DNA from: Methylomonas sp. LL1
GTDB taxonomy: Bacteria > Pseudomonadota > Gammaproteobacteria > Methylococcales > Methylomonadaceae
Length of the DNA: 64,000 nucleotides
Direction of reading: 5' to 3'
Assembly (NCBI RefSeq): GCF_015711015.1
Contig: NZ_CP064653.1
Location: forward strand, 4,526,001 to 4,590,000
The stretch's first letter is position 1. Each line of letters opens with the position of its first letter. Of this stretch, positions 1-64,000 are shown in pieces. The notes below the pieces were generated by a model. The model had not been told where the DNA came from, ran no database searches, and saw only the letters and a list, made by a program, of their open reading frames with translations. Position numbers and translations under genes: made by a program.

Positions 1-1961
1 TCATAGGCACCAATTCCCATTCCGGCATTTCCCTTGGTAGTATCGAACGGTTTAAATAATCTTTCCGCGATGAATTGTTGGTCCATGCCTACGCCGTTAT
101 CCATGATGTCAATCACCGCATAATCTTGATCTGTACTCAAAACAAGTTTGACCCAGCCGCCCGGTTTTTGGGTGGCTTCCTGCGCGTTTTGTATCAGGTT
201 GGTGATGATGCTATTTAATTTTGTCAGGTTTGCGCGGATTATGCAGTTTTCTAGGGTGGTTTCAAATTGTAGTGGCGGCGAGCCAATATGATGGCGTTTA
301 ATTTTTAGAATAACATCGACCAAATTGATCTGGGAGTCGGAAGAGGGAGGGGCATTGCCCTGTCTTAATTGTTCCACAATATGTTGCATTTTGTGAAATA
401 CGTTATTGAGTGTATCAATTGTGTCATCGAAGAAATCGGGATTGTGCTTGTGTTTGTCGGCGTTTTTGACAATTAAGGAAATTTGAGCCGTGATGTTTTT
501 TAAATCATGCACCAGATAGGCGGAAAGGCGATGGTAGGCTTCAAATTGTCGGTTACTGGCTAGGGCTTCGCTGGCTTTATTGAGGGCAATGGCGTTAGCC
601 AATTGCATGCCGACCGTTTTTAATAGATCGTGATCCTCCCAGTTAAGTTTTCTGGGCACTCTGGGTTGAGTCAGGACGGCAAAGGCTTCGAGGTGATTAA
701 GGTGAAACAGTGGAACGATCAACCAGACTTGGCTGTCTTCATAACACCAGGGGGATAAGTCAATATCTTCATAGACTTCCGGCGCGTGTGCCAATTCGAA
801 GAAATCGATAACCCATTGCTTGTTTGCCAAATATTCAGGTAGGTGTTTACCGTTTTTAAGATGGTCGAGTTCTTGAGGGGTCAGACGCAAATTTTGTTCC
901 GCGGCTAAAACAAATTGGCCTTGTTCGTTTTTTAGCCAAAGTCCGCCACCGCTACTTTCCACTAGGCTCATCAGTGTGGTGATGATAAAATTTTTTAACT
1001 CTTCCAGTGATTCGAGTTTGGCTAATGCTTTGCTGATTTTTAGCCACTCTTCGCGATAATCATAACTGTAATGAAAAAAATGTTTGCCAAAATAGACTTT
1101 GGCTAATGCTCTAATTTTGCCGGATGTAAATGATACAGCCAGCAACAGGATGGCGAGAAAAATAAATACCGTTTGAACGGTTTCGCCCCATTCCGCATTT
1201 GCATGCTTCAAGTAGTACCCTGCCGCGGACATCAGAATCAAATAAACGCCACAACCAAATAATATAGTGGTGTAAAAAACTGTTTTACGTGGACTTGTTT
1301 GTTCCAAGTTTTGATTGACGTCATCTAGGCGGGGAAGAGCGATTGCCAGAAATGGCACCAATAATGCGTTGATGATGCCGCGTGATTGCCATGATGCAAT
1401 ATCTAAGTGTTTGTAAAGCAGGGATTTGCTGTAGGTAAACAGGTCCGCTACAAAAAGCGCGGCAAGCCCCAAGCAGATGAACTTCAAATTCCAACGCTGG
1501 TTCAATGGGGTATTTCGATATAACTGTTCGATAAGGATCAGTCCCAGAACAGCTGATACCACGTGAGCAAAAAAACGTGGATCGGCCTGTATCCATGGGT
1601 GAATAAAGTCCAGAAAATTGGGAAAAGCCTCTATACTTGCTGCAAATGACACAAATAGGCCTATCGGGAGCGCAAGTCTGGAGCGGATGTACTGATAATC
1701 GTTGCCGTATTTTTGTCTCGACAATAAAGCCGCGAGCAGGAAAAACCAGGAAACGTTCCGCAATGTCTCAAAAATCAGTGTGTCCGCCAGAAAAAACTGA
1801 CTATCCTGGGTGGTGCGGACGATGGCACCGCTCCAGAATGCGGAAAGCAATGCCGATAGGATAAATAACCAGTAGCGTTTTTTTCTGATGATGGCAAACA
1901 GGAAGAGTGACGTGTAGGCTATAGTACTGGTCAGATAACTGAGAAAAATAAAACTTTCCAT
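1..1961 (-). CDS. prsK: PrsK-like XrtA/PEP-CTERM system histidine kinase (3' end outside window)
   Basis: The leftward frame opens with ATG at 1959-1961 and stays open to base 1, so at least 653 residues are present and the C-terminus is cut. The first ~300 residues hold a series of hydrophobic membrane segments (starting FIFLSYLTSTIAYTSLFLFA). A GAF-like region follows, then a dimerisation segment with the H-box 'LVHDLKN' and an ATPase domain with the N-box 'NLIQNAQEA' and the G-boxes 'DNGVGM' and 'GMGIGAYE'. This arrangement fits PrsK, the membrane sensor kinase of exosortase-A loci, which normally pairs with the sigma-54 regulator PrsR; prsR would lie left of base 1. It is divergent from the EPS gene train. 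The family call rests on architecture, the GMGIGAYE motif and the neighbours. Confidence 0.88.
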   Translation of the reverse strand, partial: MESFIFLSYLTSTIAYTSLFLFAIIRKKRYWLFILSALLSAFWSGAIVRTTQDSQFFLADTLIFETLRNVSWFFLLAALLSRQKYGNDYQYIRSRLALPIGLFVSFAASIEAFPNFLDFIHPWIQADPRFFAHVVSAVLGLILIEQLYRNTPLNQRWNLKFICLGLAALFVADLFTYSKSLLYKHLDIASWQSRGIINALLVPFLAIALPRLDDVNQNLEQTSPRKTVFYTTILFGCGVYLILMSAAGYYLKHANAEWGETVQTVFIFLAILLLAVSFTSGKIRALAKVYFGKHFFHYSYDYREEWLKISKALAKLESLEELKNFIITTLMSLVESSGGGLWLKNEQGQFVLAAEQNLRLTPQELDHLKNGKHLPEYLANKQWVIDFFELAHAPEVYEDIDLSPWCYEDSQVWLIVPLFHLNHLEAFAVLTQPRVPRKLNWEDHDLLKTVGMQLANAIALNKASEALASNRQFEAYHRLSAYLVHDLKNITAQISLIVKNADKHKHNPDFFDDTIDTLNNVFHKMQHIVEQLRQGNAPPSSDSQINLVDVILKIKRHHIGSPPLQFETTLENCIIRANLTKLNSIITNLIQNAQEATQKPGGWVKLVLSTDQDYAVIDIMDNGVGMDQQFIAERLFKPFDTTKGNAGMGIGAY

Positions 1962-1997
1962 GATTTGATTATTTCGTAAGACCTTTGGACGAGGATA

Positions 1998-2025
1998 AAT
2001 AGCTATCTTATTGGCTATTATAGCT
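1998..2025. promoter_or_regulatory. Inverted repeats between divergent prsK and the EPS train
   Basis: The 113-base gap between the two divergent genes holds two interleaved perfect inverted repeats: AATAGC (1998-2003) with GCTATT (2014-2019), and AGCTAT (2001-2006) with ATAGCT (2020-2025). A shared regulatory region is expected here, so this could be an operator. The bases show only the symmetry; the function is inference. No convincing sigma-70 or sigma-54 promoter was seen next to it. Confidence 0.3.
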
Positions 2026-2074
2026 GCAAGTTTTATCCGTAACGGTGATTTGCTTGAGTAATAGATAGGCAGGT

Positions 2075-2548
2075 ATGGAACAAATACTCAACGAGATTTT
2101 AAGTGAACCTCAGTTTGCCGAAGGTTCGGCTTGGAAGCGATGCTGGTACCATGCGGGAGAAAAGATCATCGAAAAAGGAGAGTTAGGCAGTACTTTGTTT
2201 TTTGTTGAAGAAGGGCAAGTAAGAGTTCTGGGGGGGGCGGAGATTGAGGGTAATAAAAAGATTAATCCTGGTTTATGTGATATGAACGCGGGATCCGTCT
2301 TCGGCGATATTTGTCTTTACGGTTCTCATAGAAGGACCGCCTCCGTAGTGGCCTTGACGGATGTCTGCATCTTGGAGATTCGCAGTGATATGTTAAGCAT
2401 TTATCTGGATGATCATCCGGTACAAGGTTACCTGTTCTTAAAGGCGATGTTTCAAGTGATGGTTTTACGTTTGGAATTGGCAAATGATCGAATTGAGAAG
2501 CTTTTGGCCTGGGGACTCAAGGCGCATGACATTGATAAATATCTTTGA
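2075..2548 (+). CDS. Cyclic-nucleotide-binding domain protein without DNA-binding domain
   Basis: This 157-residue protein is essentially one cNMP-binding beta-roll, with the phosphate-binding-cassette-like stretch 'GSVFGDICLYGSHRRTASV' at about residues 74-92. The usual FGE is FGD here, while the ligand-binding Arg is kept. After the hinge helix the chain ends in a short helix 'ANDRIEKLLAWGLKAHDIDKYL' with no helix-turn-helix, so it is unlikely to be a Crp-type transcription factor by itself. It lies between prsK and the acyltransferase gene and its stop is 29 bases before the next start, so the two are probably cotranscribed. A class I adenylate cyclase lies 31 kb away in the same window. 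What it senses is not known. Confidence 0.75.
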   Translation: MEQILNEILSEPQFAEGSAWKRCWYHAGEKIIEKGELGSTLFFVEEGQVRVLGGAEIEGNKKINPGLCDMNAGSVFGDICLYGSHRRTASVVALTDVCILEIRSDMLSIYLDDHPVQGYLFLKAMFQVMVLRLELANDRIEKLLAWGLKAHDIDKYL

Positions 2549-2577
2549 TTTTCAATGTCATCGAACAGGAGGGGGGT

Positions 2578-3315
2578 ATGATTGAAGAGTCAAATTTTTC
2601 TCTGGTTGAGAACTTTGAGCGATATTTCAAAGTGGAGTTAGCCAAATCCGAAGCGCAAAAGGAACAGGTTTTTGGGATTAGGTATCGAGTCTATTGTGAA
2701 GAATTTAAATACGAAGCAGTTGATTTGTTTCCCGATCATTTAGAAACCGATGAATATGATAAGGATTCACGCCATTGTCTGATTGTTCATCGTCAGTCAG
2801 GAATGCCGGCGGGCTGTGTGCGATTGGTACCTGCCTTGGGAGATCGGGGACGAGTGCCATTACCCCTAGAGAAATATTGTGATTCAAGCCTTGATCAAAA
2901 TTGTATCGATAGTTGGGCCTTGGATCGTAAGACGGTATGCGAGATTTCCCGATTAGCCGTGGATGGTGCTTTTAGGCGTCGTACCGGCGAAAGTTTAACT
3001 CGGTTTGGTGAAATCAGCGGACTGCATTTTTCAGCTCAGGAGCAAAGAACTTTCTCATTGATTGCGGTGGCATGTTTTCTTGCCGCTACTGCTCTGACGG
3101 AAATGGATGGGCGCACCAATGTGTTTGCAATGATGGAACCGTTTTTACCGCGATTGATGCACCGGTCAGGTATTGATTTTCAGCGGGTTGGAAAAGACAT
3201 TGATTATCATGGAATAAGGGCTCCTTATTTTATAACAACACAGTCGGCGTTAGCGAATATGCATAAGGATTTGTTGATGCTATATCAGTGGATCAAGCAT
3301 AATATTGATGGTTAA
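2578..3315 (+). CDS. PEP-CTERM/exosortase system-associated acyltransferase
   Basis: A 245-residue protein with a GNAT/autoinducer-synthase-like fold: 'FGIRYRVYCEEFKYE' near the N-terminus, then 'AGCVRLVPA' and 'CEISRLAVDGAFRRR', the acyl-CoA-binding type signature of the family. It matches the acyltransferase family repeatedly found beside prsK in exosortase-A loci. I chose ATG 2578 because AGGAGG at 2567-2572 lies five bases before it; a longer frame from TTG 2545 overlaps the previous stop and has no ribosome site. The acyl donor and acceptor are unknown; modification of the polysaccharide or production of a signal are both possible. Confidence 0.82.
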   Translation: MIEESNFSLVENFERYFKVELAKSEAQKEQVFGIRYRVYCEEFKYEAVDLFPDHLETDEYDKDSRHCLIVHRQSGMPAGCVRLVPALGDRGRVPLPLEKYCDSSLDQNCIDSWALDRKTVCEISRLAVDGAFRRRTGESLTRFGEISGLHFSAQEQRTFSLIAVACFLAATALTEMDGRTNVFAMMEPFLPRLMHRSGIDFQRVGKDIDYHGIRAPYFITTQSALANMHKDLLMLYQWIKHNIDG

Positions 3316-3389
3316 TGTTGTTTTTCATTTTTTAGGAAAATAAGCCGGTTTGCCTTGTATTCGGTTAAGAATTATTTTTGGAGTAATTA

Positions 3390-5804
3390 ATGTTAATTGG
3401 TAAATTTAGGAAATATAAATCATTTTTACCGTATTTAGTGGTTAATGCATTGGTTTTGACGGCTTGTAATTCGCCTGAAGAAATGGCTGACAACCATTTG
3501 CAAAAGGGGAAGGAATTCTTTGAAAAAGGTGAATATGATAAGGCTATACTAGAATTAAAAACATCTAGCCAGAGTGGTGATCAACGCTCAGATACCTACT
3601 ATTACATGGCCTTGTTGGATGAGAAAAATAACAACTTTAAGTCGATGCGGGAAAATCTGTTTAAAACAGTAGAGCTTGATCCAAATAATCTGGAGGCAAG
3701 GCAGAAATTAGGTAAAGTGCATCTGCTTTTTGGTGATTTGGATAAAGCCTTGGAACAGGCGAATTTTGTATTGTCGGCAAGGCCCGAAGATGCAGACTCA
3801 AAGCTTTTAAAAGCTTCGGTTTATATTAGGCAAGGTAAAAAAGACCAGGCAACAGAAATCGTTGACACAGTAATAGCCGCAAATTTAGAAAACATTGATG
3901 CGTTGTCATTGAAAGCTGCAATATTTTTTGAAGACAATCAGCTTGATAAAGCATTGGATTTAGTCAACTCCGCTTTAATAAAAGACACAAAAAACTTGCC
4001 ACTTAGGCTTTTCAAAATCAAGATTAATGCAAAACGCAATAACATTGAAGCAATTATTGATGATTATAAAGAGTTGGTAAGAATTTATCCCGATGCTGAA
4101 AATTTTAAATTGAGTTTGGCATCCATTTATTCCATGACGGATAAGTTAGAGTTGGCGGAAGCTTTATTGCGTGAGATGTTGGATAAAAATCAAGATAAAG
4201 TAGAGCCGAAAATTGTATTACTTGAATTCTTAAACGCGAAAGTTAAAGATCGAGTTGAAGGCGAGTTTAAGTCCATGTTGGCAAAGTCTGGAAAAAATTC
4301 GACAGCCATATTGGAATTGTCTAAGTGGATGTTGGCTTCGGGCTATATCGATGCTGCATCCGGTGGATTGATGCAAGTTGCTGAGATGGAAGGCAATAGT
4401 AATACAGGATTAACAGCCAAAACAATACTTGCGGAGATTGCTTTAAATAAGAAGGAATATGAAAAGGTTGAAAAGTCGATCGCTGAAGTTTTGGCAGTTA
4501 ATTCCGACTTTGTCGAGGCTAGTTTACTTAAGGCTCGATTGCTTCTGGCACAAAATAATCCTGATCAAGCTATTGAATTATTAAATAAAACAGTTTGGAC
4601 CAAAAACGACTCCGATAATGCTTTTATGCTGTTAGGGCAAGCTTATGTTCTTAAGAAAGATCAAAAACAAGCTGATAAAAATTTTAAGCAGGCTTTGGAA
4701 ATAAATCCTGCTAATATTCAGGCATTTTCTCCAATTTATGGTGGCTATTTACAAGCTAATCAGAAAGAAACTGCCAGGCAGTATTTGGATAAGGCTTTAA
4801 AAAGTAAACCGAATCAGGCGTTGTTTTTAACTAACAAAGCCGAATTAGATATTTTGGAAAAAAAATGGGATGATGCCCAAGAGACAGTTCAGCGACTAGC
4901 ACTATTCTCGAAAAATAAGGCAGTGCCTTTTTATTTGCAAGCAAATATATTGCAAGGCAAAGGGCAGTATGCGGATGCAATAAAACTGTACGAAAAATTA
5001 CTTGTTGAATTTCCAGAACACTTAAATTCAATGGCCAATCTGGTTAGATCCTACGAGGCATTAAAACAACGCGATAAGGCTCTGAGTTTTCTTGAGGCTC
5101 ATCAAGCTAAACACAAAGATAACCTAGTCGTTGTGGGTGTTTTAAGCGATATTTATATGGCAAATAAGGATTATGAAAAAGCCAAGCAATTGCTCCTCAA
5201 TCAGATAAAAATGTCGCCAGACAAGTCTGTACCATTGTATTTGGCATTAGCTAAAGTTGAAGCGGTGCTGGGGAAAGGTATCGATAATGCTAGAGAGGTC
5301 TATGTCAAAGGTCTACAGGTAAATCCGGACGATCCGCAACTCTCCATGGCTTTAGCCGGGTTGTATGAGCAAACCGGAAATAAAAGCGAAGCTCGTAAAA
5401 TTTACGAGCGATTAATAGCTATGAATCCTGATACCAACTTGGCAATCAACAATTTAGCTGCCTTGCTGATAGAATCCAACAGCAGTGAAGATGTTTTAAA
5501 AGGCTTGGAAATGGCGGAAAGATTTAAGGATATGGATAATACCTATTTTCAGGATACTTATGCTTGGGGATTGGTGAAGAATGGAAAAAGTAAGGAAGGT
5601 TTGGCGGTTTTGGAATCGCTGGTTGTAAAAGAGCCAAAAATGCCAGAGCTTCGCTATCATTTAGGCGTGGCCCATTTCAAAAGTGGTAATAAGGCGACCG
5701 CAATAGTTGAATTAAAACAAGCAATAGCCCTGTCGGAGAAGCAACAGAAAGCATTCGCGGGAAGAGATGAGGCAAAAAAAATGCTGAGCGAGCTTGAGCA
5801 TTAG
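3390..5804 (+). CDS. prsT: PEP-CTERM system TPR-repeat lipoprotein PrsT
   Basis: An 804-residue protein with a lipoprotein signal peptide (hydrophobic PYLVVNALVLTAC, lipid-attachment Cys about residue 26) and then almost nothing but tetratricopeptide repeats to the C-terminus, e.g. 'GKEFFEKGEYDKAILELK', 'DPNNLEARQKLGKVHL', 'NPANIQAFSPIYGGYLQ'. This is the make-up of PrsT, the large TPR lipoprotein of exosortase-A/EPS loci, thought to act as a periplasmic scaffold for polymer export. GGAG precedes ATG 3390. Its DNA is visibly more AT-rich than the genes from 11.7 kb on. It is followed after 47 bases by the export lipoprotein gene. Confidence 0.9.
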   Translation: MLIGKFRKYKSFLPYLVVNALVLTACNSPEEMADNHLQKGKEFFEKGEYDKAILELKTSSQSGDQRSDTYYYMALLDEKNNNFKSMRENLFKTVELDPNNLEARQKLGKVHLLFGDLDKALEQANFVLSARPEDADSKLLKASVYIRQGKKDQATEIVDTVIAANLENIDALSLKAAIFFEDNQLDKALDLVNSALIKDTKNLPLRLFKIKINAKRNNIEAIIDDYKELVRIYPDAENFKLSLASIYSMTDKLELAEALLREMLDKNQDKVEPKIVLLEFLNAKVKDRVEGEFKSMLAKSGKNSTAILELSKWMLASGYIDAASGGLMQVAEMEGNSNTGLTAKTILAEIALNKKEYEKVEKSIAEVLAVNSDFVEASLLKARLLLAQNNPDQAIELLNKTVWTKNDSDNAFMLLGQAYVLKKDQKQADKNFKQALEINPANIQAFSPIYGGYLQANQKETARQYLDKALKSKPNQALFLTNKAELDILEKKWDDAQETVQRLALFSKNKAVPFYLQANILQGKGQYADAIKLYEKLLVEFPEHLNSMANLVRSYEALKQRDKALSFLEAHQAKHKDNLVVVGVLSDIYMANKDYEKAKQLLLNQIKMSPDKSVPLYLALAKVEAVLGKGIDNAREVYVKGLQVNPDDPQLSMALAGLYEQTGNKSEARKIYERLIAMNPDTNLAINNLAALLIESNSSEDVLKGLEMAERFKDMDNTYFQDTYAWGLVKNGKSKEGLAVLESLVVKEPKMPELRYHLGVAHFKSGNKATAIVELKQAIALSEKQQKAFAGRDEAKKMLSELEH

Positions 5805-5851
5805 TTGGTTTTTGATAGTAGGGTTATTCGAATTTTGTAGACTAGGAATTT

Positions 5852-6547
5852 GTGAGTATGGTTATCATGGGGATTAATGCCGTGTGGCATCGTATCGGGC
5901 TGATGGTTGTTTTGTTGATTGGTTTTAGCGGTTGTTCGCAGCCGTTATTAGAGGATGTGCGGCAAGCTTCTGATTACACCTATCGAATTGGGCCTGGCGA
6001 TAATGTCAATATTTTTGTTTGGGGCAACCCTGAGTTATCCACCTCGGCGGCAGTGCGTCCGGATGGCAAAATAACTGTACCCCTTGTCGAGGAATTGTTG
6101 GCCAGTGGTAAGACACCATTTCAATTGGCTAGGGATATCGAAAAAGTTTTATCAGTCTATGTGAAGAGTCCACAGGTTGTTGTGATGGTCTCTGGGTTTA
6201 AAGGCGTTAGAGATCAGCAAATTCGCATTATTGGTCGAATTGGCGGTGGTGGTGGCGGAGGTAGCGGCGGTGGTGGTAGCGGCGGTGGTAGCGGCGGCGG
6301 TGGCATAGGTCGCTATCAAGGAAAGTCCATACCGTATGAAAGAGGAATGACCTTGCTGGATGTGGTGATTCAAATCGGATTGAATCAATATGCCGATGGT
6401 AACAGGGCTAGTGTTATTCGTGATGTCGATGGAGATTTAAAGTCATATCGGGTGCGCATTGATGATTTAATAGATGATGCGGATTTGTCCGCAAACGTGC
6501 TGATGATGCCCGGCGATATCTTGATTATTCCAGATGCTTATTTTTAA
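5852..6547 (+). CDS. XrtA-type polysaccharide export lipoprotein (Wza/EpsE-like) with Gly/Ser insertion
   Basis: A 231-residue OMA-family protein: signal peptide ending in the lipobox 'GFSGC' (Cys about 28), a Poly_export domain ('YRIGPGDNVNIFVWGNPELS', about residues 44-110) and an SLBB-like domain ('MTLLDVVIQIG ... MMPGDILIIPD'). It should form the outer-membrane exit of the polysaccharide machine with the chain-length protein downstream. Residues 131-151 are only Gly and Ser (bases 6242-6304), inserted where homologues go straight from the 'IRIIG' strand into the next SLBB segment. The start is GTG 5852 with AGGA four bases upstream; ATG 5858 is also possible. Confidence 0.9.
   Translation: MSMVIMGINAVWHRIGLMVVLLIGFSGCSQPLLEDVRQASDYTYRIGPGDNVNIFVWGNPELSTSAAVRPDGKITVPLVEELLASGKTPFQLARDIEKVLSVYVKSPQVVVMVSGFKGVRDQQIRIIGRIGGGGGGGSGGGGSGGGSGGGGIGRYQGKSIPYERGMTLLDVVIQIGLNQYADGNRASVIRDVDGDLKSYRVRIDDLIDDADLSANVLMMPGDILIIPDAYF
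6242..6304 (+). repeat. GGT/GGC/AGC codon repeat encoding a Gly-Ser linker
   Basis: Sixty-three bases made almost only of GGT, GGC and AGC codons inside the export lipoprotein gene. The unit GGTAGCGGCGGTGGT recurs with small variations and the whole run is a multiple of three. It encodes 18 glycines and 3 serines. Such tracts arise and change length by replication slippage, so copy number may vary between strains. The reading frame stays open on both sides. Confidence 0.85.
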
Positions 6548-6568
6548 AAGAAGTTTTAGTGCCTAAAA

Positions 6569-8140
6569 ATGCAACAAGAACTTACTGAAGTATATTTTTA
6601 TTTAAAAGGTACGCTTAAATACAAGCGCATAGCCGTGATGTTTGCATTGCTGGTTTGTATTTGTAGTTGGACCTTTGTCTTTATAATGCCCGATAAATTT
6701 GAATCCAAAGCGAAGGTGCATATCGATTCATCGACAATAATAAGGCCATTGATGAGAGGTATGGTTATAGATCCGGATGTCTCGGCATTGATTAGAATCA
6801 TCCAGCAACTGATGTTTACTAGGCCTAACTTAGAGAAAATTATTGAGTTATCGCAATTAAAGCCAGTAAAGACTGGGGCTGTCATTAGTGGTGACTTCAT
6901 TGAAGCGTTAAAAAAAGACATAAAAATTTCTGGGGCCAAGGATAGAGATATATTCGACATTAGTTATTCTTCCGCTGATCCAGAAACAGCTAAAAGTGTA
7001 GTTCAAGCAGTGTTGACGGTTTTTTCAGAACAGGCGCAAGGTAAGGCTTTGGCTGATGCAAGTGATGCGCAACGATTCATCGAGCAACAACTGCGTGATT
7101 ATGAAATAAGGTTACAAGAAGCCGAAAAGGCAAAAGAAGATTTTAAGCGGGCAAATTTGGATCTTATCGGCGGCGAATCAGGTCAGCTTGGTGTTTTGAA
7201 TCAGTTAAAGGAACAATTAAACACCGCTTCGACAGCTCTGGAACAAGCCATAGCCAGAAAAAATGTACTCGGCGAGCAAATAGAGGAGGTTCAAGATTCC
7301 GATGAAGATTGGGGATTATCCACTATCACGGAAAATGTGGTACAGGAAGATGCAAAAATAACCGCATTGAACGATAGAAAAACAGAACTATTAATAAAAT
7401 ATACTGAAAAACATCCCGAAGTTTTGGCTATTGATAAGTTGATTGAATCGATACGGAAGCAGAATGAGCAGGAAAAAAATATCCAGCAAGAAAAGAATGC
7501 TCAGCAGGAAAACGAGATATTGCTGGATGATTCAAAGGCCGAACCTATTGGGGCTAAAAAATTAGCAAATCCCTATGTCCAGGCTTTAAAAATGGGATTT
7601 GATAATGCTCAAGCAGAGGTTGCTTCAAATGAAGCTCTGATCAACTCAATAAAAGCCAGAATAAAGGAAATTGAGCAAGGCTTGAACGAAAGATTGGCCA
7701 TCGAAACGGAGATGAAAAATTTAAATCGGGATTATGAAACGATTAATGGAAAATATTCCGAACTCCTAGAGCGGCGCGAGCAGGCTCATATAACCGAACG
7801 TGTGGACGACCAAACCTCTCGGCTTAAATTTAAGATTGCAGATCCTCCAACTAGGCCTAATAAGCCTTCCTCACCTAATCGAAAGCTTTTTTACTCCATG
7901 ATTTTGGCTGGTGGACTCGTTGTCGGGTTTGGAGTTGCATTCCTGATTTATTTCATTCGTCCGGTTTATATGTCTCCTCGGCAGGTTAGGGTGGTAACAG
8001 GTTTGCCATCTTTGGGCAGTGTTTCACTTACTAACCAAGGTATTTCTAAGGGTAAAGGTTTTGATTGGCTATTACTGCTATCAATCATGTTTTTATTGGC
8101 AGGTTATATTGGAATTATGTTATTTGAAATATTCAAATAG
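6569..8140 (+). CDS. XrtA system polysaccharide chain-length determinant (Wzz/EpsF-like)
   Basis: A 523-residue inner-membrane protein: N-terminal membrane segment (about residues 21-38, 'VMFALLVCICSWTFVFIMP'), a Wzz domain, a long periplasmic coiled coil rich in Glu/Gln/Lys (about 165-415), the Pro-rich motif 'ADPPTRPNKPSSPNR', a second membrane segment ('LFYSMILAGGLVVGFGVAFLIYF') and a third at the C-terminus. This is the PCP-2-like architecture of the chain-length proteins of exosortase loci. It has no kinase domain; the tyrosine autokinase is the next gene, 15 bases on. It presumably spans the periplasm to contact the export lipoprotein. Confidence 0.92.
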   Translation: MQQELTEVYFYLKGTLKYKRIAVMFALLVCICSWTFVFIMPDKFESKAKVHIDSSTIIRPLMRGMVIDPDVSALIRIIQQLMFTRPNLEKIIELSQLKPVKTGAVISGDFIEALKKDIKISGAKDRDIFDISYSSADPETAKSVVQAVLTVFSEQAQGKALADASDAQRFIEQQLRDYEIRLQEAEKAKEDFKRANLDLIGGESGQLGVLNQLKEQLNTASTALEQAIARKNVLGEQIEEVQDSDEDWGLSTITENVVQEDAKITALNDRKTELLIKYTEKHPEVLAIDKLIESIRKQNEQEKNIQQEKNAQQENEILLDDSKAEPIGAKKLANPYVQALKMGFDNAQAEVASNEALINSIKARIKEIEQGLNERLAIETEMKNLNRDYETINGKYSELLERREQAHITERVDDQTSRLKFKIADPPTRPNKPSSPNRKLFYSMILAGGLVVGFGVAFLIYFIRPVYMSPRQVRVVTGLPSLGSVSLTNQGISKGKGFDWLLLLSIMFLLAGYIGIMLFEIFK

Positions 8141-8155
8141 CGTTAGGTGGATTTT

Positions 8156-9055
8156 ATGAGCATTATTGAGAACGCTTTAAAAAAAGCCAATAAACAAGGC
8201 TTGATTGATAATAGAAACATTGAAGATGTGGCAATACCTCATCCTGAGCTAGATCCGGCTATTGAAAATAAACAGTCGGAACCTATGCTCGCCCACACTG
8301 AGGTCCAAAAGGGGCCGGATAATCTGGTTTCCATCAACTGGGAAATTCTGGCTGCCGAAGGATTTATCGACCATAACGATGCTAAATCGCAATTGGCGGA
8401 AGAGTTTAGGGTTATAAAACGGCCATTGGTGAATAATATTCAAGGTGTCGATGTCAATGGTATTTCTCGCCCTAACTTGATTTTAATCTGCAGTAGCCTG
8501 CCGGGAGAAGGAAAGACTTTTATATCGATTAATTTAGCTCTAAGCATCGCTAATGAAATGGATAAAAGTGTTCTTTTGATCGATGCCGATGTGGAGAAAC
8601 CTAGTATATCCAAGCAGCTAGGTATCAAGCAGTCGCCGGGATTGATTGAATATTTGGAAAATGACAAGGTTACATTCTCTGATATTTTACTAAAAACGGA
8701 TCTGCCGAATTTAAGTGTAATACCCGCGGGGAAACGCCATAAATATTCTACGGAATTATTGTCCAGTCAGAGAATGTATCTATTCGCGGAAGAGGTTAGC
8801 CGTCGTTATAAGGATAGGATTGTAATCTTCGACTCCCCACCGTTGCTTGTTGCCACTCAAGCGCAAATTTTGGCTGAGTTAGTTGGTCAAGTGGTGTTGG
8901 TTATTGCGGCGGAGGAAACCCCACAAAACGTGGTCAATGAATCAATCGCTAAATTAAGTAATTGCGATGTGGTGATGACGCTTTTGAACAAGACCAGAAA
9001 AGAAATGGATCTGTACGGGCATAGTTACAGTTATGGAAAGTATGGGCACGCATAA
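8156..9055 (+). CDS. XrtA-associated tyrosine autokinase (BY-kinase)
   Basis: A 299-residue cytoplasmic P-loop kinase: Walker A 'SSLPGEGKTF', Walker A' 'VLLIDADVEKPS', Walker B-type 'RIVIFDSPPLL', and a Tyr-rich tail 'MDLYGHSYSYGKYGHA', the autophosphorylation cluster typical of bacterial tyrosine kinases. It would regulate polymer assembly together with the upstream chain-length protein. I chose ATG 8156 because AGGTGG (8145-8150) sits five bases before it; GTG 8147 lies within that ribosome site. Its 3' end overlaps the start of the barrel gene. Confidence 0.9.
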   Translation: MSIIENALKKANKQGLIDNRNIEDVAIPHPELDPAIENKQSEPMLAHTEVQKGPDNLVSINWEILAAEGFIDHNDAKSQLAEEFRVIKRPLVNNIQGVDVNGISRPNLILICSSLPGEGKTFISINLALSIANEMDKSVLLIDADVEKPSISKQLGIKQSPGLIEYLENDKVTFSDILLKTDLPNLSVIPAGKRHKYSTELLSSQRMYLFAEEVSRRYKDRIVIFDSPPLLVATQAQILAELVGQVVLVIAAEETPQNVVNESIAKLSNCDVVMTLLNKTRKEMDLYGHSYSYGKYGHA

Positions 9056-10661
9056 GGAAAGTAAGGTTTTACACGCGATTCTATTAGAATCGCTTGTGAT
9101 TACGCTTTTTTATGGTGTGTGCGTGCCAAGCAAGGCCTTAGCCTTCGATTGGCGAATGAGGCCGAGTCTATCGATGACTGAAATGTTTTCCGATAATCTT
9201 GCCTTATCGGATAATGCAAAAAAAAGTGGATTTGTTACTGAAGTGGCTCCTGGAGTGTCGTTATACGGATCATCCCCTTGGAGCAATTTTAACCTGAATT
9301 ATCGACTGCAAAGCCTTTACAACGCGGGCGGGCGTGACGCTATAGATGTCAATCATCAATTGCAGATGAAGTCACTCTATCAAGCTGTTCGTAATACGCT
9401 GTTTTTGGAAAGCAGTAGTTCAATCAGTCAGCAAAATGTTAATAACTCTGTTATAGCGACGGATAATCTCACCGGCAATAGTGGATCAATTGAAAATAGA
9501 AATTTTAATATATCGCCTTATTGGACACCACATTTTGGCCAATATGCCAGTGGGCTTTTAAAGATTGGGTATCAACACTCGACTTTTGATAATGCCAATA
9601 ATTCTGGAAACTCTCAAGATACAACGAGTAGTTCTATCTTTATATCTGATTCCGAAACTATTACAAAACAGGCTCGACTAGCCAGTGGGAGTAAATTCAA
9701 TAAAGTCAAGTGGAACGTGAATTATTCGTCTCAGGATCAAAGCAGAACCACTGGCGATGATGTCTTATTTGAGCAGTATCAGGGCGAAGCGCGTTATTTT
9801 TACAATCGAAAATATAACGTCTTTGTCCAGGGCGGCTATGAGAATAACGACTATCAGACCACTAATGATAATATTAAAAATGGCTTTTTTTATACCGTGG
9901 GCGGGCAGTGGAGCCCAAGTCGGTTTTACTCGATCGAGGCAGGTTATGGTAATAATAAGCATGTAACCCTGCATTACAGCCCATCCGCCAATTTAACTTC
10001 TACGATTACTTATCGTAACAAAGATGTCGGATTGAATACCGGCAGTTCTTGGGATGCGAATCTGAATTATCGAGTTCAGCAAGCGCGTATTGGTTTTAAT
10101 TACAGTCAGGAAACGACAACGGTGCAGCAGGAGTTGGCGGAACAATCCATTTTTTATTTGACCGATTCTTTTGGTAATACCGTAATCGATCCCGTCACTC
10201 AACAGCCTCAACAGTTTATTATTAATTCACCGAATCCGGTTGATGATGTCATTATCAGTAAACAAGCTAGGCTAACATTCAACTATCAAAGCGGTAAAAG
10301 TTCCTATAATGCGGCTGTCTATAATACGCGCCGGACTTATGAATTGAGCTCCCAAGAGGATAATGTATATGGGGCCTCGGCCGGTTGGCAATGGCAATTT
10401 GCACCACGTCTCAATTTCTTTTTGCGGCCTACCTGGCAATCCTCGGATATTACTGGGTCGACTAATAGTGTCTCAAATACTTCGGGATCCGGTTATGATA
10501 GGTACGATGTGGCTTTGGGCTTGACTCGTTCAGTGCCTATTAATTTAGGCCGGCCATTACTGATGAATACTAGTTTAGAATTCCGTCACATTGATCAAGT
10601 CTCTGATGCTAATGGTTACACTGAAAACCGGGCTACAGCCAATTTCGCTGTTCGTTTTTAA
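9033..10661 (+). CDS. PEP-CTERM system-associated outer-membrane beta-barrel protein
   Basis: A 542-residue protein with an N-terminal hydrophobic signal segment ('LESLVITLFYGVCVPSKALAF'), many alternating amphipathic strands rich in Asn, Ser, Tyr and Gln, and a terminal Phe ('RATANFAVRF'), all marks of an outer-membrane barrel. Its place between the tyrosine kinase and the AAA ATPase matches the conserved barrel family of exosortase-A loci. It overlaps the kinase gene by 23 bases; ATG 9033 and ATG 9042 are both possible starts and neither has a strong ribosome site. A role as an accessory export or anchoring pore is inference. Confidence 0.85.
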   Translation: MESMGTHKESKVLHAILLESLVITLFYGVCVPSKALAFDWRMRPSLSMTEMFSDNLALSDNAKKSGFVTEVAPGVSLYGSSPWSNFNLNYRLQSLYNAGGRDAIDVNHQLQMKSLYQAVRNTLFLESSSSISQQNVNNSVIATDNLTGNSGSIENRNFNISPYWTPHFGQYASGLLKIGYQHSTFDNANNSGNSQDTTSSSIFISDSETITKQARLASGSKFNKVKWNVNYSSQDQSRTTGDDVLFEQYQGEARYFYNRKYNVFVQGGYENNDYQTTNDNIKNGFFYTVGGQWSPSRFYSIEAGYGNNKHVTLHYSPSANLTSTITYRNKDVGLNTGSSWDANLNYRVQQARIGFNYSQETTTVQQELAEQSIFYLTDSFGNTVIDPVTQQPQQFIINSPNPVDDVIISKQARLTFNYQSGKSSYNAAVYNTRRTYELSSQEDNVYGASAGWQWQFAPRLNFFLRPTWQSSDITGSTNSVSNTSGSGYDRYDVALGLTRSVPINLGRPLLMNTSLEFRHIDQVSDANGYTENRATANFAVRF

Positions 10662-10678
10662 TCTATAACCCCATATCT

Positions 10679-11704
10679 ATGTACGACGGATTTTATAACC
10701 TCAGCCAAAAGCCGTTTCAATTAAGCGCCGATCCGGATTTCTTTTTTCAAAGTTCAGTGCATAAACGGGCCTTGGCCTATATGCAATATGGTTTGACCCA
10801 AGGCGAAGGCTTTGTATTGGTTACAGGATCGCCCGGTACCGGTAAAACCATGCTGGTCAAAAGTCTTATTCAAAATTTGAATAAAGACAAACTGTTGATA
10901 GGTGTGATGGTGACATCGCAAGTAGGTCCCGAGGATACCTTGCGTTTGGTGGCGTCAACTTTTGGTTTTCAGTATCTACATAATGATAAAGCCAGTTTGT
11001 TGACGAGTTTCGAAAAATTCATTGTCGAGAAAGCCAGGGAAGGGCGGAGATTATTGTTAATTGTGGATGAAGCGCAAAACCTACCCAAGCAATCGTTGGA
11101 AGAGTTGCGCATGCTGACAAATCTTGACGTCAATGGTGCTCCGGTTTTTCAAGTGTTTTTGATCGGGCAGCCGGAGTTAAAGCGTACGATTTATGCAGCG
11201 GATATGGAACAACTGAAGCAGCGAATTGTGTCGACCTATCATCTGGACCCTTTGGATGTAGAAGAAACCAAAGATTATATTTTGTTCCGTTTACAGACGG
11301 CCGGCTGGCAAGGTAAGCCCGAATTTCATCATGGTGTGTTTGCGGATATTCATGAGTTTTCCGCCGGCATTCCGCGTCGAATCAACTCTATTTGCGATCG
11401 GCTGTTATTGTTTGGTTATTTGGAAGAGTTGAGCGTACTTGATAGTGGCGCGGTCGAAAAAGTCATTTCGGAAGTGAAGGAAGAGATGTTGCTTGAAGAT
11501 CGTGATGATAACGTTTCATCATCGTTCACTGCCACCGTTCGTCATATGGACGCCGAGCCGGGTTCGCTGGAAGAGCGATTAGTCAGGTTGGAAAACAACA
11601 TCATTAGTTTACAAAACAACGCCAACAAAGAAAAAGCCTTACTCAGAAAAGCCATTTTAATTCAGCTGGATATGGATTCAGTCTATGACGATAGCGGGAA
11701 ATAG
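10679..11704 (+). CDS. XrtA-associated AAA ATPase (ExeA/GspA-like)
   Basis: A 341-residue protein: 'MYDGFYNLSQKPFQLSADPDFFF' start typical of ExeA-type ATPases, Walker A 'GSPGTGKTM' (about residues 50-58), Walker B 'LLLIVDEAQNLP', sensor region 'FLIGQPELK', and a lid motif 'FSAGIPRRINSICDRLLLFGYL'. The last ~60 residues form a coiled-coil-like tail. It is the standard ATPase following the barrel gene in exosortase-A clusters. Its precise task is not established; ExeA homologues energise assembly of envelope complexes. Confidence 0.9.
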   Translation: MYDGFYNLSQKPFQLSADPDFFFQSSVHKRALAYMQYGLTQGEGFVLVTGSPGTGKTMLVKSLIQNLNKDKLLIGVMVTSQVGPEDTLRLVASTFGFQYLHNDKASLLTSFEKFIVEKAREGRRLLLIVDEAQNLPKQSLEELRMLTNLDVNGAPVFQVFLIGQPELKRTIYAADMEQLKQRIVSTYHLDPLDVEETKDYILFRLQTAGWQGKPEFHHGVFADIHEFSAGIPRRINSICDRLLLFGYLEELSVLDSGAVEKVISEVKEEMLLEDRDDNVSSSFTATVRHMDAEPGSLEERLVRLENNIISLQNNANKEKALLRKAILIQLDMDSVYDDSGK

Positions 11705-11708
11705 CATT

Positions 11709-12836
11709 ATGTCGGCCAAAACTCTGGTTTGCGTTGTGGGCGCCAGACCCAATTTCATGAAAATGGCGCCCATCATGCGTCAGTTGCAAAGTGTCAATCA
11801 TCTGATCAAGCCCTATTTGGTGCATACTGGCCAGCATTATGACCGGGCTATGAAAGACACCTTTTTTCAGCAATTAGGCATACCGGAACCGGATAGGGAT
11901 TTAGGCGTAGGTTCCGGGAGTCATGCGGTACAAACTGCTAATATCATGTTGCAGTTCGAGCCTGTTCTGGATGAAGTGAAACCGTTTGCGGTGTTGGTGG
12001 TGGGCGATGTCAATTCCACCATTGCTTGCGGATTGGTGGCCGTCAAAAAGCAGATACCTTTGATTCACGTAGAAGCCGGGCTGCGTAGTTATGATCGAGA
12101 AATGCCGGAGGAGATCAATCGCATCTTAACCGATCAGATTTCCGATCTGTTATTAACCACGGAACGTGCGGCGGCTGATAATTTGAGTAAAGAGGGGATA
12201 GATGCCAAACGCATCTGTTTTGCCGGCAACGTCATGATAGACAGCTTGTTAAACAACTGTGCGCAAGCCTCGTCTCTACATACCACTCTGCAAGCTTACG
12301 ATTGTAAACAATCGGTTACCGAGAAAAATTATGCCTTGTTGACGCTGCACCGTCCGTCTAATGTGGATGAACCGGAGACTTTGGCTCGCCTGATAGGCGT
12401 GATTAGCGAAGTGAGCAAGAAGTTGCCGGTGATATTTCCGGTGCATCCCAGAACGCAGCAAAAAATCAGTCAGGCAGGCCTTTTAACTGAATTGCCGGAA
12501 GACAGAGTGATTATGTTACCACCGGTTGCTTATCTGGAAATGTTAGGTTTGATGCGGTCCGCAAAATTAGTGTTGACTGACTCGGGTGGTTTGCAGGAAG
12601 AGACCACTGCGTTGGGCGTTCCGTGCATTACCCTGCGCGAGAATACCGAGCGCCCGATTACAGTGACGGAGGGTACCAATACCATTGTAGGTACCGACAC
12701 GAACAAAATTATGCAGTGCGTAGACGATGTTTTGATTAGCGGCGGTAAAAGTGGGCGTATTCCCGAATATTGGGATGGGCGGGCGGCTAAAAGGATAGTG
12801 GAGGAAATCGTGCGTCGTTATATCCGGACGGATTAA
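11709..12836 (+). CDS. wecB: UDP-N-acetylglucosamine 2-epimerase (non-hydrolysing)
   Basis: A 375-residue enzyme that interconverts UDP-GlcNAc and UDP-ManNAc, supplying a precursor for the surface polymer. Visible motifs are 'VVGARPNFMKMAPI' at the N-terminus, 'VHTGQHYD', 'VVGDVNSTIACGL', 'HVEAGLRS', 'PEEINRILTDQISD' and the C-terminal 'LTDSGGLQEE ... GVPCITLRENTERPIT', all standard for the family. The start at ATG 11709 puts MSAKTLVCVVGARPN at the N-terminus and avoids a 20-base overlap that ATG 11685 would require. It lies in the EPS operon, five bases after the ATPase gene. Confidence 0.95.
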   Translation: MSAKTLVCVVGARPNFMKMAPIMRQLQSVNHLIKPYLVHTGQHYDRAMKDTFFQQLGIPEPDRDLGVGSGSHAVQTANIMLQFEPVLDEVKPFAVLVVGDVNSTIACGLVAVKKQIPLIHVEAGLRSYDREMPEEINRILTDQISDLLLTTERAAADNLSKEGIDAKRICFAGNVMIDSLLNNCAQASSLHTTLQAYDCKQSVTEKNYALLTLHRPSNVDEPETLARLIGVISEVSKKLPVIFPVHPRTQQKISQAGLLTELPEDRVIMLPPVAYLEMLGLMRSAKLVLTDSGGLQEETTALGVPCITLRENTERPITVTEGTNTIVGTDTNKIMQCVDDVLISGGKSGRIPEYWDGRAAKRIVEEIVRRYIRTD

Positions 12837-12842
12837 ATTGAC

Positions 12843-13709
12843 ATGATTGCCAGGACAGTGACCAATGCAATGACAGTGGATGTGGAGGATTATTTCCAGG
12901 TTTCCGCATTTGAAAAGCATATCGCCAAATCGGAATGGGAAAACCTGCAACACCGGGTTGCGGACAATACCGATCGTATTCTGGATTTATTTGCCCAGCA
13001 CCAAGTTAAAGCCACGTTTTTTACCTTGGGTTGGGTAGCCGAGCGCTATCCACGGTTAATACAGCGAATAGTCGCGGAAGGTCACGAATTGGCCTCGCAT
13101 GGTTACGAACATGTTCGAGTCACTCAGCAGACTCCGGATCAGTTCCGGGCCGACATCAAAAAAACCAAGCAAATGTTGGAAGATATTGGCGGCCGAAAGG
13201 TGATCGGCTATCGGGCCGCCAGTTATTCGATAGGCGCCCAAAATCTTTGGGCTTTACGAATTCTGGAAGAAGAAGGGCATTTATACAGTTCCAGTATTTA
13301 TCCGGTTAAACATGATTTATACGGGATGCCGTCGGCGCCTCGTTTCGCCTTTCATCCGGAAAACACCGAAACTTTGCTCGAAGTTCCGATTACAACGCTA
13401 AAAATATTGGATCGGAATATACCTTGCGGCGGCGGCGGCTTTTTTCGTTTATACCCGTATCTTTTTTCCAAATGGGCTTACCAATACATCAATTCCATGG
13501 AAAAACAGCCCGGTATTTTTTATTTTCATCCCTGGGAAATCGATCCCGAGCAACCTCGCCAACAGAACTTGCCATTAAAGTCTCGAATTAGACATTATTT
13601 GAATCTGAGTCGGGTGGAAAATCGACTTACTTGCCTACTTAATGATTTTGCCTGGGATACCATGCAAAATGTATTTCTGGGTTCCAAAACCGCCAAAACA
13701 CAACCATGA
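12843..13709 (+). CDS. XrtA system polysaccharide deacetylase
   Basis: A 288-residue NodB-fold deacetylase. 'MTVDVEDYFQVSAFE' carries the catalytic/metal Asp pair, 'TFFTLGWVAERYP' the core strand, and 'HELASHGYEH' the metal-binding H-x-x-x-H. The C-terminal part 'PGIFYFHPWEIDPEQPR' belongs to the extra domain (DUF3473) of the exosortase-linked subfamily. It would remove N-acetyl groups from the polysaccharide or its lipid-linked intermediate. It starts six bases after wecB and overlaps the next gene by four bases, so translation is likely coupled. Confidence 0.92.
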   Translation: MIARTVTNAMTVDVEDYFQVSAFEKHIAKSEWENLQHRVADNTDRILDLFAQHQVKATFFTLGWVAERYPRLIQRIVAEGHELASHGYEHVRVTQQTPDQFRADIKKTKQMLEDIGGRKVIGYRAASYSIGAQNLWALRILEEEGHLYSSSIYPVKHDLYGMPSAPRFAFHPENTETLLEVPITTLKILDRNIPCGGGGFFRLYPYLFSKWAYQYINSMEKQPGIFYFHPWEIDPEQPRQQNLPLKSRIRHYLNLSRVENRLTCLLNDFAWDTMQNVFLGSKTAKTQP

Positions 13710-14725
13710 TCAAACTACTGGAGCCGGCGGATTATCTGCGCTGGGATAACTTTGTCGCGGCTTCGGCAGAAGCCAGTTTTTTTCATTTATCGGCTTGGCG
13801 GGAGGTTATCCGGCAGGCGTTCGCACATAAAACCTACTATTACTTCACCGAGCAAGATGGCGAAATTACCGGTATTTTGCCGCTGGTGCATATCAAGAGT
13901 TTTCTGTTCGGTAATACATTAATTTCCAATGCGTTTTGTGTGTATGGCGGTATTGTTGCCGCTAACGAACAAGCCTTTAAGGCCCTGCAAGATCAGGCCC
14001 AACAGTTAGCCCGCGAACTGGGAGTTGATTGTCTTGAAATGCGCAATCGCCAGCAGCGGCATCCGGATTGGCCGCATAAAGAGCTGTACGTGACTTTTAG
14101 AAAACAGCTGGATGCCGATCATGAAAAAAACATGAACGCCATTCCGCGCAAGCAGCGGGCCATGGTACGGGCAGGGATCAAGGCCGGGTTGGCCGGCGTG
14201 ATTGATGAGTCAGTTGACCGTTTTTATCAAGCCTATTCGGAAAGTGTCAGAAATCTTGGTACACCGGTTTTCCCCAAACGCTATTTTCAAATTTTGAAAC
14301 AAGTTTTCGGCGATGATTGCGAAATTCTTACCGTTGAGCATGAAGGCCGCTTGGTTGCCAGTGTCATGAGTTTTTACTTCAAGGATGAGGTGTTGCCTTA
14401 TTACGGGGGCGGTACGGATCTGGCTCGCGATTTGAAAGGCAATGACTTCATGTATTGGGAAGTGATGCGTCGCGCGGTGGATAAAGGCTGTCGGGTATTC
14501 GACTTCGGACGCAGTAAGGTTGATACCGGTTCCTATCGCTTTAAAAAGCATTGGGGTTTTGAACCGGAGCCTTTGTTTTACGAGATCGATTTGGTCAAAG
14601 CTTCGAAAATTCCGGAAATTAATCCTCTCAATCCCAAATATCAATTGTTTATTGCTGCCTGGAAACGATTGCCTCTATCCGTCAGCCAAGTAGTGGGGCC
14701 CTGGCTGGCGAAAGATTTGGGATAA
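13706..14725 (+). CDS. FemAB-related protein, PEP-CTERM system-associated
   Basis: A 339-residue protein with the double acetyltransferase-like fold of the FemAB family: 'SAEASFFHLSAWREVIRQAF' at the N-terminus and 'VMSFYFKDEVLPYYGGGTDLARDLKGNDFMYWEVMRRAVDKGCRVFDFGRSK' (described here in two halves of one motif region) in the second half. FemAB enzymes add amino acids to cell-wall or glycan precursors from aminoacyl-tRNA; the exosortase-linked branch probably modifies the exopolysaccharide, but the substrate is unproven. The start codon overlaps the deacetylase stop (ATGA). Confidence 0.88.
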   Translation: MIKLLEPADYLRWDNFVAASAEASFFHLSAWREVIRQAFAHKTYYYFTEQDGEITGILPLVHIKSFLFGNTLISNAFCVYGGIVAANEQAFKALQDQAQQLARELGVDCLEMRNRQQRHPDWPHKELYVTFRKQLDADHEKNMNAIPRKQRAMVRAGIKAGLAGVIDESVDRFYQAYSESVRNLGTPVFPKRYFQILKQVFGDDCEILTVEHEGRLVASVMSFYFKDEVLPYYGGGTDLARDLKGNDFMYWEVMRRAVDKGCRVFDFGRSKVDTGSYRFKKHWGFEPEPLFYEIDLVKASKIPEINPLNPKYQLFIAAWKRLPLSVSQVVGPWLAKDLG

Positions 14726-14732
14726 TGTTACG

Positions 14733-15932
14733 ATGGCAAAATTATTGTATCTGGTTCACCGTATCCCGTATCCGCCCAACAAGGGCGACAAAATACGTTC
14801 GTTTCATTTTCTGAAAGCGTTGGCGGAGCAATATCAGATTTATTTGGGTACGTTTATCGATGATCCGGATGATAGGCAGTATGTCGAGGCTTTAAAGCCC
14901 TATTGCAAACAAAGTTTTTGCATTGATTTGCATCCAAAATTGGGCAAGCTCAAAAGCCTGGCCGGTTTTTTGACCGGTGAGGCCCTCAGCTTGCCGTATT
15001 ATCGTAGCTCAGCCATGCAGGCATGGGTGGATAAAATCATAGCCGAGGAAGGCGTTGAGCGTGCCTTGATTTTCTCCTCGCCGATGGCGCAATATCTGGA
15101 AAAATATCCCAAACTACATGTTATTGCTGATTTCGTGGATGTCGATTCCGATAAATGGCGGCAATACGCTGACAGTAAAAGCTGGCCGGCTAGCTGGGTT
15201 TATCAGCGCGAAGCGAAAAAACTGCTTAATTATGAAGCCGTTATCGCTCGCCAGGCCGATGCAACTTTGTTTGTTTCCGAGCAAGAAGCGCGGCTTTTTA
15301 AACAATTGGTCCCCGCTTCGGCCGATAAGATCGGATTTGTAAATAACGGGGTCGATACCGAGTTTTTCGATCCTGACTTGGACTATGTCAGTCCATTTCC
15401 TCAAGACCTTCAAGCCATTGTGTTTACCGGGGCCATGGATTACTGGGCCAATGTCGATGCCGTGGTCTGGTTTGCTCAACGGGTTTTTCCATTGGTCAGG
15501 CAACAATGCCCGCAAGCCCGGTTTTTCATCGTAGGCTCCAAACCGGCCAAACAGGTGCAACAGCTTGCCGAGGCGGATGCATCGGTCATCGTTACCGGCC
15601 GTGTCGAGGATGTCAGAACCTATATCGCCCATGCCGATGTGGTGGTGGCGCCATTACGGATTGCCAGGGGTATTCAGAACAAAGTGTTGGAGGCGATGGC
15701 CATGGCCAAGCCCGTCGTGGTTACAGCGGCGGCGATGGAAGGAATAGCCGCCAATCAGTCTATTCGAGTGACCGTGGCAGATGCGCCGAATGAATTTGCC
15801 GAACAGGTCGTGCGCTATTTGCGGCAATCGATTGCACCCGTAACGGAAAATCGCCGATTTGTGCAGGCCGACTTTAGCTGGGAGCACAATGGGCAGCGCT
15901 TATGCGCATTGTTGGCCGGTGATGGAGCTTAA
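14733..15932 (+). CDS. PEP-CTERM/XrtA system glycosyltransferase (TIGR03087-type)
   Basis: A 399-residue GT-B glycosyltransferase. The start 'LLYLVHRIPYPPNKGDKIRSFHFLKAL' is the hallmark of the first exosortase-A glycosyltransferase family, and the C-terminal half has the GT4-like 'FVNNGVDTEFFDPD', 'IVFTGAMDYWANVDAV' and 'APLRIARGIQNKVLEAMAMAKPVV' nucleotide-sugar-binding motifs. It would add a sugar to the lipid-linked repeat unit on the cytoplasmic face. Its end overlaps the next glycosyltransferase by 11 bases. In many related loci the exosortase gene sits at this junction; here there is no room for it. Confidence 0.9.
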   Translation: MAKLLYLVHRIPYPPNKGDKIRSFHFLKALAEQYQIYLGTFIDDPDDRQYVEALKPYCKQSFCIDLHPKLGKLKSLAGFLTGEALSLPYYRSSAMQAWVDKIIAEEGVERALIFSSPMAQYLEKYPKLHVIADFVDVDSDKWRQYADSKSWPASWVYQREAKKLLNYEAVIARQADATLFVSEQEARLFKQLVPASADKIGFVNNGVDTEFFDPDLDYVSPFPQDLQAIVFTGAMDYWANVDAVVWFAQRVFPLVRQQCPQARFFIVGSKPAKQVQQLAEADASVIVTGRVEDVRTYIAHADVVVAPLRIARGIQNKVLEAMAMAKPVVVTAAAMEGIAANQSIRVTVADAPNEFAEQVVRYLRQSIAPVTENRRFVQADFSWEHNGQRLCALLAGDGA

Positions 15933-17073
15933 CCCGGTGTCGAAGTTACAGCCGCCATTGATCGTGCATATTATTTACCGATTGGGGGTCGGCGGGCTTG
16001 AAAACGGCCTGGTTAATCTGATTAATCGTTTGCCCGCCGAGCGTTATCGGCATGCCATTATTTGCCTGACCGACAGCACGGACTTCAGTCTGCGCATTCA
16101 ACGTCCGGATGTGATTGTTTACGAAATACATAAAAAACCGGGGCAGGACTGGGGTTCATTTGTCAAGATTTATCGGCTGCTCAAGCAGATTAAGCCTCAA
16201 ATCGTGCATACCCGTAATCTTGCGGCGATTGAATACCAACTCTGCGCGGTACTTGCCGGCGTGCGCTATCGGGTGCATGGCGAGCATGGCTGGGATGTAT
16301 TCGATCCCGAGGGTAATAATGTGAAATATCAATGGCTGAGACGCTTGTTTGGGCTATTGATTCACCGCTTCATTCCGCTATCACGGCAATTGCAGAATTA
16401 TTTGCAGAACAAGGTAGGGATTGCCGCCGGAAAAATAAGCCGCATATGTAACGGAGTTGACACGCAAGTGTTTTATCCTGAAGGCGCTGCCAGGCAAACT
16501 CCCGATGGTTGTCCTCTTGATTTGGGCAGCAAATTGGCTATCGGCACCGTGGGGCGCATGCATGGTGTCAAGGACCAGCTGACCTTGGTTAAGGCATTTA
16601 TTGCCGCTTGCCAACAATCGGTGGTTTTTAGCGAGCGGGCTTGTTTGGTGTTGATTGGCGATGGGCCGTTACGGGAAGAGGCGATCGATTTACTCAAAGC
16701 CAGCGGTTTGGCGGATAAAGCCTGGTTGCCGGGCGAGCGGAACGATATTGCACAAATTCTACGTAGCCTGGATTTGTTTGTGCTGCCTTCCAAAGCGGAA
16801 GGCATTTCCAATACCTTGCTGGAAGCCATGGCCACGGGCTTGCCGATTATAGCCACCAACGTGGGGGGGAATCCGGAGTTGGTTTTAGAAGGGCAAACCG
16901 GTTATTTGGTTGAAAAAGAAAATCCTATCGCAATGGCGGCAGCCATGCTTGAGATGATTATGGATGATGAACGGCGTAAACAATTTGGGGCTGCTGCTTA
17001 TCAGCGGGCGCGGCGGGAATTTTCCATCGATAGCATGGTGGCGAGCTATCAACAGGTTTATGACAGACAATAA
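15922..17073 (+). CDS. PEP-CTERM/XrtA system glycosyltransferase (TIGR03088-type)
   Basis: A 383-residue GT4-family enzyme: 'IVHIIYRLGVGGLENGLVNLINRLP' at the N-terminus, 'HTRNLAAIEYQL', 'RICNGVDTQVFYPEG', 'GTVGRMHGVKDQLTLVKAF' and 'FVLPSKAEGISNTLLEAMATGLPIIATNVGGNPELV' regions in order. This matches the second exosortase-A glycosyltransferase family. I chose ATG 15922, overlapping the previous stop by 11 bases, because the family begins close to this point; the frame is open back to 15859 but those residues would lie wholly inside the upstream gene. Confidence 0.9.
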   Translation: MELNPVSKLQPPLIVHIIYRLGVGGLENGLVNLINRLPAERYRHAIICLTDSTDFSLRIQRPDVIVYEIHKKPGQDWGSFVKIYRLLKQIKPQIVHTRNLAAIEYQLCAVLAGVRYRVHGEHGWDVFDPEGNNVKYQWLRRLFGLLIHRFIPLSRQLQNYLQNKVGIAAGKISRICNGVDTQVFYPEGAARQTPDGCPLDLGSKLAIGTVGRMHGVKDQLTLVKAFIAACQQSVVFSERACLVLIGDGPLREEAIDLLKASGLADKAWLPGERNDIAQILRSLDLFVLPSKAEGISNTLLEAMATGLPIIATNVGGNPELVLEGQTGYLVEKENPIAMAAAMLEMIMDDERRKQFGAAAYQRARREFSIDSMVASYQQVYDRQ

Positions 17074-17094
17074 CCCAGTTCAGAGAGAAAAAAC

Positions 17095-18987
17095 ATGTGC
17101 GGCATAGTCGGTATTTTTGATATTCATGGCAAAACCGAAATAGACCGCGATTTGCTGTCGCGGATGAACGAATCGCAATTCCATCGCGGTCCGGATGAAG
17201 GCGGTTTGCATACCGAGTCCGGCTTGGGGTTTGGACACCGGCGTTTGTCGATTATCGATTTATCCAGCGGCCAACAGCCGATGCACAGCCAGGATGGCAA
17301 TGTGGTGCTGACCTATAACGGCGAAGTCTATAATTTCCCCGAGTTGCGGGAAGAGTTACAAACTTTGGGTTACCACTTCCGAACCCACTGCGATACCGAA
17401 GTCATCCTATACGCCTGGCAGGCCTGGGGCGAAGCATGTGTAGACAGATTGCGCGGCATGTTTGCCTTTGCGATTTGGGACCGCGCGCAACAAGTTCTGT
17501 TTCTGGCCCGCGACCGCTTGGGCATCAAACCCTTGTTTTATACGCAATTGCCGAACGGCCAATTTATTTTCGGTTCCGAACTCAAGGCTCTGAACCTGCA
17601 TCCGCTATTACCCAAAACCATCGAGCCAACGGCAATTGAAGATTATTTTGGCTTTGGTTACATCCCCGACCCGAAAACTATTTACCAAGGTGTATATAAA
17701 CTGGAGCCAGGTTATTGCTTAAGCATTAAACGAGGGCAGCAATCCTGGAAGCCACGGCAATATTGGGATGTAAAGTTCGACTCATCGCAAAATCGCGGTG
17801 TCGATGAAGCCGGACAGGAATTGATCGAGCGTTTGCGGGAGGCGGTCAAAATCCGGATGGTAGCGGATGTGCCGCTCGGGGCCTTTTTGTCGGGCGGCGT
17901 CGATTCCAGTGCCGTGGTCGCGTTGATGGCGGGCTTGTCGCCCGATCCGGTCAATACGTGCTCGATTTCTTTTGGCGATCCGAAATTTAACGAATCCCAA
18001 TTCGCGGCCCAAGTGGCGGAGCGCTACCATACCGCGCATCGGGTAGAGCAGGTCGATCCGGACGATTTTAGCTTGATTGATCAATTATCCGGTTTATATG
18101 ACGAACCCTATGCCGATAGCTCTGCCTTGCCGACCTATCGGGTATGTGAGCTAGCCAAGAAACAGGTTACCGTGGTGTTGTCCGGCGATGGTGGTGATGA
18201 AAATCTGGCGGGTTATCGGCGGCATCGCTGGCATACCTATGAAGACAGAATGCGCGCTTTGTTGCCGGATGCCGTGCGAGTACCGCTGTTTTCCACATTG
18301 GGGCGTATTTATCCCAAGCTGGATTGGGCGCCGAAGGTTCTGCGGGCTAAATCGACATTGGAATCCATCGGTCGCGATTCGATGGCCGGCTATTTTCATA
18401 GTGTTTCGGTGATGTCCAATGAAATGCGCAATCAGTTATTCAGCGCTCAGTTAAAAAGCCAATTGCAGGGTTATCAAGCCATCGAAGTCTTTCGACGATA
18501 TCGTGATCAAGCCCCGGAGCATCCATTGTCCATGGTGCAATATTTGGACTTGAAAACCTATTTGCCAGGCGATATTCTGACCAAAGTCGACCGGGCCAGC
18601 ATGGCGCACGCGCTGGAAGTTCGGGTGCCGCTACTCGATCATAAATTAGTGGAATGGATGGCGACTTTGGCGCCTGACTTGAAGCTGAATGGTCGCGAAG
18701 GCAAATATCTGTTTAAAAAATCGTTGGAAGTCTATTTGCCCAACGATATTCTTTATCGGCCGAAAATGGGCTTTTCCGTGCCGCTCGCTAGTTGGTTCAG
18801 AGGGCCGTTAAAACAACGTGTACAACAGGCATTATTAGGCGATACACTGCGAAAAACCGGCTGGTTCGATGACGCATTTTTACAACATATTGTTACCCAG
18901 CATCAGGCCGGGTTAAGAGATTACAGTGCGCCTATCTGGTCACTGCTGATGTTTGAAGCATTTTTGAGAAACAACCTTGGTCAATAA
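17095..18987 (+). CDS. XrtA/PEP-CTERM system amidotransferase (asparagine-synthase-like)
   Basis: A 630-residue class II glutamine amidotransferase: catalytic Cys2 in 'MCGIVGIFD', glutaminase motifs 'HRGPDEGG', 'LTYNGEVYNF' and 'CDTEVILYAW', then the ATP-pyrophosphatase domain with 'GAFLSGGVDSSAVVALM' and 'VVLSGDGGDENLAGYRRH'. Both halves are intact, unlike the paralogue at 25902. It is the standard AsnB-like gene of exosortase-A loci, likely amidating a carboxyl group on the polymer or on a protein. It lies 21 bases after the glycosyltransferase with an AGAGA-type ribosome site, and ends the conserved core of the cluster. Confidence 0.92.
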   Translation: MCGIVGIFDIHGKTEIDRDLLSRMNESQFHRGPDEGGLHTESGLGFGHRRLSIIDLSSGQQPMHSQDGNVVLTYNGEVYNFPELREELQTLGYHFRTHCDTEVILYAWQAWGEACVDRLRGMFAFAIWDRAQQVLFLARDRLGIKPLFYTQLPNGQFIFGSELKALNLHPLLPKTIEPTAIEDYFGFGYIPDPKTIYQGVYKLEPGYCLSIKRGQQSWKPRQYWDVKFDSSQNRGVDEAGQELIERLREAVKIRMVADVPLGAFLSGGVDSSAVVALMAGLSPDPVNTCSISFGDPKFNESQFAAQVAERYHTAHRVEQVDPDDFSLIDQLSGLYDEPYADSSALPTYRVCELAKKQVTVVLSGDGGDENLAGYRRHRWHTYEDRMRALLPDAVRVPLFSTLGRIYPKLDWAPKVLRAKSTLESIGRDSMAGYFHSVSVMSNEMRNQLFSAQLKSQLQGYQAIEVFRRYRDQAPEHPLSMVQYLDLKTYLPGDILTKVDRASMAHALEVRVPLLDHKLVEWMATLAPDLKLNGREGKYLFKKSLEVYLPNDILYRPKMGFSVPLASWFRGPLKQRVQQALLGDTLRKTGWFDDAFLQHIVTQHQAGLRDYSAPIWSLLMFEAFLRNNLGQ

Positions 18988-19031
18988 GTGTTTTAGGTGA
19001 GTAATCTGTACAACGGTGCAATAGACAGGCA

Positions 19032-19060
19032 TTGAGTGTTTTGCTAGAGTGTGACATAGT
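19032..19060 (+). promoter_or_regulatory. Candidate sigma-70 promoter before the PqqD/HprK module
   Basis: TTGAGT at 19032-19037 and CATAGT at 19055-19060 are separated by 17 bases, the ideal spacing, in the only sizeable gap (99 bases) between the amidotransferase and the next gene. The -35 is 5/6 and the -10 is 4/6 to consensus. If used, it would give the 19087-22076 module its own transcription start. Sequence match only. Confidence 0.35.
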
Positions 19061-19086
19061 TCAAATTTTATTAAAGGCGATTCGAT

Positions 19087-19788
19087 ATGAGTGCGGAAAA
19101 TAAGAAAGTAGTCAGGCCGGACGAAAGCCGAAATTCTAACCTAGCGGTTGATAAATCACGGCGCTCGTTTTCTAAAGCAGGTGTAGTGGCACCGGTTATC
19201 ATGACATTGACCAGCAAAACCGCCTTGGGAGGTGTTTATCAATGTACTATTTCCGGGATACAGTCAGGCAATCAGTCAAGCCACCCCGGCGACTACGATT
19301 GTGGCGTGGGCTTTTCGCCGGGTGGTTGGCGGCAAAATGCAGTCAAAACAGGCAACCAGGACGGCAATCTCAATCAATGGTGCTTGGCCAGCGTTAATCC
19401 CTTTACCATTAGACGGATAAGAATAAATGGCTCGTACGTTAAACAAGTCTCCTATAAAGGCGAATGGAAGTCGGGGGGGGACTGGACTGAAATATACAAT
19501 ACTATAAAGACTAAATTCGGTTCTGGGGCGTTAGCGACAACCTTTCAGTTTATATTTGGTAGCAGCAGCTTCGGCGATACGTCTATGTGGGATATGCTCG
19601 ACAAATATGATGGTAGTTTGGAGTTTCATGCGATTGCCGACTATCTTAACGCGGCATTAAATCAAGCGACAGGCGCATTTAATCCTGTCTATGAAGATAT
19701 TACTCCCGCGTATATTGTCAGCATATACAATAGTACGACTCTATCGGCCACACAGAAAAAAGAATATTTCGAGCTTATTCATCATTGA
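19087..19788 (+). CDS. Tat-signal hypothetical protein, candidate substrate of the PqqD/HprK module
   Basis: A 233-residue protein of unknown function. Near residue 24 it carries 'SRRSFSKAG', a good twin-arginine motif, followed by a weakly hydrophobic stretch 'VVAPVIMTLTSKTALG', so it is probably exported folded. The mature part is rich in Gly, Ser, Asn, Tyr and Thr with three Cys in the first half (YQC, YDC, QWC) and no domain I recognise. AAAGGCG precedes the start. It sits 30 bases before a PqqD-like gene, where a modified precursor would be expected. A role as the substrate of the downstream kinase and nucleotidyltransferase is inference from position; it could equally be a matrix protein. 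Confidence 0.6.
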   Translation: MSAENKKVVRPDESRNSNLAVDKSRRSFSKAGVVAPVIMTLTSKTALGGVYQCTISGIQSGNQSSHPGDYDCGVGFSPGGWRQNAVKTGNQDGNLNQWCLASVNPFTIRRIRINGSYVKQVSYKGEWKSGGDWTEIYNTIKTKFGSGALATTFQFIFGSSSFGDTSMWDMLDKYDGSLEFHAIADYLNAALNQATGAFNPVYEDITPAYIVSIYNSTTLSATQKKEYFELIHH

Positions 19789-19818
19789 TAAGCCTAATTT
19801 ATGAATTATTGAAAGGAT

Positions 19819-20088
19819 ATGGCGGCTTCATTATACCGGCCGTTTACCAAGTTCGATGTTGAGGTCTGTTTAATCGATCGGGAATGGTTGTTGTACCATA
19901 CAGGGACCGGGCAAACGCATCGTTTAAACGGTGTTGTCGCGGATGTTTTTAATCAGGTGCGGATTGCGGCTAGCCCGGTTGATGTCGAGAGTTTGAAGTT
20001 AACAATGTCCGGCTTAATAGAAACTGACGAAATAATGAGGATTCTGGAATCTTTATTAGCCTTATATCTGATCGAAAGTGTCGTTTAG
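19819..20088 (+). CDS. PqqD-family peptide chaperone (HPr-rel-A system type)
   Basis: An 89-residue protein with the PqqD winged-helix layout: 'WLLYHTGTGQTHRLNGVVADVF' (two strands and the helix containing the family's L-N) and a C-terminal helix-strand 'IMRILESLLALYLIESVV'. PqqD-like domains bind leader peptides of ribosomally made, modified peptides. 'GAAAGGAT' gives a good ribosome site. The next gene starts inside its last codons (GTG 20078). The PqqD / HprK-like / nucleotidyltransferase trio is a conserved set in exosortase-bearing genomes. Confidence 0.75.
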   Translation: MAASLYRPFTKFDVEVCLIDREWLLYHTGTGQTHRLNGVVADVFNQVRIAASPVDVESLKLTMSGLIETDEIMRILESLLALYLIESVV

Positions 20089-20995
20089 TTTGGCAGTCTC
20101 AAATTTTACAAAAGACAAAAGCTCGGCTTTTGTACTTCGGATTGGGCCTTTTAGCGTTCGAGTGGATTCGGAGATTGAATCGGTTCAAAAGGGGATTAGT
20201 CAGTTATATTCGGATTATCCAAGACTAACCCCCAATGTCTTTTGCGATTTTTACGTCAGAGTGTTTCCCCCTTCCGGGCTAAGGCGGTTTTTTCGAAAAC
20301 AAGTGTTGTTTGCTTTCGATCAGTTTGTACCGTTCAAACCCTTGCCTTATGCACAAGCCTTCCCGTTTTTTGAATGGGGGCTTAATTGGTGCATATCCGG
20401 TTATTCACATCAATTTTTAATTATTCATGCCGCTGTCGTTGAAAAGCACGGTAATGCCCTGATTTTGCCAGGTACTCCCGGTTCCGGAAAAAGTACTTTG
20501 TGTGCCGCTTTGATCAATAAAGGTTGGCGATTGTTGTCTGACGAGTTAACGCTGATAGATTGTCAGACTGGACTCATTACGCCCGTGCCGCGTCCTGTCA
20601 GTTTGAAAAATCAATCGATAGAGTTGATTGCCAATGCTTTTCCCCATAATCAGTTTAGTTCCGTTGTACACGATACCTTGAAAGGCTCGGTTACCCTGAT
20701 GAAACCGCCGGCAGAGTCGATCTCAAGGGCCGATGAAATTGCGGCGCCTTGTCTGGTGGTCTTTCCCAAATTCCAGCACCAGTCCAGCTTAAATTTGACA
20801 GCATTACCTAAAGCGGAAGCCTTCATGAAGTTGGCGGACTTATCTTTTAATTACAGCGTATTGGGAGCGGAAGGCTTCTCTCTGTTGGCTGACTTGGTTG
20901 AAAGATGCCGTGTTTATGATTTTGTTTACGACGGAAATTTCGATCAAGCATCGGATTGTTTTGAACAATTACTGGGCGATTTTGGGCGTGGGTAA
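20078..20995 (+). CDS. HprK-related kinase A
   Basis: A 305-residue protein related to the C-terminal domain of HPr Ser kinase: 'IIHAAVVEKHGNALILPGTPGSGKSTLCAAL' region with the Walker A loop G-T-P-G-S-G-K-S-T at about residues 131-140, then 'WRLLSDELTLID' (Walker B-like) and 'RPVSLKNQS'. HprK homologues in lasso-peptide clusters phosphorylate the precursor's C-terminal Ser; here the target is unknown. It overlaps the PqqD gene by 11 bases and the nucleotidyltransferase by 8, so the three are translationally coupled. GTG start; no alternative ATG is near. Confidence 0.82.
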   Translation: MSFSLAVSNFTKDKSSAFVLRIGPFSVRVDSEIESVQKGISQLYSDYPRLTPNVFCDFYVRVFPPSGLRRFFRKQVLFAFDQFVPFKPLPYAQAFPFFEWGLNWCISGYSHQFLIIHAAVVEKHGNALILPGTPGSGKSTLCAALINKGWRLLSDELTLIDCQTGLITPVPRPVSLKNQSIELIANAFPHNQFSSVVHDTLKGSVTLMKPPAESISRADEIAAPCLVVFPKFQHQSSLNLTALPKAEAFMKLADLSFNYSVLGAEGFSLLADLVERCRVYDFVYDGNFDQASDCFEQLLGDFGRG

Positions 20996-22076
20996 TATTC
21001 CATCGAAATTACTGGTTAACCAGTTGATAGTTTATAAAAATACTATCCAGCTTTCAGATGAGGAATGGGAGTTACTGCTACGACAGGCGCGAGCCGCCGG
21101 AGTTATATCAAGGTTGGCTTTTTTTTGGAAAGAGTTTGGTTTATTGGCGCCGCCGAACTTTGTGGCGCCCCATCTTAACTCCGCCTATAAATACTGGATG
21201 TCGCAAAAACGCCTTGTTAACTGGGAACTCTACAACCTACAGCAGATATTTGAACAGTTACAACTTCCCTTGATCTTGCTCAAAGGCACTGCCTATTTAG
21301 CGGCGAATTTGAATGCCGGGTTGGGCCGGGTATTCAGTGATATAGATATCCTTGTGCCTAAGCATCGGTTACAAGATGTCAAAGAACGCCTGAAGTGGCA
21401 TGGTTGGTATCCGGAAAAAATGGACGGCTATGATCGTAGATACTATGAGCGTTGGATGCACGAATTGCCTCCGATGCGGCATGTTCAGCGCGGTACGACC
21501 TTAGATGTTCACCATAACATTCTCCCTGAAACCTGCACCTTATGCCCCGAAGCTGAACTGCTGCTGAAAGCGGCGGTTAAAATTCCAGGTAGTGATTGTT
21601 GGGTTTTAGCGCCTGAGGATATGATTTTGCATAGCGCCAGCCACTTGTTTTGGGGCGGTGAATTTGACAACGGATTACGTGATTTGAGTGACATGGATTT
21701 GTTATTGCGCGAATTTAGCCGTAACGATATGGGGTTTTGGCAAAAGCTTTTAGGTCGAGCCAATGTGTTGGGTATGGCTAGGCCGTTATTCTATGCCTTG
21801 CGATATAGCGTCAAAATGTTGCACACTCCGGTACCTGACGCAGTGTTGCAAAACCCTGCGCTTACGGTATCTGGTGGTTTTAAAAACCGGGTTATGGACA
21901 TGTTATTTATTCCGGCGTTGATGCCAATCCATCCGAGCTGCAGCGATCGCTGGACCGGTTTCGCTCGCTGGTTGTTGTACATTCGCTCCCATTGGTTGAA
22001 AATGCCGTGGTATTTGTTAATCCTGCATTTATCCAGAAAGGCCTGGATGCGATTGACAGGGAAAGAACAACACTAA
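20988..22076 (+). CDS. Nucleotidyltransferase family protein (NTP_transf_5 type)
   Basis: A 362-residue protein whose core 'LPLILLKGTAYLAANLNAGLGRVFSDIDILV' (about residues 93-123) is the signature of this nucleotidyltransferase family, with the S-D-x-D metal-binding pair. 'LDVHHNILPET' supplies a further conserved Asp/His region. Homologues accompany HprK-like kinases in lasso-peptide and exosortase loci and may add a nucleotide to the phosphorylated product. I chose GTG 20988, overlapping the kinase stop; the frame extends upstream only through TTG 20898 within the kinase gene. 47 bases without a hairpin separate it from the next glycosyltransferase. Confidence 0.8.
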   Translation: MGNIPSKLLVNQLIVYKNTIQLSDEEWELLLRQARAAGVISRLAFFWKEFGLLAPPNFVAPHLNSAYKYWMSQKRLVNWELYNLQQIFEQLQLPLILLKGTAYLAANLNAGLGRVFSDIDILVPKHRLQDVKERLKWHGWYPEKMDGYDRRYYERWMHELPPMRHVQRGTTLDVHHNILPETCTLCPEAELLLKAAVKIPGSDCWVLAPEDMILHSASHLFWGGEFDNGLRDLSDMDLLLREFSRNDMGFWQKLLGRANVLGMARPLFYALRYSVKMLHTPVPDAVLQNPALTVSGGFKNRVMDMLFIPALMPIHPSCSDRWTGFARWLLYIRSHWLKMPWYLLILHLSRKAWMRLTGKEQH

Positions 22077-22123
22077 CGGGCTGAAAATCGATAACCAGTC
22101 AAAATTTCATATCACTCCAATTC

Positions 22124-23335
22124 ATGAAAATACTGCATATTCTCGACCACTCGATTCCCTTGCATAGTGGCTATACCTTCCGTACACGCGCTATTCTGGA
22201 AGAGCAACGTAAGCTGGGTTGGGAAACTTTTCATGTCACTTCCGCCAAGCATGTCGGAGCTAGAGCGGAGGTTGAAACCGTTGATGGATTGACTTTTTAT
22301 CGCTCGGCGGAATCTGATGGGTTTTTTTCAAGGCTGCCGGTCCTCAACCAATGGGCCATTGTGCAAAGTTTGGAAAAGCGCCTGGATGAAATCATCCCGC
22401 AAATCAAGCCCGATGTGCTGCATGCGCATTCGCCGGCTCTGAATGGTCTGGCGGCTTTGAAAATGGCTAAAAAATATAATATTCCATTGGTCTACGAGTG
22501 CCGGGCTTTTTGGGAGGATGCTGCGGTCGATCATGGTACGACGCAGGAAGGCAGTTTGCGTTATCGAATCACCAAAGCCCTGGAAACTCATGTTTTCAAA
22601 CAGGCAGACGCGGTGACAACGATTTGCGAGGGCTTACGCAAGGACATCATAAGCCGAGGCCTGGCCGCGGAGAAAATTACCGTGATTCCCAATGCGGTCG
22701 ACATCGACAAGTTCAGTTTCGGCGAAAGCGCCGATCCCGATTTGGCGCGGCAATTGAAACTGGCTGGTAACACCGTGCTGGGATTCATCGGTTCCTTCTA
22801 TGCCTATGAAGGCTTGCTATTGTTACTGGATGCTCTGCCCGAGATTATTAAACAGCAGCCCAATGTTCGCTTGCTGTTGGTCGGCGGCGGGCCGCAACAA
22901 CAGGCAATCAACGATAAAATTGCCGCGCTGAGTTTGCACCAGCATGTGATTCAGGTTGGGCGTGTTCACCACGATCAGGTCCAGCGTTATTACAACTTGG
23001 TGGATATATTCGTGTATCCGCGTTTGTCGATGCGTCTGACCGATCTGGTGACGCCGTTGAAACCCCTGGAAGCCATGGCGCAAGGGCGGTTATTGGTGGC
23101 ATCCGACGTTGGCGGCCATCACGAACTGATTCGCGACCGGGAAACCGGTTATCTTTTCAAGGCCGGCGATCCAACCGCGTTGGCGCAAACCGTGTTGGAA
23201 GCATTGGCCGATCAACACAACTGGGACGAGATACGCCATGCCGGACGGCACTATGTGGAAGATGAGCGTAATTGGCGGCGGAGTGTGGCCAATTACCAGG
23301 CCGTGTATGCCAACGCGGTTAATGCCAAGAAATGA
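22124..23335 (+). CDS. Exosortase A-associated glycosyltransferase (TIGR04063-type)
   Basis: A 403-residue GT4 enzyme. 'MKILHILDHSIPLHSGYTFRT' is the characteristic N-terminus of the exosortase-linked family, and the C-terminal domain has 'TVIPNAVDIDKFSF', 'LGFIGSFYAYEGLLLLLDAL', 'LLVGGGPQ' and 'VYPRLSMRLTDLVTPLKPLEAMA'. It transfers a sugar in building the repeat unit. The stop overlaps the next start (ATGA), beginning a tightly packed four-gene run to 27686. Confidence 0.88.
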   Translation: MKILHILDHSIPLHSGYTFRTRAILEEQRKLGWETFHVTSAKHVGARAEVETVDGLTFYRSAESDGFFSRLPVLNQWAIVQSLEKRLDEIIPQIKPDVLHAHSPALNGLAALKMAKKYNIPLVYECRAFWEDAAVDHGTTQEGSLRYRITKALETHVFKQADAVTTICEGLRKDIISRGLAAEKITVIPNAVDIDKFSFGESADPDLARQLKLAGNTVLGFIGSFYAYEGLLLLLDALPEIIKQQPNVRLLLVGGGPQQQAINDKIAALSLHQHVIQVGRVHHDQVQRYYNLVDIFVYPRLSMRLTDLVTPLKPLEAMAQGRLLVASDVGGHHELIRDRETGYLFKAGDPTALAQTVLEALADQHNWDEIRHAGRHYVEDERNWRRSVANYQAVYANAVNAKK

Positions 23336-24537
23336 CCGACAAAACACCCAGGCTGCTAGTATTTTGCTCGTTGTATCCGAGCCAGGTCAGGGCCAATGCC
23401 GGCTTATTCATTCGCGAACGCATGAGCCGAGTCGCGGAGCATAGCCCCTTGGTCGTGGTGTCGCCGGTGCCCTGGTTTCCGCTGCAAGGCCTGGTGCGCC
23501 TTTTCAAGCCCGGCTATCGCCCGCAACCGGCGAGTTACGAGCAGCAAAACGGTATTGATGTGTATTTTCCCCGTTTTCTGGCTATACCTGGCCTGTTTCG
23601 CACCTTGGATGGGTTTTTGATGGCCGTTGGAGCCTTACCGCTGTTGTTCAGGTTAAAAAAAGACTTTGCTTATAATCTGATCGATGCACATTTTGCCTAT
23701 CCCGATGGCTATGCGGCTACCTGGTTGGGCTGTTGGTTCAGGGTGCCAGTGACGATAACTTTACGTGGCACGGAAGTCCCGTTGTCTAAAATCCCCGGCC
23801 GTCGAGAGCGATTGTTGAAAGCCCTGCAGCGTGCGGCAAGAATATTTTCGGTGTCGGAATCGTTGAAACGACATGTGGTTGAACTGGGCGCCGATTCCGA
23901 AAAGATTGCGGTGATCGGCAATGGCGTCGATACGACGAAATTCTTTGCTATCGATAAATCCGAAGCACGTCGCCGACTGCAACTTGCCGAAGACGCACAG
24001 GTATTAATCTCGGTGGGCGGTTTGGTCGATAGAAAGGGGTTTCATCGTGTCATCGAAATACTGCCCGGTTTGTTGGAAAAACATCCAAAATTAGTTTATT
24101 TGATCGTAGGTGGCGCCAGTCCCGAAGGAAACAATCGCGCCAAATTGGAACAGTTGGTCGAATCGCTCGGCTTGAGGCAACAGGTGCGCTTTTTAGGTGC
24201 AATGGCTTCCGAGGATTTGCATGTTCCATTGTCGGCCGCCGACGTCTTCGTGTTGGCCACTGCAAATGAAGGTTGGGCCAATGTATTTTTGGAGGCAATG
24301 GCTTGTGGATTGCCGGTGGTAACCACCGATGTCGGCGGCAATCGTGAGGTGGTATCCAATTCGACGCTGGGTACAATTGTGCCATTTGGCGATTCCGATG
24401 CGTTATCGCGAGCAACCGACGATGCCTTGAACCGAAATTGGAAGCGTCAAACGATCATGGCTTATGCGGCGGATAACGCCTGGGATAAACGGGTTGCGCT
24501 ATTGCTTGCGGAATTTAACAAATTGGTAAATCGATGA
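23332..24537 (+). CDS. Glycosyltransferase family 4 protein
   Basis: A 401-residue GT-B enzyme: N-terminal 'LLVFCSLYPSQVRANAGLFIRERM', mid 'DAHFAYPDGYAATWLG' and 'TLRGTEVP', then 'VIGNGVDTTKFF', 'LISVGGLVDRKGFHRVIE' and 'ATANEGWANVFLEAMACGLPVVTTDVGGNREVV'. The donor-binding E-x7-E is visible. It overlaps both neighbours by four bases and so belongs to the same translationally coupled set; sugar specificity cannot be read from the sequence. Confidence 0.88.
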   Translation: MTDKTPRLLVFCSLYPSQVRANAGLFIRERMSRVAEHSPLVVVSPVPWFPLQGLVRLFKPGYRPQPASYEQQNGIDVYFPRFLAIPGLFRTLDGFLMAVGALPLLFRLKKDFAYNLIDAHFAYPDGYAATWLGCWFRVPVTITLRGTEVPLSKIPGRRERLLKALQRAARIFSVSESLKRHVVELGADSEKIAVIGNGVDTTKFFAIDKSEARRRLQLAEDAQVLISVGGLVDRKGFHRVIEILPGLLEKHPKLVYLIVGGASPEGNNRAKLEQLVESLGLRQQVRFLGAMASEDLHVPLSAADVFVLATANEGWANVFLEAMACGLPVVTTDVGGNREVVSNSTLGTIVPFGDSDALSRATDDALNRNWKRQTIMAYAADNAWDKRVALLLAEFNKLVNR

Positions 24538-25886
24538 GTCTCTACACCTCTTTTTGCTCGGCAGTGATATTCCCTCTGCACGAAGCGCTAAAAAAACATA
24601 GCACGGTCAAGGTTCGCCGCGACATGGAGCAAAGCCAGTGGCTGAATCGCGATGAAATACGCCTATTACAGTTGAAAAAATTAAAGGCATTTCTGGCCGA
24701 TGTGCAAAGCCATGTGCCTTATTATAAAAATCTTTTTGGGCAAACTGGTTTCGATCCGGAGGCTATCGATAATCTGGAACAATTAGCCGATTTGCCCTTA
24801 CTAGCCAAATCGGAAATCCGGGCGCATTTGGCCGATATGAAGGCTGATGATGCTGTGGGATTATCGCGTTTTAATACCGGCGGCTCCAGCGGTGAGCCGT
24901 TAATTTTTTATATCGGGAATCTCCGGGTCAGCCATGACGTGGCCGCCAAATGGCGGGCGACGCGGTGGTGGGGTGTCGACATAGGCGATCCCGAAGCAGT
25001 CATTTGGGGTTCGCCGATCGAGCTTGGCGCGCAGGATAAAATCCGACTGTTGCGCGATAAATTGCTCAGAACCCATTTGATTCCGGCATTTGAAATGTCG
25101 CCGGAAAAGCTCGATGGTTTTATACGACAAATTCAACGCATTCGACCTAAGATGTTGTTCGGTTATCCGTCCGCCTTGGCGCATATTGCATCTCATGCCG
25201 AGAAAAATGGTATTGCGTTGGATAATCTCGGTATCAAGGTTGCCTTTGTTACATCCGAACGGCTGTACGACCATCAGCGGGAAAAAATCGAAAGTGTATT
25301 TGCTTGCCCTGTTGCCAACGGTTATGGCGGCCGTGACGCCGGGTTCATTGCCCATCAGTGTCCGCAAGGCGGAATGCATATCACGGCGGAGGACGTCATC
25401 GTCGAAATCGTCGATGCGCAAGGCCGGGTGTTGCCGGCGGGCGAATTGGGTGAAATTGTTGTGACCCATTTGGCTACCCGCGATTTTCCGTTCATTCGTT
25501 ACCGTACCGGTGATATGGGTATCTTGTCGGATAAGATCTGCGCTTGCGGCCGAGGCTTACCGTTGTTGGACGAAATTCAGGGGCGCACAACCGATTTTGT
25601 CGTGGCTCGGGATGGTACGGTGCTACACGGTTTGGCATTGATCTATGTGCTGCGCGATCTGGAAGGCGTCGATGCGTTTAAGATTATCCAGGACAGCCTG
25701 GATAAAACCACGGTACAGATTGTCAGGACCGATTGTTACCAAGCTTCTATAGCAGAGGAAAAAATTGTCGGCGAATTTAAAAAGCGGCTGGGCGCGGCGG
25801 TTAATATCGGCATCGAATACACCGATTTCATTGCCAAGGAACGATCCGGCAAATTCAGGTATGTAATCAGTCATGTCAGTCCATAA
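24534..25886 (+). CDS. Phenylacetate-CoA ligase/CapK-like adenylate-forming protein
   Basis: A 450-residue member of the PaaK/CapK adenylation family: 'DLPLLAKSEIRAHL' near the N-terminus, phosphate-binding loop 'FNTGGSSGEPLIFY' (about residues 113-126), 'NGYGGRDAGFIAHQC', and 'IRYRTGDMG' plus a C-terminal subdomain ending 'KERSGKFRYVIS'. Homologues are common in capsule and EPS clusters, where they probably activate a carboxylate for polymer decoration; the substrate is not known. It overlaps the glycosyltransferase stop by four bases. Confidence 0.82.
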   Translation: MSLYTSFCSAVIFPLHEALKKHSTVKVRRDMEQSQWLNRDEIRLLQLKKLKAFLADVQSHVPYYKNLFGQTGFDPEAIDNLEQLADLPLLAKSEIRAHLADMKADDAVGLSRFNTGGSSGEPLIFYIGNLRVSHDVAAKWRATRWWGVDIGDPEAVIWGSPIELGAQDKIRLLRDKLLRTHLIPAFEMSPEKLDGFIRQIQRIRPKMLFGYPSALAHIASHAEKNGIALDNLGIKVAFVTSERLYDHQREKIESVFACPVANGYGGRDAGFIAHQCPQGGMHITAEDVIVEIVDAQGRVLPAGELGEIVVTHLATRDFPFIRYRTGDMGILSDKICACGRGLPLLDEIQGRTTDFVVARDGTVLHGLALIYVLRDLEGVDAFKIIQDSLDKTTVQIVRTDCYQASIAEEKIVGEFKKRLGAAVNIGIEYTDFIAKERSGKFRYVISHVSP

Positions 25887-25901
25887 CTCACTAGAATAAC
25901 A

Positions 25902-27686
25902 ATGACACAATTTGCGGGATGGATTGGAGCAAACCTCCAAAATGATCAGGCGCTGGCTTTGCTCGGCACTATGACAGCTAATGACTCCCTGGAATGTCTG
26001 CATGGTCCAGGATATGCCGCCGCCGCACCGACCACGGCGATACAACAAGCTGATCAATGCCTACTGATAGTGGCGAAGCCTTGCCAGAATGTTCAGCACA
26101 TGCAACAGATATTGAGTGCTTATCGGCAACGCGGCAGCGAATTCCTGGATCGGCAGGCCGATCCTGTTGCTTTGGTAATGGTCGATGCCGAACGACAAAG
26201 CCTGATTCTGGCAACTGACCCGATTGGTCTGAGTAACCTGTATTACGCACAAACCGCAAATGGCATCGTGTTCGGCAGTCGCGCCGATTTCGTGGTGTGC
26301 CATCCTGATGTCAATGACGCGATTGCGCCACAAAGCATTTACGATTACGTTTATTTTCATCATTGCCCGAGTCCCAATACCATCTATCAACAGGTTAAAA
26401 AACTGGAGGGTGGGCAATGTTTAATTTATCAAAATGGTCAGGTAGTTGTTAAACGTTACTGGATGCCAACATTTCAGGAGCAAGTTTCGGGAAATTTGCA
26501 ACAGGCCGGCCGTGAATTGCGGGAACTCTTGATCGATACGGTTAGACGCAACGTCGATAGCGAAGACAATACCGGTGCCTTTCTGAGCGGAGGATTGGAT
26601 AGCTCCAGCGTTGCCGGCGCATTATCGAAAGTATTTCCCGATAAAGCTAAAACTTTTTCGATGGGTTTCCCGGTGGAGGGGTATAACGAAATCGAATACG
26701 CCAACATCGCCGTCAAACATTTTAATACTCGTCAGCACGAATATTATGTGACTCCGGAAGATACCGTCAACGCGGTGCCTTTGATCGCGGCATATTACGA
26801 CGAACCTTTCGGAAATTCTTCGGCGCTGGCGGCGTATTATTGCGCCAAGCTGGCCAAGGAAAACGGCATCAAACGGTTATTGGGTGGTGATGGTGGCGAC
26901 GAAATTTTTGCCGGTAACGAACGCTATGCCAAACAAATGCTATTCGAGCATTATCATCGTTTGCCGGGTTTTGTCAGTAGCGCCGTGGAAGCCGGTCTGA
27001 GTCGCTTGCCGCCCGTGCTGGCTCAACACAAGATTCCGTACAAAGCCAAGCGCTACATCGAACAAGCCAACGCCGCAATGCCGGACCGCTTGCAGGATTA
27101 CAATTTTCTGCACCGGCATGAGGGGGGGGATATTTTCCAGGCTGATTTCCTGGCCCGGATTGATACCGCTGAACCGTTACGTTTACTGAGGGAATGCTAT
27201 CAGCGGCCGGAAAATGCCAGTGTGTTGAACCGCATGCTATACATGGATTGGAAAACCACGCTGCACGACAATGATCTGGTCAAGGTCAACCGGATGTGCG
27301 AGATGGTCGGGGTCGAAGTCTGTTATCCATTGTTGGATCAGCGCATTGTTGATTTATCCTGCCGGATTCCTTCGGATAGCAAATTGAAAGGGCAAAAACT
27401 GCGCTGGTTTTACAAACAGGCTATGGCCGAATTTTTGCCGGAACAGATCATCAATAAACCCAAGCACGGCTTCGGTTTGCCGTTCGGTATTTGGCTAAAA
27501 GACCATCAACCCCTGAAGGAATTGGCCTATGATGCCATTCATGATTTAAAAAAACGTGAATATTTCAAGCCGGAGTTTCTCGATCATGTCGTCGACATGC
27601 ATCAAAGCATTCATGCAGCCTACTACGGTGAGTTGATCTGGATACTAATGATGCTGGAATTGTGGTTTGCCGGAAAAGGCCTCTGA
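25902..27686 (+). CDS. Asparagine-synthase-like protein lacking the glutaminase cysteine
   Basis: A 594-residue AsnB homologue. The ATP-pyrophosphatase half is intact ('GAFLSGGLDSSSVAGAL' about residues 225-241, 'LLGGDGGDEIFAGNERY', 'DLVKVNRMCEM'). The N-terminal half keeps the fold ('LILATDPIGLSNLYYA') but starts 'MTQFAGWIG' where active enzymes have MCGI; Cys2 is replaced by Thr. It should therefore be unable to use glutamine and may form an amide with another amine, as in lasso cyclases and beta-lactam synthetase, or use free ammonia. It follows the CapK-like gene by 15 bases and ends the EPS train. The paralogue at 17095 keeps the Cys. Confidence 0.88.
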   Translation: MTQFAGWIGANLQNDQALALLGTMTANDSLECLHGPGYAAAAPTTAIQQADQCLLIVAKPCQNVQHMQQILSAYRQRGSEFLDRQADPVALVMVDAERQSLILATDPIGLSNLYYAQTANGIVFGSRADFVVCHPDVNDAIAPQSIYDYVYFHHCPSPNTIYQQVKKLEGGQCLIYQNGQVVVKRYWMPTFQEQVSGNLQQAGRELRELLIDTVRRNVDSEDNTGAFLSGGLDSSSVAGALSKVFPDKAKTFSMGFPVEGYNEIEYANIAVKHFNTRQHEYYVTPEDTVNAVPLIAAYYDEPFGNSSALAAYYCAKLAKENGIKRLLGGDGGDEIFAGNERYAKQMLFEHYHRLPGFVSSAVEAGLSRLPPVLAQHKIPYKAKRYIEQANAAMPDRLQDYNFLHRHEGGDIFQADFLARIDTAEPLRLLRECYQRPENASVLNRMLYMDWKTTLHDNDLVKVNRMCEMVGVEVCYPLLDQRIVDLSCRIPSDSKLKGQKLRWFYKQAMAEFLPEQIINKPKHGFGLPFGIWLKDHQPLKELAYDAIHDLKKREYFKPEFLDHVVDMHQSIHAAYYGELIWILMMLELWFAGKGL

Positions 27687-27720
27687 AGATCGGCTTAGAT
27701 GGAGGACCGGCCAAAACCGA

Positions 27721-28146
27721 TCAGAAAGGCTTCAATACCGCTAGCCAGATGATCGCAAACAAAAGTAGCACCGGTATTTCGTTGATCCAGCGAAAATAGA
27801 TATGGCTATGCCGGTTGCGGTCATGTTTGAAATCCAGCAGCCATTTGCCGCAAAAACCGTGATAAACCGCCAGTAATGCTAGCAGTATTAGTTTGAGGTG
27901 TAGCCAGCCCGCCGCGGAATACAGGCTCCAGGCATAATCCTTTAACATCCAGAAGCCGAAAATAAAGGTGCAGAGCATGCCTGGGGTCATGATGCCGTAA
28001 TAGAGTTTGCGTTCCATCACTTTGAAGCGCTCGTGGCTGACGGCGTCGTCGCTCATCGCATGATAGACGTACAGTCTGGGCAAATAAAACAGACCGGCAA
28101 ACCATGTCACCATAAAAATCAAATGCAGTGCTTTCAACCAAAGCAT
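27721..28146 (-). CDS. hemJ: Protoporphyrinogen IX oxidase HemJ (CopD-like family)
   Basis: A 141-residue membrane protein with four hydrophobic segments. 'MLWLKALHLIFMVTWFAGLFYLPRLYVYH' and 'KVMERKLYYGIMTPGM' are the diagnostic HemJ motifs, including the His in the first membrane helix; the later 'LKLILLALLAVYHG' is also conserved. It oxidises protoporphyrinogen IX to protoporphyrin IX in haem synthesis. It is convergent with the EPS train (34 bases between stops) and divergent from the signalling operon at 28377. Confidence 0.88.
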   Translation of the reverse strand: MLWLKALHLIFMVTWFAGLFYLPRLYVYHAMSDDAVSHERFKVMERKLYYGIMTPGMLCTFIFGFWMLKDYAWSLYSAAGWLHLKLILLALLAVYHGFCGKWLLDFKHDRNRHSHIYFRWINEIPVLLLFAIIWLAVLKPF

Positions 28147-28246
28147 CTATTTCTCCGTTGATGTACGCCAAGAAAATTAACGTTTGATGGTATCGGCGAA
28201 ATGATCATAAATCGCATGTTAGTAAGCTTTGGTGTGATCCGATGAG

Positions 28247-28266
28247 TACGGTTTTTAAAAACCGTA
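28247..28266. promoter_or_regulatory. Perfect 20-base palindrome upstream of the GTPase/Roadblock operon
   Basis: The half-site TACGGTTTTT is followed directly by its exact reverse complement AAAAACCGTA with no spacer. It lies between divergent hemJ and the 28377 gene, 111 bases before the latter's start. The symmetry is perfect and suits a dimeric regulator. No regulator gene lies nearby, so operator function is inference. Confidence 0.45.
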
Positions 28267-28376
28267 AAATAGCTGTTGTTTTATGTGAATTGCGTCATAT
28301 CCTGCGGCCTGGCAAAAAACAGTTTTACGGAATGCTGCTATTCTTTCATCCAAATAATATACCGTGGAGGGATTTA

Positions 28377-29078
28377 ATGCCCCAATTTTCTTCAAAATTG
28401 CTTCTTGACGGATTGGCGGCTCCTTCTAGGGCAAACGGCTTTTGGGAAGATGATCTGCCGCTGTTTACTGATGAGCAACAACAATCCGATGCAACCCTCA
28501 AAATATTAACTTTTAAGGTCAGTAGGAATCCTAAAAACTTGCTGGCGCATCTGCGGCGCATTTATTTTTGCTATCAAAATCACCTGTCCGAACCTCTTTA
28601 CGCGAGTTTGCTTGATTTACTGATTACCTTGAATGGCAAGGGGCAGGCATTTTGCCAACGCTTAGTGCATGGTAGCCGTTCCAGGCTTGATCCAGCTCAA
28701 TTATCGACGCTCAAAAATGCTATACCCTATCCTCAACAAGCTTCGGCTAATCGATATTCACTGTTCACGCCAGGCATATTAGGTCGTCCCCAGTTGATCG
28801 AAATAAGACAGCAAGATCAGATACGGCACGATTTTTTAGCATTGGCCAACGATTTTATCGAATACAGCCAGCTTGAAGAAGCAATGACAATTTTGGAGCG
28901 TGGTCTCGGTGTTGATCCAACGCGGGAAGATTTGCAGTTCGCATTGTTGGAGTTATATAAATCGACCAAGAGTCGCGACCGTTTTAGAAATCAGTACCAG
29001 AGTCTTCAGGATGCCGGGGCTAGACTTGTAACGGATTGGCAATTGCTGGGGGATTATTTTGATGGAAATACGATATGA
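28377..29078 (+). CDS. Hypothetical protein with C-terminal TPR/FimV-like helical repeats
   Basis: A 233-residue soluble protein without recognised catalytic motifs. The C-terminal part 'FLALANDFIEYSQLEEAMTILERGLGVDPTREDLQFALLELYKSTK' region reads as two helical repeats of TPR/FimV-C type; the middle is helical with 'LLAHLRRIYFCYQNHLSEPLYASLLDLL'. ATG 28377 was chosen because GGAGGG (28366-28371) lies five bases upstream; a longer frame from 28242 crosses the palindrome and lacks a ribosome site. The stop overlaps the next start (ATGA). First gene of the GTPase/Roadblock operon, perhaps a scaffold. Confidence 0.65.
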   Translation: MPQFSSKLLLDGLAAPSRANGFWEDDLPLFTDEQQQSDATLKILTFKVSRNPKNLLAHLRRIYFCYQNHLSEPLYASLLDLLITLNGKGQAFCQRLVHGSRSRLDPAQLSTLKNAIPYPQQASANRYSLFTPGILGRPQLIEIRQQDQIRHDFLALANDFIEYSQLEEAMTILERGLGVDPTREDLQFALLELYKSTKSRDRFRNQYQSLQDAGARLVTDWQLLGDYFDGNTI

Positions 29079-30283
29079 AAAAATCAGGCCATGTGCCAAT
29101 TAAAGTGGCGCTCTACGGGATGGATCCGCGTAGCCTTAAAACCATGGAACTTTATTTGAAAGGACCTTGCCGCGGAATTGCCATTGTCGTGAATGAATCG
29201 GAAGCCGACGTTGACATAATCGATGCCGACTTCGCCACCGCCGCCGAGATTTTGGAAAACAGGAGGCTGAAAACGCCGCAAAGACCCATCGTATTACTGT
29301 CCTTGCAACCCTTAAAAATAGAAAACACCTTTTTCATTCAAAAACCGGTAACTGCTGAACAACTGATGGCGGTGTTATCCAAGTTCAGACCGGTTCTTCC
29401 CGTGGCTAAAGCGCATCCTGAACAGGCTAGGCCTGCTTCGACAAAATCGCCTGTATCGGGTTCGGCTGTGACGAATGCGGACGGTATCAGCTTGCAAAAG
29501 GCTAAACTAGAAGCGGCTCTGCCGATTCAGCATGCGCCTAAAGTTTCAAAACGGCGTGCCGCGATGGAAAATAACGAGGGTGGATTCACTGCTTTTCTGG
29601 GAACGCTTGTGGACATTGATTTCAATGATGCCTCTCAACTTCATAAAGCTAGTTTCGACCCTAAAAGCTATTTACTCGGTTATGTGCTATCGGCTTATAA
29701 AGTTGCCCGCCATCAATCGCGAGCACTTCAATTGAATTCCATTTGGAAACCGGTGCTGTTTTTCCCAGAGAGCCATGAAGTCTGGCTGGATGCCGACGAC
29801 AAGCAATTGCGTGTGTTCGCAGGCATGGAGCAAAACAAAATGTTTGCCAGCAATATTAATTTGACTCCGATCGATGCCAGGGGCGGCATTGATGAAAAAG
29901 CCCGGAATATGTTTCAGGATGTCGATGCTTTTATCTGGAAATTGGCGACATGGACCTCGAAAGGGCGTTTTCCGCTAGGCCTGGACCCGAAAGCGCCCAT
30001 TTATTTGAAGCATTGGCCTAATTTTACGCGTCTATTACTGACACCGGATGCGTTGAGGATAGCGGCATTACTGGTACAAGGGCCTAGGTCGCCCTTGGAG
30101 GTTATCCAGGTTTTAAAGGTTAAGCCGCAATATGTTTTTGCATTTATCAGCGCCTGTTATAGCTTGGGGATGTTGGGTAAAAGCGAGCGGAGAGTCGACG
30201 AAACGATGGCTCCCGAACCGCCCAAGCCCAATAAGCGGCATGGTTTGCTAAGTAGAATTTTGAATAAGTTGCGCGGCGACTAA
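29075..30283 (+). CDS. Receiver-like N-terminal domain protein of the GTPase operon
   Basis: A 402-residue protein. Residues ~5-105 look like a response-regulator receiver that has drifted: 'IKVALYGMDPRSLKTMELYL', 'DVDIIDADFATAAEIL', 'RPIVLLSL' and a C-terminal 'FIQKPVTAEQLMAVL' with the conserved Lys-Pro. The acidic pocket at the first strand is missing, so phosphorylation is doubtful. After a Pro/Ser/Ala-rich linker comes an unrecognised domain with 'FFPESHEVWLDADDKQLRVFAGM' and a helical C-terminus 'LRIAALLVQGPRSPLEVIQVLKVKPQYVFAFI' resembling a winged-helix. It lies 16 bases before the GTPase gene. Function unknown. Confidence 0.6.
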   Translation: MKKSGHVPIKVALYGMDPRSLKTMELYLKGPCRGIAIVVNESEADVDIIDADFATAAEILENRRLKTPQRPIVLLSLQPLKIENTFFIQKPVTAEQLMAVLSKFRPVLPVAKAHPEQARPASTKSPVSGSAVTNADGISLQKAKLEAALPIQHAPKVSKRRAAMENNEGGFTAFLGTLVDIDFNDASQLHKASFDPKSYLLGYVLSAYKVARHQSRALQLNSIWKPVLFFPESHEVWLDADDKQLRVFAGMEQNKMFASNINLTPIDARGGIDEKARNMFQDVDAFIWKLATWTSKGRFPLGLDPKAPIYLKHWPNFTRLLLTPDALRIAALLVQGPRSPLEVIQVLKVKPQYVFAFISACYSLGMLGKSERRVDETMAPEPPKPNKRHGLLSRILNKLRGD

Positions 30284-30299
30284 AGGGTTAAGGAGTGCC

Positions 30300-30839
30300 A
30301 TGAGCCAATACAAAATCATTTTTACCGGACCGGTTGGTGCCGGGAAAACTACCGCTATCAGTAGTATCAGCGATTCACCGCCGGTGAAAACCGATGCTGC
30401 GGCCAGCGATATGACAAAAAACCGGAAATCGACTACTACGGTAGCGATGGACTACGGAGTAATGAATCTCGATGATGGTCAAAAGGTTCATCTCTATGGA
30501 ACGCCGGGACAAGAACGTTTCGATTTCATGTGGGATATTTTAACTTCCGGAGGTATCGGGCTCATTCTGCTGTTGGACAATACCCGTGCCGACCCTTTTC
30601 AGGATATGCGTTTTTTTCTGGAAGCCTTTGACAAATTTATCCAATCGACTGCTGTTGCGATTGGCGTTACCCAGATGGATCTCAGTGGCAAACCCACCAT
30701 AGCCGATTATCAGCAACAATTGCAGGCCATGAAGCTGAATCCGCCGGTTTTTGCCGTCGATGCCAGGGAGCACAGTGATGTATCGTTGCTGGTGCAGGCC
30801 TTATTGTATTCCCTGGATCCGGGGCTGGAAGGGGAGTGA
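30300..30839 (+). CDS. Small GTPase of the COG2229 (Srg/MglA-like) group
   Basis: A 179-residue P-loop GTPase: G1 'FTGPVGAGKTTAIS' (residues ~8-20), a Thr-containing switch 'RKSTTTVAMDYG', G3-like 'VHLYGTPGQERFDFMW' where the usual DxxG is replaced by Y-G-T-P-G-Q as in this group, and G4-like 'GVTQMDLSG'. There is no membrane segment. GTPases of this group sit beside Roadblock-domain genes, for example in Streptomyces conservons, where they act as switches. The next gene starts one base after its stop region and encodes such a partner. Confidence 0.82.
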   Translation: MSQYKIIFTGPVGAGKTTAISSISDSPPVKTDAAASDMTKNRKSTTTVAMDYGVMNLDDGQKVHLYGTPGQERFDFMWDILTSGGIGLILLLDNTRADPFQDMRFFLEAFDKFIQSTAVAIGVTQMDLSGKPTIADYQQQLQAMKLNPPVFAVDAREHSDVSLLVQALLYSLDPGLEGE

Positions 30840-30840
30840 G

Positions 30841-31485
30841 ATGAGCGAGTTTAAATTGGTTGATGGCTTGTTTTTATACCCGACTCCGGCGGGTGCCTAT
30901 CAGGCAATTTCCGCCAGCGAGACCGACAAGCCGAGACGTTTTTTGAAACGTTTATTACAACAACCGCAGACACCGGCTTTGAATGTAGAGCAGTTATTAT
31001 TTTTGGCGGAAAGCGATGACGAAACCAAGGTGCTGGAATTGCTGCACCATTGCCAAAAGCTAGGGTGGGTGCAAGGCGTCGATAGCGTTATTGAAGCGCC
31101 CCAAGGGGCATTGGAAGATATTCTGCCGGATTTGTTGGGCAGTATCAGCGAAAGCGGCAAGGTTTTGTTGGCCGACGAACAAGGGTTTTATCTGGCAACT
31201 AGCGGTTTTCCTCATGAAGTGGCTGAAGAGTTGTCCGCGCTCAGTGCCGATCTGGCAACAGTGCATAAACGCCGTTCCGGTTTGCTGGTCAATAATATGG
31301 GGATAGCCAGTCATGCTTGGGCGATAGTCGATGCGTTTGGGCACAGCCAAATTGGTTTTTGGCCGGTGTTTATCGGCAGCCATTGCTTTGTGATTGTGAT
31401 TGCCGGCATACCGCATTTTAACCAGACCGAATTTGTCACATTGGTCTGGGCTTTAAGTATACGTTATACAAAAAGGGACAGCTGA
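30841..31485 (+). CDS. Probable Roadblock/LC7-like protein with N-terminal extension
   Basis: A 214-residue protein. The C-terminal ~110 residues ('ALEDILPDLLGSISESGKVLLADEQGFYLATSGFPHEVAEELSALSADLA' region, ending 'FVIVIAGIPHFNQTEFVTLVWALSIRY') follow the Roadblock helix-strand-strand-helix order, with an unrecognised helical region before it ('FLKRLLQQPQTPALNVEQLLFLAES'). It begins directly after the GTPase stop and would be its regulator, GAP or scaffold by analogy with MglB. Start at ATG 30841, preceded by GGGGAG. The Roadblock assignment is weaker than for the next gene. Confidence 0.6.
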   Translation: MSEFKLVDGLFLYPTPAGAYQAISASETDKPRRFLKRLLQQPQTPALNVEQLLFLAESDDETKVLELLHHCQKLGWVQGVDSVIEAPQGALEDILPDLLGSISESGKVLLADEQGFYLATSGFPHEVAEELSALSADLATVHKRRSGLLVNNMGIASHAWAIVDAFGHSQIGFWPVFIGSHCFVIVIAGIPHFNQTEFVTLVWALSIRYTKRDS

Positions 31486-31532
31486 GCATCGATTGATGAT
31501 TTTGGAACATACTAGGTAAAGAGGAAATATAT

Positions 31533-31895
31533 ATGAAAGCTGACTTGTTAACATCGGTTTTAAACGAGCTGAACGGTACATCGGCGGATATTGAAGCGTC
31601 GGGCGTGATTTCCACGGACGGCCTGATGATGGCTTCGGTATTGCCGTCCGGCATGGATGAGGATAGGGTTGGGGCCATGAGTGCGGCGATGTTGTCGTTG
31701 GGCGACAGAACCGCACAGGAATTGAATCGAGGTAACCTAGAGCAAGTGTTGATCAAGGGTCGACATGGCTACGTGCTGATGACTTATGCCGGTCAGGAAG
31801 CGGTATTGACCGTGTTGGCAAAGCCAAACGCCAAGTTGGGTTTGATTTTTCTGGATGTAAAACGGGCGGCGGAAAGCATTTCCGAAATGCTGTAA
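31533..31895 (+). CDS. Roadblock/LC7 domain protein
   Basis: A 120-residue protein that is one Roadblock domain: helix 'LLTSVLNELNGTSADIEASGVISTDGLMMASVLP', then 'MDEDRVGAMSAAMLSLGDRTAQELNRG', then paired strands 'LEQVLIKGRHGYVLMTYAG' and 'AVLTVLAKPNAKLGLIFLDVKRAAESI'. This is the MglB/CvnB-type form that binds small GTPases. GAGGAAAT gives the ribosome site. Third partner of the GTPase in this operon, 47 bases after the previous gene. Confidence 0.85.
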   Translation: MKADLLTSVLNELNGTSADIEASGVISTDGLMMASVLPSGMDEDRVGAMSAAMLSLGDRTAQELNRGNLEQVLIKGRHGYVLMTYAGQEAVLTVLAKPNAKLGLIFLDVKRAAESISEML

Positions 31896-31919
31896 CCCTA
31901 ACCGTCACGGGAGTGAATC

Positions 31920-32396
31920 ATGATCGCTGATATGAAGGCTGAAGATATTGTTGGAGATTTTCAGGAGGTAACCCTGCAATTATATGGCTCCATCAACCGA
32001 AAAGTTTTATTTACCCAGATAGAAACTCCTTATCCGGACGGAAAGCTGATCGTTTCCACAACCTCGCCGGAAGGAATCATTACCCACGTCAATCGGGCCT
32101 TCGTCGAAATGTCAGGATATACGGAAGAGGAATTGATTGGCTCTCCCCATTCTATACTCAGACATCCGGATATGCCGCCAGCGGCGTTCAAGGACTTATG
32201 GGACACCATAGGCCGAGGCGAAAAATGGCAGGGTTACGTGAAAAATCTACGCAAGGATGGCGGCTATTATTGGGTAAAAGCTACCGTGATTCCGAATATC
32301 AGAGCTGGGAAGGTGGTGGGTTATACTTCGGTGCGTCGTAAACCATCGCGTACCAAGGTTGACGAATGCATCCAACTTTATCCAACACTTTTTTAA
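31920..32396 (+). CDS. Stand-alone PAS-domain protein (Aer-like)
   Basis: A 158-residue cytoplasmic protein consisting of a PAS domain with PAC tail: 'STTSPEGIITHVNRAFVEMSGYTEEELIGSPHSILRHPDMP' region, then 'GEKWQGYVKNLRKDGGYYWVKATVIPNI' and 'VGYTSVRRKPSR'. This is the form seen at the N-terminus of aerotaxis receptors, where FAD is bound, but no transducer or enzyme domain follows. It would be the sensory input of the GTPase/Roadblock operon. Cofactor binding cannot be read with certainty. Confidence 0.85.
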   Translation: MIADMKAEDIVGDFQEVTLQLYGSINRKVLFTQIETPYPDGKLIVSTTSPEGIITHVNRAFVEMSGYTEEELIGSPHSILRHPDMPPAAFKDLWDTIGRGEKWQGYVKNLRKDGGYYWVKATVIPNIRAGKVVGYTSVRRKPSRTKVDECIQLYPTLF

Positions 32397-32408
32397 CAGG
32401 GGAATACC

Positions 32409-33155
32409 ATGTCTTTCATGTTCACCGTCAGCCCTGATTTTACCCCTGACCATCTTTCAGGCTGGTATATCTTTAATACCTGGCTGCAAAAACATACGGA
32501 TCTTGCTATCCATTTGGAAATGTACAACGACTTTCAAAGTCAACGAGAGGCTATCCAGGCCGATAAAATCGACTTAATTTATGCCAATCCCTTCGATGCG
32601 GCGATGTTGGTCAGGGAGAAGGGGTTTTTACCTCTGGTCAAGGCGGAGGGCGAATCCGATGAAGCCATTATCGTGGTTAACAGCGCTAGCACTGTTAATG
32701 ATGTGGCCGATTTTGAGCCGGGCACGCGCGTGGCTTTCACCGATGATCCCGATGTACGGTTGATGGGCATGATCATGTTAGAGCCCGGTGATTTGAGTAA
32801 TGAAAATATCGTCCCGGTACCAGTGGATAATTATGTGTTGGTCGCCAAGCATTTGTTGAGAGGCGATGCCGATGTCGGCATTTTTCTGGCGGAAGCCTAT
32901 GACGGCATGTCGGCCATGATTAAGAAGCAGCTCAAAGTGTTGGTCAGAAGTCAGATCAGCGTCATTCACCATGGCTTGATGATAGGGCCAAGGCTGCGGG
33001 ATAGGCGGACTGAAATTCAACAATTGCTGATTGATATGCACAAGGAAGAAAAAGGTCCTGGAGTATTGACGAGTCTCGGCTTCCATTCCTGGCAAAAAGT
33101 GGATGATGAAGAAATGGAATTTATGATTGATTTGATGGATACCTTGAATACTTGA
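32409..33155 (+). CDS. PhnD-like phosphate/phosphonate-type binding protein without signal peptide
   Basis: A 248-residue periplasmic-binding-protein fold (PhnD/TauA type): 'QREAIQADKIDLIYANPFDAAMLVREKGFLPLVKAEG', 'VNDVADFEPGTRVAFTDD', 'KHLLRGDADVGIFLAEAY'. It starts 'MSFMFTVSPDFTPDHLSGWYIF' with no signal peptide or lipobox, and no ABC permease or ATPase gene is near, so a cytoplasmic ligand-sensing role in the operon is more likely than transport. 'AGGGGA' precedes the ATG. It is the last gene before the terminator at 33173. Confidence 0.75.
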   Translation: MSFMFTVSPDFTPDHLSGWYIFNTWLQKHTDLAIHLEMYNDFQSQREAIQADKIDLIYANPFDAAMLVREKGFLPLVKAEGESDEAIIVVNSASTVNDVADFEPGTRVAFTDDPDVRLMGMIMLEPGDLSNENIVPVPVDNYVLVAKHLLRGDADVGIFLAEAYDGMSAMIKKQLKVLVRSQISVIHHGLMIGPRLRDRRTEIQQLLIDMHKEEKGPGVLTSLGFHSWQKVDDEEMEFMIDLMDTLNT

Positions 33156-33172
33156 TAAGCATTGGGGCAAAA

Positions 33173-33199
33173 CTCGGAACCTCTCCGAGTAAGTTTTTC
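33173..33199 (+). terminator. Rho-independent terminator ending the GTPase/Roadblock operon
   Basis: ACTCGGA (33173-33179) pairs exactly with TCCGAGT (33185-33191) around a five-base loop, followed by AAG and a run of five T (33195-33199). It lies 18 bases after the PhnD-like stop codon and marks the operon end. Confidence 0.85.
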
Positions 33200-33365
33200 C
33201 TTTCCTGAAAGTTCTTAAGCACTAAAAAATCAGCATACATCATCCCGGCTTTAAATGCTGACGCAAAAGGCGGGTTAGTCCGAATGCAACCAAGCTCAAC
33301 CGGTATGAGTTGTCATTTACACGACGCCCGCCAGAGGCAATGGCGCTGACCAAGCTAGATTTTTA

Positions 33366-33974
33366 ATGAGTTCGATATGCAAACCGACAGTCATCGATTT
33401 TCTGCGCCATGGCGAAGTTCAGGGCGGCGATTATTTTCGTGGTGTCACCGACGATCCCTTGACTGATCATGGTCGGCGGCAAATGTTTAATCAGTGCGGG
33501 GTGGAACAGTGGCAGGCCGTAGTCAGTTCCCCCTTGCGGCGCTGTGCGTCTTTTGCTTCGTCATGGGGTCAAGCTCATCAGGTAGCGGTGGAGATGGATT
33601 CAGGCCTGATGGAAATCAATTTCGGCGATTGGGAAGGACAAACGGCGGAGCGGATAAATTATTTATATCCTAATTTGTTACAGGCGTTTTATGACGATCC
33701 GGCCTGTTTCACCCCTCCCAATGCGGAAAGTTATACCTGTTTTGTCGGGCGGATTCAGAATGCTTGGGAGAGACTGTTGATCAACCATGCAGGGCAAAGG
33801 GTGTTGGTGGTGACGCATGCCGGGGTAATACGGGTCTTGTTTTCATTGTTGCTATCTATCCCGCCTCGGCAGAGTTTTCAGATCGAAGTGCCTCATGCCT
33901 GCCTGACCCGGTTTAGTTGTTTTGACGATGTCGTCGGCAGATTTGTGCAACTAAACTTTCATAAGCCGGTTTGA
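33366..33974 (+). CDS. Histidine phosphatase family protein (phosphoglycerate-mutase-like)
   Basis: A 202-residue protein with the catalytic 'DFLRHGEVQGGDYFRGVTDDPLTDHGRRQM' N-terminus (RHG motif with nucleophilic His at about residue 15), 'VVSSPLRRCASFA', 'LMEINFGDWEGQTAERI' and the second His in 'VLVVTHAGVIRVLFSLLL'. It resembles alpha-ribazole phosphatase (CobC) of cobalamin synthesis, but no other cobalamin gene is nearby, so a generic phosphatase role is as likely. It is followed by the adenylate cyclase after 41 bases. The 210 bases upstream hold the terminator and no further gene. Confidence 0.85.
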   Translation: MSSICKPTVIDFLRHGEVQGGDYFRGVTDDPLTDHGRRQMFNQCGVEQWQAVVSSPLRRCASFASSWGQAHQVAVEMDSGLMEINFGDWEGQTAERINYLYPNLLQAFYDDPACFTPPNAESYTCFVGRIQNAWERLLINHAGQRVLVVTHAGVIRVLFSLLLSIPPRQSFQIEVPHACLTRFSCFDDVVGRFVQLNFHKPV

Positions 33975-34015
33975 TTACCTATACTGGCTCAACCTTAAAT
34001 TTGGCAGGATAGAGC

Positions 34016-36814
34016 TTGACTCCCCGCTTTCCACCGATACACTTGGGCGCGCCTGGCGAAGAGATCAGTAAAAAAGATCTGCATGCGGTTTCTCAGCGTT
34101 TCAAAAATTTCAATCAGAGCCGCCTGCAACGGATGCGAGATTTGCTGCAGAAAAGGCAGCATGATTTTTTGAATTTATTGCCTTTGCTATTCCATCAAAA
34201 TCACCCGTTGTTACCGGGCTTTGTATCTCTGGAAACACCGGCCGGAATACCCGATTATATACCCAGCAAACAGGCTATCGATACGGCCAAGCAGTTTTCC
34301 AAGGGATTTGTATATAAACGCAAGGCTCTTAGGAATTACCCAATACACGGTATTTTTTTAATGGGTAGCGTTGCTAGCATGGCGTTCTCCAAGGAAAGTG
34401 ATATTGATATTTGGCTGTGCCATGGGCCCAATTTATCGGCTACCGAGTTGGATGAGCTAACACAGAAAACCGAGCTGGTTGAAAAATGGGCATTATCGTT
34501 AAAGCTCGAAGTACATTTTTTTCTGTTGGATAGCGAACAATTCAAAAGAGGCGAAAACGCTCCGTTGTCCGCCGAAAGCAGTGGCGAGACTCAGCATTAT
34601 TTGCTGTTGGAAGAGTTTTACCGTACCTCGGTCTATATCGCCGGGCGGGTGCCGGTCTGGTGGTTGGTGCCACCGCATCAGGAAAAAAACTACCCGCAAT
34701 ATGTAGCGCATTTGTTGGAAAATCGATTCATCTCCGAATCGGAAGTATTGGATTTTGGTGGTCTGCAAGATATTCCCCTGTCGGAGTTTGTCAGTGCCAC
34801 GCTTTGGCATATTTATAAATCGTTGAGTTCGCCGCATAAGGCACTATTAAAGTTATTTTTAATGGAAAGTTATGCGGTTGAGTTTCCCGCGCCGCAATGG
34901 TTGTGTTTGTCGATGAAACAAGCCATTTATCGGGGGGATTTCAGCGTCGATACTCTCGATCCTTATTTGTTGATATATAACAAGGTTGACGACTATTTGC
35001 GCCAAGCCGGCTCGAAACATCGGCTTAATTTGGCTAGGGAATGCTTTCAGATCAAAATCATGGGTATTACCGCCGCGTCATTGGATAGCAATGTGCGTCA
35101 GTTACATGATGATTTCATGGGCATGATCGCCCAACGCTGGCAATGGCCGGAGGATTTGCTGGATAGTTTGACTAGCCAGAAATATTGGGATATCAAAAAA
35201 GCCAGCACTGAGCATAATGTGATTCGCGATCAGCTTCAGCAATGTTTGCGGATTATTTTAAAAATCACCGGCAACCCGATCGATCATCCCGATCAAAACG
35301 ATGATTTGAAGCTGTTGAGTCGCAAACTGAGGGCTTTTCTGGATTTGCGTCCGGGTAAAGTCGAGGTGTTGACCACTCGGAGCATGGTGTACGCCAAGCC
35401 TGAAATCTGGTCGATTGTGGAAATATCGCCGACCGATTCGCCGACAATTTGGTGTTTATATGATGGCCGAGTATCCTCCTCATCGGTGCGTCCCGAGATG
35501 GCGATCAAGCAAGGCGACAATCTGTTGGAGCTGTTGTGTTGGGCGGTAGTCAATGGCCTGTACCGTAAAGATATCAATCTGCAGTTGCATAGCCAAAGCA
35601 TGAATATACCCGATAGTGATTTGGGTCGGTTACTGGCGGAATTGCACGCTTTTTTATCAAAATACCTACCAAACAAAGAAACCGGACTGGAGGTTTATGC
35701 GCAACCCAACCGGTTGTTGGCGTCGTTGTTGCTAGTGAATTGGGGCGAGGTGTTGTCGATAGATGCCAATCAGCAACAATTTATGATGAGCGAGCGCTCC
35801 GATCCGTTGAGTTATGGCGAGGGCCGGCATTGTTTTGTTCAGAGTATCCAGAAACTGTCGGTTTCGCATTGGGGGGAAGTCACCTTGCAGCATTACTTGG
35901 GGCTGGAAGGTATTTTTGCTTGTCTGACCGAAATCTTCAATCAAACCGCCAGGCCATTGTCGATCGATAGATTACAGGTCATTTGTTATACCCGAGGCAG
36001 AGGGCGCAGCATTGCACTAAGAATAGAAACCATCTTTAATCGATTACTGGCTTGTTTTGCCGATCAGCCGTTGCGGAACGTGAGCCGCTATCTGTTGGCG
36101 GCCGGTAATGGATATTGCTGTTTTAAATTTCAGAATAAGGCCCTAGGTTTTTATTTTCTGGAAAACAATAATCAGCTATTACAGGAGTTATCCAGTCCGC
36201 AGGCCCAGTTTTCGCCGGTGGTTTTCGATGACTATGTGTTGGAGCAAACCTATATTCCGTTTTTGTATAAACATAATCTGGCCGATATTCTGCAGATTTT
36301 TTACCATGCCACCGGTAAGCATGTGGCGGTCTATGTCCTTGACGAGAAAGGGGCATTGTTCGTACGCCAGCATGCGGGAGCTAATCCGCAGCATATATTG
36401 ATACATTATTGCGTGTTTATCAAAACGCTCCAACTCGAGGCAAAATTGCCCGAGGCATTGACGATCAGATGCTACGAAATTCAAAAGAATTCCACTGGCG
36501 TGGTGTCCTGTCAGACTGTTCAGGTTAAACAAGGCACGAGTGTGCTGGACTTGCGGGTACGCATCGTTGCCGACCGCTCGGAAGGGGTTGCGGTGTATTG
36601 CAATGAGCGCAAATTTGCCATCGTCGATAGTGAGTCCTATCGGGCGGTAAAAAACCACATACTGTCTTTCAGAAAAAGTCACGAGGATTACCCGTTTCAT
36701 ATCACCGAAATCGATGTGCCTTGCCAATTGCTGGGTATTAATGATTTTGATCATGCGCAAAGTGTGCACTACCTCAATTACAAGCAAAAAATTGAAGAAA
36801 AATTAAATATTTAA
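34016..36814 (+). CDS. cyaA: Class I adenylate cyclase
   Basis: A 932-residue cytosolic enzyme making cAMP from ATP. The catalytic motif 'MGSVASMAFSKESDIDIWLCH' (about residues 116-136, here split as G-S-x-A-S and S-D-I-D-I-W) is diagnostic of the enterobacterial-type class, and the full length fits the two-domain family (catalytic plus regulatory half). The start is TTG 34016 with AGGA six bases upstream; the next in-frame ATG would cut conserved sequence. It could feed the cyclic-nucleotide-binding protein at 2075 or a Crp elsewhere. Its neighbours, a phosphatase and an EF-hand-like protein, do not suggest a special role. Confidence 0.92.
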   Translation: MTPRFPPIHLGAPGEEISKKDLHAVSQRFKNFNQSRLQRMRDLLQKRQHDFLNLLPLLFHQNHPLLPGFVSLETPAGIPDYIPSKQAIDTAKQFSKGFVYKRKALRNYPIHGIFLMGSVASMAFSKESDIDIWLCHGPNLSATELDELTQKTELVEKWALSLKLEVHFFLLDSEQFKRGENAPLSAESSGETQHYLLLEEFYRTSVYIAGRVPVWWLVPPHQEKNYPQYVAHLLENRFISESEVLDFGGLQDIPLSEFVSATLWHIYKSLSSPHKALLKLFLMESYAVEFPAPQWLCLSMKQAIYRGDFSVDTLDPYLLIYNKVDDYLRQAGSKHRLNLARECFQIKIMGITAASLDSNVRQLHDDFMGMIAQRWQWPEDLLDSLTSQKYWDIKKASTEHNVIRDQLQQCLRIILKITGNPIDHPDQNDDLKLLSRKLRAFLDLRPGKVEVLTTRSMVYAKPEIWSIVEISPTDSPTIWCLYDGRVSSSSVRPEMAIKQGDNLLELLCWAVVNGLYRKDINLQLHSQSMNIPDSDLGRLLAELHAFLSKYLPNKETGLEVYAQPNRLLASLLLVNWGEVLSIDANQQQFMMSERSDPLSYGEGRHCFVQSIQKLSVSHWGEVTLQHYLGLEGIFACLTEIFNQTARPLSIDRLQVICYTRGRGRSIALRIETIFNRLLACFADQPLRNVSRYLLAAGNGYCCFKFQNKALGFYFLENNNQLLQELSSPQAQFSPVVFDDYVLEQTYIPFLYKHNLADILQIFYHATGKHVAVYVLDEKGALFVRQHAGANPQHILIHYCVFIKTLQLEAKLPEALTIRCYEIQKNSTGVVSCQTVQVKQGTSVLDLRVRIVADRSEGVAVYCNERKFAIVDSESYRAVKNHILSFRKSHEDYPFHITEIDVPCQLLGINDFDHAQSVHYLNYKQKIEEKLNI

Positions 36815-36871
36815 ACTTAAGGGTCGGCGGCCGATAAAGTTAGGTATAAACAAACCTAGGAGGGCATTATC

Positions 36872-37900
36872 ATGATTGTCGACAACGCCACCATCAAAAT
36901 GCATGCTGGTCATCATCAGCAGCAAAAAAGCAGCCGCACCGAATCCTTGAAAGTTTGGCAAAATCGGCCTGAACCTTCGGTATCGCGGCTTCCCAAAGAC
37001 AGTTTAAAGTTAAGTGATGCCGCTAAAGCCAGTGGTACACAAAAAACCGAGCTGGATTTAGAACAGCAGCCCGATGCGTTTCAATCCTTAGCCATGCAAA
37101 TCATTCGGCGCATGGTCGAGGAAATGACCGGGCAAAAACTGAAATTATTTTCACCACATGACTTGCAAGGTACCGTGGATGAAATAAGTTATCAGGAGCC
37201 CCAGCAGCCACCCGCGCGGCAACAAGACAGTGGCGCGGGATTGGTCTACGAGCAGACTTTGTCTTATGCCGAAAGTGAAACCACGACGTTTAGCGCCGAA
37301 GGTACCATCAACACAAAGGATGGAAAAAGCGTGGATTTTTCCGTATCGTTGTCAATGAGTAGAAGTTTTTATACCGAATCCAGCCTTAGCGTCCGCGTCG
37401 GCGATGCCGCCAAAACCGACCCGTTGGTAGTCAATTTTGATGGTAATGCGGCGGAATTGACCAGCACATTGTTCCAGTTCGATATCGACGCCGATGGCAG
37501 TCTGGATCAGATTGCCACGCTAAAGTCCAATAGCGGCATGCTGGCGCTTGATAAAAACCAGGATGGCAAGGTGAATGACGGTTCCGAACTGTTTGGCCCC
37601 AAAACCGGCGATGGTTTTGCGGAATTGGCAGCTTACGATGAGGATAACAATCAGTTTATCGACGAAGCAGATTCGATTTATCAACAGTTGAGGATCTGGC
37701 AACGCCACGAAGATGGGTCAGAGCAGTTAGTGGCGCTGGGTGAAAAAAATATTGGTGCGATTTATCTGGGCCATGTCACTACGCCGTTTCAACTCAAGAC
37801 GGACGATAACCGCTCCTTGGGCGAGGTCGCAAGTAGCGGCGTTTATGTTAGCGAGCAAGGTGCGGTCGGCACCATACAGCAGATAAATTTTACCGCATGA
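36872..37900 (+). CDS. EF-hand-like calcium-binding protein of unknown function
   Basis: A 342-residue protein without a signal peptide. The first ~110 residues are polar and include 'KDSLKLSDAAKASG' and 'QIIRRMVEEMTGQKLKLF'. Residues ~200-275 carry three calcium-loop-like runs: 'FDIDADGSLDQ', 'LDKNQDGKVNDGSELFG' and 'YDEDNNQFIDEADSIYQQL', the type that occurs in large RTX and VCBS proteins. Here they stand in a small separate protein. The ribosome site AGGAGG is strong. It lies between cyaA and a PilZ gene; function unknown. Confidence 0.65.
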   Translation: MIVDNATIKMHAGHHQQQKSSRTESLKVWQNRPEPSVSRLPKDSLKLSDAAKASGTQKTELDLEQQPDAFQSLAMQIIRRMVEEMTGQKLKLFSPHDLQGTVDEISYQEPQQPPARQQDSGAGLVYEQTLSYAESETTTFSAEGTINTKDGKSVDFSVSLSMSRSFYTESSLSVRVGDAAKTDPLVVNFDGNAAELTSTLFQFDIDADGSLDQIATLKSNSGMLALDKNQDGKVNDGSELFGPKTGDGFAELAAYDEDNNQFIDEADSIYQQLRIWQRHEDGSEQLVALGEKNIGAIYLGHVTTPFQLKTDDNRSLGEVASSGVYVSEQGAVGTIQQINFTA

Positions 37901-37945
37901 GGGATTCTGCCTATACTCACGGCAATTGTTCTATGGAGCCTGACA

Positions 37946-38308
37946 GTGGAAGCCGATAAACGCAGTCACAAACGATTTAATCCCGAGGGACTTGCCGCAC
38001 ACATTATTATTGATCCGCCGCCGCCGGACGAGGAAATTATCATCGACGGCCTGGTGGTCGATATGAGTTATAGCGGTATCAAAATCAGATTGCAGCATCC
38101 ATTGGGGCATGAAGTATTGGAAGCCGAGCTCAGAATTTCCATCGTGTTACCGGAGTCCGGGGTGCCGGTTTCGATACATGGAATGATCAAGCATGTGCAG
38201 GAGCAGCATGAATGCGGCTTGCAATATGCCGATCGGCATAGCGAGGACGAACTGGATAGCTTGATGTTTGAATGCGTCAAATATGCTCCCTGTTTGAATG
38301 AGGAATGA
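37946..38308 (+). CDS. PilZ domain protein (c-di-GMP receptor)
   Basis: A 120-residue single-domain protein. The c-di-GMP binding residues are all in place: RxxxR in 'KRSHKRFNPEG' (Arg 6 and 10) and D/NxSxxG in 'VVDMSYSGIKI'. The rest, 'LPESGVPVSIHGMIKHVQEQHECGLQYAD', is the usual PilZ barrel. The GTG start has GGAG seven bases upstream. It could act on EPS synthesis or motility; the HD-GYP protein at 47946 in this window would degrade its ligand. Confidence 0.85.
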   Translation: MEADKRSHKRFNPEGLAAHIIIDPPPPDEEIIIDGLVVDMSYSGIKIRLQHPLGHEVLEAELRISIVLPESGVPVSIHGMIKHVQEQHECGLQYADRHSEDELDSLMFECVKYAPCLNEE

Positions 38309-38315
38309 CGCTGAT

Positions 38316-38513
38316 ATGTACGAGTCGATAAAAGCCGGTTTCGCCCGGTTACAGGCACTCTGGCGTAATTTGAATGGTGACACGGATTATCAGCGTTATC
38401 TTGAGCATTGGCATAGTCATCATGTGTCCGAACAGGTTCAACCACTTAACCGGAAGGCTTTTTTCGCGGCGGAAACACAGAGGAAGTGGAACGGCGTCAA
38501 ACGTTGTTGCTAG
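38316..38513 (+). CDS. YbdD/YjiX family small protein
   Basis: A 65-residue protein matching the YbdD/YjiX (DUF466) family: 'DYQRYLEHWHSHHVSEQ' in the centre, 'PLNRKAFFAAETQRKW' and the terminal '...RCC' pair of cysteines. In enterobacteria these small proteins are encoded next to the CstA/BtsT peptide or pyruvate transporters; no such transporter is present here. AGGA lies 11 bases before ATG 38316, rather far; ATG 38298 would overlap the PilZ stop without a ribosome site. It meets the antiporter gene tail to tail with a four-base overlap. Confidence 0.75.
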   Translation: MYESIKAGFARLQALWRNLNGDTDYQRYLEHWHSHHVSEQVQPLNRKAFFAAETQRKWNGVKRCC

Positions 38514-40048
38514 TCCGCTTCCAGCATCTGCTTGGCCATCTGATTACCGGCTTCGATCAACGGATGAATCACAAAGCTTGCGCCCAAGCGCATCAGTTCT
38601 TCTTGTTCGTCGTTGTAATAACAGATGGCGCCGATTTTGCCCCGGAAGCCCCGATTTCTGAGCTGGGTGACCGAAGAGCATCTCAAATCAAAATCCGGCA
38701 GAGTTAAAATCACACCTTTTATCCTATCCAGCGGTAAACCGCTCCATAACTCGCTATCTTCCGAATCGCCATAGACCACGCGGCGATTATGCGCCAGATG
38801 CATTTCCACCACGGTGGGATCGGCATCGAAGCCGACTATCCGTTTATCTTGTCCGTGTAAGGCCATGTAAGCCGAAACCCCGGTGCGTCCCATGCCCACG
38901 ATTAGCCATTCGGCCACGCCAAGCGACTCAGGGATGCGGTCCGGATGAGGCTGCCTCCTTTTGCGCTCGAAGCGGGTCAATACCGGTTCTAGCCAGGAAA
39001 ACAAGATGTGCGAATACCGGTTCAACGGTGCGGCGACGGCTAGGGAGCCCGCGACTGCCAGGCTGATAATGGCTTTCCATTCCGGCGCCAACAGGCCGGA
39101 ATTGACCACGGCTTCGGTGGTGATCAAGGCGAATTCACTGTATGTCGTTAATGCCAGCGAAGAGACGAAAGCGGTGCGGGCGCGTAAACCGGCCATGATG
39201 AACAATAAAAAAAACAACCCGCCTTGTAGCGGCAACCAGGCTAGCAGAGCCAGCGCGGTTAACGCTTGTTGTCGATTGGGTAGTTCGGTCAGGCCGATTT
39301 GCAGAAAGAATGCGACTAGAAAAAGTTCTTTCAAACTCCATAATTTGTGGGCAATATCTTCGGTTTTGCCGTGTCCTCCCAGCATCACGCCGGTCAGTAA
39401 CGCACCGATGTCCGCCGAAATGCCCAAGTGCTCGGCGAATACGCCTCCGGCTAGCGCCATCGTGACACCCAATAGCAGTTTCAGTTCCTGGTCGCGGCTG
39501 ATTTCCAGCAATCGATGGGCGATGGGGCGCAGAAACGGTATCAGCAATAATTCCAGTGCCCATGGCGTGGGGTGGCTGCCCTCGGCATAGGCCAGCAGCG
39601 CAATGGCGATCAAATCCTGCAAGATCAAAATACTGAGCACATCCCGGCCATGAAACGACGATAGTTCGCCGTTGTCTTCCAATACCTTGATCGCCAGCAC
39701 GGTGCTGGAAAATCCCAGGCTTACTCCCAGAACCAAGCCGCCGGTAATATGTTGGCCGAGCCAGAAAAACATCAGCGCCGAAACGCCGGTGACGATCAGC
39801 AAGTGCCAGCCACCGACGCTCAGCACTTCGCTGCGTATCAGCGAACTGGGCTTGATCTTTAGCCCTACCGTGAACAACAGTAATTCGATACCGATGTCGG
39901 CGATATGCGGTAGGGCGGTCAGCGGGCCGAAACCGCTGGCATACAAAACATAGCCGGCAATCAGATAGCCTACCAGGGGTGGAAACATCAAGCGGCTGGC
40001 CAGTAAACCCATTAAATAGGCGGTGCCGATCCAGACTAATTCAATCAT
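38510..40048 (-). CDS. KefB-type monovalent cation:proton antiporter
   Basis: A 512-residue membrane protein: CPA2 Na+/H+-exchanger domain with about a dozen hydrophobic segments in the first ~380 residues ('IADIGIELLLFTVGLKI', 'LVLGVSLGFSSTVLAIKVLED', 'VFAEHLGISADIGALLTGVMLGG'), then a TrkA-N nucleotide-binding domain 'LIVGMGRTGVSAYMAL ... IVGFDADP' with the Rossmann GxGxxG. No TrkA-C domain follows. It probably exports K+ under redox or pH control. Leftward; the 256-base gap to the next leftward gene upstream holds the dispersed repeat. Confidence 0.88.
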   Translation of the reverse strand: MIELVWIGTAYLMGLLASRLMFPPLVGYLIAGYVLYASGFGPLTALPHIADIGIELLLFTVGLKIKPSSLIRSEVLSVGGWHLLIVTGVSALMFFWLGQHITGGLVLGVSLGFSSTVLAIKVLEDNGELSSFHGRDVLSILILQDLIAIALLAYAEGSHPTPWALELLLIPFLRPIAHRLLEISRDQELKLLLGVTMALAGGVFAEHLGISADIGALLTGVMLGGHGKTEDIAHKLWSLKELFLVAFFLQIGLTELPNRQQALTALALLAWLPLQGGLFFLLFIMAGLRARTAFVSSLALTTYSEFALITTEAVVNSGLLAPEWKAIISLAVAGSLAVAAPLNRYSHILFSWLEPVLTRFERKRRQPHPDRIPESLGVAEWLIVGMGRTGVSAYMALHGQDKRIVGFDADPTVVEMHLAHNRRVVYGDSEDSELWSGLPLDRIKGVILTLPDFDLRCSSVTQLRNRGFRGKIGAICYYNDEQEELMRLGASFVIHPLIEAGNQMAKQMLEAD

Positions 40049-40080
40049 GCATGGATAACCTGTTTCCTTGAAAACAATCT

Positions 40081-40255
40081 AACGAGCATGCTGGCTCAGC
40101 ATCGTCCCGGTCCATATAAGTAGCGCACCTATGCGCGGCTGCTTGCCGGACAGGACGCCGTGAATACGTCCATGTAGGCTCCGACGGCGATCCTTGCCGC
40201 CGACGCCTGCCCAACAAGCAACCAAGCCCCTACCATTTTTTACTTTCAGAATAAA
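40081..40255. repeat. Dispersed intergenic repeat, copy 1
   Basis: About 175 bases between the antiporter and aguB genes match, with gaps, the gap after clpV at 58691-58853. The most conserved part is CTTGCCGCCGACGCCTGCCC followed by AACAAGCAAC (40193-40222) and then a downstream TTTTTTACTTTCAGA-TAAA tail in both. Near its centre the ends GCTGCTTG and CAAGCAAC can pair (7 of 8). No protein is supported in it; open frames in it have no conserved counterpart. Confidence 0.8.
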
Positions 40256-40304
40256 CAAACGCTGACCAAGCATGATAAGAGCTTGGACGTGAGATAAGTC
40301 GCCG

Positions 40305-41189
40305 TTAGTCGATATAGCGCTTTACCAAATTGCCGTAGTCATCGATACGCCGGTCACGCAAAAAAGGCCAGATGCGCCGTACCTGTTCGCTCCGGTTCGG
40401 ATCGAGAGTGGTAATTAGCAAAGTGTCCTGTTGATCGTCGGCATGGGTCAAAAATTCGCCTTGCGGCCCGGCGATGAAGCTATTACCCCAGAACTGGATG
40501 CCGTTTGCGTGATCCGGCGCGGCTTCAAAACCGATGCGATTGCAGGCAATCAGCGGGATGCCGTTGGCGACGGCGTGGCCTCGTTGCACGGTTATCCAGG
40601 CATCGAGTTGCCGTTGTTTTTCGTCCTGTTCATCGTCGGGATTCCAACCGATCGCGGTGGGATAAATCAACAAATCCGCGCCCGCCAAAGCCATCAGACG
40701 GGCGGCTTCCGGATACCATTGATCCCAGCAGATCAACACGCCGAGCTTGCCGATCGAGGTCTGGATTGGGGTAAAGCCCAGATCGCCGGGGGTAAAGTAA
40801 AATTTTTCGTAAAAACCGGGGTCGTCCGGAATGTGCATTTTGCGGAAGGTGCCGGCGATGCCTCCGTCCTTGTCGAACACCACCGCCGTGTTGTGATGCA
40901 GCCCCGGCGCGCGTTTTTCGAAGATGGTCGAGACAATGACAACCTTGTTGGTTTTGGCGACTGCGCTCAAAGTCTCGCAGGTCGGGCCGGGGATGGCTTG
41001 AGCCATATCGAAACAATCGGTGTCTTCGCTTTGGCAAAAATAATGATCCAGATGCAGTTCCGGTAACACCACCAGATCGGCATTCTGTTTCGCGGCTTGT
41101 TCGATTTGGCTGATCGAGTAGGCCAGATTGGTTTCCCGGCCGCGATTGCAAGGTTGTTGGACGGCGCAGGCAATAATGGATTTTTTCAT
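40305..41189 (-). CDS. aguB: N-carbamoylputrescine amidase
   Basis: A 294-residue carbon-nitrogen hydrolase producing putrescine from N-carbamoylputrescine. The catalytic triad is visible: Glu in 'VVLPELHLDHYF', Lys in 'FRKMHIPDDPGFYEKFYFTPGD', and Cys in 'LGVLICWDQWYPEAARLMALAGADLL'. The sequence and length fit AguB closely. It lies 90 bases downstream of aguA in the same direction, so the two probably form one polyamine-synthesis operon. Confidence 0.93.
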   Translation of the reverse strand: MKKSIIACAVQQPCNRGRETNLAYSISQIEQAAKQNADLVVLPELHLDHYFCQSEDTDCFDMAQAIPGPTCETLSAVAKTNKVVIVSTIFEKRAPGLHHNTAVVFDKDGGIAGTFRKMHIPDDPGFYEKFYFTPGDLGFTPIQTSIGKLGVLICWDQWYPEAARLMALAGADLLIYPTAIGWNPDDEQDEKQRQLDAWITVQRGHAVANGIPLIACNRIGFEAAPDHANGIQFWGNSFIAGPQGEFLTHADDQQDTLLITTLDPNRSEQVRRIWPFLRDRRIDDYGNLVKRYID

Positions 41190-41279
41190 AGACTAGTCAT
41201 GGTTTTAATCGCTGAAAGACGCAAGGGCTATGGCAACGCACTGGCTAATTAGCCGGATTAACGCGCTGCAACTTGCGCC

Positions 41280-42311
41280 CTATATGTTTAAAGTTACAAA
41301 TTCAGGGATTTGCATGCTGGCGCAATGCAAACTGCCGTATTGGTGCACCAGCGGCCGGCAGGGCGTGGCGATGATTTGGCGTTCGGGAAAGCATTTTGTC
41401 AGGCGTTCCAAGGCCACGGCATCCATGGGGTCGTCGTATACCGGTACCAGCACTGCGTCGTTGATAATCAGGAAGTTGGAATAATTGGCCGGCAGACGCT
41501 GGCCTTGTTCGTCGGCAATCGGTTTCGGCAAGGGTAGGGCGACCAGACGATACGGTTCGCCAGCTTCGGTTTTAAAAGCCTTTAACTGCGCTTCCATGTT
41601 TTTCAGGCTTTGATAGTGCGGATCGTCCAGGTCGTCGCAACTGGTATAGGCGATGGTATTGGCATCGCAGAAGCGGGCTAGGGTGTCGATGTGGGCATCG
41701 GTATCGTCGCCGGCCAGATTATCCTGCTCGACCCATAAAATGCGTTTGGCGCCCAGGTAGTTCTTCAACTGGCTGGCGATGGCCTGTTCCGATAAATCCG
41801 GATTGCGGTTGGGATTGAACAGGCAGTTCTTGGTGGTCATGATGGTACCGTGACCATCGGATTCAACGCTGCCGCCTTCCAATACCAGATCCAAGGTCGC
41901 GGTCGGGTGACCCTTGAAAATCGGGTTGGCGAACAAGGCCAGATTCAAGGCATTATCGGCCGCGTGCGGGTATTTATTGCCCCAACCGTTAAAGCGGAAA
42001 TTCAGCAATTGCAACTTGGCTTTCGGATGCAGCCATTCCACCGACAAAAATACCGTGTCACGCAGCCAGATGTCGTTGTAATCGGCCTGAACGAAATGAA
42101 TCCGTTCGATATGGTTTAACAACGATTGAATGTGCTGCTGATGTTCGCCGTTTTTACAAACGATGATCAACGGCTGAAAGCGGCTGATGGTAGTGGCGAT
42201 GAAATGATAGGAGTCTTCGACGGCGGGCAGATTGGTAAAGTCGCCGCTAGGGTGCGGCCAAGCAATAACAACGCTGGATTGCGGTTCCCATTCGGCTGGA
42301 AAACGGATCAT
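41280..42311 (-). CDS. aguA: Agmatine deiminase
   Basis: A 343-residue pentein-fold enzyme turning agmatine into N-carbamoylputrescine. Motifs: 'FPAEWEPQSSVVIAWPH' at the N-terminus, 'WLRDTVFLSVEW', 'LDLVLEGGSVESDGHGT', 'GDDTDAHIDTLARF' and the nucleophilic Cys near the C-terminus in 'QYGSLHCASMQIP'. The start at 42311 has AAGGAG correctly placed; the frame is open further upstream but without a ribosome site. Works with AguB downstream. Confidence 0.93.
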   Translation of the reverse strand: MIRFPAEWEPQSSVVIAWPHPSGDFTNLPAVEDSYHFIATTISRFQPLIIVCKNGEHQQHIQSLLNHIERIHFVQADYNDIWLRDTVFLSVEWLHPKAKLQLLNFRFNGWGNKYPHAADNALNLALFANPIFKGHPTATLDLVLEGGSVESDGHGTIMTTKNCLFNPNRNPDLSEQAIASQLKNYLGAKRILWVEQDNLAGDDTDAHIDTLARFCDANTIAYTSCDDLDDPHYQSLKNMEAQLKAFKTEAGEPYRLVALPLPKPIADEQGQRLPANYSNFLIINDAVLVPVYDDPMDAVALERLTKCFPERQIIATPCRPLVHQYGSLHCASMQIPEFVTLNI

Positions 42312-42494
42312 GGATAACTCCTTAAGCTTGTAGTGAATTTGAAACTGATGCGCTATTGTACCAATGGAGTCTGGCGATTGTTTTGCCGGCTGGAAATTAA
42401 TCGTCGCGCGGCTTAGGTTTTGGGGCTTTTCAACGGGCTTCGTTGACGCTAAAGGCAAAAGCCGACGAAAATAGCGGCCCCGAATATACCCAAA

Positions 42495-42524
42495 TTGACA
42501 GGGAAGACAGGCAGCACTTATAGT
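42495..42524 (+). promoter_or_regulatory. Strong sigma-70 promoter upstream of the EamA transporter gene
   Basis: TTGACA (42495-42500, perfect) and TATAGT (42519-42524, 5/6) are 18 bases apart. Transcription would start near 42531 and give a leader of about 160 bases before the EamA start. The 378-base gap 42312-42689 holds this promoter, a tiny reading frame at 42533 and a small CGCGG/CCGCG hairpin (42628-42643). Confidence 0.65.
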
Positions 42525-42532
42525 GTCCCGGC

Positions 42533-42604
42533 ATGAACGCCTATCAAACTATTTTTTTCAAGCATCTATGGCTGTGGGCCTTGCTCTCCGCCGTGGTGTT
42601 TTAA
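42533..42604 (+). CDS. Possible 23-residue leader peptide before the EamA gene
   Basis: ATG 42533 lies about two bases after the predicted transcription start and opens a 23-codon frame ending TAA at 42604, 'MNAYQTIFFKHLWLWALL...', hydrophobic with two Trp. It has no Shine-Dalgarno and would have to be read as a leaderless message. It may be chance; position directly after the promoter is the only support. Confidence 0.25.
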   Translation: MNAYQTIFFKHLWLWALLSAVVF

Positions 42605-42689
42605 GTTTTCCAAATAACTGAAGCAATCGCGGGTTTTACCGCGTTTGCCGTGATAATCGCCTAAGGCCCGCACTTAACCAGGAGGCCTC

Positions 42690-43601
42690 ATGGCAACAAC
42701 CACACTATCTCCATTATCACATCGCAACGCCTTGATTGGCTTTGGCCTGGCGGCCTTGGCCGCGATTGGTTTCTCGACCAAGGCGATTCTGGTCAAACTG
42801 GCATATTACGATCCGGTCGATGCCTTGTCGCTGCTGGCTCTACGCATGTTGTTTTCCGCGCCTTTTTTTCTGATCGTCGCCTTGACTCATGTCGGTCGGA
42901 ACAACGCCACGCGATTGCATGGCAAGGATTATCTGGCGGTTCTGGTGTTGGGTTTGTTGGGCTATTATCTGTCCAGCCTGTTCGATTTCATCGGTTTGCA
43001 ATACATTTCGGCCGGGATGGAGCGGTTGATTTTGTTTCTGTATCCGACATTCGTGGTGTTGATATCGGCCCTGTTTCTCGGCAAGGCTTTCGGTAGAAAG
43101 GAAATCATCGCGATGTTGCTCAGCTACGCCGGTATCGGAGTGGTGTTCCTGGATGAACTGAATGTGCAGTCCGAGCATTTGTTGATGGGCGCAGGGTTTG
43201 TGTTCGCCAGCACCTTGACCTATGCGGCCTATCTGATTGGTGCCGGCGAGACCATTGCCCGTATCGGTGCTTCGCGTTTTACCGCCTATGCGATGCTGGT
43301 CGCCTGCGTGGCGACGGTATTGCAATTCCTATTGACCCATCCGCCTCAAGCTTTATTGTTGCCTATTCGCGTTTATCGGTTGAGTCTGGTGATGGCCGTC
43401 CTGTCGACGGTATTGCCTGTGTTCATGTTATCGGCGGCCATTCGGTTGATCGGTTCCAGCCGCACCTCGTTGATCGGTATGATAGGACCGGTGTCAACTC
43501 TGTTCATGGCCGGATATTTTCTCGGCGAACAATTGACGGTTAGGCAAATCGTGGGCGCCGCGCTGGTTATGGCTGGGGTATTAAGCCTGACCTTGAAATA
43601 A
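42690..43601 (+). CDS. EamA-family (DMT) transporter
   Basis: A 303-residue membrane protein with ten hydrophobic segments in two EamA repeats, e.g. 'LIGFGLAALAAIGFSTKAILVKLAYY' and 'LSTVLPVFMLSAAIRLIGSSRTSLIGMIGPVSTLFMAGYFLGEQL', the latter being the classic second-repeat signature. The ribosome site AGGAGG is ideal. The substrate (amino acid, sugar or other metabolite) cannot be inferred. Convergent with recN, 16 bases between stop codons. Confidence 0.85.
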   Translation: MATTTLSPLSHRNALIGFGLAALAAIGFSTKAILVKLAYYDPVDALSLLALRMLFSAPFFLIVALTHVGRNNATRLHGKDYLAVLVLGLLGYYLSSLFDFIGLQYISAGMERLILFLYPTFVVLISALFLGKAFGRKEIIAMLLSYAGIGVVFLDELNVQSEHLLMGAGFVFASTLTYAAYLIGAGETIARIGASRFTAYAMLVACVATVLQFLLTHPPQALLLPIRVYRLSLVMAVLSTVLPVFMLSAAIRLIGSSRTSLIGMIGPVSTLFMAGYFLGEQLTVRQIVGAALVMAGVLSLTLK

Positions 43602-43617
43602 AGCCCCGAGATTTGCT

Positions 43618-45315
43618 TTACTCTATCGAAGCTACGCCTTCGGTTAATCCACCCGACGCCAGCATCTCACGCGCATGCGCCAGGGTATTCTCGGTAATGG
43701 TGACGCCGCCCAGCATGCGGGCCACTTCGTTGACGCGTTCCTCATCCGTCAGGCGTCTGACCGTCGACGACGTGACGGCCGCCTTCTGATTCTTGGCCAC
43801 AAACAAATGTTGATGGGCCTGTGAAGCCACCTGCGGCAAATGGGTGACACACAACACCTGGCGATTCCGGCTCAGTCGGCGCAACTTTTGACCGACGATC
43901 TCGGCAATGCCGCCGCCGATGCCGGAGTCGACCTCGTCGAAAATCATGGTCGGCGTGGTCTTATCGGTGCTGGTGGTGACTTGAATCGCCAAACTGATGC
44001 GCGACAGTTCGCCGCCGGATGCTACCTTGGACAGCGGCTTGGGCGGCAGGCCGGGATTGGTGCTGACCAGAAATTCGATGGCGTCGTGGCCGTTGCGCTG
44101 CGGTTCGGCCTGGTCCGGGCTATCGATGTTGACAATGAACTCGCCGTGCGGCATGCCCAGTTCCTTGACGGCATCGGAAATGCGTTGTTGTAATTCGGCG
44201 CCGGCCTTGCGGCGGCTATCCGACAGTTGTCCGGCCAGCGCGTGAAATTGGCTTAGCAGACGCTCGCAATCGGCATTCAGATTTTCGATGCGTTCGCTAC
44301 TGTTGCTCAGTGTGTTCAACGCCTGGGCGAATTGTTCGGCCAGCGACGGTAGCTCCTCGGGTAAGCATTTGTGCTTGCGGCTCAGGCTTTGGATTACGCC
44401 GATTTGGCTTTCCAACCAAGCCAGTTGTTGCGGATCGGCTTCCTGATTTTCCAAAAAGCGGCGCAGTTGCTGGGTCGCCTCGCCGATCTGGATTTCGGCA
44501 TCGGTCAACAATTCGGCGATGCCGTTCATTTCAGCAGCATACTGAGATAGCTCCTGGATGGCGTGGATCACATGGCCCAGCATGTCGGTCACCGATTGCT
44601 GGTCGTTATCGTACAGGATAGCCAGTTGCTGCTGGCCGACGCTCAAGATATTACCTAGGTTGGCCAATTTGTTGTGCTCGTCGGCCAGAGCCTGGTAATC
44701 GAAATTTTCCAGATCCAGTTGCTGCAGTTCCTGCAATTGATAGTGCAGCAGTTCTTCGCGCTCGGCCTGATCGTCGCCGGCTTTCAGTAAGCGATGCAAT
44801 TCCTTGTGCGCTTGTTTCCAGCTTTGATAGCAGGTGTTGAGTTGTTCCAGCAGTTCCTGATTGTGAGCATAGTCATCCAGCAATCGGCGCTGTTCCTCGC
44901 GATCGAGCAAGGTCAGATGCGCATGTTGGCCGTGTATTTCCACCAGTTGGCGGCTTAGGCCTTGCAGGGTTTGTAAGTTGACCGGGCGGTTATTGATATA
45001 GGCCTTGGAGCGGCCATCCTCGCTGACGGTGCGCCGAATCAGGCAATGGCCGTCGTCGTCCAGTTCCTGTTGTTCCAGCCATTGCTTCACCAGCGGGGCT
45101 TTGCCCAAGTCGAATTCCAGGTTGACTTCGGCCCGCTTGCTGTTGGGGCGGACATAACCGGAATCTGCTCTATCGCCCAGCGCCAGGCCCAACGCGGTTA
45201 GTAGGATCGATTTGCCGGCACCGGTTTCGCCGGTCAGGACCGACATGCCGGGTTCCAGGTCGAGATCGAGACTATCGACTACGGCCAGGTCAATGATGTT
45301 CAGGTTTAACAGCAT
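43618..45315 (-). CDS. recN: DNA repair protein RecN
   Basis: A 565-residue SMC-like ATPase: Walker A 'SVLTGETGAGKSILLTALGLALG' at about residues 29-50, 'VEIHGQHAHLTLLD', a long central coiled coil, the ABC signature 'KVASGGELSRISLAIQ' and Walker B 'TMIFDEVDSGIGGGIAE', ending with 'QVLCVTHLPQVASQAHQHLFV'. It acts in double-strand-break repair under SOS control in many bacteria; I saw no clear LexA box in the short gap before it, and the NAD-kinase gene ends 12 bases upstream. Confidence 0.96.
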   Translation of the reverse strand: MLLNLNIIDLAVVDSLDLDLEPGMSVLTGETGAGKSILLTALGLALGDRADSGYVRPNSKRAEVNLEFDLGKAPLVKQWLEQQELDDDGHCLIRRTVSEDGRSKAYINNRPVNLQTLQGLSRQLVEIHGQHAHLTLLDREEQRRLLDDYAHNQELLEQLNTCYQSWKQAHKELHRLLKAGDDQAEREELLHYQLQELQQLDLENFDYQALADEHNKLANLGNILSVGQQQLAILYDNDQQSVTDMLGHVIHAIQELSQYAAEMNGIAELLTDAEIQIGEATQQLRRFLENQEADPQQLAWLESQIGVIQSLSRKHKCLPEELPSLAEQFAQALNTLSNSSERIENLNADCERLLSQFHALAGQLSDSRRKAGAELQQRISDAVKELGMPHGEFIVNIDSPDQAEPQRNGHDAIEFLVSTNPGLPPKPLSKVASGGELSRISLAIQVTTSTDKTTPTMIFDEVDSGIGGGIAEIVGQKLRRLSRNRQVLCVTHLPQVASQAHQHLFVAKNQKAAVTSSTVRRLTDEERVNEVARMLGGVTITENTLAHAREMLASGGLTEGVASIE

Positions 45316-45327
45316 AAGTCAGGCGGT

Positions 45328-46203
45328 TTAGCCGCGGCTCCAGTTGAGTTTGCTTCTGAGAATATGGAAAAAATCGTGGTCTTCGGGATGCAGAATTTTA
45401 ATCGCTTTGTCGGTTTTTCTAATCACAATTTTGTCGCCGATCAGCACATCCGGTATTTCCAGATGATCGCAAGTGACCAGGGCGTTGATTTGTTTGGTCT
45501 GGCTGAAGCCAATCTCGATTTCGACATTGTCGTCGATCACGATAGGCCGGTTGGATAAAGTGTGCGGATTCAATGGCACCAATACCAGCGCGTTCAGGGT
45601 AGGGTGCAAAATAGGGCCTCCCGCCGACAGCGAGTAAGCGGTGGAGCCGGTCGGCGTGGCGACGATCAAGCCGTCCGAACGCTGGGTATTCAGGTAAACG
45701 CCGTTGATACTGGTGACGATCTCTATCATGCTTGGCGTCACCCAGCGATGCACAACCACCTCGTTGACGGCGGTTTGTCGATGTATCATTTTGCCGTCGC
45801 GGATGATAGCGGCCTGCAACATGCAGCGGCGTTCGGTTTTGTAATGACCATCCAGAATTTGTTCCAGCCGGCTGGTCAATTGTTCCGGCGAAATATCCAC
45901 CAAAAACCCCAGCCGGCCCAGATTGACACCGATAACCGGAATTTCGAAATCGGCGGCGACACGGGCGGCCGCCAAAAAAGTACCGTCTCCGCCGACGGCT
46001 ATGATCAGGTCGCAATGCTCGGGTAGACGCTCGATATGTAGGCCCTTGATATTGCCATTGCCTAGTAACTCGGCACTCTGACTATCCATCAATACCGGAT
46101 GTCCACGACCGTGCAAAAAAACCGAAAGTTCCGCTAGGGTTGCGGAAATGCCGGGATCACCGAATTTACCGATGATGCCGATGCGGTGGAAGGAAATGGG
46201 CAT
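45328..46203 (-). CDS. nadK: NAD kinase
   Basis: A 291-residue enzyme phosphorylating NAD to NADP. 'HCDLIIAVGGDGTFLAAARV' holds the GGDGT motif (about residues 67-71); 'GVNLGRLGFLVDI', 'AVNEVVVHRW', 'SDGLIVATPTGSTAYSLSAGGPILHP' and 'LVLVPLNPHTLSNRPIVI' complete the family set. Followed by recN 12 bases on, a gene order common in gammaproteobacteria. Confidence 0.96.
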   Translation of the reverse strand: MPISFHRIGIIGKFGDPGISATLAELSVFLHGRGHPVLMDSQSAELLGNGNIKGLHIERLPEHCDLIIAVGGDGTFLAAARVAADFEIPVIGVNLGRLGFLVDISPEQLTSRLEQILDGHYKTERRCMLQAAIIRDGKMIHRQTAVNEVVVHRWVTPSMIEIVTSINGVYLNTQRSDGLIVATPTGSTAYSLSAGGPILHPTLNALVLVPLNPHTLSNRPIVIDDNVEIEIGFSQTKQINALVTCDHLEIPDVLIGDKIVIRKTDKAIKILHPEDHDFFHILRSKLNWSRG

Positions 46204-46395
46204 GGGTTGGGGGCGTTAAAGTAAACAGGTTTTGATTATACAAACAATTTGGGGTTGGGCGAGTCAGAGACTTGTACAATGCATGTGGATTCGATGCCGG
46301 GGCTGAGTTTCCGCTCCCCGATCGAGCCTGAATTTGGCTCGGCCATTAGAGATTTTTTTAAGCGGTTTCACCAATATTTTTGCACTCTCACTAAT

Positions 46396-47937
46396 ATGAG
46401 CACGAGTCTCTCTATCGACAAACGTTTACGCCGGCGTGTTTTGCCATTGCTGTTGTCGGTGATCACCCTGCTGATGGCGTTAGCGTTGGCCTATAGCATT
46501 CACGGCATACGCCGGCACAATCTCGAGCTGGCAACCGAGGGCGCGCGCAATATATTCCGGATGATCGTGTTGACCAGGCAATGGAACGCGGAACATGGCG
46601 GCGTTTATGTGTTTGCTTCGGATACTACGCGGGTCAATCAGTATCTCGATCATCCAAGGCGCGTGATCGATCTGCCCGATAAGCGTCAGTTGGTTCTGGT
46701 CAATCCGGCCTATATGACTCGGCAGATTGCCGAATTGGCGGCAAGCGATCCGCAATTACGACTACGGCTCCATATCACCAGTTTGAAACCTATCCGGCCT
46801 GAAAATAGTCCGGATTCCTGGGAAGCGGAGGCGTTAAAGCAATTTGACCAAGGTCTGCGCGAAATGGCCGGCATTGTAGAGGAGGCCGGACAAAACCAGC
46901 TTCGCTATATGGCGCCGCTGATGGTTAGGGAGACCTGCTTACAATGTCATGCCAAGCAGGGCTATAAACTGGGAGATGTCCGAGGCGGCATCAGTGTCGG
47001 CCTGCAGATGCAAGACATTGAAAAGGCGATGCATCACGAAATATTGTCGAGCGTGGTAAGCCATGGCATGGCTTATGGCTTGCTGGTTATCGTCAGTTGG
47101 GGTTTGATCGAATTATTAGCCAGACGCTGGCGCGCGCTGGACGATAACATTGAAATCCTACAAAACACGCGGGATGAATTGGTTGAAACCGAAAAAATGG
47201 CGTCGCTGGGGCGGTTGGTAGCCGGATTTGCCCATGAGCTCAATACGCCGGTAGGGGTTGCGGTCGGGGCGGTCAGTCATGGCGATGGCATCATCGGCCA
47301 ATTTAAAACCTTATTGGCTCGGGACGAAGTCACCGAACAAGAATTGATGCGTCAGCTCGATGATTTATTGGAATGCCATCAATTGGCGCTGGCCAATTTA
47401 CGGCGTGCCGCGGATTTGGTACAACGTTTCAAACGGACTTCGATTGACCGGGATTCACAGCAACAACGTGAATTTCCGCTGGCGGAACTGATCCAGGATG
47501 TGCTGTTTTCCCTGCAAAATACCTTGAAACACACGGCAATCGAAATTCGAGTCGAGTGTCCGGAAAACCTTAAAATTCATGGTACGCCGGGCTTGCTGGA
47601 GCAGGTTTTGACGAATTTGATTACCAATAGCCTCTGTCATGGATTTGATAATGGTCGTCGTTCCGGCGAAATCGGGATTCAAGCATCGCTGATTGGCCAG
47701 GGGCGTTTGGCTATCGATTATCGGGACAACGGTGTCGGCATGAGTGAACAAGTAAGGCAACAAGCTTTTGAACCGTTTTTCACTACCAGCCGCGATCAAG
47801 GCGGCTCGGGGTTAGGCTTGTATGTGATCTATAATATCATCACCAAGCAAATGCACGGCGCCATCCAGATTTGGTCCGCGCCAGGCGCGGGTGTTCGATT
47901 CCATATAGAATGTCCGATTGAATTGTCTCTGAACTAG
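46396..47937 (+). CDS. Sensor histidine kinase with haem-binding Tll0287-like (DUF3365) domain
   Basis: A 513-residue membrane kinase: segment 'VLPLLLSVITLLMALALAYSI' (about 15-35), a periplasmic DUF3365-type domain ending with a c-type haem motif Cys-Leu-Gln-Cys-His (about residues 181-185, 'METCLQCHAKQGYKLGDVRGG' region), a second membrane segment ('MAYGLLVIVSWGLIELL'), H-box 'GFAHELNTPVG' (His about 280), N-box 'NLITNSLCHGF' and 'GGSGLGLYVIYNII'. It probably senses redox state or a gas through haem. ATG 46396 is favoured; the frame is open from TTG 46249. Eight bases separate it from its response regulator. Confidence 0.85.
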   Translation: MSTSLSIDKRLRRRVLPLLLSVITLLMALALAYSIHGIRRHNLELATEGARNIFRMIVLTRQWNAEHGGVYVFASDTTRVNQYLDHPRRVIDLPDKRQLVLVNPAYMTRQIAELAASDPQLRLRLHITSLKPIRPENSPDSWEAEALKQFDQGLREMAGIVEEAGQNQLRYMAPLMVRETCLQCHAKQGYKLGDVRGGISVGLQMQDIEKAMHHEILSSVVSHGMAYGLLVIVSWGLIELLARRWRALDDNIEILQNTRDELVETEKMASLGRLVAGFAHELNTPVGVAVGAVSHGDGIIGQFKTLLARDEVTEQELMRQLDDLLECHQLALANLRRAADLVQRFKRTSIDRDSQQQREFPLAELIQDVLFSLQNTLKHTAIEIRVECPENLKIHGTPGLLEQVLTNLITNSLCHGFDNGRRSGEIGIQASLIGQGRLAIDYRDNGVGMSEQVRQQAFEPFFTTSRDQGGSGLGLYVIYNIITKQMHGAIQIWSAPGAGVRFHIECPIELSLN

Positions 47938-47945
47938 CTTTTTTC

Positions 47946-49493
47946 ATGAAAATCATCCGTAACACAGAGGCCTCGGCAACTGGCGATAATCAGCGGCAAG
48001 GTCTTGAAACGCCGCGTTATAGCTGGAAAGTACTGATCGTCGATGACGAGCCGGATGTGCGCAAGCTAACCCGAATCAGTCTGCGCGATTTCAGCTTTGC
48101 CAACCGCGCCTTGCAATTCATCGAAGCCGGGTCGGCCGCCGAGGCTAAGGAATGCTTGGAGCAACACCCGGATATTGCCCTGGCATTGGTCGATGTGGTG
48201 ATGGAAAGCCAGGATGCGGGATTGCAACTGGTGGAATATATCCGGCGGGAGTTGGGTAACGCGTTAATCCGTATCGTGATCCGTACCGGCCAGCCCGGTG
48301 TCGCGCCGGAGCGTTTCGTCATCGATCATTACGATATTGACGATTACAAGGATAAAACCGAACTGACGGCCACCCGGCTCTACACCACCGTCCGGTCAGC
48401 GCTAAAAGCCTTCCGGGATTTGCATACCATCGATACCAACCGCCGGGGGTTGGAGCGGGTGTTGCAAGCCACGCCGTCGATTTATCAGTTGGGACATGAA
48501 CCGCTAGCGGATTTTTTCGATGGCATGTTAACTCAGGTGATTGGACTTTGCCGGTTATCTCACGTTAGTCATATCGGGTCGTTGCAAGGGGTGATCACTA
48601 CTCTTGAACATAATGAGTTCAAAATACGCGCCCATACCGATGAATTTGTCGACAATCCGCGTTTTGGCGAAATCCATCAAGAATGCATTAAGACTATTTT
48701 CCAGGGACAAGCGGCGACCAGTTTACGCGACAAGGCCGAAGTATTGCCACTGACGGTGTCTAATCAGGCGGTGGGTTACATTTACATCGAACCGATTGAA
48801 GCACTATCGGTTATAGACAGGAGCTTGATTCAAATTTTTGCCAGACAATGTTCCCAAGCTCTGGAAAATCATGAGTTACATGGCAATATCATTGCCTCGT
48901 TTGAGCACGCCATCGATATGTTGGCCGAAGTGGCGGAATACAAAGATAAGGCCACGGGTGGGCATGTCAACAGACTGGATAACTACACCCGAGCCATAGC
49001 CCTGGCGATGGGGGTTGGCGAGAAAGTCGCGCTGCAATACGGCAAAGCTAGCCGTTTGCACGATGTCGGCAAAGTGGGCGTGCCTGATTATATTTTGACC
49101 AAACCGGAAAAGTTAACAGCCGACGAGTTTGAAATCATCAAGAAACATCCGACGCTGGGGGCCAATATTCTTAGCCACGATCCCTCGTTTGATTTGGCCC
49201 GGCAAATCGCCCTGAGCCATCATGAACGCTGGGATGGTAGTGGTTATCCCGAAGGGCTGCGGGCAAGCGAACTTCATTTAGCGGTTCGCATTGTTTCGGT
49301 AGCCGATGTGTTTGATGCCATGATTAGCTGGCGCCCCTACAAACAGCCCTGGTCGATTCAGCAGGCACGCGATGCCATCGCGGAGGGCGCGGGCACCCAA
49401 TTCGATCCCGATGTTGTAAAGGCATTCTTGCAGGTGTTGGATAGCGGCGGTTTTGATGGGGTGATAGAGCAGGCCGTGGAGACTTTCAGGTGA
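47946..49493 (+). CDS. Response regulator with DUF3369 and HD-GYP phosphodiesterase domains
   Basis: A 515-residue cytoplasmic protein. The receiver domain has 'LIVDDEPDVRKLTRISL' and phospho-Asp in 'IALALVDVVMES' (about residue 83). A DUF3369 region follows ('ITTLEHNEFKIRAHTDEFVDNPRF'). The HD-GYP domain is complete: 'KATGGHVNRLDNYTRAIA', 'HDVGKVGVPDYIL' (about 371), 'HHERWDGSGYPEGL' (about 425-438) and 'VADVFDAMISWRPYK'. It should degrade c-di-GMP when activated by the upstream haem-motif kinase. Confidence 0.92.
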   Translation: MKIIRNTEASATGDNQRQGLETPRYSWKVLIVDDEPDVRKLTRISLRDFSFANRALQFIEAGSAAEAKECLEQHPDIALALVDVVMESQDAGLQLVEYIRRELGNALIRIVIRTGQPGVAPERFVIDHYDIDDYKDKTELTATRLYTTVRSALKAFRDLHTIDTNRRGLERVLQATPSIYQLGHEPLADFFDGMLTQVIGLCRLSHVSHIGSLQGVITTLEHNEFKIRAHTDEFVDNPRFGEIHQECIKTIFQGQAATSLRDKAEVLPLTVSNQAVGYIYIEPIEALSVIDRSLIQIFARQCSQALENHELHGNIIASFEHAIDMLAEVAEYKDKATGGHVNRLDNYTRAIALAMGVGEKVALQYGKASRLHDVGKVGVPDYILTKPEKLTADEFEIIKKHPTLGANILSHDPSFDLARQIALSHHERWDGSGYPEGLRASELHLAVRIVSVADVFDAMISWRPYKQPWSIQQARDAIAEGAGTQFDPDVVKAFLQVLDSGGFDGVIEQAVETFR

Positions 49494-49658
49494 TGGATCA
49501 TCAATAAGCTGGCTTTGCGGCCGGATTCCAACCTCTAATTCCTGGCAGGGTCTTGAGTTTTTCACGGGCCAGACATGCCGCCCTTTATAGGGGCGACATT
49601 GCTGTTTGATCGGTTCGTGTTCTCAACCGGCTTGCGCGTCGCCCACGGTAAAAGAGGG

Positions 49659-51638
49659 TTAATTGATCATGGTAATACCGCCTTTCAGCGTCAACATCGC
49701 GTTACCTTTCACCGTTGTAGAGAGCTGCCCTTCAATGCTAATCGTCATGCCTTTGATGGTGACGCCGGATTGATCGATTTTTATACTGCTTTGACCGACT
49801 TTAAGTTCGATGGATTGCATGGCTTCTTCGGTGATTTTGCCTAGATCGAGCTTTACCGAGCGATTCCCCATGCCTAGCTTGATATCGTCGTTGCCTTGCT
49901 CGATTTTGGCGCTGCGGTTGCCCATGTTGACGGTGAGCTCGTTATTCCCCTGTTTGACTTCGGTGACCCGGTTACCCGTTTTGACCGTCAGGGTGTCGTT
50001 GCCTTGGTCTAGCGTCACCGTGCGGTGGTTGTAAATGTCGACTTTCTGATCGCCGGGATCTTTTTTGTCGAAACCTATTTTGTGGCTATCGTCGTTTTCG
50101 ACCACGCGGGTGAAGTTTTTTTCGGCATGAATATAGACTTCTTCCTCGCCCTTCTTGTCTTCAAAACGGATTTCATTAAAATTATCCGACGAACCGTCTT
50201 TGCTGCTGCGGGATTTGATGCCGCTTTGGGTCTTGTTGGCATCGAGCGAATAAGGCGGCATTTGATCGGCGTTGTACACTCGGCCGGTAATAATTGGACG
50301 ATCCGGGTTGCCTTCCAGGAAATCCACGATCACTTCCTGACCGATACGCGGGATATGAATGGCTCCCCATTGCTTCCCAGCCCAGATCTGCGCAACTCGC
50401 ACCCAACATGAACTGTTCTCGTCGTTTTTACCTAGTCGATCCCAGTGGAACTGTACCTTGACCCGGCCGTATTTGTCGGTAAATATTTCTTCGCCGGCCT
50501 TGCCGACTACGATCGCGGTTTGCACACCTTGAACTATCGGAATCCGGCTGGTCCTGGGCGCGCGATAATTGAATTTACTGCTGATGACCGTGTACAGGCA
50601 TTGATATTGATCCAAGCTGTCGGCGATACCAAAGGATTCAAAACCGTTGTTTTGAATCTGGATTTGGCTGGAAACGGCGATATATTCCTGATTTTGGTCG
50701 GCGCGCGGGAAGTCGGTCAAATCGAATTTATGACCGGTAGCCAGGCAACGGGTATTGCCGGTGGCGGCCATGTATTCAAATCCGGCGCGCAACTCCTGCA
50801 TATGGGCCTTGGCGTACTGCTCGCCAACGGAGGGTTTTATGTACTCGCCCGGATAATCGTAGATTTCCTTACTGTCTTGTTCATGTCCGCCTAGTTCGGA
50901 TGATTTAGAGGTCAAGTCTGCTTTCGGCTTTTCAAAATCAAAATCGTCATGCACATAATTTCCGGACTGGATTTCCTCGCTGACGCGCCATTCATAAAAG
51001 CTCTCTTCCTTGCGGCGGCTTTGGTTGCCGGCGGGGAAATACTGAACTTTCTGGTTTTGCGCGGGGGCTTGATGGCCGGATTTATCGTCGCATAGCACCA
51101 TGGTATGTTGACTATCACTATGCTTGAAGTAGTAATAGATGCCTTCCTTTTCCATCAAGCGACTGATGAAATTGAAATCGCTTTCCCGGTATTGAACACA
51201 GTATTCACGAGGCTCATAGCTGCCGTTGAGCTTGTTTTCCAGATCGGTATAGCCATGTTCGCTCAGAACTTTCTTGACGATGTCCGGTACCGACAAGTTG
51301 GAAAAGATTTTGCAATCGGTGGTGCGGGTCAGCAACCAGGGCTTGGGGCGCAGAGTGGCACGATAATAATACAGCCTGCCCAACATGCCGAACAGGCTGA
51401 TTCGGGTCACCAGACCATGGAATGAACGATGCCCACCGCCATTCAATTCGAGTTTGACCGTCATGTTTTTGCCCAGCAATGACTTCAGCGCGATGTCGTT
51501 TTTTTCGCTGAGTAGTTCCAGGTCATATTCAAATAACTGGCTCAATTGCTCGCTGCCGGTCATTCGATACAGCAGTAAATCGGTTTCCCCCAGGGGGGTG
51601 GTTACCGATGCTACTCGATCAGATTGAGAATAGGCCAT
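49659..51638 (-). CDS. vgrG: Type VI secretion system tip protein VgrG (TssI)
   Basis: A 659-residue spike protein: gp27-like N-terminal half ('LLLYRMTGSEQLSQLFEYDLELLS', 'ESDFNFISRLMEKEGIYYYFKHS'), the gp5 OB-fold ('IFTDKYGRVKVQFHWDRLGKNDENSSCWVRVAQIWAGKQWGAIHIPRIGQEVIVDFLEGNPDRPIITGRVYNADQMPPY' region) and a C-terminal beta-helix with short repeats of the form V-K-x-G-N-x-x-x-E/K at about residues 555-620. It has no extra effector domain. PAAR lies 51 bases upstream on the same strand. Confidence 0.95.
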   Translation of the reverse strand: MAYSQSDRVASVTTPLGETDLLLYRMTGSEQLSQLFEYDLELLSEKNDIALKSLLGKNMTVKLELNGGGHRSFHGLVTRISLFGMLGRLYYYRATLRPKPWLLTRTTDCKIFSNLSVPDIVKKVLSEHGYTDLENKLNGSYEPREYCVQYRESDFNFISRLMEKEGIYYYFKHSDSQHTMVLCDDKSGHQAPAQNQKVQYFPAGNQSRRKEESFYEWRVSEEIQSGNYVHDDFDFEKPKADLTSKSSELGGHEQDSKEIYDYPGEYIKPSVGEQYAKAHMQELRAGFEYMAATGNTRCLATGHKFDLTDFPRADQNQEYIAVSSQIQIQNNGFESFGIADSLDQYQCLYTVISSKFNYRAPRTSRIPIVQGVQTAIVVGKAGEEIFTDKYGRVKVQFHWDRLGKNDENSSCWVRVAQIWAGKQWGAIHIPRIGQEVIVDFLEGNPDRPIITGRVYNADQMPPYSLDANKTQSGIKSRSSKDGSSDNFNEIRFEDKKGEEEVYIHAEKNFTRVVENDDSHKIGFDKKDPGDQKVDIYNHRTVTLDQGNDTLTVKTGNRVTEVKQGNNELTVNMGNRSAKIEQGNDDIKLGMGNRSVKLDLGKITEEAMQSIELKVGQSSIKIDQSGVTIKGMTISIEGQLSTTVKGNAMLTLKGGITMIN

Positions 51639-51689
51639 GTTTAGAATCCTATGTTCAGCTTAAATTCGCGAGGTTCATTTAATTCAAGT

Positions 51690-51980
51690 TCAGCCAATCA
51701 ACACCGTTGGGTAACCCATTATGATCACTCCGCCGTGCGCGGTTTGATCAGCGATGCGGGCGGCCGGTAAACTGCCGATCAGCACAGTCACCGACCCCAT
51801 CACTATCACATCGGGCGGTCCAACACAGACCGCCATGTCGGATACGCGGGCGGCGGGTAGATTGCCGATCAAGGTGGTCACGGCTCCCGGCGGTAAAATG
51901 GGGCCACCGACATGCGGAACCGGGCCGGTGAACATCGGGCAAACATGCATATCGGTTATTCTTGCGGCGGGCATACCCAT
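51690..51980 (-). CDS. PAAR-domain spike-tip protein
   Basis: A 96-residue protein that is wholly PAAR: repeats 'PAARITDMHVCP', 'LPAARVSDMAVCVGPPDVIVMGSVTVLIGSLPAARIADQTAHGG' with the His and Cys residues that bind the zinc at the tip. It would cap the VgrG trimer encoded next door and help carry effectors. There is no C-terminal toxin extension. Confidence 0.93.
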   Translation of the reverse strand: MGMPAARITDMHVCPMFTGPVPHVGGPILPPGAVTTLIGNLPAARVSDMAVCVGPPDVIVMGSVTVLIGSLPAARIADQTAHGGVIIMGYPTVLIG

Positions 51981-51998
51981 GATTTTTTCCTCTATCGC

Positions 51999-52589
51999 TT
52001 AACCTGGCCAAAGTCGGCCATTGCCACCGTTGGCAATATCGGCACCCTGCTCAAGAAAAAACAGGTATTTATCATTGGCCTTTTCCGGCTGATTTTGCAC
52101 TGCGGCCAGCATCACGGCGCCGGCGACGGCCTTAGCGGTCAAATTGTCGGACGGCGGTACAACTGGACCGTCTTCCGGGGTGATACTGCCTTCGCTCCAG
52201 AATGCAGCGATCGCGGCCCATGCCGCGGGGTTTTCGAAAGACGCAATTTGAGCTGCCGCATTAGCTTGGCGCCGATGCGGTTCCGTGGGTTTATAAACCC
52301 ACGCTTCGGCGGCTTCCAAGGCTTTAATCAGTTTTTGATCGGGATTTGCGTCTAAGGTGCCGCGGGCACTTAGACAGGCCCACCAGACCGCTTCCCGTTT
52401 CGGCAGGGCCCTAGCCAGAAAGCGTACCGCATCGGGATAGAGTTGTTGTGCTAATAAGGCGTTCAAAAACTCTACTGGCCCCGGATCGGATTGAAGACAC
52501 GATAGAGCGGGTTGATCCAGCTCAATATCCTGGCAAATCAGCGCTGCTTTCAGGATTGAAACTTTTTTTAAAGAAACCACGTCAGCCAT
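51999..52589 (-). CDS. Small T6SS-associated protein (DUF6931-like)
   Basis: A 196-residue helical protein: 'PVEFLNALLAQQLYPDAVRFLARALPKREAVWWACLSAR' in the first half and 'PEDGPVVPPSDNLTAKAVAGAVMLAAVQNQPEKANDKYLFFLEQGADIANGG' near the end. I recall this pattern from a conserved family encoded beside VgrG/PAAR; the family number is from memory. No catalytic motif is seen. It may help effector loading, like other short T6SS accessory proteins. It ends 18 bases before the PAAR start. Confidence 0.65.
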   Translation of the reverse strand: MADVVSLKKVSILKAALICQDIELDQPALSCLQSDPGPVEFLNALLAQQLYPDAVRFLARALPKREAVWWACLSARGTLDANPDQKLIKALEAAEAWVYKPTEPHRRQANAAAQIASFENPAAWAAIAAFWSEGSITPEDGPVVPPSDNLTAKAVAGAVMLAAVQNQPEKANDKYLFFLEQGADIANGGNGRLWPG

Positions 52590-52609
52590 ATTCTTCCCAC
52601 TATTGAGTC

Positions 52610-53947
52610 TTATTGATGTAGAACCTTAACGGCAACCACCAAAAATCCATCTACTTCAACTCCCGCCTCGTAACGCAGCATGACTTTTTCAAGCCTGAGC
52701 AGCGACAGGTCCGTTGACTTTATCACATTCCGAATATAGGCTTCTGAATGGCTAAACCGGCCGTGCTGTTGAATTTTATAATCTTGTGTCGCGCTATCCT
52801 CGGAGCGTTCCACCGTGAAAACCAAATGTCCGCCGGGTAATAGCGCCCTTGCCGCCGCCCGGCATACCGGTTCCAGATCGCCAAAATACACCAAGGTATC
52901 CGCCGATACAATCACATCGCAACCGCTAAAGCATGCGGAAATAAAAGCGGTTAATTCGGATTGGAATAATTCGTCGTAGCAGCCGCGTTTTTCGGCCTTG
53001 TCCAGCATTTTGGCCGACAGATCCACCCCGATAATTTTCTGGGCATAAGGCTTGATTAACGGGCCGCATAGACCGGTACCGCATCCGGCATCGAGAATAG
53101 TTAAGGCTTTTCCGGTTTGTTGGTGGATTTGCTTGACCACATCGGCCACCAAGAACGGCGCTTTGTAATCGAGATTTTTCAGCACCATATCGAAACTGTC
53201 GGCAAAGCCATCGAAGGTCTGGGTAATGTATTCATCGGCGGCCCTAGGCACCGATAATTCACCACTGTAGGAGTATAGCCGGTGTAAAGCCAGCGGATTA
53301 TTAGGTTCGTACTCCAGCCATTGCTTGACCAAAACTATGGCTTCTTCAACGCTGCCTTGCAAGTATAAGACGGCGCATAATTCTTCGTAATCCTTGGCAT
53401 TATAGGGCCTTAAACTTAATAATTTGCGATAGGCATCAATTGCGTTTACAAAATTGCCCTGTTTCTTGAAGGCGTTACCCAGGTTTTGATAAAACTCGGG
53501 GTTATTCGGCATCAGTTCAACCGCTCTGCTGAAGGCCTCGATCGCATCTTCCAGTTGGGATAACTGGCTCAAGACCAAGCCGAAATTATTATAAGCCACC
53601 GCATTTTGCGGGTTTAGATCCAATGCCCGGCCATAGCTGTCGGCCGCTTTTTCGACGTGCCCCAACTTATTGAAAATATTGCCCAAATTATTATGTGCAT
53701 CGGAATAATCGGGGGCTTCGGCCAGCGCTTGTTCGATCAACGCGATGGCCTGGTCGTTGTCCTCCCTTTGATGCATCAATAAACCCAAAAAATGCAATGC
53801 TTCCGGATAGTTAGGGAATTGTTGCAGTATGGTTCTATACAGCGTTTCGGCTTCTTCCAATTGCCCGGTTTGATGCAACCTAATGGCTACCGCCAAGGCA
53901 TAATCTAAATCCACGGTTTCGGCGGAGGACTGATCTTCAATTGTCAT
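52610..53947 (-). CDS. TPR-repeat protein with C-terminal SAM methyltransferase domain (copy 2)
   Basis: A 445-residue protein. Residues ~15-220 are tetratricopeptide repeats ('EALHFLGLLMHQREDNDQAIALIEQAL', 'NNLGNIFNKLGHVEKAADSYGRALDLNPQNAVAYNNFG'), and from ~265 a methyltransferase with 'LTILDAGCGTGLCGPLI' (SAM motif I), 'IIGVDLSAKMLDKAEKRG' and 'DVIVSADTLVYFGDLE'. It is clearly related to the neighbour at 54033, pointing to tandem duplication. Both lie among T6SS genes; the methyl acceptor is unknown. Confidence 0.88.
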   Translation of the reverse strand: MTIEDQSSAETVDLDYALAVAIRLHQTGQLEEAETLYRTILQQFPNYPEALHFLGLLMHQREDNDQAIALIEQALAEAPDYSDAHNNLGNIFNKLGHVEKAADSYGRALDLNPQNAVAYNNFGLVLSQLSQLEDAIEAFSRAVELMPNNPEFYQNLGNAFKKQGNFVNAIDAYRKLLSLRPYNAKDYEELCAVLYLQGSVEEAIVLVKQWLEYEPNNPLALHRLYSYSGELSVPRAADEYITQTFDGFADSFDMVLKNLDYKAPFLVADVVKQIHQQTGKALTILDAGCGTGLCGPLIKPYAQKIIGVDLSAKMLDKAEKRGCYDELFQSELTAFISACFSGCDVIVSADTLVYFGDLEPVCRAAARALLPGGHLVFTVERSEDSATQDYKIQQHGRFSHSEAYIRNVIKSTDLSLLRLEKVMLRYEAGVEVDGFLVVAVKVLHQ

Positions 53948-54032
53948 GGGGTTATTCTTGAGTCGTAAAGGTTAAAAAATCAAATTCGGCAGTGCAAGAA
54001 TTTTCCGGGCGCCGGTAACCACCCGGTGATGA

Positions 54033-55382
54033 CTAGCTAATTGCCTGGGCCGTGATCACGAATCCGATTACCGGAGCCCCACCTTCCATGCGTAATACTT
54101 CGGTATCGAAATGTCGAACAGTAAAGCCGGCTTGGGATAGTACATTCCGTAAATAAATCTCGGTATGGCTGTAGCGGCCATGTGCATTTAAATGAAACCC
54201 CTCATCCGAGCCGGTTTCCTGCTGTTTTTCCACGGTGAAGATAAACCAACCTTGATATTTTAGGGCGTTTGATGCCGCCGCGGTTACGTCGTTTAAGTCT
54301 CCGAAATAGCATAGCGTATCCACGCAGCTTATGCAGTCATACATGGAAACATTTTTAGCCAAAAATTCCGTTAATTCGGCCTCGAATAAGTCGGTGTAGA
54401 CGTTTCTAGCCAGCGCGCGTTCCAGCATTTTAGGTGATAAATCGACTCCGTCCAGACGTTTCACCAAGGGTTTTGCCAATGCTCCGAATAAGCCCGTACC
54501 ACAACCCGCGTCCAAGAGATGCCATGCGCGGGTATCTTGGTTCAATTGCTGTAAGGCCGTGGTCACTAGAAATGGAGCTTGGTAGTCTAGCCGGTTTAAG
54601 ACGCCGTCGAACGAAGCCGCAAAACGGTCGAAAGTTTGGCGTACATAGGCATCGCTTGCCCGGTCCGGAATTTTGTCACGGGTATATGCCGAATACATGT
54701 GCCGGGCCAGGGGATTTTCAGGCTCATGGGCCAACCATTCCCTCAGCGTGTCCACGCATTGCTCGATGTCTCCCAGCAAATAGAGGGTACGGCACAATTT
54801 GCTATAAGCCTCCGCATCGGCCGGTTTAAGTACCAGCGATTTTCGGTAATGGTTCACGGCTGCCGGATAATCCCCCACACTCCGGTAGACATTGCCCAGG
54901 TTTTGATAATGGTGCGCGGCTTCGGGCTCCAGTTCGATGGCTGTTAGCAGGGATTCGATAGCTTCGTCAAAACGATTGCAATGCCTCAGGACGATACCTA
55001 AATTACCATGGGCGGCCGCAAAACCGGGATTATGTTCAACCACTCGGCGAAAGCAGGGTTCGGCCAAGTCGGAGTGGCCCAGTTGCAGATAAATATTGCC
55101 TAAATTATTTTCAGCATCGAGATAATCAGGGGCCAATAGCAGTGCATTTTTTATCCAGGCTATACCTTCCTCGGAATATCCCCTTTGATGTTTAAGCAAG
55201 CCGAAAAAGTGCATTAAATCGGCATGTTCAGGGGCAATCTCCAGCAATTGGCAATAGATTTCCTCGGCATGCTCGAGACGGTTGGCATAATGCAGCCGAA
55301 TGGCCAGCTCCAGCGCTTGGTCGAAGCTAAGGGTCTGGGATACTGCTTCGCTTGAGTCCTGGATGTCAATTGGCTGATTCAC
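54033..55382 (-). CDS. TPR-repeat protein with C-terminal SAM methyltransferase domain (copy 1)
   Basis: A 449-residue paralogue of the next leftward gene with the same order: TPR block (about residues 17-225; 'AENNLGNIYLQLGHSDLAEPCFRRVVEHNPGF') and methyltransferase ('WHLLDAGCGTGLFGALA', 'LDGVDLSPKMLERALARN', 'ISCVDTLCYFGDLND', 'GRYSHTEIYLRNVL'). The two proteins diverge in many positions, so the duplication is not recent. It starts at GTG 55382, overlapping by four bases the stop of a small doubtful frame. Confidence 0.88.
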   Translation of the reverse strand: MNQPIDIQDSSEAVSQTLSFDQALELAIRLHYANRLEHAEEIYCQLLEIAPEHADLMHFFGLLKHQRGYSEEGIAWIKNALLLAPDYLDAENNLGNIYLQLGHSDLAEPCFRRVVEHNPGFAAAHGNLGIVLRHCNRFDEAIESLLTAIELEPEAAHHYQNLGNVYRSVGDYPAAVNHYRKSLVLKPADAEAYSKLCRTLYLLGDIEQCVDTLREWLAHEPENPLARHMYSAYTRDKIPDRASDAYVRQTFDRFAASFDGVLNRLDYQAPFLVTTALQQLNQDTRAWHLLDAGCGTGLFGALAKPLVKRLDGVDLSPKMLERALARNVYTDLFEAELTEFLAKNVSMYDCISCVDTLCYFGDLNDVTAAASNALKYQGWFIFTVEKQQETGSDEGFHLNAHGRYSHTEIYLRNVLSQAGFTVRHFDTEVLRMEGGAPVIGFVITAQAIS

Positions 55383-55621
55383 GCTATGTCGTCACAAATG
55401 AGATGAAGAATTTGGCGTAACGGCTCGGCATGGCGGTGTCGGAAGCGTCGTTGTAAGGGGGAGTGACCGGACCTTTTTGGAGTTCGCTGCAAAAGTCGCA
55501 AGATAGTCTGATTATGGTCTTTGAAATCAGTCGGCGGCGGAAATGCGTCTTGGGAGCGGTTAACCAACCGCTTGGAAAACCGGTTCGGCATGGTTGAGCC
55601 CGTTTTTGTTGCCAATTTCAA
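55379..55621 (-). CDS. Doubtful 80-residue basic open frame in a 392-base gap
   Basis: The stretch 55383-55774 has no recognised gene. A leftward frame from ATG 55621 encodes an Arg/His-rich 80-residue protein ('MPNRFSKRLVNRSQDAFPPP', 'LRLLQRTPKRSGHSPLQRRF') whose stop overlaps the GTG of the methyltransferase gene in a GTGA arrangement. That overlap favours a real gene; the odd composition and lack of a clear ribosome site speak against it. It could also be the remains of a degraded gene. Confidence 0.25.
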   Translation of the reverse strand: MKLATKTGSTMPNRFSKRLVNRSQDAFPPPTDFKDHNQTILRLLQRTPKRSGHSPLQRRFRHRHAEPLRQILHLICDDIA

Positions 55622-55679
55622 TGCCTTGTAGCCGTCGCGCTTTAACTTTCGTTAGTTGGATTTCCCTTGCCATCGCCGA

Positions 55680-55700
55680 TATCCCCACTGCTAGGGGATA
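55680..55700. terminator. Hairpin in the gap after the lipoprotein gene
   Basis: TATCCCC (55680-55686) pairs perfectly with GGGGATA (55694-55700) around a seven-base loop, 75 bases after the leftward lipoprotein stop. It lacks a T-run, so it is at best a weak terminator or mRNA-end structure. Confidence 0.3.
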
Positions 55701-55774
55701 CCGGCGAAGCTAAGGGGAGAGCGAAGCTTGATTCGTAAAAGAGCATGGTTTTGTGGCCAATGTCCTACGAGTTA

Positions 55775-56224
55775 TTAATCGGCGATCTCGGTTACTTCCC
55801 GGGTCGTTAAGTTAACCATGTACGATTTTTGGGCTTCGTTTTCGACGCGTAACATGCTCTTGTCTTGGCTTGGCGTCAGTTTAGTAATGTAAATCTCCTG
55901 TACATCCCGCTCTTCGTTTAGATCGTATTCCGTCCTATAAACAACCAGCGTCCATAATTCTTCATCCTTGGCGATATCGACGGCGGCAATTACCCCTCCA
56001 TTTTGCGCAAAACCGCGCGATTTGGCTCCGCGTATGACTTCATAGCGGATATTGCCGATTACAACAGGCTCAACAGGCTTGGGTGCCCGGCGCTTAGCTT
56101 GTTCTTCCATAGCGGTGACCTCTTTTGAGTTTGTTTGAGGATCGGGTTCGGCGGTGCAGGCTGCTACCGCATATATCAGTATGCCAATACCGCAAAAATT
56201 ACGCATCAGCTTGAGCATGTTCAT
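55775..56224 (-). CDS. Small lipoprotein, candidate immunity protein for the M35-like peptidase
   Basis: A 149-residue protein with a lipoprotein signal peptide ('CGIGILIYAVAACTAEPDP', lipid Cys about 23) and a mature domain 'PVVIGNIRYEVIRGAKSRGFAQNGGVIAAVDIAKDEELWTLVVYRTEYDLNEERDVQEIYI' that I do not recognise. Its start overlaps the peptidase stop (ATGA). A periplasmic lipoprotein encoded directly after a T6SS effector candidate is the usual form of a cognate immunity protein; this is inference from context. Confidence 0.7.
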   Translation of the reverse strand: MNMLKLMRNFCGIGILIYAVAACTAEPDPQTNSKEVTAMEEQAKRRAPKPVEPVVIGNIRYEVIRGAKSRGFAQNGGVIAAVDIAKDEELWTLVVYRTEYDLNEERDVQEIYITKLTPSQDKSMLRVENEAQKSYMVNLTTREVTEIAD

Positions 56225-57240
56225 TTTAAAACATCATTAATGGTGCCTTGGCTCAGCACCCCCACAAGGTCGGCGCCAAAATAAGCCCAGCTGTCGGCAT
56301 TGACCAGCGCATCCGCGGCACTAATGCTACGGCCGGGTTTCAGTCCGTCGTAGTCGTACCTTTTATCTTCTGTATTGACCATCTTATGCGATAGTTCATG
56401 CACAACCGTCAGGGCACACAACCATAATTTGGGAATATTGCCGAAAAAAGTGCGCTTACCGGCATTGAGAAAAGCATGGAAGATATAGATAACCGGCATC
56501 GAGTCGTCGGAGCGGACCGATGCAAAAGTTGTGTCGTTCCAGCCTTTGTCGGCCCGCTTATGGGGTCTGTCCGAAAATATGATGCTGGTTGAATTGCAGG
56601 CATTCTCGATTTTCTTATAGCCCGCCAATAAAACCGCCGCCGTGGCTTTGACTTCCTGCTCGGTCGCGGCATCGGCATGGAACCAGCGTTTAACGATAGC
56701 CAAGGTGTTGGCGTCGGCGTTGCCCAGCTTGACTACGACGTCCATCGACCATTTACGCGCTAACTGTAAAGCATCCGACATCATCTTGCGTCTGGATGCG
56801 CCGAACGTTTCTTCCTCTTGTTCTAGCTGGGCTCTAACCTCTTTCTCTGTCTTGCCGTCAAGTTGGTCGAATGCCCACTGAGTGTATGCCTTGGGATGGT
56901 CGACGACCCAGATGCTTTGATTGCCTTTCTTCATCACAAAATAAAAGTGTTTGAAGGTTTTAAGCATGGCCGCGCGTTTTTGAAAACCGACGGTGGCTGA
57001 TTGTGCCGCTTTTAGAATTTCTCCAGCGTGAGGTTTGCCCGTATTGAAGATATCGAGGATGCCCGCCGCATCTTCGATTTTCTTTCGCGCTTTTGCCAAA
57101 CTGTCGCTTTTCGCTTCGCTTGGGCCGCTGTTGGCACATAAGGCCTTAAGCTCGGCTTCGATAGTGGACCAGCTACTATCCAATGATTTGGTTTGCAAGA
57201 CGCTGATGAGCGCTTTGTACACGTCTGTGAATATGTCCAT
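56221..57240 (-). CDS. M35-like (aspzincin) metallopeptidase, candidate T6SS effector
   Basis: A 339-residue protein with no signal peptide. The zinc motif HExxH is seen in 'LTVVHELSHKMVN' (His281, Glu282, His285); downstream acidic residues (Asp292, 296, 298) could supply the third ligand, and 'LVNADSWAYFGADL' closes the domain as in the M35/Lys-N family. The N-terminal ~160 residues are helical and unrecognised. It lies between ClpV and VgrG and is coupled to a lipoprotein gene, which supports a secreted anti-bacterial or anti-host role. Experimental function unknown. Confidence 0.75.
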   Translation of the reverse strand: MDIFTDVYKALISVLQTKSLDSSWSTIEAELKALCANSGPSEAKSDSLAKARKKIEDAAGILDIFNTGKPHAGEILKAAQSATVGFQKRAAMLKTFKHFYFVMKKGNQSIWVVDHPKAYTQWAFDQLDGKTEKEVRAQLEQEEETFGASRRKMMSDALQLARKWSMDVVVKLGNADANTLAIVKRWFHADAATEQEVKATAAVLLAGYKKIENACNSTSIIFSDRPHKRADKGWNDTTFASVRSDDSMPVIYIFHAFLNAGKRTFFGNIPKLWLCALTVVHELSHKMVNTEDKRYDYDGLKPGRSISAADALVNADSWAYFGADLVGVLSQGTINDVLK

Positions 57241-57284
57241 AACCTGTCCTCATTATTTTATGAAAATTTCTTTTCTTGATCCTA

Positions 57285-57326
57285 AATCGATGGCGAACCA
57301 AACATGGGGTTTAGATGCCATCGATT
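57285..57326. repeat. Perfect 10-base inverted repeat between the two effector pairs
   Basis: AATCGATGGC (57285-57294) and GCCATCGATT (57317-57326) are exact reverse complements 22 bases apart; a second pair, TTAGATGCC (57311-57319) and GGCATCTAA (57398-57406), overlaps it. Alternative hairpins in the 172-base gap could modulate read-through, but no T-run follows. Function not known. Confidence 0.4.
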
Positions 57327-57412
57327 AATTCGCAAAATAACGTTGCCGCCGGTATAAAGCCCCATTTCCAACGGGTAAAAATTATCGTTGATGGGGTGGC
57401 ATCTAAGTTTGT

Positions 57413-58000
57413 TTAGGGGTGATTATTCAGCGAATAACTTTTTAACACGCAATCACCGCCCAAACCATCCGCTTCGACCACCAGTCCGATGCCATCGGCA
57501 AAGAATTGCCCCCGCCATTCATTTCTTCTGTCGCCCGACAACCCGGATGATTCGGCGTCGAAATTCTCGGCAACGAGGGTTTTAATTTCGCCCGTTGCCA
57601 AGGTCTTTTGCAAGGCTTCGCGGGTGATCTTTAATTCCCCTAGAACATCCCCAATTTTGGCGAATCGTGATATCACGATTTCATCAATATCACCCGCCCG
57701 ATTGTAAGTGCGATGAATCATATGGCTGTCATCCTCCCAGAAATAAATATCGGCCGCTACTCCGTTGACAACATAGCTGGCCTGATATCCCGGTTTTCCA
57801 GATATATCGACTGGCTTGATAACTTTGATTTCCTTTTCAAAAGCCTTTTCACCTTCCACCGAGCAAGTATAGCTCCAGTTATTTCCAACCTCTAACGGAA
57901 AAAAATCATGTTTTGCAACGGAGATTTTCGACGGCTGATCTTCTGACTTTGCCGACAACGTCCAGAGAAATAAGCAAATTAATAAAATTATTTTATTCAT
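57413..58000 (-). CDS. Exported protein, candidate immunity protein for the M15-like peptidase
   Basis: A 195-residue protein with a clean Sec signal peptide ('MNKIILLICLFLWTLSAKSED'). The mature part, 'HDFFPLEVGNNWSYTCSVEG' onwards, reads as beta-strands of the type seen in small periplasmic proteins with a 'FPLEVGNxWxY' opening; it ends 'EADGLGGDCVLKSYSLNNHP'. The start overlaps the peptidase stop (ATGA), so both are made together. Protection of the periplasm against its partner is the natural reading, unproven. Confidence 0.7.
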   Translation of the reverse strand: MNKIILLICLFLWTLSAKSEDQPSKISVAKHDFFPLEVGNNWSYTCSVEGEKAFEKEIKVIKPVDISGKPGYQASYVVNGVAADIYFWEDDSHMIHRTYNRAGDIDEIVISRFAKIGDVLGELKITREALQKTLATGEIKTLVAENFDAESSGLSGDRRNEWRGQFFADGIGLVVEADGLGGDCVLKSYSLNNHP

Positions 58001-58680
58001 CGAATTTCAAAATGCACGCAGCCATTGCGTTCTTTTAGCACTTTTCCGCTAAAGATTGTCGGATTGGCTTTTGCCACCATTTTCACGATCTTGACCTGTT
58101 CATCATCGGAAGGACCACCAATGTCAATGGCCTTTCCTTGTTGATGCATGCTCTTGCCGGGAGCGGCAATCGCTTGACCAACTCCTCTAACCATTTCAAG
58201 GATACGAGCTTCCTTGGTTAATTTGTTATTCCAGGCATCCTGCCACTCATTGGCGCCGTATTTTGCAATGATCTGGGGTTTAAACGTGTTGGAAAAAAAT
58301 TTATGCAATATCCTTCTTTGCTCATCCGCGCTTCGATAACCGCTCGAACAATAACTTCCGCTGGGTAGCAGGGGATTAACGATATCCCAAGCCTCTTGAA
58401 GATTCCCCCTCAGATCGACACCATCCGCAATGTCCTTGTAAGACCATTGATTAAGTAAAACCAGCGTCATACCCTGAACATTGATAAGCCCATCGGGTTT
58501 TACTAAAAAAGTGCTTTGGAAACGGATTATCGCGTCTATCATTTTGTCGTCGCAGATAGTGGTGACGGCCTGACAAACGCCTTCAATTTCGTTGAGTCTG
58601 TCTTGTACCGCTTTAACATCGCGCGGGGTATTGACGCCCCCTTTACCTACACTTCCCGTTAATATGACCTTTGCCATCAA
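57997..58680 (-). CDS. Peptidoglycan-binding M15-type DD-peptidase, candidate T6SS effector
   Basis: A 227-residue protein without a signal peptide. The N-terminus 'VILTGSVGKGGVNTPRDVKAVQDRLNEI' is a peptidoglycan-binding module typical of T6SS cell-wall effectors. The C-terminal domain has 'SGYRSADEQRRIL', the zinc motif H-x-x-G-x-A-x-D in 'SMHQQGKAIDIGG' (His179, Asp186) and the final ligand in 'CVHFEIR' (His223), as in D-Ala-D-Ala peptidases of family M15. GGAGAG precedes the start. Delivered to a neighbour's periplasm it would cut peptide stems; the paired exported protein would protect the producer. Confidence 0.82.
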   Translation of the reverse strand: MMAKVILTGSVGKGGVNTPRDVKAVQDRLNEIEGVCQAVTTICDDKMIDAIIRFQSTFLVKPDGLINVQGMTLVLLNQWSYKDIADGVDLRGNLQEAWDIVNPLLPSGSYCSSGYRSADEQRRILHKFFSNTFKPQIIAKYGANEWQDAWNNKLTKEARILEMVRGVGQAIAAPGKSMHQQGKAIDIGGPSDDEQVKIVKMVAKANPTIFSGKVLKERNGCVHFEIR

Positions 58681-58690
58681 TATCTCTCCT

Positions 58691-58853
58691 AACGCTCATG
58701 AAGGCTCGGCATCACACCGGCCCATTAGGGCGGGGTTGCTTGCCGCACAGGATGCCGTGAATATGTCCATGTAGACTCGACAGCGGCTTCCTTGCCGCCG
58801 ACGCCTGCCCAACAAGCAACCGCGCCCCCCAATTTTTTACTTTCAGAGTAAAA
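58691..58853. repeat. Dispersed intergenic repeat, copy 2
   Basis: This is the second copy of the element at 40081-40255, here between clpV and the peptidase gene. Similarity begins at AACG..CATG..GGCTC and ends at the TTTTTTACTTTCAGAGTAAA tail. The perfect inverted repeat GTTGCTTG (58735-58742) / CAAGCAAC (58813-58820) encloses about 70 bases with the conserved CCGCCGACGCCTGCCC. The copy is about 12 bases shorter than copy 1. No transposase is present. Confidence 0.8.
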
Positions 58854-58939
58854 ATTACGGTAAATTTTTCCCTTCAACAAAAGGCATACACCGAGCCGGT
58901 AGAGTAGCCTCAGGCATAATGCCGCAGTTGATGACAGAG

Positions 58940-61663
58940 TTATTCAAACCCATAACCAAACTCCCCATCCTGCACGCTGACATGCACCCGTTCAATCGGT
59001 TTGCCTTCCACCATCCGGATCAAAAATTCCTCGCTGATCTTCGGTAGCACGGTATTGGTCAATATTGCGTCTATCATCCGTCCACCGCTTTCCAGTTCCG
59101 TACAACGGCTGGCGATCAGTTTGATCACGTCGTCGTCGTAAGAGAACGGCACTTTGTGGCTTTCGGCGATGCGTTTCTTGATCCGGCCCAGTTGCAGACG
59201 AGCTATGGCGCCTATCATTTCGTCGTTCAGCGGGTAGTAAGGAATCACCACCAAACGGCCCAGCAGGGCGGGTGGGAAGACTTTCAATAACGGTTCGCGC
59301 AAGGCTTTGGAGATGCCTTCAGGATCAGGCATCAATTCCGGATCGCTGCACAGGCTGGAAATCATTTCAGTGCCGGCGTTGGTGGTCAGCAGTATCAGGG
59401 TGTTTTTGAAATCGATCACTCGGCCTTCGCCGTCTTCCATCCAGCCCTTGTCGAATACCTGGAAGAAAATCTCATGCACATCGGGATGGGCCTTTTCCAC
59501 TTCGTCCAGCAACACCACGCTGTACGGCCGTCTACGCACGGCTTCGGTCAGAACGCCGCCCTCGCCGTAACCGACATAGCCGGGAGGCGCGCCTTTCAAG
59601 GTCGATACGGTATGGGCTTCCTGGTATTCGCTCATGTTGATAGTGATGACGTTTTGTTCGCCACCATACAAGGCTTCGGCCAAGGCCAGGGCTGTTTCGG
59701 TCTTGCCCACGCCGGAGGTGCCGGCCAGCATGAATACGCCGATCGGTTTGTTGGGATTGTCGAGTCCGGCGCGCGAGGTCTGAATCCGGCGGGCGATCAT
59801 TTCCAAGGCATGGCGTTGGCCGATGATGCGTTGTTCCAGATTGTCCGCCAGTTTCAGGACGGTTTCGATTTCGTTTTTGACCATGCGGCCCACCGGAATA
59901 CCGGTCCAGTCCTGCACTACTGACGCGACGGCCTGATGGTCGACGGTCGGCAGTATCAATGGTGACTCGCCTTGTTGTTCATGCAGCTGAGTTTGTAAGC
60001 TTTTCAGTTCCGTCAACAACGCTTCGCGGTCAGCTGCGACCGCATCGGGACTTTGAGCGGAGTCGGCGCCTGTTTCGGCTGGGGCCGGTGTTTGACCGGT
60101 GGCATCCACCGCATGGCCGCTCGCTCTGAGTTTTGCCCGCAAATCCAGGATTTTGCTGACCATATCCTTTTCGGCATTCCAGCGGGTTTCCAACTCGGCA
60201 AGCCGCTGCTGTTCCACAGCCAATTTTTCTTGTGCCGACTCTTCCCGACCGGCAACTTCGATGCCGACCGCCTTTTCCTTGCCGATGATTTCCAGTTCGG
60301 TTTCCAAGGCGCTTATACGTTTGCGGCAGTCGTCGACTTCGGCCGGCACCGCGTGTTGGCTGATACTGACCCTGGCGCAGGCGGTATCCAATAAGCTGAC
60401 GGCCTTGTCGGGCAATTGCCGGGCGGGGATGTAACGGTGCGATAGCTTGACCGCCGCTTCCAGCGCTTCATCCAGAATCAAGACCTGATGATGTTTTTCC
60501 TGCACCGATACCACACCGCGCATCATGCCGATGGCTTTTTCCTCGCCCGGTTCCAGGACTTGTACTACTTGAAAGCGGCGGGTTAGGGCAGGGTCTTTTT
60601 CGATGTGTTTCTTGTATTCGGCCCAAGTGGTGGCGGCCACCGTTCGCAAGGTGCCGCGCGCTAGGGCGGGTTTCAACAGATTGGCGGCATCGCCCGTGCC
60701 GGCGGCGCCACCGGCTCCGACCAATGTATGGGCCTCGTCGATGAACAGAATAATCGGCTTGGGCGAGGATTGGACTTCCTCGATGACTTGGCGCAGGCGG
60801 TTCTCGAATTCGCCTTTCATGCTGGCACCGGCCTGCAGCAAACCGACATCCAGAGTGCGTAAACTGACGTCTCGCAACGAGGGCGGTACGTCGCCGGCCA
60901 CGATTTTCAGCGCAAAGCCTTCCACCACGGCGGTTTTACCGACACCGGCCTCGCCGGTCAATAATGGATTATTTTGGCGGCGGCGCATCAAAATATCGAT
61001 GATCTGCCGAATCTCTTCGTCTCGGCCAACGATAGGGTCGATTTTGCCCTTGCGGGCTTGTTCGGTCAGATCGACGGTGAATTGTTTGAGTGCTTCCTGT
61101 TTGCCCATTGCCGCAGGCGCCATCGCTCCACTGGCTTCGCCGGGCGTTGCGCCGGACTGGAAGCCGTCGGTGGCCGCCAGGCCATCTTCCTGGGAACCGG
61201 ACACGATGCCGGCGAAATCGTCCGAGAGTAGGTCGGGTTTTATTTTTTCGAATTCCTTGGATATGCCCAGCAACTCGTTACGCAAGGACTTGGTCTTCAG
61301 CATGCCCACGACCAGATGGCCACTACGCACCTGGCTTTCGCCGAACATCAAGGTACCGTAGACCCAGCCGCGTTCGACCGATTCTTCGATATGCGGGGAG
61401 AAATCGGAAATAGCGGTGGAACCACGCGGCAGTTTTTCCAGCGCATCGGTCACATCCTTGGCCAGTCGCGAAGTATCCAGGCTGTATTGCTTGATAATCC
61501 GGTGTAGATCGGAATCCTGTAATTGCAGCAACTGATTCAACCAATGCACCAGTTCGACATAAGGATTGCCTCGGAGCTTGCAAAACACCGTTGCGCCTTC
61601 GATAGCCTTGTAGCAGACGCGGTTTAATTTTCCAAACAGTTTGACTCGGCTGATTTCTGCCAT
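58940..61663 (-). CDS. clpV: Type VI secretion ATPase ClpV/TssH
   Basis: A 907-residue AAA+ unfoldase that disassembles the contracted T6SS sheath. Order: N-domain from 'MAEISRVKLFGKLNRVCYKAIEGATVFCK', first AAA with Walker A 'GEAGVGKTAVVEG' and 'ILFIDEAHTLVGAGG', a ClpB-type middle coiled coil (about residues 395-520), second AAA with 'LAGTSGVGKTETALALAEALYGG', 'YGEGGVLTEAVRRRPYSVVLLDEVEKAH' and a C-terminal D2-small domain. ATG 61663 is chosen because family members start at MAEIS-type sequence; the frame is open to 61723. It follows tssG by 40 bases. Confidence 0.95.
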   Translation of the reverse strand: MAEISRVKLFGKLNRVCYKAIEGATVFCKLRGNPYVELVHWLNQLLQLQDSDLHRIIKQYSLDTSRLAKDVTDALEKLPRGSTAISDFSPHIEESVERGWVYGTLMFGESQVRSGHLVVGMLKTKSLRNELLGISKEFEKIKPDLLSDDFAGIVSGSQEDGLAATDGFQSGATPGEASGAMAPAAMGKQEALKQFTVDLTEQARKGKIDPIVGRDEEIRQIIDILMRRRQNNPLLTGEAGVGKTAVVEGFALKIVAGDVPPSLRDVSLRTLDVGLLQAGASMKGEFENRLRQVIEEVQSSPKPIILFIDEAHTLVGAGGAAGTGDAANLLKPALARGTLRTVAATTWAEYKKHIEKDPALTRRFQVVQVLEPGEEKAIGMMRGVVSVQEKHHQVLILDEALEAAVKLSHRYIPARQLPDKAVSLLDTACARVSISQHAVPAEVDDCRKRISALETELEIIGKEKAVGIEVAGREESAQEKLAVEQQRLAELETRWNAEKDMVSKILDLRAKLRASGHAVDATGQTPAPAETGADSAQSPDAVAADREALLTELKSLQTQLHEQQGESPLILPTVDHQAVASVVQDWTGIPVGRMVKNEIETVLKLADNLEQRIIGQRHALEMIARRIQTSRAGLDNPNKPIGVFMLAGTSGVGKTETALALAEALYGGEQNVITINMSEYQEAHTVSTLKGAPPGYVGYGEGGVLTEAVRRRPYSVVLLDEVEKAHPDVHEIFFQVFDKGWMEDGEGRVIDFKNTLILLTTNAGTEMISSLCSDPELMPDPEGISKALREPLLKVFPPALLGRLVVIPYYPLNDEMIGAIARLQLGRIKKRIAESHKVPFSYDDDVIKLIASRCTELESGGRMIDAILTNTVLPKISEEFLIRMVEGKPIERVHVSVQDGEFGYGFE

Positions 61664-61703
61664 GGCTTTTTCCCTATTGCTTGTTAGTTTGAAGGAATGA
61701 TTG

Positions 61704-62768
61704 TTATCCCGCGCGGAGCGCAAAGAACGGATTTAGGGTTAAATCATCGGCGTCCAGCGGGCTCGGACGTGGTCCCAGCCACATGCTCCAGCCTAGTCGG
61801 GCGTCGCCGTTCATGCTGGATGAGTCGGGCTCCCGGGGTACGCCCAGGGCCAACTCCGCCGGCACTTCCTGTTTTTTCAGAATCAGTTGCGCATCCCAGA
61901 CCAACTCGTCGCCAATGTAATTGCGAACTATCGCCGCCAGTTTTGCCAATTCAATCGCTCCGGGCAGCAGCGCCAGATATTGGGTCAGTTTTAATGGGCC
62001 GAGCACAATTCTGAATTTATGCTGGCAACCCCAGACAAACGCACCCAATAACATCGATTGGCCCAGAGTAGCCAGTTCCGGCGAATAGCCCAAGCGGCTA
62101 TGGTCGCTTGGTTGAATTTCCATCCATTCGCCGATGAATTCTTCAACTTTGACCTTGACCGACAAGATGTCGTGAATGATGGCTTGCAAACCGTCGGGAC
62201 ACTTGGTTTGCGCCGAAAAATGCCCCGAATAGAAAAGTTTGGCTCTATCGTCCAGTGCGTCTCGATGGCGGAAATTTTCACCGCTAATCCCCAGCAAGGA
62301 GCCGACATAAAATCCGAAACGGTCCGATTCCGGCCTGTCGTAACTGACAGTGGGGCGGGCATTGGCCCAGGCCCGATAAAACAAGCTGATCATGCGATGA
62401 TGGAACACATCGGCAAATCGGACCATGGTGGCGTCGCGATGCGTTCTTAACCGCTCGCGGGCATATTCGGTCAGATGCAGCGGCAACGGCCCATTGGGAC
62501 CGAACAGGCCGAAAAAATTGACGGCCAGTCTTGGTGTGCCCGAATTGCCGGGAACATAGGATGATAAGGCGGATGCCGGGAACAGCAGTTCCGGCTCCTG
62601 GGAGAAGCGAACCGCATCGTCACTGGCCTTGACTCCGGTACCCAGCCGGGGTTTATCCGGATTCAGCGCTTCGAACAGGCGTAGGGTTTCGAAGAAATCG
62701 AAACGATAGGCGGCTTGTTCGAGCTCGCTAATTAAAAAGTGTGACGACGTCCGATTCTCACTGGCCAT
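61704..62768 (-). CDS. tssG: Type VI secretion baseplate protein TssG
   Basis: A 354-residue baseplate wedge subunit. 'YRFDFFETLRLFEALNPDKPRLG' at the N-terminus, 'RFSQEPELLFPASALSSY', 'LAVNFFGLFGPNGPLPLHLTEYARER' and 'FADVFHHRMISLFYRAWANARP' are the standard TssG (VasB/ImpH) motifs, and the rest 'FIGEWMEIQPSDHSRLG ... LGQSMLLGAFVWGCQHKFRIVLGPL' continues the family. Its start overlaps the tssF end by 37 bases, so the two are coupled, as expected for partners of one wedge. Confidence 0.95.
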   Translation of the reverse strand: MASENRTSSHFLISELEQAAYRFDFFETLRLFEALNPDKPRLGTGVKASDDAVRFSQEPELLFPASALSSYVPGNSGTPRLAVNFFGLFGPNGPLPLHLTEYARERLRTHRDATMVRFADVFHHRMISLFYRAWANARPTVSYDRPESDRFGFYVGSLLGISGENFRHRDALDDRAKLFYSGHFSAQTKCPDGLQAIIHDILSVKVKVEEFIGEWMEIQPSDHSRLGYSPELATLGQSMLLGAFVWGCQHKFRIVLGPLKLTQYLALLPGAIELAKLAAIVRNYIGDELVWDAQLILKKQEVPAELALGVPREPDSSSMNGDARLGWSMWLGPRPSPLDADDLTLNPFFALRAG

Positions 62769-64000
62769 CGGGCCACCTCGCCGCGGTCGGTTGAACGTAA
62801 GACGGTTTCGACGAAGGAATTGATCGAAACATAACGGGCAAAAAATTGCTCCAAAACCGTACCCAACAGAAAATATCCCCCTCCCTCAAAAGCCGACTCA
62901 TCCAGCAGTACCGAGATTTCCAATCCACGCCCGAATACCATGGGGCCTTTGGAATCGATACGTCTGACCACGTTCTTGGCACTGACCGAAATGACGCCTT
63001 CGATTTGTTTTTTGATCGCGGGCTCGCGCCGGTCGGCGTATAAATTCAACAATTCCCTTAACGCGGCGGCGCCTTGCTTGGGATCGCTATCGATCAACGA
63101 TAAATAATTCAGCGAGAGATGATTGATCAAGCGCCAGACACTGTCGCCTTCATAAGCGGCGGGCAGTGGCCGGGTTGGGCCTGAAATGCAGCGTATCGAC
63201 TGAACCGGCGCGCTGATCTGCAAACTAAAATCGGTATCGCCCAGGCCGACAGGCATTACCATCGGTAAGTCTCGGTTGGTGCACAAGGTTTCCAGTCCGA
63301 GTTGCGCGGTTTGCGGCGAGTAGGGCGCTTGTTCGGAATCGACCAATGAGATGAAGCATTCGCTGCCGATATAGCTGGAGCGCATGCCCTTGCGGCGTTG
63401 TTTGGATGACAAGACCCGTTTTAGCCGCCGCAACATATAAAAAGCGGTTTCGGCTTGATTTTGGTAGACGCTTTTGGAGCCGTAAAACGGCAAAAAAACC
63501 TGTTCATTGCGTTGGTCGTTACCGAAACCGACTACTTGATCGACGCTGAACACTTCGAAATCCATCGGCCGAGTACGATCGACGACCACATGATATTCGG
63601 ATTGGCGGTGATCAACATGCAGCCGGTCGGTGCGCTTGGGAAACAAATTAATCGCGGGTACACAAAACAGGGCTAGATTGGATTTGTCCAGCGCATTAAC
63701 CAATTGAGCGTCGCTACGGTCCAGTAGCACGAATAACTCTAGTTCCTCAACCTCGCACTGAGCGATTAAAGGCGATAAACCGGATAGTTCGGCAAATAGA
63801 AAGCGTTCGGGAAAGGCGAAATATTCCTGCAAAATCCGATAGCCGTCGAATGAACGCGGGGTTTGCCGCAGCAAGGCTTCTTCTTTATCGAATCCCAGGC
63901 CGCGAAAAAGATGGCCGCTGGCATATTTGAAGTGCGCTTGCAAGCCGGTCTTATACTTGCAGGCGAGGCCCTTGGCGTTAGCCATCAGCTGTTCATACAG
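62732..64000 (-). CDS. tssF: Type VI secretion baseplate protein TssF (5' end outside window)
   Basis: The last 422 residues of TssF (VasA/ImpG). The frame is open through base 64000 (it reads LYEQL before an internal Met at 63985), so the start lies beyond the edge; complete members have about 600 residues. Visible family segments include 'YRILQEYFAFPERFLFAELSGL', 'CVPAINLFPKRTDRLHVDHRQSEYHVVVDRTRP', and 'GRGLEISVLLDESAFEGGGYFLLGTVLEQFFARYVSINSFVETVL' near the C-terminus. First of the leftward T6SS genes in view. Confidence 0.95.
   Translation of the reverse strand: MYEQLMANAKGLACKYKTGLQAHFKYASGHLFRGLGFDKEEALLRQTPRSFDGYRILQEYFAFPERFLFAELSGLSPLIAQCEVEELELFVLLDRSDAQLVNALDKSNLALFCVPAINLFPKRTDRLHVDHRQSEYHVVVDRTRPMDFEVFSVDQVVGFGNDQRNEQVFLPFYGSKSVYQNQAETAFYMLRRLKRVLSSKQRRKGMRSSYIGSECFISLVDSEQAPYSPQTAQLGLETLCTNRDLPMVMPVGLGDTDFSLQISAPVQSIRCISGPTRPLPAAYEGDSVWRLINHLSLNYLSLIDSDPKQGAAALRELLNLYADRREPAIKKQIEGVISVSAKNVVRRIDSKGPMVFGRGLEISVLLDESAFEGGGYFLLGTVLEQFFARYVSINSFVETVLRSTDRGEVARWPVRIGRRHTF

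Follow-up and report, generated by a model that had tools for sequence, protein, structure and literature searches.

A four-gene cassette in Methylomonas sp. LL1 and other Pseudomonadota: a probable RRE-guided kinase and nucleotidyltransferase system for a leader-bearing protein

Within the window, the 64,000-nucleotide stretch of the Methylomonas sp. LL1 genome analysed here, four consecutive forward-strand genes encode a 233-aa candidate substrate (19087..19788), a PqqD-type protein that is a predicted RiPP recognition element (RRE; 19819..20088), an HprK-related kinase A (20078..20995), and an NTP_transf_5 nucleotidyltransferase-family protein (NTase; 20898..22076). The initial annotation described the last three as overlapping, coupled genes, and they are indeed closely packed: the stop of the PqqD gene is overlapped by the start of the kinase gene, and the NTase frame, whose first start codon is TTG at 20898, contains a GTG at 20988 that would leave an overlap of a few bases with the end of the kinase gene and is, from the sequence, the more likely start. 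The 19087 gene upstream of these three was not recognised there as a fourth member. Two further forward-strand genes are considered as context only, namely an XrtA-system amidotransferase (17095..18987; TIGR03108, 1074.9 bits, cut-off 816.9) and an AsnB-like protein without an N-terminal Cys (25902..27686; MTQFAG...). The former is itself a second AsnB protein (MCGIVG..., Cys present), lies directly upstream of 19087, and is absent from the initial annotation.

The 20078 protein matches HprK_rel_A (TIGR04352) with 373.8 bits (cut-off 200), and its H117, P-loop K138, D155, and E156 are invariant in all 30 aligned relatives; these residues are comparable to the His-Lys-Asp-Asp set that lasso kinases require (PMC9266682). 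Of 398 Pseudomonadota genomes sampled, 61 have an HprK-related kinase A above the cut-off, and no paper on its target was found in the open-licence literature searched. The 20898 protein matches PF14907 (NTP_transf_5) with an E-value of 2.2e-47; this profile matches 20/20 aligned relatives, and D148, D150, H205, and H206 are invariant in 20/20.

The PqqD-type protein matches TIGR04353 (PqqD_rel_X) at E 0.0016 and 19.3 bits, under the cut-off of 35, and the same profile matches all 28 of its aligned relatives at E<=0.1. When its family profile was compared with the PDB, the top match was the lasso RRE TbiB1 (E 1.9e-4), and the predicted model (pLDDT 90.7) has TbiB1 and other RREs as its top Foldseek matches. 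The protein is thus predicted to have an RRE fold, nearest to lasso-peptide B1 proteins; the likeness is one of fold, and leader binding would be the function it suggests. TIGR04352 and TIGR04353 together make up the HPr-rel-A system of NCBIfam, of which the kinase is over its cut-off here and the PqqD partner under it. By name, these two models cover a kinase and a 'peptide chaperone', and no NCBIfam model matches the 12 leader-bearing substrates that we scanned; no paper on 'HPr-rel-A' or on PqqD/exosortase/HprK themes was found in the open-licence literature. From the SynChlorMet cassette, the HprK-like ScmC (TIGR04249) matches the kinase weakly (7.4e-8) and ScmD (TIGR04248) matches 2 of the 28 PqqD proteins weakly, both far under cut-off.

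The 19087 protein has zero Pfam or NCBIfam family matches, as do the 12 scanned substrates. It consists of a leader (residues 1-48; 19087..19230, +) and a separate folded domain (approximately residues 71-233; 19297..19785, +) that is confidently predicted and for which no close solved fold was found. Among 37 homologues at E<=0.001, six (P0032-P0037) match the leader part alone (26-36% of the query). The leader carries S-R-R at residues 24-26 as well as P36, and position 48 is occupied by a small residue (alignments A1, A2, and A7); residues 29-48 have pLDDT <50 in the predicted model. Among the 34 leader-gene loci, we set six (L047, L048, L057, L059, L064, and L066) apart as class 2. In the class-1 loci, residue 48 is G or A in 29/29 and R25-R26 aligns as RR in 28/29, the remaining locus (L044) having K-R there and its own RR one residue on; the leader presumably ends at residue 48. 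Just C-terminal of it lies the motif S56-x3-S60-x-N62-x-S64 (19252..19278, +). After exclusion of class 2, S60 is invariant in 182/182 sequences (29 loci, among them the window's own, plus 117 distant and 36 near homologues), and S56 is present in 181/182. The motif is missing in five class-2 loci, while L047 keeps part of it (SGMQS), such that about one in six substrates lacks it.

The initial annotation proposed checking whether its three genes stay together and whether a 19087-type gene always accompanies them, and both hold in our set of 36 related loci (10 + 26). All 36 have a PqqD-like gene next to the kinase (31 recognised by motif and five by profile), and the NTase lies <=2.4 kb away in 35, with the contig ending first in L063. 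The PqqD gene directly follows a twin-arginine-leader gene in 34 loci, that is, in every locus with enough upstream sequence (the contigs end first in L002 and L062), where "19087-type" is taken in the sense of the leader. The co-occurrence of the cassette genes is far beyond chance, and the constant presence of a leader gene beside the cassette indicates the 19087 protein as the target.

The leader was also searched for on its own. Across the class, leader profile A2 matched 23 of the 27 genomes whose kinase exceeds its cut-off vs. 5 of 247 others; 16 of these 23 had contributed rows to the model, and the seven held-out genomes (G249, G021, G169, G052, G134, G057, and G091) were all matched, each at the cassette. 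Of the five others, three (G184, G101, and G167) were matched beside a divergent HprK-like kinase, and two (G036 and G232) away from any detected kinase. Across the phylum, leader profile A8, with the window's own genome alone common to model and sample, matched 37 of the 398 proteobacterial genomes; these are 30 of the 61 whose kinase exceeds the cut-off vs. 7 of the 337 lacking such a kinase (Fisher 1e-21). An HprK-like kinase lies <=3 kb from 26 of these 37 matches; the other 11 comprise six on other contigs of kinase genomes, one at 20 kb, and four in genomes counted as kinase-less, i.e., without a kinase over the cut-off. In an automated control, using a motif composed after the sequences had been seen, a leader-like frame occurred 350-1300 bases upstream of the kinase in 42 of 56 loci, against an expectation of 0.02 per stretch derived from the remainder of the loci. 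Inspection by eye of 20 profile-negative loci found no leader gene in three (L134, L136, and L148).

The leader sequence shows, in order, a twin arginine, a hydrophobic stretch, and, where cleavage is presumed, a small residue. It could accordingly belong to a Tat-exported matrix protein that is merely chaperoned, its signal peptide being guarded by the PqqD-type protein while kinase and NTase regulate export or act elsewhere. The S/T-R-R-x-F/L form of the leader, the small residue at a potential signal peptidase cut, and a folded, cysteine-containing domain all suit an exported protein; TatC, found in 27/27 kinase genomes, is uninformative because Tat is common. However, the Tat profiles TIGR01409 and PF10518 matched none of 12 substrates at E<=1, and no cassette is among the TIGR01409 places listed in the 27 kinase genomes. 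This reading also leaves the constant kinase and NTase and the invariant serines unexplained, and we regard it as unlikely. TIGR01409 did match two of six scanned short peptides (described below) weakly, below the cut-off.

In the window, the cassette sits within an EPS gene cluster. The exosortase lies outside the window, both TIGR03109 matches of the genome being at C2:2239652 and C2:3882318. Co-occurrence with XrtA, which the initial annotation suggested examining, is strong by genome, as TIGR03109 exceeds its cut-off in 22 of the 27 genomes whose kinase does so too vs. 29 of the 247 others, but does not extend to the locus, since in most of the 36 loci the cassette does not adjoin an XrtA-type EPS cluster. 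The enrichment in exosortase genomes suggests a cell-surface or matrix role for the product. This enrichment and the EPS setting would also agree with a kinase and NTase acting on EPS sugars or lipid-linked precursors, the 19087 protein then being a regulator or a structural matrix protein. Yet most of the 36 loci have no window-like EPS gene beside the cassette while the leader gene and RRE-like gene are present, and the pairing of an RRE with a conserved leader implies that the substrate is a ribosomal peptide, which makes action on sugars distinctly improbable.

The initial annotation likened the module to lasso-peptide tailoring. Its two observations on this point are confirmed: the AsnB-like protein at 25902 lies about 4 kb downstream and lacks the N-terminal Cys, and the transglutaminase-like lasso (B2) protease that it did not see (PF13471) has no match in the entire genome. 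A lasso or other macrocyclising RiPP pathway, with 25902 as the cyclase, could further draw on the discrete RRE (B1) that 19819 represents by predicted fold and profile match, on the occurrence of an RRE, an HprK-like kinase, and an NTP transferase in paeninodin-like clusters as well (PMC13381572), and on the retention of the 25902 arrangement in the Methylomonas-type loci L003-L008. However, the B2 protease is found in only 3 of 30 genomes and never on the cassette contig, and against the lasso cyclase model NF033535 (cut-off 525) the 17095 and 25902 proteins score 257 and 156.5 bits. Of the 36 loci, as far as their flanks reach, only 7 have a 25902-type AsnB near the cassette and 8 a 17095-type. 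The paeninodin/pseudomycoidin-type lasso peptides (PMC9266682) have a C-terminal Ser, a B2 protease, which the window's genome lacks, a macrolactam cyclase, and a small threaded product, whereas the cassette substrates are about 150-260 aa long (except one of 74 aa) and carry a folded domain in place of a short core. With no B2 protease in the genome and AsnB genes that are not retained alongside it, the cassette is not a lasso pathway, and we give macrocyclisation very little credence.

The appearance of RiPP-type modification of a protein or peptide by an HprK-like kinase, an NTP transferase, and a PqqD-type recognition protein is nonetheless borne out, and we read the cassette as a proteobacterial, protein-sized counterpart of the linear polyphosphorylated peptides (LPP) of Bacillota, the closest known system. 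LPP are phospho-RiPPs described in 2026 as restricted to Bacillota (PMC13381572), so the claim of an undescribed pathway stands only in part: a closely similar pathway had been described in that phylum. An HprK-like kinase, a discrete RRE, and an NTP transferase are encoded together in both systems, precursors have a conserved leader at the N-terminus and C-termini that vary greatly, the setting is frequently a polysaccharide locus, and a cyclase is unneeded. In LPP the phosphorylated Ser follows right after the leader; the cassette has its invariant Ser there, which may likewise be phosphorylated. The same source gives LPP precursors of 35-200 aa with a YxxP leader, an own SipW-like peptidase, and an MsbA-like exporter, whereas the cassette belongs to Pseudomonadota, with substrates mostly of 150-260 aa and a twin-arginine leader. 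Neither a SipW-like signal peptidase nor an MsbA-like exporter was found among the 10 operon genes scanned, from 17095 to 29075. The window leader reads V33-x-x-P36, without Tyr, and P36 is kept in 25/29 class-1 loci and 59/117 distant homologues; V33 and this incomplete conservation leave a YxxP-like binding mode unsupported for the 19087 group.

Overall, the four genes probably form an RRE-guided kinase/NTase system for the leader-bearing 19087 protein. The predicted RRE likely binds the leader, the kinase would phosphorylate a serine just behind it, with S60 favoured, the NTase may then add a nucleotide or sugar onto that phosphate, and the product would be exported and its leader removed, perhaps via Tat. 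This chemistry is proposed because, in the nearest studied systems, the kinase LppK phosphorylates the core at S3, immediately after the RRE-bound leader (PMC13381572), PadeK/PsmK phosphorylates a precursor Ser, and attachment of one or two hexoses to the phosphoserine requires PsmN, which carries a nucleotidyltransferase annotation (PMC9266682). Against the proposal, the product of LppN was undetectable in the LPP study (PMC13381572). The cassette offers the HprK-related kinase A family a candidate target, the 19087 protein, and a single favoured serine within it. If true, RRE-guided phosphorylation would extend beyond small Bacillota peptides to folded proteins in exosortase bacteria and could offer a route for joining protein to exopolysaccharide. 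A more far-reaching version, in which a phosphoserine-linked glycan ties the folded, exported protein to the exopolysaccharide matrix by way of the RRE-guided kinase and transferase, in a widespread proteobacterial pathway where one leader serves short-peptide and folded substrates as both RRE handle and export signal, is speculative and in our judgement rather doubtful.

Such short peptides, with a related leader, occur beside HprK-like kinases and share YxxP, the motif read by lasso and LPP RREs. Y-x-x-P-x-[LVIFAM] is present in 105/105, where the constancy of Y partly reflects selection because the query profile contained it, and Gly-Ser follows 15 or 16 residues after the proline in 97/105. 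For comparison, the LPP consensus is YxxPxVLxHQxIxFETxxS, in which the phosphorylated Ser comes 15 residues after the proline (PMC13381572). Neither an RRE nor an NTase was found at locus L096; at L097 and L098, the RRE profile also identified an RRE adjoining the short peptide.

Four plus-strand genes make up the cassette in the window, which spans G000:C2:4526001-4590000 of a 4.9-Mb genome. The first (19087-19788), the substrate candidate, encodes a protein that matched no family in Pfam or NCBIfam. It is followed by genes for a PqqD-like protein (19819-20088; TIGR04353, 19.3 bits, cut-off 35), HprK-related kinase A (20078-20995; TIGR04352, 373.8 bits, cut-off 200), and an NTP_transf_5 nucleotidyltransferase (NTase; 20898-22076; PF14907, 2.2e-47), and these three, at 19819-22076, are present as the initial annotation described. 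An XrtA-system amidotransferase (17095-18987; TIGR03108) flanks the cassette on one side and two glycosyltransferases (22124, 23332) on the other.

The four genes were compared across 36 kinase loci besides that of the window. Ten come from near relatives and the other 26 from sampling 274 genomes of the class, of which 27, counting that of the window, have a kinase that scores over cut-off; the nearest loci are in Methylobacter and Methylomonas. A PqqD-like gene adjoins the kinase at all 36 loci (31 recognized by motif, five by profile), and the NTase gene lies within 2.4 kb at 35, the contig of the other (L063) stopping before it; this gene sits upstream at L057, L059, L064, and L066, where it is read from the opposite strand. 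A gene with a twin-arginine leader is found immediately upstream of the PqqD gene at 34 of the 36 loci, and the contigs of L002 and L062 stop there, so that the suggested check for a 19087-type gene beside the module comes out positive as far as the leader goes. The fourth gene, 19087, is a member of the set. At 28 of the 34 leader loci (class 1), the motif C-T/S-x-S-G-x-x-S-G-N-x-S or a near variant stands behind the leader; in class 2 (L047, L048, L057, L059, L064, and L066), it is partial in L047 and missing in the other five. The substrates of L057, L059, L064, and L066, without the serine motif, carry the leader ...PAVMTLHSG.... A third type, unlike class 1, occurs upstream of HprK_rel_A at L130-L133, with the leader RRxLMLGAVGASAIVSIRPALAQ and then a common core starting CEIPV.

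Leader profiles were used to ask how specific the leader is. A profile of 21 leaders (A2), run on the 274 genomes of the class, matched 28: 23 of the 27 kinase genomes, 16 of which had contributed rows to the model, versus 5 of 247 others. The seven matched kinase genomes outside the model were all matched at their cassette. Among the five others, the matches in G184, G101 (two matches), and G167 lie beside a divergent HprK-like kinase under the family cut-off, and those in G036 and G232 have no HprK-like kinase alongside. A wider profile (A8, 27 rows), run on 398 genomes of the phylum, matched 37, comprising 30 of 61 with the kinase over cut-off versus 7 of 337 without (Fisher 1e-21). For 26 of these matches, an HprK-like kinase is less than 3 kb away; of the other 11, six are on other contigs of kinase genomes, one is at 20 kb, and four are in genomes without an over-cut-off kinase. 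A8 gave no match in 31 kinase genomes, and inspection by eye of 20 such loci revealed a leader gene upstream in 17. A stricter leader motif, composed after the fact, is present at 11 of those 20 loci and at 42/56 overall (background 0.02 per stretch elsewhere).

The PqqD-like 19819 protein is probably a RiPP recognition element (RRE), judging from profile and model comparisons. A profile of 28 relatives matched the lasso-peptide RRE TbiB1 best in the PDB (1.9e-4), with TfuB1 third (6.8e-3), below a winged-helix regulator. The predicted structure (pLDDT 90.7) likewise best matched TbiB1 with leader (TM 0.67, E ~1e-3), followed by the RREs of TruD, a sactipeptide maturase, and TfuB1. TIGR04353 matches all 28 relatives at E<=0.1, and a lasso PqqD model also matches four of them.

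At the divergent loci, where the HprK-like kinases score 63-72 bits with TIGR04352, the neighbouring product is a 149-aa protein or a short peptide (57, 59, and 87 aa) with the leader S-R-R-x-F-I/V-K/R-K/A-x-A-Y-x-A-P-x-V/L-L/M-T-L. Short peptides with this twin-arginine and YxxP leader are encoded in L096 (4576-4749 and 6212-6391, on either side of an HprK-like kinase), L097 (7446-7709), and L099 (5191-5418, minus strand), with a conserved Gly-Ser behind the leader; no curated family matched six short peptides over cut-off. The cassette's RRE profile matches an RRE in L097 and L098, the latter with an NTP_transf_5 gene, and finds none in L096. Among 105 metagenomic relatives (49-122 aa), Y-x-x-P-x-[LVIFAM] is present in all, a constancy that is partly selection since the query carried the tyrosine, and RR in 98; the fixed serine is less affected, Gly-Ser sitting 15 or 16 residues past the proline in 97. 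Lasso and LPP (linear polyphosphorylated peptide) RREs are reported to recognise [Y/W]xxPx[L/V/I/F/A], and the LPP consensus YxxPxVLxHQxIxFETxxS places the phosphorylated serine 15 residues past the proline (PMC13381572). These sequence patterns in the sister group suggest a tie between the leader and recognition by an RRE. In the window's group, the same binding mode is hypothetical because the tyrosine is replaced (V33) and the proline is kept in only 25/29 loci and 59/117 distant homologues.

Conservation was assessed in 182 class-1 sequences: 29 from the 28 loci and the window, 36 near homologues, and 117 distant homologues, the best-listed of 498 from a profile of 12 substrates, whose similarity is partly selection. 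S60 is serine in all 182 and, because it is invariant, is the favoured candidate phosphorylation site; S56 is serine in 181 (T in L061), and C53, N62, and S64 are kept in 181, 174, and 174, respectively. In six near homologues (P0032-P0037), the likeness to 19087 is confined to the leader, a pattern known from RiPP precursors. In the AlphaFold2 model, the N-terminal part is flexible, a domain beginning near residue 71 is predicted with confidence (block means 84-98), and the serine motif falls in a less certain stretch between the two; no solved structure matched the fold well.

By analogy with LppK, the RRE would hold the leader while the kinase phosphorylates a serine just behind it; LppK is described as phosphorylating S3 of the core, immediately after the leader, and not an S3T variant (PMC13381572). 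Kinase residues H117, P-loop K138, D155, and E156 are kept in 30/30 aligned relatives. His-Lys-Asp-Asp is reported as essential in lasso kinases (PMC9266682); three residues are alike, but the fourth aligns with E here. The NTase may then modify the phosphate, as PsmN, described as required for hexoses on the phosphoserine of pseudomycoidin, might suggest (PMC9266682); LppN was reported inactive in a foreign host (PMC13381572). The substrate would then likely be exported and its leader cleaved off, the weakest step, because Tat profiles fail to match the Tat-like leader.

The initial annotation likened the module to lasso-peptide tailoring. As a lasso pathway this is rejected: the leader protease B2 (PF13471) is absent from the window's genome, and both AsnB proteins score under the cyclase cut-off and are not conserved with the cassette. 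The cassette resembles LPP systems in how it would work, but these are of Bacillota, with a dedicated peptidase and exporter and a YxxP leader. Because the LPP definition fails here on all three points (no such peptidase or exporter among the 10 genes scanned between 17095 and 29075, and no YxxP in the window's leader), the cassette is classed with RRE-guided phospho-modification, as a new form of it, and not as an LPP.

The suggested tie to XrtA holds by genome, not by neighbourhood. XrtA (TIGR03109) is over cut-off in 22/27 kinase genomes versus 29/247 others (p 4e-14); G052 and G057 have the kinase and no exosortase match whatsoever. The window's cluster (17095-27686) carries XrtA-associated EPS genes, and the Methylomonas loci L003-L008 have the cassette within the same cluster. 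At most other loci no gene resembling these EPS genes adjoins the cassette, and both exosortase matches of the window's genome lie >0.6 Mb outside the window; the link is therefore genomic and not positional. A PaaK-like adenylating enzyme (24534-25886), under every NCBIfam cut-off, also lies within the EPS cluster and is kept in L003-L008.
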